The notes beneath the pieces are model-generated. The model was given only the letters and a program-made list of their open reading frames with translations. It was not told where the DNA came from and searched no databases. Position numbers and translations under genes: made by a program. Positions 1-26,996 of a stretch of DNA of 26,996 nucleotides are shown piece by piece. Origin of the DNA: a virus; the IMG/VR virus record IMGVR_UViG_3300032236_000857, positions 1 to 26,996 of that record; one strand, written 5' to 3'. Positions within the stretch are counted from its first letter, which is position 1. Each line of letters begins with the position of its first letter.

Positions 1-638
1 GCGCTAACCACGTCGCCCACAATGTAGTACGCGCCGCCTTCGGTGATCGTGATGCTCGTGACGATACCACCAGAGACAGTGACCGTGGCTGTGGCCGAGT
101 TGCCAGAACCGCCAGTCAAGGCCACGTTATAGTATGTGCCGGAAGATAGCGCGGACCCCAGTGTAGTTAGCACTAAATTAGACATCGTACCCTGCACGAT
201 GCTCGCAGGATAGTAATAGTAGTGCAGCTCGACGTTGTAGTTTTGATCCGGTGTCGGGGCCAACAAAAACGACAGTTCGTTGGAAATAGTTCCGCCCGAT
301 ACCGTTGGGCCAAAAATAGCGTAGTACTGCGGCTGGGATTGGTATGACGCGGAGGGGTACGCTTCTCGCAAGAAGTTCACATCCTTGTTGAGCAAGTAGT
401 TGTAGTTACCAGATGCGTCAATAACCGCCAAGGAATACACCGACAAAAAGTCGCCGGGGGAGGCCAAGTAAGGAGTTGTGGACGACACAACCCCCACTGA
501 ATTTTTGCGCAGCGAGGGGAACTGAATCGTATTGTGAATACGCTGTTCGGCTTGACGAATGAAAGTGTTCATGTCCACAGTCGGGACAGTGTTCTCCGTG
601 TAGTCGGTGACAGCAGTTACAAGCTGCGCGTAGTTCAT
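1..638 (-). CDS. Head-tail adaptor-like structural protein, truncated by the window edge
   Basis: An open frame runs from the ATG at 638 to position 1 without a stop, about 212 codons; the C-terminus lies outside the window. The start overlaps the stop of the upstream gene as ATGA. The N-terminus (MNYAQLVTAVTDYTEN, then DMNTFIRQAEQRIHNT) has the helical layout I associate with adaptor or tail-completion proteins of SU10/phiEco32-like podoviruses. From about residue 165 it turns into a Gly/Ser/Thr-rich beta segment (ALTGGSGNSATATVTVSGG) of the kind inserted in many phage structural proteins. The adaptor role is inferred from fold resemblance and position in the late operon; presence of a coding gene is secure. 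Confidence 0.7.
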   Translation of the reverse strand, partial: MNYAQLVTAVTDYTENTVPTVDMNTFIRQAEQRIHNTIQFPSLRKNSVGVVSSTTPYLASPGDFLSVYSLAVIDASGNYNYLLNKDVNFLREAYPSASYQSQPQYYAIFGPTVSGGTISNELSFLLAPTPDQNYNVELHYYYYPASIVQGTMSNLVLTTLGSALSSGTYYNVALTGGSGNSATATVTVSGGIVTSITITEGGAYYIVGDVVS

Positions 639-913
639 GCCATTGGTCCGCGAGATTTAATGCCTTTGGTGGCCGCGCCGTAACCGCGCATGGTGATGCC
701 TTCGGTTTCGGTTTTTTCGTTGTGGCCAATAGACACGCCGCCGTTCAAAGGTGTCCAGTTTTTACGAGTGGGCATTTCCACCGAAAAACCAATGTCTTTT
801 TCTTGCAACGCTTTACCACCCATTGTGTGGGGCGGGGCGTATTGCTCCGCTGGGCCGTTGTCACGGTTTGCGCCGTGGTGGATAGCAGGGCTATTCTTTT
901 TGGTGGGCTTCAT
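635..913 (-). CDS. Small Lys/Gly-rich phage protein, unknown function
   Basis: This encodes 92 aa beginning MKPTKKNSPAIHHGANRDNG and ending GAATKGIKSRGPMA. I start it at 913 because GGAGG lies 5 bases upstream on the minus strand; the longer frame (to 958) would overlap the preceding gene and lacks a ribosome site. It is basic, with a central GKALQEKDIGFSVEMP segment and a C-terminal KG...RG tail. No enzyme motif is visible. It sits between two other tiny basic ORFs and the adaptor-like gene, all within a few bases of each other, so it is co-translated with virion genes and may be a minor virion protein. Confidence 0.75.
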   Translation of the reverse strand: MKPTKKNSPAIHHGANRDNGPAEQYAPPHTMGGKALQEKDIGFSVEMPTRKNWTPLNGGVSIGHNEKTETEGITMRGYGAATKGIKSRGPMA

Positions 914-914
914 A

Positions 915-1115
915 TTAGCCTCCGCGCTGGTTGTTTGCACGCGCCATATTGCGGCCAACAGCTTTCATAGCTTTGCTGGTCACGCCACCTTTTTTCAACT
1001 TGGTCAAGTTGGTCTTTTTGTTCTCGTGCAACTGTTTGTCGTGCATACCAAAAGCTTTTTTGATGAGCTTCTTGTCTTGCGAGATGTCGGACTTTTCGTT
1101 TTCCATTTTTGCCAT
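915..1115 (-). CDS. Very basic small protein (66 aa), unknown function
   Basis: The product starts MAKMENEKSDISQDKKLIKK and ends AVGRNMARANNQRGG, with a KLKKGGVTSKAMKA segment. I use the ATG at 1115 because AAGGAG lies 7 bases upstream; an upstream in-frame start at 1154 would overlap the neighbouring gene's end. The stop is one base before the next gene's start. Lysine, arginine and glycine dominate, and the N-terminal half looks helical. Nothing identifies a function. One of a group of similar tiny basic ORFs in this late operon. Confidence 0.75.
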   Translation of the reverse strand: MAKMENEKSDISQDKKLIKKAFGMHDKQLHENKKTNLTKLKKGGVTSKAMKAVGRNMARANNQRGG

Positions 1116-1125
1116 GATTGGCTCC

Positions 1126-1554
1126 TTATGTCGTTGCAACTGTAACTGTACCAATACTCACGCTCAATGCCAAGTTATTTGGTGTGAGCGCAGCGTCAAA
1201 ATACTCGGAGCCCCCGACAGGGTTCCAACCCCATTGAAAAACCCGACTGCCGCCTTCGTTGACGCCGTACCCTGATTGAGTCACGCCGCCGTTGATGTTT
1301 GTTTGCAAACCATCGTTGCCAGAGACGTAGTAGCTACGGTCTGGGCGCGGGTTGCGCACGCCTTGTGGATCATCCACTGGGAACTCGCCCAAGTGTAACT
1401 GCGGATGGTCAGGGTCCCAACATGGGCCGCACACCAGCAACTCGTAGTTCCTGCCTTTGACGACCTCGCGTTTGAGACCGGTCAGCTTAAAGCGAAAACC
1501 GCAGCGATCGCACTCCGCAATCGCATTCTTGCCGGATGCAAACCGATTACCCAT
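1126..1554 (-). CDS. Zinc-ribbon phage structural-region protein
   Basis: The 142-aa product has an N-terminal zinc ribbon: CDRCGF at residues 15-20 and CGPCW about 27 residues later give four cysteines in CxxC pairs. This is followed by a conserved-looking PQLHLGEFPVDDPQGVRNPR stretch. I remember this N-terminal half as a family of phage proteins near tail and connector genes. The C-terminal half is Gly/Asn/Thr-rich, ending in a beta-like SVSIGTVTVATT. Its start shares one base with the upstream stop (TGATG), a sign of translational coupling. Function is unknown; a virion or assembly role is inferred from position. Confidence 0.8.
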   Translation of the reverse strand: MGNRFASGKNAIAECDRCGFRFKLTGLKREVVKGRNYELLVCGPCWDPDHPQLHLGEFPVDDPQGVRNPRPDRSYYVSGNDGLQTNINGGVTQSGYGVNEGGSRVFQWGWNPVGGSEYFDAALTPNNLALSVSIGTVTVATT

Positions 1555-2486
1555 CAGGTGCCCCCGATGAACATTTGTCTAGGCACGAGACGCAGCGCGG
1601 CGCGTTCTTGATCTTCGTCTGCCGCCGTCATCCACGCTTCGTCGTACTGCTGCTTCAAAACACCCAGTCGCTCCATGCCGCCGGGCACTTTGAGCGCGAT
1701 GTAGTAGGCTAACCCTGCGGCCATGCAGGGAATAAAGCGAAATGGCACGTCCATCACATTGACACCGTTGCCGGCATCCTGCGTGCGGCGCAGTCGCCAG
1801 TACACAAACTGGTATTGCTGCGAATTGTCTGGGGTTGGCCACACTGTGACGGCAGGCAAGTACTGTCTTGACACGGCAGCACCGCTATTGTGCGCGGCTG
1901 CGGTTGTGTTGTTCTGCCCACGGAAGCAGTTGTACAGATTTGTGCCGTCGGTGTAGCCGTAATTGATGGTTTCGTTATCAATTTGCACAAAACCTGCGTA
2001 GGGCATTCCCACAGTGGAGCCAACGGGGATTGTGGTGGCCGTGGCGCTGATCGCCGCCGTCAAAGTGGTGCTGGAAGACGATGTTTGGCCATCCAAACGC
2101 TGCACCCACACCTGAATTGGACGCGCTTGCTGCAATTTATTGGGCAAAGTCGCGTAGGTTGACACGCTGATGCGCGTGATTGTCAAATCCGCTTGTGTCG
2201 AGGCCACGTTTGCCCCCGTGCGGATGACATGTTCGAGCAAATCTACGGTGTCATTGGGCAGCGCGTAGGTATTTTGACCCGGAACCAAGGTAATTTCGCC
2301 TTGGTCAATCGTCCACATGTTGACGCCACGGTTTGCCCAGTCAGCAAACAGTAAGTTTAGGGAACGACGGGCTGTGCGCAGGTCGTAGCCAGTGCGCAAT
2401 TCGCTTCCGGCGCGTTCAAACGCCTCCTCAACCAAGTCGGTGAGTTGCAGATTGAACGATGTTGAGCCGGAAGTTACTGTTGCCAT
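1554..2486 (-). CDS. Connector/tail-accessory-like structural protein with an inserted beta domain
   Basis: The product is 310 aa. Residues 10-90 are a helical region (LTDLVEEAFERAG, ARRSLNLLFADWANRGVNMW) followed by a GEITLVPGQNTYALP strand segment. Residues 130-210 look like an inserted domain (TTIPVGSTVGMPYAGFVQID, then CFRGQ...AAAHNSGAAV), a module seen in many phage structural proteins. Residues 210-310 resume with VTVWPTPD...FVYWRLRR and a helical tail. The layout resembles head-tail connector or tail-accessory proteins. It is coupled to the zinc-ribbon gene by TGATG. The precise morphogenetic role is inference; the structural assignment rests on layout and context. Confidence 0.7.
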   Translation of the reverse strand: MATVTSGSTSFNLQLTDLVEEAFERAGSELRTGYDLRTARRSLNLLFADWANRGVNMWTIDQGEITLVPGQNTYALPNDTVDLLEHVIRTGANVASTQADLTITRISVSTYATLPNKLQQARPIQVWVQRLDGQTSSSSTTLTAAISATATTIPVGSTVGMPYAGFVQIDNETINYGYTDGTNLYNCFRGQNNTTAAAHNSGAAVSRQYLPAVTVWPTPDNSQQYQFVYWRLRRTQDAGNGVNVMDVPFRFIPCMAAGLAYYIALKVPGGMERLGVLKQQYDEAWMTAADEDQERAALRLVPRQMFIGGT

Positions 2487-2488
2487 GA

Positions 2489-2722
2489 TTATTTCTTCGC
2501 AGTTTTTGCGGAATCAATGAATGCCTGCTCCGTTGGAGCACCCTTAGCACCGGGTTTGCGCATTTTTTCACCACGCTTGCGCTTGGCGTTGATGTTCGCA
2601 TAAAGCCCGACCTTGCCGCCCTTTTTGTACTCGGTGAAGTCGGTGTCGTCGCGGCGTGCTTTGCGCGTACCGCTTGGCATCTTTGAGGGGGACACTGCCC
2701 CCATACCGCGACTGGCCATCAT
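2489..2722 (-). CDS. Small basic protein (77 aa), unknown function
   Basis: The product starts MMASRGMGAVSPSKMPSGTR and carries DDTDFTEYKKGGKVGLYAN, then a KRKRGEKMRKPGAKGAP segment; it is strongly basic. The start region is ATGATG, where the second base set also contains the TGA stop of the preceding gene, so either ATG could be used. No good ribosome site precedes it, which favours coupling to the upstream ORF. The family is familiar to me only as small phage proteins near tail and connector genes. Function unknown. Confidence 0.75.
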   Translation of the reverse strand: MMASRGMGAVSPSKMPSGTRKARRDDTDFTEYKKGGKVGLYANINAKRKRGEKMRKPGAKGAPTEQAFIDSAKTAKK

Positions 2723-2913
2723 TTGCGTTTAGCCATCCCGCCGCCGCACAGAGCTTTGGCTTTGTCTTGCTCAAACTGGTGCCCCGCAGAATGCTTCATG
2801 AATTCGCCGCTATGGTGTTTGTGGCCACCATCTTCGTGCTTTTTCATGGCGTCGTGGTGCATTTGGTGTGCAGGGAACTTGTCTTCGTTCATGTAAGGAA
2901 AATCGTTTTTCAT
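2719..2913 (-). CDS. Histidine-rich small protein (64 aa), unknown function
   Basis: The chosen start at 2913 has AAGGAGC 6 bases upstream; a longer frame to 3018 overlaps the preceding gene in another frame and is not supported. The product (MKNDFPYMNEDKFPAHQMHH...) has about ten histidines in 64 residues, several in HH or HxHH arrangement (QMHHDAMKKHEDGGHKHHSG), then ends CGGGMAKRK. Clustered histidines could bind metal, but no known metal-protein fold is recognisable. It belongs to the tiny-ORF group in the late operon. Confidence 0.7.
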   Translation of the reverse strand: MKNDFPYMNEDKFPAHQMHHDAMKKHEDGGHKHHSGEFMKHSAGHQFEQDKAKALCGGGMAKRK

Positions 2914-2926
2914 TTGAAGCTCCTTA

Positions 2927-3262
2927 TTACTTGGACTTGGCTTTGCCAGTGCCGATGCTGTTGCCAGCCATTTTGATGACGCGACCTTTGGTCTTGCCGC
3001 GCTCGGCCAAGCCATCACGGCTAGGAGCAGCAGTGCGCACCTTGGCCATTTTTTCGGTTGTCAAACCCTTTTTTTCGCTAGTACCAGTGGTACCGATTGT
3101 GCTTCCTTTAGCCATGAGGCCTCCTGTAGAAAATTTGCGGCCTTTGTCGGCCTTGCTGAAATCTTGTCCCACAGACTGAGGGACTCCGGCTTTCTTGGCG
3201 AACGCGGCGTTGTGCGCCACGGCCTCCATGAACTTGTGTTGTTTTTTACTCGTGCTCGGCAT
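2927..3262 (-). CDS. Small basic phage protein of the SKKQHKFM type
   Basis: The 111-aa product starts MPSTSKKQHKFMEAVAHNAA and continues AKKAGVPQSVGQDFSKADKG, a sequence pattern I recognise from numerous phage genomes as a conserved protein of unknown function. The C-terminal half is low-complexity Gly/Thr/Lys. I prefer the ATG at 3262, which has AAGGTGG 8 bases upstream, to the GTG at 3274, which sits too close to that site. It overlaps the holin-like gene by 17 bases. Function unknown; likely virion-associated from position. Confidence 0.75.
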   Translation of the reverse strand: MPSTSKKQHKFMEAVAHNAAFAKKAGVPQSVGQDFSKADKGRKFSTGGLMAKGSTIGTTGTSEKKGLTTEKMAKVRTAAPSRDGLAERGKTKGRVIKMAGNSIGTGKAKSK

Positions 3263-3446
3263 CTTGGGCACCACCTTTTTTGCCTAATAAACGCTGCACG
3301 GTATCGGTTTCGTAGATACGAATACACATCCAAACAACAGTTAAAAGCGCAGATATGGCAGGCAACACTTCCATGAGTGTACCCACAACGGTCACGACGG
3401 ACAAGGCGTCTACAGCCATCTTTGCAGTTTCTTGATTGTGTGTCAT
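3246..3446 (-). CDS. Putative holin-like small membrane protein
   Basis: The 66-aa product has a polar N-terminus (MTHNQETAKMAVDAL), one or two hydrophobic stretches (about residues 15-42, SVVTVVGTLMEVLPAISALL then TVVWMCIRI) and a charged C-terminus (LLGKKGGAQDAEHE). The pattern LPAIxALLTxVWxxIRIYE is one I associate with phage holins. Size and topology fit a class II holin that would form the membrane lesion for lysis. No endolysin or spanin is visible beside it, so the lysis assignment rests on topology alone. Confidence 0.6.
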   Translation of the reverse strand: MTHNQETAKMAVDALSVVTVVGTLMEVLPAISALLTVVWMCIRIYETDTVQRLLGKKGGAQDAEHE

Positions 3447-3447
3447 A

Positions 3448-3693
3448 TCAACATTTCCACGCCCGAAGGCTTTTGTTAATCCGGCTGTCTGGGTCTTTGG
3501 CGGTCTTGGTCGAAGTCAATTTCTTCTTCATCCCTTCCATCCGCGCACAGAAAGAATCCTTGCGTTTGCCGCCTTCGGGCTGAGGTGCTTTTAAGTTCAT
3601 CCCCGCCTTCTTTGCGGACGCTCGCCCTTTGGCGTTCAAGCCGCCATTGGGATTCTTGCCTTCTTTGCGTTGCCATGCTGGTGTCTTTGCCAT
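3448..3693 (-). CDS. DUF6321-like small phage protein
   Basis: The 81-aa product starts MAKTPAWQRKEGKNPNGGLN, continues AKGRASAKKAG and has SFCARMEGMKKKLTSTKTAK followed by DPDSRINKSLRAWKC. This combination matches a phage family I know as DUF6321 (from memory). It is basic, with a nearly invariant-looking CARM...KKKLT core. Function is unknown in the family. Its start lies one base after the stop of the glycosyltransferase gene, and its stop is one base before the holin-like gene, so it is in the middle of one transcription unit. Confidence 0.8.
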   Translation of the reverse strand: MAKTPAWQRKEGKNPNGGLNAKGRASAKKAGMNLKAPQPEGGKRKDSFCARMEGMKKKLTSTKTAKDPDSRINKSLRAWKC

Positions 3694-3694
3694 G

Positions 3695-4429
3695 TTATGC
3701 CGCCTTCAATTTTGCCTGCTGCTGGGCTTCCAGCATGGGCTTGATAACGTCTTCAACGAAGTCGCGTTTGAACTCTTCTTGGCCAATGTGGGGCAAGCTG
3801 ATCTCAGCGTCCACCCAGCACTCAAACCCCGCCTCGCGTGCGCGATCACAGAACAGGTAGTCCTCGCCGGTGTACTTCTTGTCGCGCAAGGCGAAGTCAA
3901 ACACCGCAAACGCAGTCTCGTTCTCGCGGGTCTCGTACTCCCACTCGGGATGGTCAGCAATGAGCTTCTCGATCACGTAGCGCTTGATGAGCATGAACCC
4001 TGTGCCCACGCGGTTGACCTTGAGCATAGACCCATCAAAGATCATGTCGCCGTTGTCGTCGCGGGGGATGTCAAGGAAGAAGAATTTGTCCGAGGCGCGG
4101 CGTGGATACAGGCCGGCAGCAACGTCTTTGTCGCCACTTTGCGCCAGCAAGCGCATCACGTCGTCGGGCATGACCACCACATCGGAGTCGATGAACAACA
4201 TCTCGGTGCAGTCGGACTTCATGAACTCATTGACCAAAGAGTTGCGTGCCATCGGGATGATGGAGCAGCCGGCCATATAGCTCATTTGAATACCGACACC
4301 GTGGTTGAACGCCAAAGGCATGAGTTGAGCCAGGCTGAACGCCGTCTTGATGTTCAGCTTCCCGTCATACGTCGGGATCGCAACGAAAACCTTGCGCCCC
4401 GCTAGCTCAACTTGCTTGGTATCAGCCAT
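3695..4429 (-). CDS. GT-A fold glycosyltransferase (family 2-like)
   Basis: The 244-aa product has an N-terminal nucleotide-binding strand (KVFVAIPTYDG, residues 13-23), the metal-binding motif LFIDSDVVV (DSD at residues 81-83) and an acidic pair GEDYLFCDRA (ED at 189-190) in the place of the catalytic base of GT-A enzymes. It lacks a membrane segment, so it is probably soluble. The expected role is transfer of a sugar from a nucleotide-sugar to an acceptor, which I cannot identify. Embedded between structural genes and overlapping the previous gene by 8 bases, it might decorate a virion protein, or alter host surface sugars. Confidence 0.8.
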   Translation of the reverse strand: MADTKQVELAGRKVFVAIPTYDGKLNIKTAFSLAQLMPLAFNHGVGIQMSYMAGCSIIPMARNSLVNEFMKSDCTEMLFIDSDVVVMPDDVMRLLAQSGDKDVAAGLYPRRASDKFFFLDIPRDDNGDMIFDGSMLKVNRVGTGFMLIKRYVIEKLIADHPEWEYETRENETAFAVFDFALRDKKYTGEDYLFCDRAREAGFECWVDAEISLPHIGQEEFKRDFVEDVIKPMLEAQQQAKLKAA

Positions 4430-4934
4430 ACGTCACTTGCGTAGAGGTGATGTTCGACGAGTTTGCATAAATACCTGCTTGGCACAAAGCACCTTCGCCG
4501 GGCAAAAGCACTTGATACGGTTGCAAGTTAGTGCCCGTGTTGATACCAAGAACCCACGCTCCGCCATTTGCTACGTAGTTACAAACTGTGCTTGTTGCGA
4601 TCGTGCCGGAGTTCAAATCCGTGATGGTGAAAGTATTGGCGTCCACCACAGTGATCGTGTAGTTACCTGACACAGGAGCCACGTTGCTGGCAGCAACATA
4701 AGCAATGCCCACTTTTGCGCCAGTTTGCAAGCCATGACCGCTAGAAGTAACCGTCACAGTTGTTCCGCTACGCCCGTAGGTGGCTGCTGTTGGAGCAACT
4801 AACGTATCAAAAAAGTCAACGTACCCCGCAGTGCCGTTACCAATAACGGTGGCTTGTTTCAAGCGCACGCGGCCAACGTATAAAAATCCAACGCCTTGAA
4901 CCTTAGCGGTTCTTACGTCATATTGCATTGTCAT
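4422..4934 (-). CDS. Virion structural protein with an inserted FCCH-like beta domain
   Basis: The 170-aa product has a short outer domain split by a beta insertion. Residues 1-50 (VRTAKVQGVGFLYVGRVRLK...YVDFFDT) join in sense with residues 125-155 (AWVLGINTG...YQVLLPGEG). Between them residues 52-117 (TTVTVTSSGHGLQTGAKVGI...GNYTITVVDANTFTI) read like the small FCCH/Ig-like module found in phage structural proteins. AAAGGAGA sits upstream of the ATG at 4934. The upstream terminator separates it from the next gene. Exact role in the particle is not determinable from sequence. Confidence 0.7.
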   Translation of the reverse strand: MTMQYDVRTAKVQGVGFLYVGRVRLKQATVIGNGTAGYVDFFDTLVAPTAATYGRSGTTVTVTSSGHGLQTGAKVGIAYVAASNVAPVSGNYTITVVDANTFTITDLNSGTIATSTVCNYVANGGAWVLGINTGTNLQPYQVLLPGEGALCQAGIYANSSNITSTQVTYG

Positions 4935-4950
4935 GATTGATCTCCTTTAA

Positions 4951-4980
4951 AAGCCAAAGAAGGGGGCCGAAGCCCCCGCT
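4951..4980 (-). terminator. Rho-independent terminator with UUCG tetraloop
   Basis: On the minus strand GGGGGC-TTCG-GCCCCC is followed by TTCTTTGGCTTTT. The perfect 6-bp GC stem lies just after the stop at 4984, so it would end or attenuate transcription from the 237-aa structural gene. The T tract is interrupted, so read-through into the downstream structural genes is likely. Confidence 0.75.
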
Positions 4981-4983
4981 CAA

Positions 4984-5697
4984 TCAATCAAAATTACCGT
5001 ATGGGTACGCGGTAGCAGTGCCGATGTTTGTATCGAGCTGTGTGTAACGCACCGCTGCGGTAAACGTGCCGGCAGTGATCGTTGGCAAAGTTGTGCCCGA
5101 ACCGCCTGAGTAGGGGATGGTGAAAGTCACAACCACTTGGGAGAAAGTAGCAGGTTCAATCACGCCATTGGGGTTTGTGAAGTCCACGGTTGTGGAGTTG
5201 GTGGCCAACAACTGAGCACCGGTTTGCACAATGGTGTTACGCGCAGCGGAAGCGTTTGCACTTGTGATGCTGCCGTAAGTTGTGTCGTTGAATGCGTTGC
5301 CAATCTGGACAGAAACGGTTCCGATTGTGCCGCCGGTAGCTGTAATAGCCACGTTGGTGTCGATCAAGAAGTCGTTGATGTTGGAGCCCACGGGCACGTA
5401 AAACACGATGCCGCGATACAAAGTACCAGAGCCGCCTGTGCCAGCGTCAGCAGTGATGACTGCCGCAGTGGGAGGATACGCTGTGGCGCTGCGTGTGTAC
5501 ACAGTACCGTTGACGTTGGGGATCAAGTTGCCGTTGACAAACTGGCCGGAACCGCCAGCATAACCCGCAGTGGCTGCGGTGCTGTTTGTCAAAACAATGG
5601 AGCAGTCTTGAACGAGGTCGGTGTAACCGACATCACGAACTGGGCCAAAACGAGCGTTACCGGCCAGAATTGGGCCGGAGAAGGTGGAGCGTGCCAT
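4984..5697 (-). CDS. Phage structural protein, beta-rich, unknown precise role
   Basis: The product is 237 aa, starts MARSTFSGPILAGNARFGPV and is rich in Thr, Ala, Gly and Asn with alternating beta-type sequence (SVQIGNAFNDTTYG, QVVVTFTIPYSGG), as in capsid or tail surface proteins. There is no signal peptide or membrane segment. AAGGAC is placed 10 bases upstream of the start. It is bracketed by a promoter candidate upstream and a hairpin terminator downstream, so it may be expressed as its own strong unit, which suits an abundant virion protein. The structural role is inferred. Confidence 0.65.
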   Translation of the reverse strand: MARSTFSGPILAGNARFGPVRDVGYTDLVQDCSIVLTNSTAATAGYAGGSGQFVNGNLIPNVNGTVYTRSATAYPPTAAVITADAGTGGSGTLYRGIVFYVPVGSNINDFLIDTNVAITATGGTIGTVSVQIGNAFNDTTYGSITSANASAARNTIVQTGAQLLATNSTTVDFTNPNGVIEPATFSQVVVTFTIPYSGGSGTTLPTITAGTFTAAVRYTQLDTNIGTATAYPYGNFD

Positions 5698-5709
5698 GAC
5701 TAAAAGTCC

Positions 5710-5799
5710 TTATGCAAAAGTCCCTGTACCGATCGTTGCATCGTCTGCTGGGTCAGTGGTGGTACAGGTAGAGAATCCCAGACGTATGGTGACTATACA
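5710..5799 (-). pseudogene. Possible 3' remnant of a gene cut by the homing endonuclease insertion
   Basis: Between the endonuclease stop and the next gene there is a stop-free frame that ends in TAA at 5710-5712, just before the ribosome site of the 237-aa gene. It reads CIVTIRLGFSTCTTTDPADD then ATIGTGTFA, which looks like ordinary protein sequence, but there is no ATG, GTG or TTG start after its upstream stop at 5800. I infer a C-terminal remnant of an older ORF. It could also be chance, since the frame is only about 29 codons. Confidence 0.3.
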
Positions 5800-5819
5800 T
5801 CATTTTGGAGGGAACGCAA
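5792..5819 (-). promoter_or_regulatory. Candidate sigma70 promoter for the 237-aa structural gene
   Basis: On the minus strand TTGCGT (5814-5819) and TATAGT (5792-5797) are 16 bases apart. The -10 matches 5 of 6 consensus bases and overlaps the stop codon of the endonuclease gene; the -35 is weak (3 of 6). It would give a leader of about 90 bases containing an 8-bp inverted repeat (CCTGTACC at 5723-5730 with GGTACAGG at 5761-5768). Confidence 0.4.
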
Positions 5820-6542
5820 GGGCTTCTTTTTTCGCGCTTCTAGCATTTTGGCTTTCCAAATGGGGTCCGCCCAAAGCGCTTTTGCTGCCGCAGCTTTTGC
5901 TGCTTTGACTTCTGCGCGGTTAGCAATTTCTTGGTTGTTAGCTGTTTGTTTAGCGGCGTATTCTGGATCAGCCCATTGTGCTTTTGCTTGCGCACTTGTT
6001 TTGGCTTTAGACGCTTTTGTATTGCGCCCGCGCTTGATACCTTCTTCACGTTTGCTGCGTGTTGTAGGGTCTGTCCATGTTACCGCGCTGTTCTCCGCCT
6101 TGAGTGCGCGTGCCTCGGGCGTGCCTTGTGCTGCCTTTTGTGCTGCGACGACTTTGGCTCGGTACTCTGGGCGTTGCCATTTATCTAAGGACTCCTCCCT
6201 CAAATGTTGTTTTTCAGCTTTAGATCGCACAGACCCACTCGCACCTTCTCCTCCATCTGTGAGGTTAAACAAAGTCCCTGTTTTTAAGTTTCGGCGACCG
6301 TACAGTGCAATCAGCTCAACTTCTTTAGCAAACGCTTCTTCCTCAGACTCTGTTTCAAACACGCGCTCGCATGTTGCTACAAGGCTTCGTTGCTTCAAAT
6401 GCGAAATGAAGTCTTGGAATGGTTTGTTGTGGGACCCTCTGGACCAATGGGAAATGTCCCTGTCGCCAGTACCCTTACCAACATACACGGGTTGGTCTTT
6501 TTTTAACGGGCGTGGGTCGCGGTACACATACACATAAAACAT
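5793..6542 (-). CDS. GIY-YIG homing endonuclease
   Basis: The 249-aa product has an N-terminal GIY-YIG-type nuclease domain: FYVYVYRD at residues 2-9, PVYVGKGTGDRD at 19-29 (YVG takes the YIG place, with R28 as the expected catalytic arginine), a glutamate-rich helix with EVELIALYGRR (74-84) and LFNLTDGGEGASG (91-103). The C-terminal half has repeated short DNA-binding modules: TWTDPTTRSKREEGIK, AQWADPEYAAKQ and ALWADPIWKAKM, resembling NUMOD3-type repeats. It would cut an allele lacking the insertion and be copied by repair. It is free-standing between the capsid gene and a structural gene, with AAGGAG upstream and its own promoter. Confidence 0.88.
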   Translation of the reverse strand: MFYVYVYRDPRPLKKDQPVYVGKGTGDRDISHWSRGSHNKPFQDFISHLKQRSLVATCERVFETESEEEAFAKEVELIALYGRRNLKTGTLFNLTDGGEGASGSVRSKAEKQHLREESLDKWQRPEYRAKVVAAQKAAQGTPEARALKAENSAVTWTDPTTRSKREEGIKRGRNTKASKAKTSAQAKAQWADPEYAAKQTANNQEIANRAEVKAAKAAAAKALWADPIWKAKMLEARKKKPLRSLQNDV

Positions 6543-6567
6543 AAAAGCTCCTTTGGTTGATACCCCA

Positions 6568-6596
6568 ACTATACACCAATGGATGGCGATTTACAA
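6568..6596 (-). promoter_or_regulatory. Candidate sigma70 promoter for the homing endonuclease
   Basis: On the minus strand TTGTAA (6591-6596) and TATAGT (6568-6573) are exactly 17 bases apart; matches are 4 of 6 and 5 of 6. It lies downstream of the capsid terminator and 26 bases before the endonuclease ATG, so the endonuclease can be transcribed independently of the late operon. Confidence 0.6.
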
Positions 6597-6652
6597 ATAA
6601 TTTTCTAAATACTTTTCGAAAAATAGTTTTGATACAGGTAATGTGCTGCGCC

Positions 6653-6686
6653 AAAAAAAAAAAGGGCCCCGAAGGGCCCTTTTTTT
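6653..6686 (-). terminator. Bidirectional Rho-independent terminator after the major capsid gene
   Basis: On the minus strand seven A, GGGCCC-TTCG-GGGCCC and eleven T follow the capsid stop (6704). The stem can extend through the A/T flanks, and the plus strand also has A's before and seven T's after, so it can work both ways. It is a textbook strong terminator placed right after the most highly expressed virion gene. Confidence 0.9.
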
Positions 6687-6703
6687 GGTACTTTGGTTTC
6701 TTT

Positions 6704-7615
6704 TTAGAAAGAACCAGAAGAACCCCAAACACCCAGAGGGTCAGAATAGCCAAAGCTATAACGTTCGCGGGATTTGTAACGTACGTTGCCTGTATCGAAG
6801 TCACCGTCCATTGAGTTTTGGAGGGCGATACGCTCGAAGTGTTTCAAACCGTTAGGCACGTCGGTAATCAAGAACCAAGCATTGACGTCGGTCAAGAAAT
6901 GGTTAACGGTGTAGCCTTCTGGGATGGCGCCGTTGTTCTTGATCGCGTTGATGTCGTTGTTGTTTGTACCAACACGCAATTCTGTTTCGAGCAAGCGAGT
7001 TGCAACGAACATCAATGATGGAGGAACAACCAATTTCTTGGGTTTGGCAGCGATCAAAAGACCGCGTTCGTCTGTCCAAGCTGCGATTTGAATAACGGCG
7101 GCTTCCAAAGAAGTCTCGTTCAAGTCGGCTTGAGTTGCAGGCGTATTGCTGTTGGTACCGCCGGAGACCAAGGGGTGTGCTGTAGAGAACAATTGCACGC
7201 CATCGCCACCAACGTAGCTGGAGCTAAAGCCGTTGTTCAAAACAGAAGCTGCCTTGACTTGTTTGGTGTACGCCATTGCGCGAGCCAAGCCTTTGGTGTA
7301 GCGAGCAGACAAGCTGTCGTACAAGTTGTCTTCGATTGCCTCTTCGGTAATCGAGAAACCCAAAGCGATGGTTTCGTGGTTGTAGCGTGCGGTCCATGCT
7401 TCTTGAGCGTTGTCATACGCGATGGCGGAGCCTTCGTTTTTGACTGGAGCAGCGGAGAAACCAGACAATTTGGTTTCTTCTTCGAAGCTACGTTCCGAAG
7501 TTTCGGTTTCGTAGATTTCTTTGTGCTCTTCGCCGTAGCGAGCATATTCCAAACCGAACAATGCGTTCAGGCCGGGGAGCAATTCTTTTAACAGTTGTGC
7601 GCGTGAAACAGCCAT
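6704..7615 (-). CDS. Major capsid protein
   Basis: The 303-aa product starts MAVSRAQLLKELLPGLNALF and has the acidic N-arm and spine-helix pattern of HK97-fold coat proteins, with ETETSERSFEEETKLSGFSA, an ARYNHETIALGFSITEEAIE segment and VVPPSLMFVATRLLETELRV towards the C-terminus. Similar sequences are annotated as major capsid protein in phages I remember. It follows scaffold and decoration genes and precedes a strong terminator, the expected order and expression pattern. AAGGAG is 7 bases upstream. No separate prohead protease is visible, so maturation may not need one or it lies outside the window. Confidence 0.9.
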   Translation of the reverse strand: MAVSRAQLLKELLPGLNALFGLEYARYGEEHKEIYETETSERSFEEETKLSGFSAAPVKNEGSAIAYDNAQEAWTARYNHETIALGFSITEEAIEDNLYDSLSARYTKGLARAMAYTKQVKAASVLNNGFSSSYVGGDGVQLFSTAHPLVSGGTNSNTPATQADLNETSLEAAVIQIAAWTDERGLLIAAKPKKLVVPPSLMFVATRLLETELRVGTNNNDINAIKNNGAIPEGYTVNHFLTDVNAWFLITDVPNGLKHFERIALQNSMDGDFDTGNVRYKSRERYSFGYSDPLGVWGSSGSF

Positions 7616-7625
7616 GATTTACTCC

Positions 7626-8237
7626 TTAGGCACCAGTTTGGTCGTTGTATTGAGCTGTGTTCAGCTTGACGACAAACTCGTAGTAGGTCGTGGCTGTAGC
7701 AGTGCGGACGCCAGTTGCGGATGCGGTAATCACATCAACAACGCGCAGGGGGAGGGTGTTGGTAGTGGTGGCCGAAGAACCATCAATACCGTAGGCGGAA
7801 TCACCAGTGGAGGTGCTACCGACGTTTGCCACCAAAGCCACGTTCTTGCCAACAATCGTGCGTGCGTAAGCAGCAGGAGTGGTAGAACCGGCAGTTGTAG
7901 CTGCGACTTGGAACACGGCGTTAGGATCATCCACAACGTAGGCATATGCCAAGTTGGTGGTTGTAGACGCGGCTGCTGGGTAGTATTGACCTTGAACGGT
8001 CTGACCCAACGAGTTCACGTACTGGCAACCGACGACGACACCAAGGATGTCACCAGAGTTGGTTGTAGTTGCTGCCACGAGGTAGCCGCCGCTTTCTTTC
8101 ACGGTGTCACCGTTCAAGATTGCAGTAGCGTAGCCTGCGGCCACGGGGATTTGACGGATCGCTCCGGCATATGGCATCCCATCCAAACGCTGGAGGGGCT
8201 TGAAGCCATAGGTGCTGCTAACGGTAGGGTATGCCAT
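7626..8237 (-). CDS. Probable head decoration or structural protein
   Basis: The 203-aa product starts MAYPTVSSTYGFKPLQRLDG and is beta-rich, with Ala/Thr/Val-rich repeats (VVGCQYVNSLGQTVQGQYYP, AVFQVAATTAGSTTPAAY). The N-terminal TYGFKPLQRLDGMPYAGAIR segment resembles phage proteins encoded immediately upstream of coat protein that decorate or cement heads. AAGGAG lies upstream of the start. Located 11 bases before the capsid gene and surely co-transcribed. Decoration is inferred from position and beta character. Confidence 0.65.
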   Translation of the reverse strand: MAYPTVSSTYGFKPLQRLDGMPYAGAIRQIPVAAGYATAILNGDTVKESGGYLVAATTTNSGDILGVVVGCQYVNSLGQTVQGQYYPAAASTTTNLAYAYVVDDPNAVFQVAATTAGSTTPAAYARTIVGKNVALVANVGSTSTGDSAYGIDGSSATTTNTLPLRVVDVITASATGVRTATATTYYEFVVKLNTAQYNDQTGA

Positions 8238-8251
8238 TTAAGGACTCCTTG

Positions 8252-8707
8252 TTACTTTGAACCTGAACCAAACCCAACACCGCGAGTCGTTGAAGATTTT
8301 TTCTCCGCAAACAACGTCGCCATGCGTGGGTCACTATTTCTCATGAAGTGGTTGTCCACTGAGTCCATCTGGTTTTGAGCTTGGTTGGCGTAGTACTCGT
8401 TGCGAGCTTCGATTTTTTCCCTTGCAGCTTTGCAAAGCATCAAACCGCCGATTTCAACGTTTCCTGACGCATCTCCCACAAGCATCAACTCCGGATGGTC
8501 AACTGCCTTCACTGGCACCCAACCTTCGCCCATCTTCATTGAGATGTTGCGTTGCTGGTGCTGTCCCATCACATGGGTGGCAACCCAGCGATAGACATAA
8601 CCCGGCTCAGGTGTCGGATCAGGCAAGTTTGAGGGCGGCACATAGACTGCCCGAGCTGATTTTTCGCGTGACACTAAATCACGAGGTGTGCGGTTTGTCG
8701 TGGTCAT
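8252..8707 (-). CDS. Conserved phage head-region protein, unknown function
   Basis: The product has 151 aa. It includes a central WVPVKAVDHPELMLVGDASG then GNVEIGGLMLCKAAREKIEA helix, and a C-terminal GVGFGSGSK tail with many glycines. No catalytic motif or membrane segment is present. It starts one base after the scaffold stop with GGAGAA upstream. Genes of this size at this position (between scaffold and decoration) occur in other phages, but no function is known to me. A minor head or assembly factor is a reasonable guess only. Confidence 0.7.
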   Translation of the reverse strand: MTTTNRTPRDLVSREKSARAVYVPPSNLPDPTPEPGYVYRWVATHVMGQHQQRNISMKMGEGWVPVKAVDHPELMLVGDASGNVEIGGLMLCKAAREKIEARNEYYANQAQNQMDSVDNHFMRNSDPRMATLFAEKKSSTTRGVGFGSGSK

Positions 8708-8708
8708 T

Positions 8709-9662
8709 TCAATTCTCCAATTTAGCTACTTGAGCAGCGTATTGCTGCGGGGTCAATCCAAAACGTTTTGCAAGCGCGATTTGCGTGTGCGTGAGTTGGA
8801 CTTTCTTCGCTCCAGAAGTCCTTGTCGCTGGTGCAACAACGGACGCCGGTTTTTTCGGAGTCTCGACAGTAGACCTTGACTTACCATCGTCGCCCCCGAA
8901 AACTTCGGGAAACTTCGATTTCACGCGAGCGTCAATTTGCTCGAAATACTCGTCGGAACGGGGGTCCATTCCTGAGTTCACTAATTTTTGATGCAGCCCT
9001 AGTGCAAAGCTGGTTACTTCTTCAAACCCGTTAGAACCGAACCACTGGTTTTTTGCCTGCCAGCGCAGCGTTTTTTCGTCCGGTTGAACCTTTTGGGGTT
9101 CTGTATAACGCGTTTGTACATCAAAATTTTCTTCTTGTAAAGGGGTTGGGCGAAAATTTTTCGCTTTTTCCACTTCAATGCGTGCTTCCATCAAGGCTTC
9201 TTGCGCCGTAATGATGGCTTCAGTGTCAAACGCTTCGGTGGCTTCTTTGAGTGCCTTGCGTGCCATGAGCATCTTTTGCTCGGCAGCAGTAGTGGCCATC
9301 TTGCCCACCGTTTCCGCGCCTGTGTTGACGTGGGTCTTGAGCTTTTTGTTCTCTTCAATCAACTGGCGAGTAAAGTTTTCAAGCTCTTGTTTCTCACGCG
9401 CAAGGGCTTCTTTGGCGCGACGTTCGTCGTGGCGTGCGTGCGTCAAGTCCTTGATGCGACTCTGCACTTTGTCCGAGTACGAATTGATCTCGTCATCGGT
9501 GGGGTCAGCCACTTCTTTGTCCAATGGCTTGCGGCCACGGTCTTGTGGGGGCGTATCGTCTACAGCCTCCACTTCAACGTCGGTGTCACCGGGCATGGTG
9601 ACTTCGATCTCTTCTTCTGGCGCGGTGGTGCCCACCTCGTCAGGGAATTTATATCCTGCCAT
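8709..9662 (-). CDS. Scaffolding protein
   Basis: The product is 317 aa and shows the composition expected of a phage scaffold: a very acidic N-terminus (residues 10-60: EEEIEVTMPGDTDVEVEAVD), then a long Lys/Glu/Ala coiled coil (about residues 65-175, ARHDERRAKEALAREKQELE), then a linker and a basic C-terminus (VQLTHTQIALAKRFGLTPQQ) that may bind coat protein. AAGGAGTG precedes the ATG. It lies between portal and capsid genes, the classic location. Assignment is by composition and position. Confidence 0.8.
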   Translation of the reverse strand: MAGYKFPDEVGTTAPEEEIEVTMPGDTDVEVEAVDDTPPQDRGRKPLDKEVADPTDDEINSYSDKVQSRIKDLTHARHDERRAKEALAREKQELENFTRQLIEENKKLKTHVNTGAETVGKMATTAAEQKMLMARKALKEATEAFDTEAIITAQEALMEARIEVEKAKNFRPTPLQEENFDVQTRYTEPQKVQPDEKTLRWQAKNQWFGSNGFEEVTSFALGLHQKLVNSGMDPRSDEYFEQIDARVKSKFPEVFGGDDGKSRSTVETPKKPASVVAPATRTSGAKKVQLTHTQIALAKRFGLTPQQYAAQVAKLEN

Positions 9663-9672
9663 TTTTCACTCC

Positions 9673-10110
9673 TTATGCGCGTGTAATGCCACGCGGGTCG
9701 TCTACCACACAATCCACCTGATCGTCATTAATCACGCGGAACTCTTTGCCAAAAATCTTCACTCGCGTACCTGAATAAGTACGAACCAGCACAAAATCAC
9801 CGGCCTTGCACCAAGGTCCTGTGGGGAAACGCTCTTTGTCAAGATAGGCCGCATCGCCCAGCTTCAACACAAACAAGATGGTTGTCGCTTGCTCTTCCTG
9901 CTTCATGTACTCCGTCGGACGGTACAGCTCCGAGCCTTCGATTTTTTCGCTGACATCCGGAACCATGCACAAGATTTTGTGACCAGCGGGGGTCGGCAAA
10001 ACCGAGGCTTTTTGTTCGTTTGACTCGTCGTCCTTTGGCGCATCCATTGGCTGGATTTGTTTGGGCAACGTCAGGCCGGGCGGCAGGATGATTCCTGATT
10101 CACTTGTCAT
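9673..10110 (-). CDS. GroES-like co-chaperonin encoded by phage
   Basis: The 145-aa product has a disordered N-tail of about 37 residues, then a Cpn10-like domain: LPTPAGHKILCMVPDVSEKI (38-57), a replaced mobile-loop region around EGSELYRPTEYMKQEEQATT (58-77), ILFVLKLGDAAYL (78-90), and the diagnostic AGDFVLVRTYSGTRVKIFGK (103-122) with EFRVINDDQVDCVVD (123-137). The last part corresponds to GD.V.....G..VK..G.E..ILR..DI.A in GroES. Like T4 gp31 it could cap host GroEL so that the capsid protein folds. It sits between portal and scaffold genes, which supports a role in head assembly. Confidence 0.8.
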   Translation of the reverse strand: MTSESGIILPPGLTLPKQIQPMDAPKDDESNEQKASVLPTPAGHKILCMVPDVSEKIEGSELYRPTEYMKQEEQATTILFVLKLGDAAYLDKERFPTGPWCKAGDFVLVRTYSGTRVKIFGKEFRVINDDQVDCVVDDPRGITRA

Positions 10111-10297
10111 TTGCTTTCTCCACTTTTAGTGCAAGGTCGATGATGTAAGCTTCTGCGATGCCAAGACCTTGGATCACACCACAGAGTTTTTGGTACTGGT
10201 CGTACGATTTGCAGATGCCATTTGCCATGTCATCTGTGTAGTTATTCATGTCCTTGCGTATTTCTTCGCGCAATACGCGAGCGAATTCTTGGATCAT
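10100..10297 (-). CDS. Small helical phage protein (65 aa)
   Basis: The product is almost all helix: MIQEFARVLREEIRKDMNNY, then ICKSYDQYQKLCGVIQGLGI and AEAYIIDLALKVEK. The second segment is one I have seen in small phage ORFs next to portal or capsid genes. The start overlaps the portal stop as ATGA, and its end overlaps the co-chaperonin gene by 11 bases, so all three are translationally coupled. Function unknown. Confidence 0.75.
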   Translation of the reverse strand: MIQEFARVLREEIRKDMNNYTDDMANGICKSYDQYQKLCGVIQGLGIAEAYIIDLALKVEKANDK

Positions 10298-12921
10298 TCG
10301 TTCTCCTGTTTGGGTTTTTGTGTGGCTTGTTCAGCCTGTTTGCGCATCAACTCGGCCTTCATCGCCGCAACTTCTTTGGCATGGTCAAGCTTTTGTTGAT
10401 GTGTTTGCTGGGCGTGCATCACGTCTTGGGCGTGAAGCTGCGCGGCCATTTGGTTCTTCGCGTGTGCACCCGCCAGTTCATGGTGGGCACGTTGTTGTGC
10501 AAACGCCATCTCGTGCGCGTTGCGCAGGGCGTCTAGTTGTGGGTTTTGGCCTTGCTGGGCGATGTGCATCTTGTCTGCTTTTTCGGCAGCGTCGATTTGA
10601 ATCTTCTTCTCTTGCAGGTGCAACTGGTCGGCCTTGTACGCGGAGTCCACTTGCAAACGCTTTTCTTTCTCGGCCATCTCCATTTGAAGCTTTTGCTGTT
10701 TGAGCTGGAGTTCGCCTTGTTTGATTTGCAGCTCTTGCTGTTGCATCTGCAACACAGGGTCTTGGGCTTGTTGCTGGGCTTGGGCTTGTGCGGCTTGAGC
10801 TTGGTTTTGTTGCAGCAACTGGTTGGCCGCTTGCGCCATCATGCCCGACAGCGCCACTTCCATTTCTGGCGGCAACTTCTCGTCTTCGGGAGGCAGGGGC
10901 ATTCCGAGCTGCTGCTCGATCTGCTGGCGGTACTGGTAGCCGGTGTGCTCCGCAATGTGCGCCATCATCTCGCCCATCATCTGCTGCGCCTTGGGGTTTT
11001 GGCCAACCAACTGCTGGATCATGGGGTCTTGGATGAACGCCATGTGGGTGGCGATGTGCGACTTGTGGTCTTGGAACAGGAACGCTTTGACCGGTGAGCA
11101 TTTCAGCACGGACATGTTCTCTGTCACAGGGTCTTGAGGCTTCATGTCCTCTTCGAGCGGCACGAGCTTTTCGGCGTTCTTGATGCCCAACACCTCCAGC
11201 ATGGAGCGATGCAGGTGCGGCAAGTCGTAGATGTCGGGAGCCATCTGTGCCATCTGGATGACGGCTTGGTACTGCACCACGCGCTGACTCATGGTCGCGG
11301 CGTTGGGGTCGCTCACGGGGATGATGTCAACCTTGGAGTAGTCTGACTTCTTGGCCGACTTGTCGCCGTACTCGGGGTCGTAGTCGTAGTCTTCTGGGCT
11401 GTTGTCGCGGATGATCTCTGCGAGCAGCTTCAACTCTTTCTTGAAGGTATAGTGCATCCGCGCTTGGATGGCGGTCATCACTTTCAACTGGCGCTCCAGC
11501 AGCGCGAGAGTTGTGCCCACCGGCGCTTGGCTTGACATGTCGCTGATCTGCATGTCCGCTGTCGCGGCAAAACGACGGCCTTCATCAACGATCTTGTCCA
11601 GCAGATTTGCTAGCACCGCCGAGGGTTCCTTGTAGGGCAGCGGCAAGATGCTGTCGCGCATCGCGCCCGAACCCACGTCCACATCGCGCCACTCGCCGGG
11701 AGCTATCGGTGTGTCATCACCCTTAATGCGAAGTCCACGAGACTTGAGGCCCCCGGGGAGGTTCGATAGTGTTCCCGCATCCACCAACTGGCGCATGATG
11801 CTTGTGGCTGACTTGGCGAAGCCGCCGATGAGGTGGAAGAGTCCAAAGCCGTAGGCTCCGAAGCCGGGGATGTATTGGTAGTGGACGAAGTATTGTCGCT
11901 TGAGGCGGTGTTCATCATCTTCTTTCCAGTTGCGGCGAATTGACAGAACTTGGTTGGTGCCTTTGATTAGGGTAACTACGTATGGCAATGCGATGCCAGT
12001 TTCGTTGCCGTCACCATCGGTGTCCTCAAACCCTTCCAAGTCCAAGTCCACCAAGCACTCATAGAGTGTATAACGTGCGTCATCGTTGGCGCTGAACCCG
12101 GTTTCTTTGTCCTTGGCTTTTTGAATGTCGGTCTGGGTTTTGTCTGGGTCGCCCAGCTCCACGTCTTTGTAGAACCCAGCGTGCTGCATCTTCAAGATTT
12201 CATTCTTGGTCTTGCGCATGGTGTGGGTCATGCGGTAGCAAGTGTCCAAGTCGGTGGTGCCGTAGGGCAACAGCACATCTTCCGCCGGCACGAACATGGA
12301 GACCTGACGTCCCAAGCTGCCGTCTTCGTAGACCTTCTTGAACGCCGAGCCAGAGCCGGGCAAGCTCCACAACATGCGCTCGTGCTCCGATCGGAACTCG
12401 GTCATCACTTCGGTCAACTCGTAGTTCATGTCTTCTTCGACACGAATGGCGGCTTCCTTGATTTGAGGCGTTTCTTTGCCGATGATCTTGGTGCGCACTG
12501 GGCCTTGGGCTGGGAACGTCTCCGTAATCATCTCTGACTGGAAGCGCACCACGGCCTCTGTAATCATGGGGTGGAAGACGCCGCACGCGCCGTTCCAAGG
12601 TTCTGTGCGCTCTTCGTACTGGAGGCCTAAGAGCTTGATGCCCTCGACGTAGGCTTTCTCCCAGTCTTTGCGGGATGCGCGGTCGCCTTCAATGTCTTCC
12701 ACCAGATCGCCGGCCAAGGACAACAAATAGCCCTCGTCCATCTCTTCGGCCAAGTTGCGGCTGAAATCATCTTCGCCGCCGGGCTTAATGGAGATGTCCG
12801 TGTCGCCTGCGTGGATGTCCACTTCTTCGGGGTCGATGATCTCGATCTCGATGGGTTCTTCATTTTGAGCCAAGTCTTCGATGCCCTGCGGAGCTTGGTA
12901 TAAGCCTTTGTCGATTGCCAT
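10294..12921 (-). CDS. Portal protein with a Gln-rich helical tail
   Basis: The 875-aa product is a large portal of the phiEco32/SU10-like or P22-like kind. N-terminal residues 1-60 are acidic; residues 85-400 contain segments such as YEERTEPWNGACGVFHPMIT and GYGLFHLIGGFAKSATSIMR-type helices (AYGFGLFHLIGGFAKSATSI) typical of portals. Residues from about 700 to the end are a low-complexity Gln/Ala/Lys region (QAQAAQAQAQQQAQDPVLQM onward) with heptad-like repeats, presumably a helical barrel. It would form the dodecameric DNA gateway at the capsid vertex. It follows the terminase gene by 15 bases. Confidence 0.88.
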   Translation of the reverse strand: MAIDKGLYQAPQGIEDLAQNEEPIEIEIIDPEEVDIHAGDTDISIKPGGEDDFSRNLAEEMDEGYLLSLAGDLVEDIEGDRASRKDWEKAYVEGIKLLGLQYEERTEPWNGACGVFHPMITEAVVRFQSEMITETFPAQGPVRTKIIGKETPQIKEAAIRVEEDMNYELTEVMTEFRSEHERMLWSLPGSGSAFKKVYEDGSLGRQVSMFVPAEDVLLPYGTTDLDTCYRMTHTMRKTKNEILKMQHAGFYKDVELGDPDKTQTDIQKAKDKETGFSANDDARYTLYECLVDLDLEGFEDTDGDGNETGIALPYVVTLIKGTNQVLSIRRNWKEDDEHRLKRQYFVHYQYIPGFGAYGFGLFHLIGGFAKSATSIMRQLVDAGTLSNLPGGLKSRGLRIKGDDTPIAPGEWRDVDVGSGAMRDSILPLPYKEPSAVLANLLDKIVDEGRRFAATADMQISDMSSQAPVGTTLALLERQLKVMTAIQARMHYTFKKELKLLAEIIRDNSPEDYDYDPEYGDKSAKKSDYSKVDIIPVSDPNAATMSQRVVQYQAVIQMAQMAPDIYDLPHLHRSMLEVLGIKNAEKLVPLEEDMKPQDPVTENMSVLKCSPVKAFLFQDHKSHIATHMAFIQDPMIQQLVGQNPKAQQMMGEMMAHIAEHTGYQYRQQIEQQLGMPLPPEDEKLPPEMEVALSGMMAQAANQLLQQNQAQAAQAQAQQQAQDPVLQMQQQELQIKQGELQLKQQKLQMEMAEKEKRLQVDSAYKADQLHLQEKKIQIDAAEKADKMHIAQQGQNPQLDALRNAHEMAFAQQRAHHELAGAHAKNQMAAQLHAQDVMHAQQTHQQKLDHAKEVAAMKAELMRKQAEQATQKPKQENE

Positions 12922-12936
12922 GATCTTAAATCTTTC

Positions 12937-14487
12937 TTAGTAATACGCTGCTTTGCGACGGAAGTAAAGAGGTTCGTCCTTCTCGTCAGAGTCCAGCGCA
13001 ATGAACCCACCTTGGCGAAAACGCATCAATGCCTGCGATGTAGTATCCACGTAGTCGTCGTTTTCTCCGTTGGGGAATGACGCCACCTCTTCAATCACCT
13101 CGCGTGCCCAGCGTGTGTCTGGTGCCCAGACCATGCCCGAGGCGAACAAGTCCGAGACCGCATTCAATCGTACCACCTTGTCATTGCCACGACTAGGGTT
13201 GGTCTCGTCCACGGGGATGCCCATGTTGCGCAGCTCTTGTATTAGTGGAGCGCCAGCGGCCTTCTTCTCCACGATGAACGCATCGGGCTGCCACTGCTTG
13301 TAGTGTTTGAGCGCGGTCTGCTTTAGCTCGGGGAAGGCCATACGTGCTTTGAAGGCGTCGAGCAAGATGATCTGCGCCTTGTTGTTTTCTTCCTCGTTGT
13401 ACCAGACGCCCCACGTTGTGCAGGCGGAATAGTCGGCGCTGGTCTTTGTCTCGAACGCCGTGTCCCATGACTGGATGATGTAGTCGCAGCGAGGTGGGTC
13501 GTCTTGTGGCCAGATGCGCCAGCTCTTTCTTGAGATGATCGCCGCCGCGTCGGAGGTGGGCTGCTGCATGTACTGGGCGTTCCAGAACTTGGGATCCAAG
13601 TTGGCGCGTTTGGCTTTCAACTGCTCCAGCGGCCACTGCTCTGGCCAGAGTGACTTCTCCACGGTCTCGCCCGTCTCCGGGTCTTCGGACTCAAGGATGG
13701 CCGGCAGCTCCACGATCTCCCACTGGTCAGCGTCTGGGTTGCGCGTTTGGTAGTCAATGAGTCGGCCAGTAAGGTCGATCAAACTCCAGCGCGTCATGAT
13801 GACAATGATCGCCCCGTTAGGCATCAAGCGCTGCAACGGCCCAGTTTGGAACCAGTTCCACGCCGTATCAAAGGCCAAGCGGCTGTTGATCTTCACGTCC
13901 TGTTCAGAATGAGGATCGTCAATAACGAACAAATCAGCACCGCGCCCAGCAAGAGCGCCGCCCACACCAGCAGCATAGTACTGGCCACCAGCAGCGGTGC
14001 TCCACTTGCCAGCTGCCTTTTGGTCGTCGGCCACCAACGTCTTGGGGAACAGTTCGCGGTACTCATCTGAGTCGATCAAGTTGCGGATGCGCCGCCCAAA
14101 GTCTTCGGACAGACCCGCAGTGTGCGTGCCCATGATGATCTTCTTCTCCGGGTACTTGCCTAAAAAATAAGCAGGGAACAGGTAGGAGCTGAACTCGGAC
14201 TTGCCCATCCGTGGCGCGATGTTGATGATGACGCGCTTCTTGCGCCCCTCGATCACGTCGGTAAATATGCCTGCTAATTTCTTATGGTGCGGCCCAATCT
14301 TAAATCCCGGGTACACATGTTTGGCAAAGTCCAACATGCCAAGTCTAGCGTTTGACAGAGACATACGCCGCTCACGCTCTTCCAACATCTCCAACAACTC
14401 AAGCTTCTCCGCGCCCGACATCTTGGGCAGCGCGAACTGGAGGGTCTTGATCTCGACCTCAGTCAGATTCAGGTCGTTGAGTTTCAT
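12937..14487 (-). CDS. terL: Terminase large subunit
   Basis: The 516-aa product has the two-domain packaging motor layout. The ATPase domain shows a Walker A variant APRMGKSE (91-98), Walker B LFVIDDP (186-192) and coupling motif IMTRW (230-234). The RNase H-like nuclease domain shows acidic residues in SWDTAFE (340-346), FIVEKKAAG (404-412) and DDYVDTTSQAL (477-487). It would drive ATP-powered DNA packaging into the prohead and cut the concatemer. It overlaps the small subunit gene by 29 bases, so translation is probably coupled; no strong ribosome site is seen at the chosen ATG. Confidence 0.95.
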   Translation of the reverse strand: MKLNDLNLTEVEIKTLQFALPKMSGAEKLELLEMLEERERRMSLSNARLGMLDFAKHVYPGFKIGPHHKKLAGIFTDVIEGRKKRVIINIAPRMGKSEFSSYLFPAYFLGKYPEKKIIMGTHTAGLSEDFGRRIRNLIDSDEYRELFPKTLVADDQKAAGKWSTAAGGQYYAAGVGGALAGRGADLFVIDDPHSEQDVKINSRLAFDTAWNWFQTGPLQRLMPNGAIIVIMTRWSLIDLTGRLIDYQTRNPDADQWEIVELPAILESEDPETGETVEKSLWPEQWPLEQLKAKRANLDPKFWNAQYMQQPTSDAAAIISRKSWRIWPQDDPPRCDYIIQSWDTAFETKTSADYSACTTWGVWYNEEENNKAQIILLDAFKARMAFPELKQTALKHYKQWQPDAFIVEKKAAGAPLIQELRNMGIPVDETNPSRGNDKVVRLNAVSDLFASGMVWAPDTRWAREVIEEVASFPNGENDDYVDTTSQALMRFRQGGFIALDSDEKDEPLYFRRKAAYY

Positions 14488-15073
14488 TGTCTATGGTAGT
14501 TGGTGAGCGCTCACTAACATCGGTTACATTGGCGTCGATGACGCCCATGAACTTGGCCAGCTTGTCTTTGATCTTCTTGTCGATCTCGGCGTCGGGCAAC
14601 TCGGTCTTCTTGACCTCGATGCGTTCGGTGAACAGTCCCACCTCCGTGACCTTGCCCAGCATGTCAAGCGCCTTCAAGCGGATGCGTGCGTCGGGGTGAT
14701 TGGTCTCTTCCAAGATTTTGGCCACGGCCATGCCGCGCAACTCTTTGGCCATCTCCACGAACTCCCAGTCGTAGGCGGACAGCATTGTGACTAGATGGCG
14801 TACAGCCTCTGGCGTCTTGAGTTGGGTGAGTTGGGTTTTGGCTTCTGCTGCCGGCGCGGTACCGGCCAGCACACTGAACACTTTACGGGCGGCGTTGGCG
14901 TCGGCTTCTTTGAGCGTGGCGTTGTCGTCCACGATGCCTAGGCGTTCGAGCCACTCGGTTGTCTTGACTTGTGCGTTGAGCGTTTCATCCGGCTCTGCCC
15001 TATCCAAAGGCATGGTGCCCCGCGCCGCGTGCGCAGCCACAGGTGGGATGAAGTCAATCAGGTGTTCTAGCAT
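14459..15073 (-). CDS. terS: Probable terminase small subunit
   Basis: I start this at the ATG at 15073, which has AAGGAC 5 bases upstream; the longer frame begins with a GTG at 15115 without a ribosome site. The 204-aa product (MLEHLIDFIPPVAAHAARGT) is helical. Its C-terminal part, IRLKALDMLGKVTEVGLFTE followed by RIEVKKTELPDAEID, matches the LGK...LFTERIE pattern I associate with phage small terminases, the DNA-recognition partner of TerL. Adjacent and overlapping to the large subunit gene, which supports the call. Confidence 0.75.
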   Translation of the reverse strand: MLEHLIDFIPPVAAHAARGTMPLDRAEPDETLNAQVKTTEWLERLGIVDDNATLKEADANAARKVFSVLAGTAPAAEAKTQLTQLKTPEAVRHLVTMLSAYDWEFVEMAKELRGMAVAKILEETNHPDARIRLKALDMLGKVTEVGLFTERIEVKKTELPDAEIDKKIKDKLAKFMGVIDANVTDVSERSPTTIDNETQRPESD

Positions 15074-15140
15074 TTGGTCCTTGCGGGTTGCATTCCCGTT
15101 GGCGCAAGTGTACACTCACTTTTGCAGTGGCGCAATCCAT
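15054..15140 (-). CDS. Possible 28-aa leader ORF overlapping the terminase start
   Basis: An ATG at 15140 has AGGAG with a 7-base spacer and opens a 28-codon frame (MDCATAKVSVHLRQRECNPQ...) that ends in TGA at 15054-15056, 20 bases into the small terminase gene and in another frame. It might be a leader peptide that couples translation to the terminase. It may equally be chance, as nothing else supports it. Confidence 0.3.
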   Translation of the reverse strand: MDCATAKVSVHLRQRECNPQGPNARTPD

Positions 15141-15173
15141 TGCTTGTCTCCTAGTTGGGGTAAAACCCTTGAC

Positions 15174-15203
15174 GCCCCCGGTAGAAATATCGGGGGCTTT
15201 TTT
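15174..15203 (+). terminator. Rho-independent terminator on the plus strand
   Basis: GCCCCCG-GTAGAAATAT-CGGGGGC followed by TTTTTT forms a perfect 7-bp GC stem with a U tract. It is oriented against the late operon, between tRNA-Tyr and the terminase genes; on the minus strand the hairpin has no T tract, so late transcription should pass. Confidence 0.75.
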
Positions 15204-15217
15204 CTTGGAGAGGTTGT

Positions 15218-15302
15218 TGGTGGGGATGGCAGGAGTCGAACCTACTAAACCGAAGTAACAGATTTACAGTCTGCCGCGCCTCACCATCTGCGCCGCATCC
15301 CC
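15218..15302 (-). tRNA. tRNA-Tyr (GUA)
   Basis: On the minus strand a full cloverleaf folds: acceptor GGGGATG/CATCCCC, D arm GCGC...GCGC, anticodon stem GCAGA/TCTGT with loop CTGTAAA giving anticodon GUA, a 12-base variable arm (TACTTCGGTTTA) as in bacterial class II tRNA-Tyr, and T arm GTAGG-TTCGACT-CCTGC. Discriminator A73 and an encoded CCA (15218-15220) are present. G1-C72 and A73 agree with bacterial tyrosine identity. Confidence 0.95.
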
Positions 15303-15329
15303 GTTGCAGGGATGCTCAGTATCGAAATT

Positions 15330-15404
15330 TGGTCTGTGCGGCTGGATTCGAACCAGCGACCCCTCGTTTCCAAAACGAGAACGCTACCACTGCGCTACGC
15401 ACAG
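15330..15404 (-). tRNA. tRNA-Pro (UGG)
   Basis: On the minus strand: acceptor CTGTGCG/CGCACAG, D arm GCGC-AGTGGTA-GCGT, anticodon stem CTCGT/ACGAG with loop TTTGGAA (anticodon UGG), variable GGGTC, T arm GCTGG-TTCGAAT-CCAGC, discriminator A and an encoded CCA. C1-G72, A73, G35 and G36 match bacterial proline identity. Base 37 is A rather than the usual G. Two tRNAs lie 27 bases apart and probably form one transcript with the terminase genes. Confidence 0.93.
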
Positions 15405-15733
15405 AGATCTTGGGTTCCGGTTGGATTGGGGTTTTCATGATGTTGCGGATTGTAAACTTATTTTGGCGTGTTGGATACTTAAAAGTTGTTGGTGGCTTGA
15501 ATCCATCTCAAGCTCGTCCCAGTTAAGGGTGAGATATACATTCACCAACACGACTGAGGACTGGATGTATCTCAACGACTGCCGTTTGCAAACTAAGGGC
15601 ATCACCCCTTCGGTGTCGCAGGCAATCCTCATGCGTCTTGGTTGTTGGTGTCTGAGATTTGCACCCAGTTGCCTACCCTTGTCAGGTTGTGCTTCGCTAG
15701 AGCACCCCCACCAACAGATGTAGTGTACACCGT
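15405..15733. other. Intergenic region upstream of the tRNAs, no convincing gene
   Basis: No ORF here has a ribosome site. Two short minus frames touch as ATGA at 15629-15632 (one ending ...NWVQISDTNNQDA, the next 65 aa from 15632 to 15435), but both lack a ribosome site and resemble no family. There is an imperfect inverted repeat, GAGATATACAT near 15531 and ATGTATCTC near 15565, so part of this stretch may fold as RNA. I see no further tRNA. Confidence 0.5.
15449..15477 (-). promoter_or_regulatory. Candidate promoter of the tRNA/late transcript
   Basis: On the minus strand TATCCA (15472-15477) and TACAAT (15449-15454) are 17 bases apart. The -10 matches 5 of 6, the -35 only 3 of 6. The start of transcription would fall near 15442, about 38 bases before the 5' end of tRNA-Pro. 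Confidence 0.4.
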
Positions 15734-15763
15734 TTGACAGGAGTTACTTGGATTTTTTATAAA
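15734..15763 (+). promoter_or_regulatory. Strong sigma70-type early promoter
   Basis: A perfect -35 TTGACA (15734-15739), an 18-base spacer and -10 TATAAA (15758-15763, 5 of 6) point rightward into the early block. It is the best promoter match in the window and lies where rightward transcription must begin. Confidence 0.8.
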
Positions 15764-15838
15764 AATTTTGGGGGTAGGGTTATTAGACAAAAAGTTATAA
15801 AAATCTACAAAGGGGTTACGGAACAGTGTTCAGTGCGT

Positions 15839-15896
15839 CATGGTCGGCATGGTCAAAAAGGGGGTTGTGGGGGTACGGTGGGGTTTGGCTACTGGG
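15839..15896 (+). other. G-rich leader segment with tandem CATGGTC
   Basis: CATGGTCGG and CATGGTCAA are adjacent 9-mers (15839-15856). They are followed by G runs of 5, 5, 4 and 3 at 15860-15896 on the non-template strand, separated by loops of 4, 6 and 10 bases, close to a G-quadruplex pattern. A 38-codon basic frame (ATG 15840 to TGA 15956) crosses it without a ribosome site. This is the transcribed leader between the early promoter and the first gene. Confidence 0.5.
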
Positions 15897-15991
15897 AAAC
15901 GGCGCGGCGGCGCGGCACGGCAAACAGGGGTTCCAGATAATAGAGTTAGGCAATGAATAGTTCAAAGCCACAAACCCGAAAGGTATACAAC

Positions 15992-16396
15992 ATGACTACT
16001 CTCAACACTCTCATCTCCACTCTGCTCAAAACAGATGACAAGCAACAACTCACCGTGAATGAAATTGCAAAGCAAGCCGCGCTCATCACGTTTGACGAAT
16101 ACCGCGCCATTGTCGTGGCCGCTGTAGCCAAGCACTACAGCGTGCAACCGCATGAGTCCAAGCAAGGCGGCAAACTCACGTTCGCAAAGGACACCGCGCC
16201 CGAGCAAAAAATGTCACGCTTACTCAAGTTGCACCCCGAACGCGCTCAAGGCAAAGCACCAACCAAGGCCAACAAGGTAGCCGCGCCCAAGGCGTTAGTG
16301 TCGAGCGTGACCAAAGAAGTTATCGCGGCAGGCTTGACCAAGGCCGAATTCAACGCCTTTATCGTGGCGCTGAAGGCTTCGGTGTCATTTGCTTGA
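15992..16396 (+). CDS. First early-block ORF, unknown function (134 aa)
   Basis: I start at the ATG at 15992, which has GAAAGG and an 8-base spacer; the same AAAGGTA site precedes the next two genes, which supports the choice over the ATG at 15953. The product begins MTTLNTLISTLLKTDDKQQL with an LTVNEIAKQAALITFDEYRA helical segment, then a Lys/Ala-rich linker (QGKAPTKANKVAAPKALVSS) and a helical end (VIAAGLTKAEFNAFIVALKA). The two-helical-domain layout might be a nucleic acid or protein binder. No family recognised. Followed directly by palindrome copy 1. Confidence 0.75.
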   Translation: MTTLNTLISTLLKTDDKQQLTVNEIAKQAALITFDEYRAIVVAAVAKHYSVQPHESKQGGKLTFAKDTAPEQKMSRLLKLHPERAQGKAPTKANKVAAPKALVSSVTKEVIAAGLTKAEFNAFIVALKASVSFA

Positions 16397-16399
16397 TTG

Positions 16400-16416
16400 G
16401 GGGTCACGCTGACCCC
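16400..16416. repeat. Intergenic palindrome GGGGTCA-cgc-TGACCCC, copy 1
   Basis: A perfect 7-bp inverted repeat with a 3-base centre begins 3 bases after the stop of the 134-aa gene (16396). As RNA it is a stable hairpin without a U tract; as DNA it is a symmetric site. One of five related copies. Confidence 0.9.
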
Positions 16417-16425
16417 GAAAACGTG

Positions 16426-16453
16426 GCGGCGCGGGGATGTGAGGCCGCGCCGC
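16426..16453. repeat. GC hairpin after palindrome copy 1
   Basis: GCGGCGCGG (16426-16434) and CCGCGCCGC (16445-16453) form a perfect 9-bp stem with a 10-base loop. No T tract follows, so it is not a standard terminator; it could protect the 3' end of the upstream message. The motif GCCGCGCCGC recurs after copy 3. Confidence 0.75.
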
Positions 16454-16486
16454 TGTTCCAAAACGTGTCAAGTTCAAAGGTAAACC

Positions 16487-16681
16487 ATGCACCACTGCAC
16501 AAAATGCGGCGATGACGTGCGCCCTCAACGCTGGGCGTTGGGCTTCAAACTCTGCCTATCCTGCGGCGAAACCCACGCGCAACAACGCCGCCACACTGTT
16601 GTTCCCCTGAACAAATCAAACTACATCATGGTGACTGACCGTGCCATGCTCTCTCAACTCAACCCCAAACGTACAACCTGA
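16487..16681 (+). CDS. Zinc-ribbon miniprotein (64 aa)
   Basis: The product begins MHHCTKCGDDVRPQRWALGF and has a second pair CLSCGE, giving CxxC at residues 4-7 and 23-26, a compact four-cysteine zinc site. The C-terminal HTVVPLNKSNYIMVTDRAML is a pattern I remember from small conserved phage ORFs. AAAGGTA lies upstream. Function is unknown; DNA, RNA or protein binding is the usual guess for such ribbons. Confidence 0.8.
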   Translation: MHHCTKCGDDVRPQRWALGFKLCLSCGETHAQQRRHTVVPLNKSNYIMVTDRAMLSQLNPKRTT

Positions 16682-16691
16682 AAGGTACATC

Positions 16692-16922
16692 ATGCGTAAC
16701 ACCACACAACCCACAATCGAACACATGGGCACGTTCACCTTCCCTATCCACGGCGAATACAACGTCATGTACTACTACCCCAAAGGCAAAGCACAACCCG
16801 ACTTCTTTCTTGTCAACGTCTACCGCAAGAACAGTTCACGCGGCCTATGCTTGAGTGGTGAAGCCGCCTTCGAAGCATGGCTAGAGCAGATGCAAGCTCC
16901 CATTCAAATGAAGCTGTGCTAA
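16692..16922 (+). CDS. Small phage protein, unknown function (76 aa)
   Basis: I start at the ATG at 16692, which has GAAAGG and a 7-base spacer; the longer frame to 16641 overlaps the previous gene without a site. The product reads MRNTTQPTIEHMGTFTFPIH then GEYNVMYYYPKGKAQPDFFL, a beta-type sequence, and ends in a short helix (EAAFEAWLEQMQ). I recognise no family. It is followed by palindrome copy 2. Confidence 0.75.
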   Translation: MRNTTQPTIEHMGTFTFPIHGEYNVMYYYPKGKAQPDFFLVNVYRKNSSRGLCLSGEAAFEAWLEQMQAPIQMKLC

Positions 16923-16925
16923 TTG

Positions 16926-16942
16926 GGGGTCAACCTGACCCC
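16926..16942. repeat. Intergenic palindrome GGGGTCA-acc-TGACCCC, copy 2
   Basis: A perfect 7-bp inverted repeat 3 bases after the stop at 16922. Its flank AATTG and following CGAG resemble copy 1. It separates the small ORF from the AT-rich non-coding segment. Confidence 0.9.
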
Positions 16943-17390
16943 GAGAGTTGCGAATGGGATAAATTGGGTTAAGAATACTTTTTTGTTCGTCTCCCTAATT
17001 TATCCTGTTCGGACACGCATCGGACACGCGCCACCCCGCATGAAACCTAGCGGTATCCAAGATGTCTAATATATATATATACTTTTACTCTTTTATATAT
17101 ATAGGTCTTAATTTATATAGGTATAGGGATAAATGTATGAGTACTCCCTTACTTTGCTTTGGTTATTATTCTCCTTCTTATCCTTCTTACACTTTTTTTT
17201 AAGTAAGGGTGTGTGTATATTCCCGCAATTTTGAGGGTAGTTTTTCGGTGCTTTGCGCGGCCACCCCGCATGAACACTGGGTTTTTTAGTGGCGAGACTA
17301 GGCCATTACAGAATAAATTAAGGATACTAAATACCAAAGTGTTACACAGCGATTGTAATTAATCCAACCAGTGCCTAGAAAACCAAACCC
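16943..17390. other. Candidate replication origin or regulatory region, non-coding
   Basis: About 450 bases with no supported gene. It contains a tandem CGGACACGC pair near 17010-17029, a direct repeat GCCACCCCGCATGAA at 17030-17044 and 17260-17274, an AT-rich core with (TA) runs at 17066-17138, a pyrimidine-rich plus strand at 17146-17200, and a 9-bp inverted repeat CCCTTACTT (17146-17154) / AAGTAAGGG (17201-17209). Direct repeats beside an easily melted AT core are usual in phage origins. No replication initiator gene is recognised next to it, so origin function is a hypothesis. Confidence 0.4.
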
Positions 17391-17399
17391 TGCTACACT
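17391..17399 (+). promoter_or_regulatory. Candidate extended -10 promoter
   Basis: TGC directly precedes TACACT, giving an extended -10 (TGnTACACT) 30 bases before the ATG at 17429. The -35 region is not recognisable. It would let the 248-aa gene be transcribed separately from the upstream ORFs. Confidence 0.4.
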
Positions 17400-17428
17400 A
17401 CGCATCTTTTCAACTAACAGGATTAATC

Positions 17429-18175
17429 ATGGAATCCATTGACTACAGGCAAACACCGACCCAAATAAAAGCCGCGCTAAAACGCAAGGTAAGAGACGGC
17501 ACGATAGACAACGAAGAAGCTGCCACCACATTGGAAGGCTGGGAAAAGCTCAAGCGCAAGATCAAATCCGACAACGCACGCAAGCAAGCCAACGCCCGAT
17601 TGTGGAAAGAACTACTCACGCCCTTGCGTGCCGAAATAAAAAACGTACACGCTTTGTTGCGCTACTCGGGCGGCGAAGCACGACAGTTCGCATTGGAGTT
17701 ACTGCTCGAAGCGCTGACTCGGGTGCTAGGCAAGATGGAGTTAGACGCAAGAGCCGCCGCCTTGTCGCCCATGCAGAAGGCCAAGGCTAAGGGCGTACCC
17801 AACAAAGGCTTACACTGGTCGGATTGGGTAGGGCGCAATATGCGCGAGTCCGTAGAAGCCGCGTTCGATGCAATACCCAAGGCAGGGCGCAAGGTGAAGA
17901 TGCCATTCGAGCGCGTACTACCCGTGGATATAGCCGCGAGACAACGCCAACGCTTGGCCGACCGCACGAATAAAGAACTGTTAGTAGCCAAGCTCAACTA
18001 CGAAGCGTCAAAGAACACACTCGGGGAACGCTTGCCCTTTGAGGAACAGAAGACCCAACGCCTGCGCGAGAAGGTGCAGAAGATCAAGCAAGCCCTAACC
18101 TACATCGAGAACCTTGGGACTAAAGACGTTGTGCCGATGACGTGGCATGGCTTCTTTGAAGGTGAAGACGATTAA
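17429..18175 (+). CDS. Basic helical protein, unknown function (248 aa)
   Basis: The product starts MESIDYRQTPTQIKAALKRK and is rich in Lys, Arg, Glu and Ala throughout, with long predicted helices (EEAATTLEGWEKLKRKIKSD, EARQFALELLLEALTRVLGK) and a central KGVPNKGLHWSDWVGRNMRE motif. It has no signal peptide or membrane segment. AGGA lies 8 bases upstream. Sitting just after the AT-rich non-coding segment, it could act there as a DNA-binding or replication factor, but no domain is recognised, so this is context only. Confidence 0.75.
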   Translation: MESIDYRQTPTQIKAALKRKVRDGTIDNEEAATTLEGWEKLKRKIKSDNARKQANARLWKELLTPLRAEIKNVHALLRYSGGEARQFALELLLEALTRVLGKMELDARAAALSPMQKAKAKGVPNKGLHWSDWVGRNMRESVEAAFDAIPKAGRKVKMPFERVLPVDIAARQRQRLADRTNKELLVAKLNYEASKNTLGERLPFEEQKTQRLREKVQKIKQALTYIENLGTKDVVPMTWHGFFEGEDD

Positions 18176-18208
18176 CGGGTGTCAATTTTTAGGGGTCACG
18201 TTGACCCC
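18176..18208. repeat. Post-stop module with palindrome copy 3
   Basis: Directly after the TAA stop comes CGGGTGTCAATTTTTA and then GGGGTCA-cgt-TGACCCC (18192-18208). The same leading CGGGTGTCA follows the stops of two other genes. TGACCCC can pair with the upstream GGGGTCA, or CCCCGA (18205-18210) with TCGGGG just after it (18212-18217), so two folds compete. Confidence 0.88.
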
Positions 18209-18214
18209 GAATCG

Positions 18215-18246
18215 GGGAGCGCATGGTTTAGCCGCGCCGCGCTCCC
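18215..18246. repeat. GC hairpin after palindrome copy 3
   Basis: GGGAGCGC (18215-18222) pairs with GCGCTCCC (18239-18246), 8 bp with a 16-base loop containing GCCGCGCC. It resembles the second hairpin after copy 1 in position but not in detailed sequence. No T tract follows. Confidence 0.7.
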
Positions 18247-18277
18247 TGCCTGTACTAGCTGGCCGAAAGGGAATTGT

Positions 18278-18436
18278 ATGAATGAGAAACCGCCTATTGA
18301 GTACCGCGTGTACACGCAAGACGGTGAGTTGTTGCTGTTGACTAGCAAATACCGCATAGCCCACGACTACGCGCTTGGATATAAAACACGAACAGGCGAG
18401 AGCCTAGTTGTAAAAACTAAAAGAAAGGAGAACTGA
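18278..18436 (+). CDS. Small protein (52 aa), unknown function
   Basis: The ATG at 18278 has AAAGGGA upstream; the longer frame (to 18179) reads through the repeat module and is not supported. The product, MNEKPPIEYRVYTQDGELLL then LTSKYRIAHDYALGYKTRTG, looks like a small alpha-beta fold with a basic tail. I do not recognise it. It starts a run of short ORFs that share ribosome sites of the AAAGGAG type. Confidence 0.7.
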   Translation: MNEKPPIEYRVYTQDGELLLLTSKYRIAHDYALGYKTRTGESLVVKTKRKEN

Positions 18437-18437
18437 A

Positions 18438-18632
18438 ATGAAAACAAGTGAACTGACAAACGCGAAGCTGTGCCTTACTTGGAGTGACGGCAGAACAGAA
18501 TCCCTTTGGAGCAACTTGCCCGAGTATCTGCGCGAGGAGATAAGTGCTTACCTGCATGAGTTGGAAGAACACATGGCAGAAGTGGGCGAGGAATACAACT
18601 TCACAACAGACACAGGAGAACTGAAATGCTAG
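18438..18632 (+). CDS. Small acidic protein (64 aa), unknown function
   Basis: Product MKTSELTNAKLCLTWSDGRT then SLWSNLPEYLREEISAYLHE is acidic, with one long helix. AAAGGAG is 7 bases upstream. Its end overlaps the next gene by 7 bases, indicating coupling. No family recognised. Confidence 0.7.
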   Translation: MKTSELTNAKLCLTWSDGRTESLWSNLPEYLREEISAYLHELEEHMAEVGEEYNFTTDTGELKC

Positions 18633-18886
18633 GAATAAAAAGCAAGGTATACATCCTTTATTTTTGGGATGTGAACCAGTACCCGACCTTCCGTTCGGCT
18701 TCATGCAACGGAGCACTGCGCGAGTTCTACATTGACCCCGAGGATGCTATCAACTTGACCGAAGGGGCAGGCTATGAAGCTGTACGCGCCATTGAAGCTG
18801 GCGCACGACTGGTGGATGGTAAGGCGCAGTTGTGCTTTGTACTCACCACCGAATTTGGCAACGTAATAGACGCATTAAAGGTATGA
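18626..18886 (+). CDS. Small protein (86 aa), unknown function
   Basis: The product reads MLGIKSKVYILYFWDVNQYP, then an ALREFYIDPEDAINLTEGAG segment and LCFVLTTEFGNVIDALKV. AGGAG lies upstream inside the previous gene. The strand-helix-strand look suggests a small alpha-beta domain. No function assigned. Confidence 0.7.
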   Translation: MLGIKSKVYILYFWDVNQYPTFRSASCNGALREFYIDPEDAINLTEGAGYEAVRAIEAGARLVDGKAQLCFVLTTEFGNVIDALKV

Positions 18887-18888
18887 AC

Positions 18889-19221
18889 ATGGAAAACTTC
18901 TTTGAGAAATTTCTCGAGCGCCAACTGCGCCGCCTCATCAAGTGCATCACCAAGCTAGAGGCCGAAGGCTTGACTACCACTAGGTACACAGACGCAGGTA
19001 TCAACCCTAACTCGGGCAATGTGTATGTGTATGACGAAGGATGGAGCGCGTGTATCTTCATTGGTAGCGAAGGCTCAGAACCTACGTGGTGCTACTCATG
19101 CCCCGAGTGTGGAGAAGAACATATGTTCGACACGCATAAAGAAGCGCAGGAGTACGTGCAGACCTACGACCACCAATGCGAATCGTGTAGCCCAAAAGAA
19201 AGAGAGGAGATCACAGAGTGA
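18889..19221 (+). CDS. Small zinc-binding protein (110 aa), unknown function
   Basis: The start at 18889 has AAAGG with a 7-base spacer; the ATG at 18883 is only one base from that site. The product begins MENFFEKFLERQLRRLIKCI and carries WCYSCPECGEEHMF with a second pair HQCESC near the C-terminus, so CxxC...CxxC could hold zinc. The middle (YTDAGINPNSGNVYVYDEGW) is beta-like. Directly followed by the post-stop repeat module. Function unknown. Confidence 0.75.
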   Translation: MENFFEKFLERQLRRLIKCITKLEAEGLTTTRYTDAGINPNSGNVYVYDEGWSACIFIGSEGSEPTWCYSCPECGEEHMFDTHKEAQEYVQTYDHQCESCSPKEREEITE

Positions 19222-19269
19222 CGGGTGTCAGTCCCTTACTGACGTGTTTTTAGGGGTCAAGCTGACCCC
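19222..19269. repeat. Post-stop module with palindrome copy 4
   Basis: CGGGTGTCA follows the TGA stop, then an inner hairpin GTCAGT-CCCTT-ACTGAC (19227-19243) with GTGTTTTT after it, then GGGGTCA-agc-TGACCCC (19253-19269). The inner hairpin plus T run might be a weak intrinsic terminator just before the amidoligase gene. Other copies lack that inner hairpin. Confidence 0.85.
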
Positions 19270-19299
19270 GAATGTTTTTCATCAACTAGGAGAATTCAA

Positions 19300-21147
19300 A
19301 TGAAACTTTATTTCGCAACATTTCAAACTCAAGACAGCGACAACAAACCAAGCATGAGATCGCACACGGTGCTTATCGCAGAGCAAGTCGAGGTCAGATC
19401 AGGCGGTGTGCGCCGCAAAATCTATGCAGGTTTGACGGTTAAACATAGCGCGTTAAAAATACTTCCCTCACTGTTCACAAATCGAGCCAAACGATACGAC
19501 ATCGATGACTTGTATGTAATGCACGTAAATTCAGAAGACAATCCTGAAACATACATTGGGAACCATTACGGTTACCAAGCCACCCTCAACTTGCAAGTCA
19601 CCGAACTGACGCCCATTCAAATGCGTTGGCTTAGTGACCCCGAGCAAGGTTTGGGAGTCAAGATCAAGTTGTTTGATCGTATGTATATGAACACCACTGG
19701 CCCTGTGGACACATTCATAGCCCGTATCACGCGGCAGATGAAAAAGCGCCTCGACAAACCACGCCCATATGCAATGTACAGAGGCACCATGAGCTACTCT
19801 GCGGCGGACTACAAGCACAGACAAGCTGTCACAGCCGCGTGTCACAACGCGATCAAGCAAGCCGTTGCAGACGATGACGTATCTGTGTTTGACGACTGGA
19901 TACACGAGCACTACGAAAACATAAATGTGCAGGGCGGACTATCCAATTGGTTTGACCGTGTTAAAGACTTCTTAGACGATAAGGGTTTGTACACCGACCT
20001 GCAAGTCTGTGACTGCGGCCACATGGAGTACACAGGCGAGACGCATGATGTGCGTGACGATACGTGGTGCGATGCGTGCTTCCGTGATGATGCTGTATTC
20101 GTAGAGGATAGAAACGAGTATTGGTCGCGTGACGATGCGTACTGGAGCGACAACCACGATGCGTATTATTCCTATGACCGTGACTCTGACGAGGCTGACG
20201 AAGACGAAGCTGATGGCGACCCTAGCGCACTCATGGACTACTCGACCAACGTGCTCGACCACCTGAACCGAGACACATCGTTCACGCCAACACCTTACAG
20301 CGACTTGCTCATGGGCATCGAGTTGGAGATTGGCGTAGGGGATGACAACTACAAGCGCGATGCGGTATCCAAGATTCGCTCTGCCTTGGGTGAGGACTAT
20401 GTGGTGTGTAAGTATGACGGCTCCTTGCCTGACGATGGCCTAGAGATCGTGACTGCACCGCGCCGACTGGCTCATCACATCAAGCAGTTCAGGGACTGGG
20501 TTGTGCCTCAAGGGTTTCGGGCATGGGATGCCAAGCGTTGCGGTATGCACATCCACATTGACTCGCGTGGCTTCTCCAAGCTGACGCTCGGTAAGTTTTT
20601 CATGTTCATCAACGCCGAGGCAAACGCAGACTTTGTGCGCCAGATCGCAGGTCGTCATCCAAACCGTGACAACCAAGCGCGTGAGTATTGTGCCGCCGAA
20701 CATCAAGACATCCTCACCAACCCGAGCAAGGCGTTGAAGGGTAAGTCAGATCAACGCTACCGCATGATTAACACAAACAACCTGACGAGTCGTGAGTGCA
20801 ACCGACTAGGTCTCAAGGACACCTACAACCGCCGTGGCTACGACACTATCGAGCTTCGTATCTTCAGGGCTTCGCTCAAGAAAGAACGCTTGCTTGCACA
20901 GATCGAGTGGACTCATGCGGTCGTGATGTTCTGTCGCACAGCATCGTGGCGTGACTTGAACGGTGAAGCGTTTGTTGCATGGCTCAAGACTACCAACAAT
21001 GCGTACTCGAACCTTGCCAAATGGTATGGCTTGAGCAAGCGCGTCAAGGAAGCAACAGCCAAAACCTGCGAAGACGTAACCCCTGCGCCCGAGCCTGTGA
21101 CTACCGAGTCGCGTGATGTGCAACGTGCCCAACGGGGGTCGCTTTGA
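19300..21147 (+). CDS. Amidoligase-like (ATP-grasp-unrelated COOH-NH2 ligase) enzyme
   Basis: The 615-aa product has an N-terminal region of unknown fold, a four-cysteine zinc ribbon (CDCG at 237-240 and CDAC at 257-260), an acidic linker (near 295-307) and a C-terminal catalytic-type domain. That domain shows GIELEI (339-344), KYDGSLPDDGLEIVTAPR (371-388), CGMHIHID (414-421), a NTNN segment (491-494) and TIELRIFRAS (516-525). These are the hallmarks of the Amidoligase_2 family, glutamine synthetase-fold enzymes thought to form amide bonds between carboxylates and amines using ATP. TAGGAGA precedes the start. The next full gene is a glutamine amidotransferase, the partner known for such enzymes. 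Substrate is unknown. Confidence 0.82.
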   Translation: MKLYFATFQTQDSDNKPSMRSHTVLIAEQVEVRSGGVRRKIYAGLTVKHSALKILPSLFTNRAKRYDIDDLYVMHVNSEDNPETYIGNHYGYQATLNLQVTELTPIQMRWLSDPEQGLGVKIKLFDRMYMNTTGPVDTFIARITRQMKKRLDKPRPYAMYRGTMSYSAADYKHRQAVTAACHNAIKQAVADDDVSVFDDWIHEHYENINVQGGLSNWFDRVKDFLDDKGLYTDLQVCDCGHMEYTGETHDVRDDTWCDACFRDDAVFVEDRNEYWSRDDAYWSDNHDAYYSYDRDSDEADEDEADGDPSALMDYSTNVLDHLNRDTSFTPTPYSDLLMGIELEIGVGDDNYKRDAVSKIRSALGEDYVVCKYDGSLPDDGLEIVTAPRRLAHHIKQFRDWVVPQGFRAWDAKRCGMHIHIDSRGFSKLTLGKFFMFINAEANADFVRQIAGRHPNRDNQAREYCAAEHQDILTNPSKALKGKSDQRYRMINTNNLTSRECNRLGLKDTYNRRGYDTIELRIFRASLKKERLLAQIEWTHAVVMFCRTASWRDLNGEAFVAWLKTTNNAYSNLAKWYGLSKRVKEATAKTCEDVTPAPEPVTTESRDVQRAQRGSL

Positions 21148-21268
21148 CTTAGGTCGTTTTGACTTAGGTCGTTTTGACCACAATTCATTCACCTACACAG
21201 TATCGCGTGACGCCAACGGCCAGCTTTACTACAGCTATCCCACCTCTTTCAACCCAAACTACTTCTAA
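21116..21268 (+). CDS. 50-aa ORF with RFDLG repeats, overlapping the amidoligase gene
   Basis: An ATG at 21116, in the +1 frame of the amidoligase gene, opens a 50-codon frame that overlaps its last 32 bases and ends in TAA at 21266-21268. The product starts MCNVPNGGRFDLGRFDLGRF and ends in an aromatic-rich tail (QLYYSYPTSFNPNYF). No clear ribosome site is present; the overlap suggests coupling or a +1 frameshift that would extend the amidoligase. The next gene starts 15 bases later. A peptide substrate for the amidoligase is a hypothesis. Confidence 0.55.
   Translation: MCNVPNGGRFDLGRFDLGRFDHNSFTYTVSRDANGQLYYSYPTSFNPNYF
21137..21181 (+). repeat. 15-bp tandem repeat GGTCGYTTTGACTTA, three units
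   Basis: Units at 21137-21151, 21152-21166 and 21167-21181 are nearly identical; the third ends CAC instead of TTA. The unit is a multiple of three and encodes GRFDL in the small ORF's frame, while in the amidoligase frame the first unit contains the stop TGA. Confidence 0.9.
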
Positions 21269-21282
21269 CTAGGAAAATCATC

Positions 21283-22344
21283 ATGTGTTTAATCATCTCT
21301 GGTCAATCAAACAAAATCCGTTCAACTTTGCTGGACACTCACGGCTTGCTTGCGGATATCTACTCCTCCAACCCTGACGGTATCGGCATCATGTACGGCA
21401 CATCCAAGGGTCTCAAGGTCAACAAGTTCTTACCCAAGAACCTTGGCGAGGCACGCAACATGATCGAGCGTATGCCGCAAGACGACCGCGATCTGGCGAT
21501 TCACTTCCGCTGGACTACACACGGCCACACCGACCTGAGCAACTGCCATCCCTATGACGTAGTGCCGGGCTTCATTGCAATGATGCACAACGGCGTACTG
21601 CACACAGGTAACGCGGCAGACACGGCGCGTAGCGATACGTATCACTTCATCAAGGACTACCTGCATGACACCGTGGGGAAGTATCCCGACATCGTGTACG
21701 ACAAAGGCTTCTTGACAATGGTGGCCGAGTTCATTGGCGACAATCGCTTTGTGTTCATGAATGGCGAGGGGCGCATCAGCCACGTCAACTATGACCAAGG
21801 CATTGAGCATGACGGTATGTGGTTCAGCAATACCTACGCATGGAAGCCAAGCAAACTCATCCCCAACTACTACAAGTCAACCAAGCGTGCGTGGCATGGC
21901 CATCTCACCAATGGCTACGAGATGTGGGATGAGGATGAGGAGATCATCGGCTCATGGTCTAGTGCTGGCACCGAGTTCAAATCGACCAAGGGCATCCACG
22001 CTATGACTGACAACGAGTTCGCAACGCAAGAAGCAAAGACGAATGTGCCTTCCGCATACGAGCTTGGTGACGCGCTGATGCAGGCAGATGCAGAGATGCT
22101 GGCGTACTACTTCGATGAGATGCCTATAACTTGTATCAACCTGATTATGGGTACGTTCGAGGCCACGTTGACAACACACAACTCAACAAATGACTTCGAG
22201 GCCGAGGTGATCGCGGCGTGTCTGGACAACGACATAGCCACCATGCACGACTTCGTGCGTAACGACCCCGAGACTGTTGCGGAAGTCATGTGTTGGCATC
22301 TGAACTGGGCGTACCAACCGTTGAAAGTACCCGCGCTCGTTTGA
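21283..22344 (+). CDS. Class II glutamine amidotransferase domain protein
   Basis: The 353-aa product begins MCLIISGQ, putting a cysteine at position 2 as the N-terminal nucleophile once Met is removed. The glutaminase core shows PDGIGIMYG (31-39), HFRWTTHG (74-81), AMMHNGVL (99-106) and SDT (117-119), matching the R, NG and D positions of GlxB/PurF/GlmS-type glutaminase domains. It should release ammonia from glutamine. The C-terminal 150 residues are not recognised and there is no synthase domain, so the ammonia acceptor must be another protein, most likely the neighbouring amidoligase-like enzyme. AGGA precedes the ATG. Confidence 0.85.
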   Translation: MCLIISGQSNKIRSTLLDTHGLLADIYSSNPDGIGIMYGTSKGLKVNKFLPKNLGEARNMIERMPQDDRDLAIHFRWTTHGHTDLSNCHPYDVVPGFIAMMHNGVLHTGNAADTARSDTYHFIKDYLHDTVGKYPDIVYDKGFLTMVAEFIGDNRFVFMNGEGRISHVNYDQGIEHDGMWFSNTYAWKPSKLIPNYYKSTKRAWHGHLTNGYEMWDEDEEIIGSWSSAGTEFKSTKGIHAMTDNEFATQEAKTNVPSAYELGDALMQADAEMLAYYFDEMPITCINLIMGTFEATLTTHNSTNDFEAEVIAACLDNDIATMHDFVRNDPETVAEVMCWHLNWAYQPLKVPALV

Positions 22345-22380
22345 CGGGTGTCAATCTTTGGGGGTCAACGCGACCCCCAA
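22345..22380. repeat. Post-stop module with palindrome copy 5
   Basis: CGGGTGTCAATCTTT directly follows the TGA stop, then TTGGGGGTC-AACGC-GACCCCCAA (22358-22380). The palindrome has a 9-bp stem and 5-base centre, so it is the most divergent copy: one inner pair is lost and two outer pairs are gained, which keeps stem strength. Confidence 0.87.
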
Positions 22381-22434
22381 TCTAAAAGCGTGGAGCGAAA
22401 GCAACCACTAACTTATCCACCCCTTGTCCATCGG

Positions 22435-22463
22435 TTGACAACCTCAGCCGATTCGGATATATT
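22435..22463 (+). promoter_or_regulatory. Strong sigma70-type promoter
   Basis: Perfect -35 TTGACA (22435-22440), a 17-base spacer and -10 TATATT (22458-22463, 5 of 6) lie 26 bases before the next ATG. TTATCCACC, one base from the DnaA-box consensus, sits at 22413-22421 just upstream. It starts a second early transcription unit. Confidence 0.75.
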
Positions 22464-22489
22464 TCCCAAACCTTAACTAGGAGAAAGCA

Positions 22490-23116
22490 ATGCCTGATCT
22501 ACAAACTGCACTGAGCACCGCACTACTCAATCGCGGATTCGAAAAAAACCTTGCCGTCACACTCAAGCAGTGGGAAGACGAGGACAACAAAACGCTTCAA
22601 TCAACCCAACCTCAATCGAAAGACACTATGCAAACAACTGAAACCATCACCACCAAACAATCCCACCGCTTCCAAGAAAAGAACGGCGTGACCCGCGCTA
22701 CCTTCGAGTTCGTTCGAGACAATCCCGGAATGAAGGGCAAAGACATTGTGGAAGCACTGCTCAAGCGCGGGTACAAAACCAACTCCACCGACTCGCTGAT
22801 CTATCAAATGTTGCGCGTGGGGCTGATGACGCGAGATGTGCATGGTGGCTTTCATGCAGTGGGTTCAGAGTACAAGACGTACAGCCTTGCCAAGAAGATT
22901 AAAGGCGTGAAAGCGGTCAAAGCTATCAAGAAGACCGCAAAGAAATCAGCAGGCATTGCCGCGTTGACTGTCGATACTGGCGCGAAGCAAGAGGCGCAGG
23001 CTCCTGTGTCGATCGTGCTTACTCGTAACTGGACAGCCGAGGGTGTGGTGAATAAGTTGACTGTCGTGCAAGCGCGTCAGTTGTTCGACTTGCTCAAAGA
23101 AATTTTTAAGGGTTGA
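22490..23116 (+). CDS. Winged-helix-like putative regulator (208 aa)
   Basis: After a polar N-tail, residues about 58-118 (VTRATFEFVRDNPGMKGKDI, VEALLKRGYKTNSTDSLIYQ, VGLMTRDVHGGFHAVG) look like a winged-helix fold. Residues 132-155 form a very basic linker (KKIKGVKAVKAIKKTAKKSA), and the end (AEGVVNKLTVVQARQLFDLL) is a helical segment. AGGAGA precedes the ATG. Together these suggest a DNA-binding regulator or nucleoid-type protein that might also act on the palindromic sites nearby. Family not recognised, so function is inferred from sequence look and basic tail. Confidence 0.6.
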   Translation: MPDLQTALSTALLNRGFEKNLAVTLKQWEDEDNKTLQSTQPQSKDTMQTTETITTKQSHRFQEKNGVTRATFEFVRDNPGMKGKDIVEALLKRGYKTNSTDSLIYQMLRVGLMTRDVHGGFHAVGSEYKTYSLAKKIKGVKAVKAIKKTAKKSAGIAALTVDTGAKQEAQAPVSIVLTRNWTAEGVVNKLTVVQARQLFDLLKEIFKG

Positions 23117-23117
23117 G

Positions 23118-24329
23118 ATGAAACAAGTAATTCACGATGAGGGTGCACGCCCAATCAAAATTTGGACTGACGAAGTTGAGGCCAGCGCCTTGACCCAACT
23201 CAAGAACCTATCGCGCCTGCCATTCATTGCATCAAACGGGGTGTCGTGTATGCCCGATGTTCATGCAGGGATTGGCTCGACCGTAGGCACTGTGATCGCT
23301 ACCGAGAAGGCCGTCATCCCCGCCGCTGTGGGTGTTGACATTGGCTGTGGCATGAACGCGGTGCGGCTGTCATTGAAGGCCAGCGACCTGCCTGACAACT
23401 TGAAACCCCTGCGCGATGAGATCGAGAAGCGCGTGCCGCTGGGCAAGGGCGGTGGGCATGACCATATGCGCGAGGTGGAGTTGGAAGGTTTGAACAGTCA
23501 GCACAACCTTGGCAAACTTTGGAAAACAATCATCAAGCCGTTGTACAAAGGCGACTTGGCGAAGTTCGAAGAGAAGGCCGCAAGCCAACTCGGTACGCTG
23601 GGCAGTGGCAACCACTTCATTGAGATTTGCATTGACGAGAACCAAGATGTGTGGATCATGCTGCACTCAGGCTCTCGCGGCATTGGCAACATGATTGGTA
23701 CGCACTACATCGGGCTGGCCAAGCGCGACATGGAGAAGTTTTTTGTGTCCCTGCCTGACGACAACCTTGCGTACTTCCCCGAAGACACCGAGAACTTTGA
23801 TGACTACATGGCCGCTGTGGGCTGGGCGCAGAACTACGCGCTTGAGAACCGCAAGATCATGATGTCTGAAGTTTTGATGGCCATGCGCCTGATGATTCCC
23901 GTTGAGTTTCACATTACACAGGAGGCAATCAACTGCCACCACAACTATGTCGAAAAAGAAAATCACTTTGGACGAAATATGTGGGTTACTCGCAAGGGAG
24001 CCATTCGCGCACGAGAAGGCGATCTGGGAATTATTCCGGGCAGCATGGGACAACGCAGCTACATCGTCCGAGGAAAGGGAGACCTTCAGTCTTACTGCTC
24101 TTGCTCACATGGCGCAGGTCGCAGCATGTCGCGTGCCGAAGCGAAACGCCGGTTCAGCCTCAGTGATTTGGTGGAGCAAACAATGGGAGTTGAATGCCGC
24201 AAAGACGAAGGAGTCATTGACGAAATCCCAGCCAGCTACAAAGACATTGACCAAGTGATGGCCAATCAAACCGATCTCGTTGAGGTCGTTCATCAACTCA
24301 AGCAGGTACTCTGCGTGAAAGGAAATTGA
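23118..24329 (+). CDS. rtcB: RtcB-family RNA ligase
   Basis: The 403-aa product shows all RtcB signature sites: PDVHAG (46-51), VGVDIGCGM (71-79) with D74 and C77, GTLGSGNHFIE (159-169) with N165 and H166, MLHSGSRGIG (181-190) with H183, NCHHNYV (272-278) with the metal histidine, GIIPGSMG (304-311) and SHGAGR (330-335) with H331 as the GMP-accepting nucleophile. Length fits the shorter RtcB2-like group. RtcB joins RNA 3'-phosphate or 2',3'-cyclic phosphate ends to 5'-OH ends with GTP and Mn2+. It starts one base after the upstream stop and is coupled to it. Likely role here: repair of nuclease-cut tRNAs, including those the phage encodes. Confidence 0.93.
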   Translation: MKQVIHDEGARPIKIWTDEVEASALTQLKNLSRLPFIASNGVSCMPDVHAGIGSTVGTVIATEKAVIPAAVGVDIGCGMNAVRLSLKASDLPDNLKPLRDEIEKRVPLGKGGGHDHMREVELEGLNSQHNLGKLWKTIIKPLYKGDLAKFEEKAASQLGTLGSGNHFIEICIDENQDVWIMLHSGSRGIGNMIGTHYIGLAKRDMEKFFVSLPDDNLAYFPEDTENFDDYMAAVGWAQNYALENRKIMMSEVLMAMRLMIPVEFHITQEAINCHHNYVEKENHFGRNMWVTRKGAIRAREGDLGIIPGSMGQRSYIVRGKGDLQSYCSCSHGAGRSMSRAEAKRRFSLSDLVEQTMGVECRKDEGVIDEIPASYKDIDQVMANQTDLVEVVHQLKQVLCVKGN

Positions 24330-24330
24330 A

Positions 24331-24540
24331 ATGGAAAAAGAAATGGAAAAAGAAACAGGTGGGCCAGCGTTTCCCGCAAATGACTCCGATGGCTATTGGG
24401 CTGAGGGCATGACCTTGCGTGATTACTTTGCGGCTAGGGCGTTGAGGTTGTATAGCGACGACACGCTAGAACGGATGGCGCAAAACGCGAAGAAAGTGCA
24501 CCAACAAGCAGACGCAATGCTGAAAGCGAGGGAACAATGA
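24331..24540 (+). CDS. Conserved phage miniprotein (69 aa)
   Basis: The product starts MEKEMEKETGGPAFPANDSD and has the GMTLRDYFAARAL segment then ADAMLKARE end that I recognise from many phage ORFs of unknown function. AAAGGAAA-type site precedes the ATG. The stop overlaps the next start as ATGA. No enzyme motif is visible. Confidence 0.8.
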   Translation: MEKEMEKETGGPAFPANDSDGYWAEGMTLRDYFAARALRLYSDDTLERMAQNAKKVHQQADAMLKAREQ

Positions 24541-24725
24541 TTGAAGACAAAAACCCAACCACACGGTGCTACCCACGCACCCTACAAGAAGCCTTCCCCA
24601 ACTCCATCGACCAAGCTGGGTGGTTCTATCCACCCGAAGAAAACAACGGCTGGCGCAACGTGCTCATGGGCTACGCGGCGCTGGTGATGTGGATTGGCTT
24701 GGCGTATTACTTTTCAAAGAACTGA
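24537..24725 (+). CDS. Small single-pass membrane miniprotein (62 aa)
   Basis: Product MIEDKNPTTRCYPRTLQEAF continues to a hydrophobic C-terminal stretch (VLMGYAALVMWIGLAYYF, residues 43-60) followed by SKN. The CYPRTLQEAFP motif is one I remember from phage ORFs. It is ATGA-coupled to the previous gene. A tail-anchored membrane protein of unknown function. Confidence 0.75.
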   Translation: MIEDKNPTTRCYPRTLQEAFPNSIDQAGWFYPPEENNGWRNVLMGYAALVMWIGLAYYFSKN

Positions 24726-24732
24726 GGACAAC

Positions 24733-25014
24733 ATGAAACAACCACACAAACACGCAGAGCTAATCAAAGCATGGGCTGATGGTGCTGTGATTCAGCATTT
24801 GGCGATGAATGGGTTATGGTATGACGTTGCCGAACCGTCATGGGTTATTGATTACTCTTATCGAATCAAACCCAAGGATGTTGTTTTGTCTGGCTGGATA
24901 GAAAGAACAGGAGTTGGTAGCCAATTTTTTGCATTCAATCATCCTAATGACAATATCAAACTCACCTTTGACGGTGAGACAGGCAAACTCAAATCAGCAG
25001 AGGTGTTGCCGTGA
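24733..25014 (+). CDS. Conserved phage protein of the HKHAELIKAWADGA type (93 aa)
   Basis: I start at 24733 (GAGGA upstream) instead of 24694, which lacks a site. The product has MKQPHKHAELIKAWADGAVI, WYDVAEPSWVIDYSYRIKPK, a pattern of a phage protein family known to me without a function. The last part is beta-like. The stop overlaps the GTG start of the next gene. Confidence 0.78.
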   Translation: MKQPHKHAELIKAWADGAVIQHLAMNGLWYDVAEPSWVIDYSYRIKPKDVVLSGWIERTGVGSQFFAFNHPNDNIKLTFDGETGKLKSAEVLP

Positions 25015-25343
25015 ACGAAAACAAAAAAGTCTACGCGCTACTGGGGCGGTACGTGGAGTTCAACAAAGTGGATACGGTGTGGGTAGCAGTCGTCCCCGAT
25101 CGCACCATGATCGCAATGGAAGAATACCAAACGCCGTTGTTGTCGCAAGACATTGACTGCCTCTTGTTGACTGTGCGTACTAGCAACTGTTTGCGTGCCG
25201 AGAAAATCAACACGGTCAGGCAGTTACTCGATATGCGCGAACGCGACTTGTTGGTCATCCCAAACTTTGGCCGCAGGTGTTTAGATGATGTGAAGCAAGC
25301 CCTCGCCGAACATGATTTTTATTTAAAAGGAGATAAGAAATGA
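25011..25343 (+). CDS. Stand-alone RNA polymerase alpha-CTD-like protein
   Basis: Starts at GTG within GTGA, overlapping the previous stop. Residues 47-106 match the alpha subunit C-terminal domain: DIDCLLLTVRTSNCLRAEKI, INTVRQLLDMRERDLLVIPN and NFGRRCLDDVKQALAEHDFY. Compared with E. coli alpha, R56, N59, C60 and G87 align with DNA-contacting R265, N268, C269 and G296, and R89 with K298. The N-terminal 46 residues are different. Such a protein could compete for UP elements or activators and redirect host transcription. The domain call is strong, the role is inference. Confidence 0.85.
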   Translation: MNENKKVYALLGRYVEFNKVDTVWVAVVPDRTMIAMEEYQTPLLSQDIDCLLLTVRTSNCLRAEKINTVRQLLDMRERDLLVIPNFGRRCLDDVKQALAEHDFYLKGDKK

Positions 25344-25534
25344 TTGGTGCATTCGTATTGGTAGTGTTTCAAATGAACGCTGGTGGCAACTTGAACTGGG
25401 AGAAGGTGGACGAGTTCAAATCCCGAGCGCTGTGCAACAAGGCGGCGGCTGTGCTGGTGGCGCGTCAAGAGGAAGTCAAAGGTGCAACGGGCTTGCCCAA
25501 GGCATTCGCTTGTCTAGCAAAGGATGTGGACTAA
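25340..25534 (+). CDS. Small protein (64 aa), unknown function
   Basis: The start overlaps the previous stop (ATGA) and has AAGGAGA in the preceding gene. Product MIGAFVLVVFQMNAGGNLNW has a hydrophobic N-terminus of about 10 residues, followed by a helical ALCNKAAAVLVARQEEVKGA. It is too short a hydrophobic stretch for a certain membrane segment. Unknown family. Confidence 0.7.
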   Translation: MIGAFVLVVFQMNAGGNLNWEKVDEFKSRALCNKAAAVLVARQEEVKGATGLPKAFACLAKDVD

Positions 25535-25535
25535 T

Positions 25536-25799
25536 ATGTACGACAAACACAAAGGCATACAACTGCTTCGGCATTTCATACACTCCTTGCCAGACAAAAC
25601 GGTCAACAACGGCTATACAGACTCTCGTCAAGTCTTGATCTACTACAGCAATGGGGAAGAGATTGCGCGGTCAGAGAATGGCCACATCACATACACCCCA
25701 AAGTTCAAAGAGTTGTGCCGCCAGCTTGTAGACAAGGCGTTTGAAGACGCGGCCAACAATACTTGGTCTTGGTTTAAGGAGACAAACAATGGCGCATGA
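25536..25799 (+). CDS. Small protein (87 aa), unknown function
   Basis: I choose the ATG at 25536; the one at 25524 sits directly on the AAAGG site. The product reads MYDKHKGIQLLRHFIHSLPD, SRQVLIYYSNGEEIARSENG then FKELCRQLVDKAFEDA, a mixed alpha-beta pattern. It overlaps the next gene by 11 bases. No function recognised. Confidence 0.7.
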   Translation: MYDKHKGIQLLRHFIHSLPDKTVNNGYTDSRQVLIYYSNGEEIARSENGHITYTPKFKELCRQLVDKAFEDAANNTWSWFKETNNGA

Positions 25800-25977
25800 A
25801 GCAGGCAAGGGCGACACGCAACGCCCAACAGATCACCAAAAGTTTGCGGAAAGTTTCGAGCGCATCTTTGGAAAACAACCACCCCAAAATGTTGCGGAGG
25901 AAGTCAAGCGTCAAGTCATTGATGCCGTCAACCTAGCCAGCGACCCAGCGGGACTCAAGCGCAGGGAGAAGGTATGA
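25789..25977 (+). CDS. Conserved phage miniprotein of the MAHEAGKGDTQRPTD type (62 aa)
   Basis: The ATG at 25789 has AAGGAG upstream. MAHEAGKGDTQRPTDHQKFA and FERIFGKQPP form a pattern I recognise as a common phage miniprotein. It is basic and mostly disordered at its N-terminus. ATGA overlap couples it to the next gene. Function unknown. Confidence 0.8.
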   Translation: MAHEAGKGDTQRPTDHQKFAESFERIFGKQPPQNVAEEVKRQVIDAVNLASDPAGLKRREKV

Positions 25978-26234
25978 GGTACGAACAAGCAAGGCCGTTG
26001 GTCAACACGCTGATGGAGATAGCCGTACTGCACCATGCTTCACCGTCTTTGTTGCGCGAGAAGATTTACAAGGCGCTCGATGAGTTCTTGCCCGACATGG
26101 ATGACGGGTGTCGAAAACGTGGCTGCATCGCAGTCGATGACTTTAAGGAGAAAAACAATGTGGCCATTCCCACCATTCCCCAACCCGAAGGACGAGGGCA
26201 ACAAGACCCCGAAGTTCAACCCCGACAACCATGA
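25974..26234 (+). CDS. Small protein (86 aa) crossing a repeat-like segment
   Basis: The ATGA start overlaps the previous stop. The first part (MRYEQARPLVNTLMEIAVLH then SPSLLREKIYKALDEFLPDM) is helical and looks genuine. The second part is coded partly by TGACGGGTGTC...GAAAACGTGGC (26103-26122), which resembles the post-stop repeat module of other genes read in frame here. The last 26 codons overlap another ORF in a second frame. Function unknown; the end may be altered by a rearrangement. Confidence 0.6.
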   Translation: MRYEQARPLVNTLMEIAVLHHASPSLLREKIYKALDEFLPDMDDGCRKRGCIAVDDFKEKNNVAIPTIPQPEGRGQQDPEVQPRQP

Positions 26235-26250
26235 GGAGGCACCGCTGTGA
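26158..26250 (+). CDS. 30-aa proline-rich ORF overlapping its neighbour
   Basis: An ATG at 26158 with AAGGAG and a 7-base spacer opens a 30-codon frame (MWPFPPFPNPKDEGNKTPKF...) that lies in another frame of the 86-aa ORF and ends in TGA overlapping the GTG start of the next gene. The strong ribosome site and exact fit with the next start support it. Function unknown. Confidence 0.6.
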   Translation: MWPFPPFPNPKDEGNKTPKFNPDNHEEAPL

Positions 26251-26477
26251 CCAATGAACAGTATGAGGAACTGACCTGCCCTCAACCAACTGTTGTGGTG
26301 CGCTCACTGGCTAACGACCCAAACTACACCAAGTGCCCACGGTGTTGGCACTACACGCACGAAGGTACGCACAACCATGACGGTCTGTGCGACCGTTGCA
26401 TCAACGTCTTAAGAGAAGACTACCCCAACGACCCGCGCACAATCGCTGCGCTAAAGAAAAGACAGGAGTACAAATGA
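26247..26477 (+). CDS. Zinc-finger miniprotein (76 aa), IleRS-finger-like
   Basis: Starts at GTG (26247) with GAGGAGG and a 7-base spacer. The product contains KCPRCWHYTHEGTHNHDGLC then DRCINVL, giving CPRCWHY...CDRC, which resembles the zinc finger at the C-terminus of isoleucyl-tRNA synthetase. It is only the finger, not the enzyme, so an RNA-binding or regulatory role is possible but unproved. The end overlaps the next gene as ATGA. Confidence 0.75.
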   Translation: MTNEQYEELTCPQPTVVVRSLANDPNYTKCPRCWHYTHEGTHNHDGLCDRCINVLREDYPNDPRTIAALKKRQEYK

Positions 26478-26677
26478 AAAAGTATTTTGCAACCATTGGG
26501 TTCATTATGACCCCGTTCATTATCAGCTATGCTTTTTGGTACGTGATCGGCGCTGGCATCTCGGCAAGCTGGGACACGGCTAACTGGACGATGAACTTGA
26601 AAATCGTTCTGACTGTGTGGGCGTGGGGCTTTGCCACCATGATGCTTTTTAGACTTGAACATGAAAGAAACAGATGA
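26474..26677 (+). CDS. Two-pass membrane miniprotein (67 aa)
   Basis: The ATG at 26474 has ACAGGAG upstream and overlaps the previous stop; the longer frame to 26387 lacks a site. Two hydrophobic segments are seen (about 8-29, IGFIMTPFIISYAFWYVIGA, and 43-60, LKIVLTVWAWGFATMMLF). The C-terminus is charged. No family recognised. Confidence 0.75.
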   Translation: MKKYFATIGFIMTPFIISYAFWYVIGAGISASWDTANWTMNLKIVLTVWAWGFATMMLFRLEHERNR

Positions 26678-26835
26678 TCTACCTTAAACGAAAAACTTTA
26701 GGCGGCAATATTGTTCTTGCGCGATTTGCAGATAACCAAAGATTTGCCGCGACTATTGTTCTTGTTCAAATGAGGAAATCAGTTCCACATTTAAAACACA
26801 CATATTTCTTGGTCAAAGAACGAGGGGGTAAATAA
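26674..26835 (+). CDS. Small basic protein (53 aa), unknown function
   Basis: An ATGA start overlaps the previous stop; the TAA stop shares a base with the next ATG (TAATG). The product reads MIYLKRKTLGGNIVLARFAD then FAATIVLVQMRKSVPHLKHT, beta-like and basic. Too short to classify. Confidence 0.6.
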   Translation: MIYLKRKTLGGNIVLARFADNQRFAATIVLVQMRKSVPHLKHTYFLVKERGGK

Positions 26836-26951
26836 TGGACTGGATTGACATTATTGTTGGCGGCATTGTTGCCATTTTTATCGTAGGCGGTTGCTTGGCG
26901 TTGTACGCTGATGCAACGAGCCATCCTTGGGGAGAAGATGATGAGCATTGA
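26835..26951 (+). CDS. Single-pass membrane miniprotein (38 aa)
   Basis: TAATG overlap with the upstream stop and AGGGGG 9 bases before the ATG. A hydrophobic run (IIVGGIVAIFIVGGCLALYA, residues 6-25) is followed by an acidic C-terminus (WGEDDEH). No function known. Confidence 0.65.
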   Translation: MDWIDIIVGGIVAIFIVGGCLALYADATSHPWGEDDEH

Positions 26952-26996
26952 AGCAATGAAAAAATTGTTTGCAGAAGCTAGACGACATGAACGTCA
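26938..26996 (+). CDS. Start of a further ORF, cut by the window edge
   Basis: Two ATGs (26938 and 26941) with GGAGAAG upstream open a frame reading MMSIEAMKKLFAEARRHER and running off the window. Only about 19 residues are seen, helical and basic. It overlaps the previous gene by 14 bases. No identity can be given. Confidence 0.5.
   Translation, partial: MMSIEAMKKLFAEARRHER

Follow-up and report, generated by a model that had tools for sequence, protein, structure and literature searches.

A phage-encoded RNA polymerase alpha-CTD separated from the alpha subunit, a putative DNA-binding regulator of transcription

The viral DNA analysed here (26,996 nucleotides, referred to below as the window) encodes a C-terminal domain of the RNA polymerase alpha subunit (alpha-CTD) that is not joined to an alpha N-terminal domain (alpha-NTD). 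The gene (25011-25343, plus strand) was identified from the open reading frame lists and the sequence, and codes for a protein of 110 amino acids. We propose, with a probability of about 0.5 and on the basis of sequence comparison, that the product is a small DNA-binding transcription regulator, which the phage would have built from a captured bacterial alpha-CTD.

Residues 38-100 match the Pfam family RNA_pol_A_CTD (PF03118) almost completely (profile positions 5-67 of 67), with a score of 71.1 bits against a curated cut-off of 23.8 (E 6.3e-20). A phmmer search of the PDB matched 48 distinct sequences, all of which are RNA polymerase alpha subunits or fragments. The Pfam score and the matches to solved alpha-CTDs place the domain match beyond chance. 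Full-length rpoA (equivalog) models gave scores far under their cut-offs for the 110-residue protein, with only the CTD matching, and therefore the protein has the domain without being the subunit; the alpha-NTD, which serves core polymerase assembly, is absent. An AlphaFold model, for which 42 sequences were aligned, has a pLDDT of around 90 over the domain core, from residue 51 on. With this model as query, Foldseek matched solved alpha-CTDs, for example 8y5t (rmsd 0.6), 1lb2, 3n97 and 9zum; the rmsd is 0.6-0.9 for several alpha-CTD structures, and 3n97 and 9zum are structures on UP or A/T-rich DNA. As modelled, the domain (residues 38-104, 25122-25322, plus strand) has the alpha-CTD fold.

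The first 37 residues (25011-25121, plus strand) are unrelated to RpoA, have no Pfam match and are modelled at a pLDDT of only about 45-50. The model is poor over residues 1-39, with a weak beta hairpin at residues 16-27 that is of low confidence. The sequence-only reading had described a stand-alone alpha-CTD-like protein with a non-RpoA N-terminus of 46 residues. The open reading frame, the profile and PDB matches and the predicted structure bear out the stand-alone domain, and the N-terminus is indeed not RpoA-like, although it is shorter than claimed (about 37-40 residues). Outside the CTD, the window protein has no Pfam match to sigma region 4 or a helix-turn-helix (HTH) domain, and at E 0.01 it matches no PHROG family.

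To compare the surfaces of the domain with those of the E. coli protein, we used E. coli numbering by alignment (offset 209). The first part of the DNA-contact face, R56-T-S-N59-C60 (25176-25190, plus strand), corresponds to R265/N268/C269, and the second part, G87-R-R89-C90-L-D-D93 (25269-25289, plus strand), to G296/K298/S299/E302, in agreement with the earlier assignment of the motifs RTSNC and NFGRRC to R265/N268/C269 and G296/K298. R265, N268, C269 and G296 are identical, and K298R, S299C and E302D are conservative replacements, the latter two absent from our bacterial RpoA set. DNA binding in E. coli depends on R265 and N268 (PMC11434276). Because the DNA face is kept, binding to the minor groove of A/T-rich DNA is predicted.

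The surface that faces sigma is altered, a point the sequence-only reading did not raise. In E. coli, D259 and E261 contact R603 of sigma70 (PMC5511352). Both acids are lost in the window protein, which has C50-L51-L52 (25158-25166, plus strand) at the positions of D259-L260-E261. Positions 285-288 read R-E-R-D. The 285-288 region is a known activator surface. With the sigma patch and the alpha-NTD gone, the protein would not function like a normal polymerase-bound alpha-CTD. Replacement of the host alpha-CTD in its contacts with activators, which had been suggested from the sequence, or with sigma is disfavoured by these residues and by the relaxation of both surfaces across phage copies. The same evidence makes it very unlikely that the protein is a mimic of the host alpha-CTD which titrates activators or sigma: its overall similarity to alpha-CTD would suit such a decoy, but phage copies show relaxation in just those surfaces that a decoy would offer, and not in the DNA face.

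Relatives are encoded in at least 219 viral contigs, as counted in the second of two scans with alpha-CTD alignments. After reading the open frames around the matches that were kept, we aligned a non-redundant set of 76 proteins of 82-443 amino acids, including the window protein, its close relative L002 and two proteins from isolate phages; PF03118 matches all 76. Among isolate phages, the domain is encoded by Bacillus phage vB_BmeM-Goe8 and by Ruegeria phage vB_RpoS-V16. The R265 equivalent is present in every copy, N268 in 63 of 76 (nine others have His), and G296 in 72; position 298 is Lys or Arg in 71, position 299 Ser or Cys in 73, and position 302 Glu or Asp in 74 of the 76. Since the scan patterns contained some of the DNA-face residues, we recounted in copies that those patterns do not match. 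R265 was found in 46/46 and N268 in 33/46 of these; among copies unselected by the second-half patterns, G296 was present in 16/19, and Lys or Arg at 298, Ser or Cys at 299 and E302 in 19/19 each. The check for homologues that lack the contact arginine, called for by the sequence-only reading, thus returned none, whether or not the copies had been selected on it. An alpha-CTD outside RpoA is encoded by phages, its DNA-contact surface is kept across the sampled homologues, and binding to UP-like DNA is the natural prediction from these sequences.

The acids that face sigma are less well kept. An acidic residue occupies position 259 in 42/72 phage copies versus 63/63 bacterial RpoA sequences (Fisher p 2e-10), and position 261 in 46/72 versus 61/63 (Fisher p 1e-6); these p-values overstate independence, because the phage copies are mutually related and the bacterial set consists for the most part of Beta- and Gammaproteobacteria, besides some Actinobacteria. 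Neither acid is present in 15 of 73 copies, the family of the window protein among them. Relaxation is strong at positions 259, 261, 286 and 304, whereas the DNA face shows no significant difference between phage and cellular proteins.

Conservation of the R265 equivalent could have another cause. It is the most conserved residue and also the residue that Alt and ModA of phage T4 ADP-ribosylate (PMC2988021), and the protein might therefore be a decoy that draws modifying or cleaving enzymes, for example the ADP-ribosyltransferases of rival phages, away from the host alpha-CTD. We consider this highly improbable: DNA binding explains R265 equally well, N268, G296 and E302 are conserved along with it as suits contact with DNA, and no rival enzyme is known for the host of this phage. 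Conservation of the DNA face alone does not separate transcription from other DNA-binding roles, and the domains with which relatives of the window protein are combined bear on that distinction.

Sigma70_r4 is found in 11/76 proteins of the aligned set, a Cro/C1-type HTH in 3/76, and a helical-hairpin domain, here termed DYFAA, in about 15/76. The DYFAA model was built from free-standing 'MTLRDYFAA...ADAMLKARE' proteins, and hhalign, run between the profiles of fused and free-standing domains, gave a probability of 96.8%. In the predicted model of one DYFAA fusion, two long helices precede the alpha-CTD. The DYFAA model does not match the window protein; in the window, this domain is a separate gene (24331-24540). 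Six relatives (L087, L089, L090, L091, L094, L097; about 205-256 amino acids) apparently combine sigma-70 region 4 and alpha-CTD in one chain, and in L081, L093 and L095 a Cro/C1-type HTH is joined to the alpha-CTD. In L069 (5848-6309), the alpha-CTD is inserted in a DYFAA-type domain and flanked by its two halves. In L100 (5947-6372) and L101 (5935-6372), about 20 inserted residues separate the R265 helix of an alpha-CTD-like domain from its second half. Many DYFAA/alpha-CTD fusions (L117, L119, L125, L137, L146, L147, L156) have His or another residue at the N268 equivalent, with R265 kept.

The partner modules of these relatives, as recognised in their sequences, point to transcription, which proteins of this family probably control in infected cells. 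It is rather unlikely that the domain is a generic helix-hairpin-helix DNA-binding module for replication, packaging or repair: HHH_5 also matches 11 of the homologues and the window gene lies among small genes of unknown function, as such a module might, but of the partner modules whose type is recognised, most belong to transcription (sigma region 4, Cro/C1 HTH). Taken together, the kept DNA face, the lost sigma patch and alpha-NTD, and the partner modules of the relatives favour a regulator acting in trans.

We envisage that the captured alpha-CTD would bind in the minor groove of A/T-rich, UP-like DNA, the usual mode of an alpha-CTD, and that the short N-terminus might supply pairing or a partner contact, which is a guess given the poor model of this part. 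Occupancy of such DNA near promoters would then shift the use of host RNA polymerase during infection, in one of two ways. In the first, a phage partner would be tethered and brought to phage promoters; in the second, the protein would compete with host alpha-CTD at UP-dependent promoters, for example those of rRNA genes. Tethering is favoured over plain competition, and the two together make up the probability given above. A single alpha-CTD binds DNA weakly, which counts against the protein being a regulator.

Competition with host alpha-CTD is plausible. In its pure form, abundant free alpha-CTD would occupy UP elements and lower rRNA and other UP-dependent transcription, shutting off the host without recruiting anything. 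We hold this to be a minority possibility. A monomeric alpha-CTD would be a weak binder next to an RNA polymerase with two tethered copies, and further modules, DNA-binding or sigma-like, for which pure competition has no need, are present in many relatives. Conversely, a kept DNA face with a lost sigma face is what is expected of a competitor that does not help the polymerase. Removal of the host alpha-CTD by Rac of phage LUZ19 strongly lowers transcription (PMC7552054); with R265 modified by T4 ModA as well (PMC2988021), this surface is a proven phage target.

The window, a viral record, has its terminase, portal and capsid genes on the minus strand. On the plus strand, small overlapping genes follow one another rightward, and the alpha-CTD gene is one of them; its GTG start overlaps the stop of the preceding gene (GTGA). 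Seven orthologues of the same length (94-95% identity) were found, all in viral contigs. Residues 42-110 are identical in 8/8 family members, and every substitution falls at residue 41 or below, most of them within the N-terminal 37 residues; for a dN/dS comparison, the orthologues amount to three distinct sequences with few changes. The gene for a 69-residue DYFAA-type protein of the 'MTLRDYFAA...ADAMLKARE' kind (24331-24540, plus strand; phrog_2201, PHROG E 2.1e-13) is upstream of the alpha-CTD gene in 8/8 members of this phage group, and other neighbours vary. Also present in 8/8 members, between the DYFAA and alpha-CTD genes, is a gene for a 62-residue protein with a probable membrane helix, as judged by eye (24537-24725, plus strand). 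Directly before the alpha-CTD gene lies that of a 93-residue 'HAELIKAWADG' phage protein (24733-25014, plus strand; phrog_34112, E 2.4e-6), which was not found at that position in the other seven members. PHROG gives no function for the DYFAA domain of phrog_2201, which is a recurrent fusion partner of alpha-CTD in phages.

In a specific form of tethering, the protein would be attached to a phage or host factor, either by its own N-terminus or by way of the DYFAA protein encoded nearby, and the alpha-CTD would deliver that factor to promoters. The fusion of alpha-CTD to DYFAA-type domains in relatives and the free DYFAA gene upstream throughout the phage group speak for such an adaptor. On the other hand, free DYFAA genes are also found close to copies with a related N-terminal domain of their own (L035, L039), so the DYFAA neighbourhood may mean little. 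We regard the adaptor as a minority possibility too, on a par with pure competition.

Several other genes of the window are recorded here. An RtcB RNA ligase gene (23118-24329, Pfam E 6e-129) is present in the window and in L001, and was not found at this place in L002-L007. Genes for tRNA-Tyr and tRNA-Pro lie at 15218-15404. The segment 19300-22344 holds an Amidoligase_2 gene (Pfam E 1.8e-6) and, after it, a gene with an N-terminus that resembles class II glutamine amidotransferases by eye and has no Pfam match. Adjoining the capsid gene is a gene that by eye resembles GIY-YIG homing endonucleases (5793-6542), apparently swapped for a different gene in the related record G001. Downstream of the alpha-CTD gene, a small zinc-finger protein is encoded (26247-26477; zf-FPG_IleRS, Pfam E 2.5e-6).

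Searches with controls that worked found no gene for an rpoB-type polymerase and none for sigma region 4, either in the window or in two relatives 44-55 kb long, all three records being possible fragments. The phage therefore likely uses the host polymerase. A search for a T7-type polymerase gave no match, and none in the control genomes either.

A candidate target of the protein is an UP-element-like A/T tract on the minus strand (15752-15771), with one mismatch to the consensus. It lies upstream of the leftward tRNA-terminase arm, where G001 is also A/T-rich. Over the window, 25 overlapping matches to UP-like sites form 9 clusters, versus a mean of 3.7 in shuffled sequences (2 of 200 shuffles were as high), an excess which ordinary A/T-rich intergenic DNA may explain. 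A scan of 15000-19400 for Sigma70-type promoters showed no excess. The A/T-rich gap beside the GIY-YIG-like gene (6543-6703) holds 13 overlapping UP-like matches.

We also searched other collections for the protein. With the window protein as tblastn query, the annotated matches in INPHARED came from complete rpoA genes of hosts, the records being bacterial or contaminated; all other matches, in unannotated records, are taken to be host contamination. Inspected matches in PLSDB proved to be whole alpha subunits of about 330-340 amino acids, one of the records (Nonomuraea) having no annotation there. A scan of genome contigs with the window protein yielded no relative, and with an alpha-CTD alignment it yielded full-length rpoA, except for one copy cut by a contig end. 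Of 300 genomes of Burkholderiales, chosen as the order of the Polynucleobacter record that was used as centre, 287 have a match, one each, and among the matches listed all are in frames of more than 320 amino acids, that is, full-length RpoA.

The domain, the predicted fold and the DNA-contact residues are common to the window protein and the CTD of bacterial RpoA (PF03118). Unlike RpoA, the window protein has no alpha-NTD or linker, has Cys and Leu in place of D259 and E261, and is encoded by a phage. Other phage proteins annotated as alpha-CTD are likewise too short for RpoA, several having 111-139 amino acids; examples are UniProt A0A6J5MNY7 and A0A6J5L490 (uncultured Caudovirales phage), proteins of Rhodococcus phage Finch and Mycobacterium phage Mithril, and Goe8_c00050 of Bacillus phage vB_BmeM-Goe8. 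They share low identity with the window protein and, where seen, have different N-terminal parts. The phage fusions with sigma region 4 contain the same alpha-CTD and differ from the window protein in that module. Since several phage proteins in BFVD already bear the annotation 'RNA polymerase, alpha subunit, C-terminal', proteins of this kind are not new to annotation. In the open-access literature, to which our search was confined (most subscription journals lie outside it), no functional study of a phage-encoded or stand-alone alpha-CTD was found. What our analysis adds is the family-wide view, in which partners are swapped, the DNA face is retained and the sigma face is relaxed.

In a tree of alpha-CTDs, which has modest support and is based on some 60-70 columns, phage copies lie near Firmicutes, Actinobacteria and Proteobacteria, which would hint at several captures. 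We tentatively extend the proposal to the family, at odds clearly lower than those for the window protein: phages may repeatedly have captured the host alpha-CTD and made of it a separable module for promoter DNA, with the DNA face preserved and the sigma-contacting acids given up; this module would act in trans to reprogramme host RNA polymerase. If true, repeated capture of alpha-CTD would be a general strategy of transcription takeover, of which we found no description.

The alpha-CTD is where upstream DNA, many activators and bacterial RNA polymerase meet. T4 Alt and ModA, Rac of the phiKMV group and Ogr of P2 likewise exert phage control through it (PMC2988021, PMC7552054), and the ADP-ribosylation of R265 by Alt and ModA and the removal of the domain by Rac indicate that its surface is worth controlling. 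Those proteins modify, remove or bind the alpha-CTD of the host, whereas the phage studied here brings its own copy. For the broad family, A/T-rich DNA binding that depends on the R265 equivalent is predicted, with little or no contact to sigma region 4 in copies like the window protein. A free alpha-CTD of its own would give a phage another route to the takeover of transcription.
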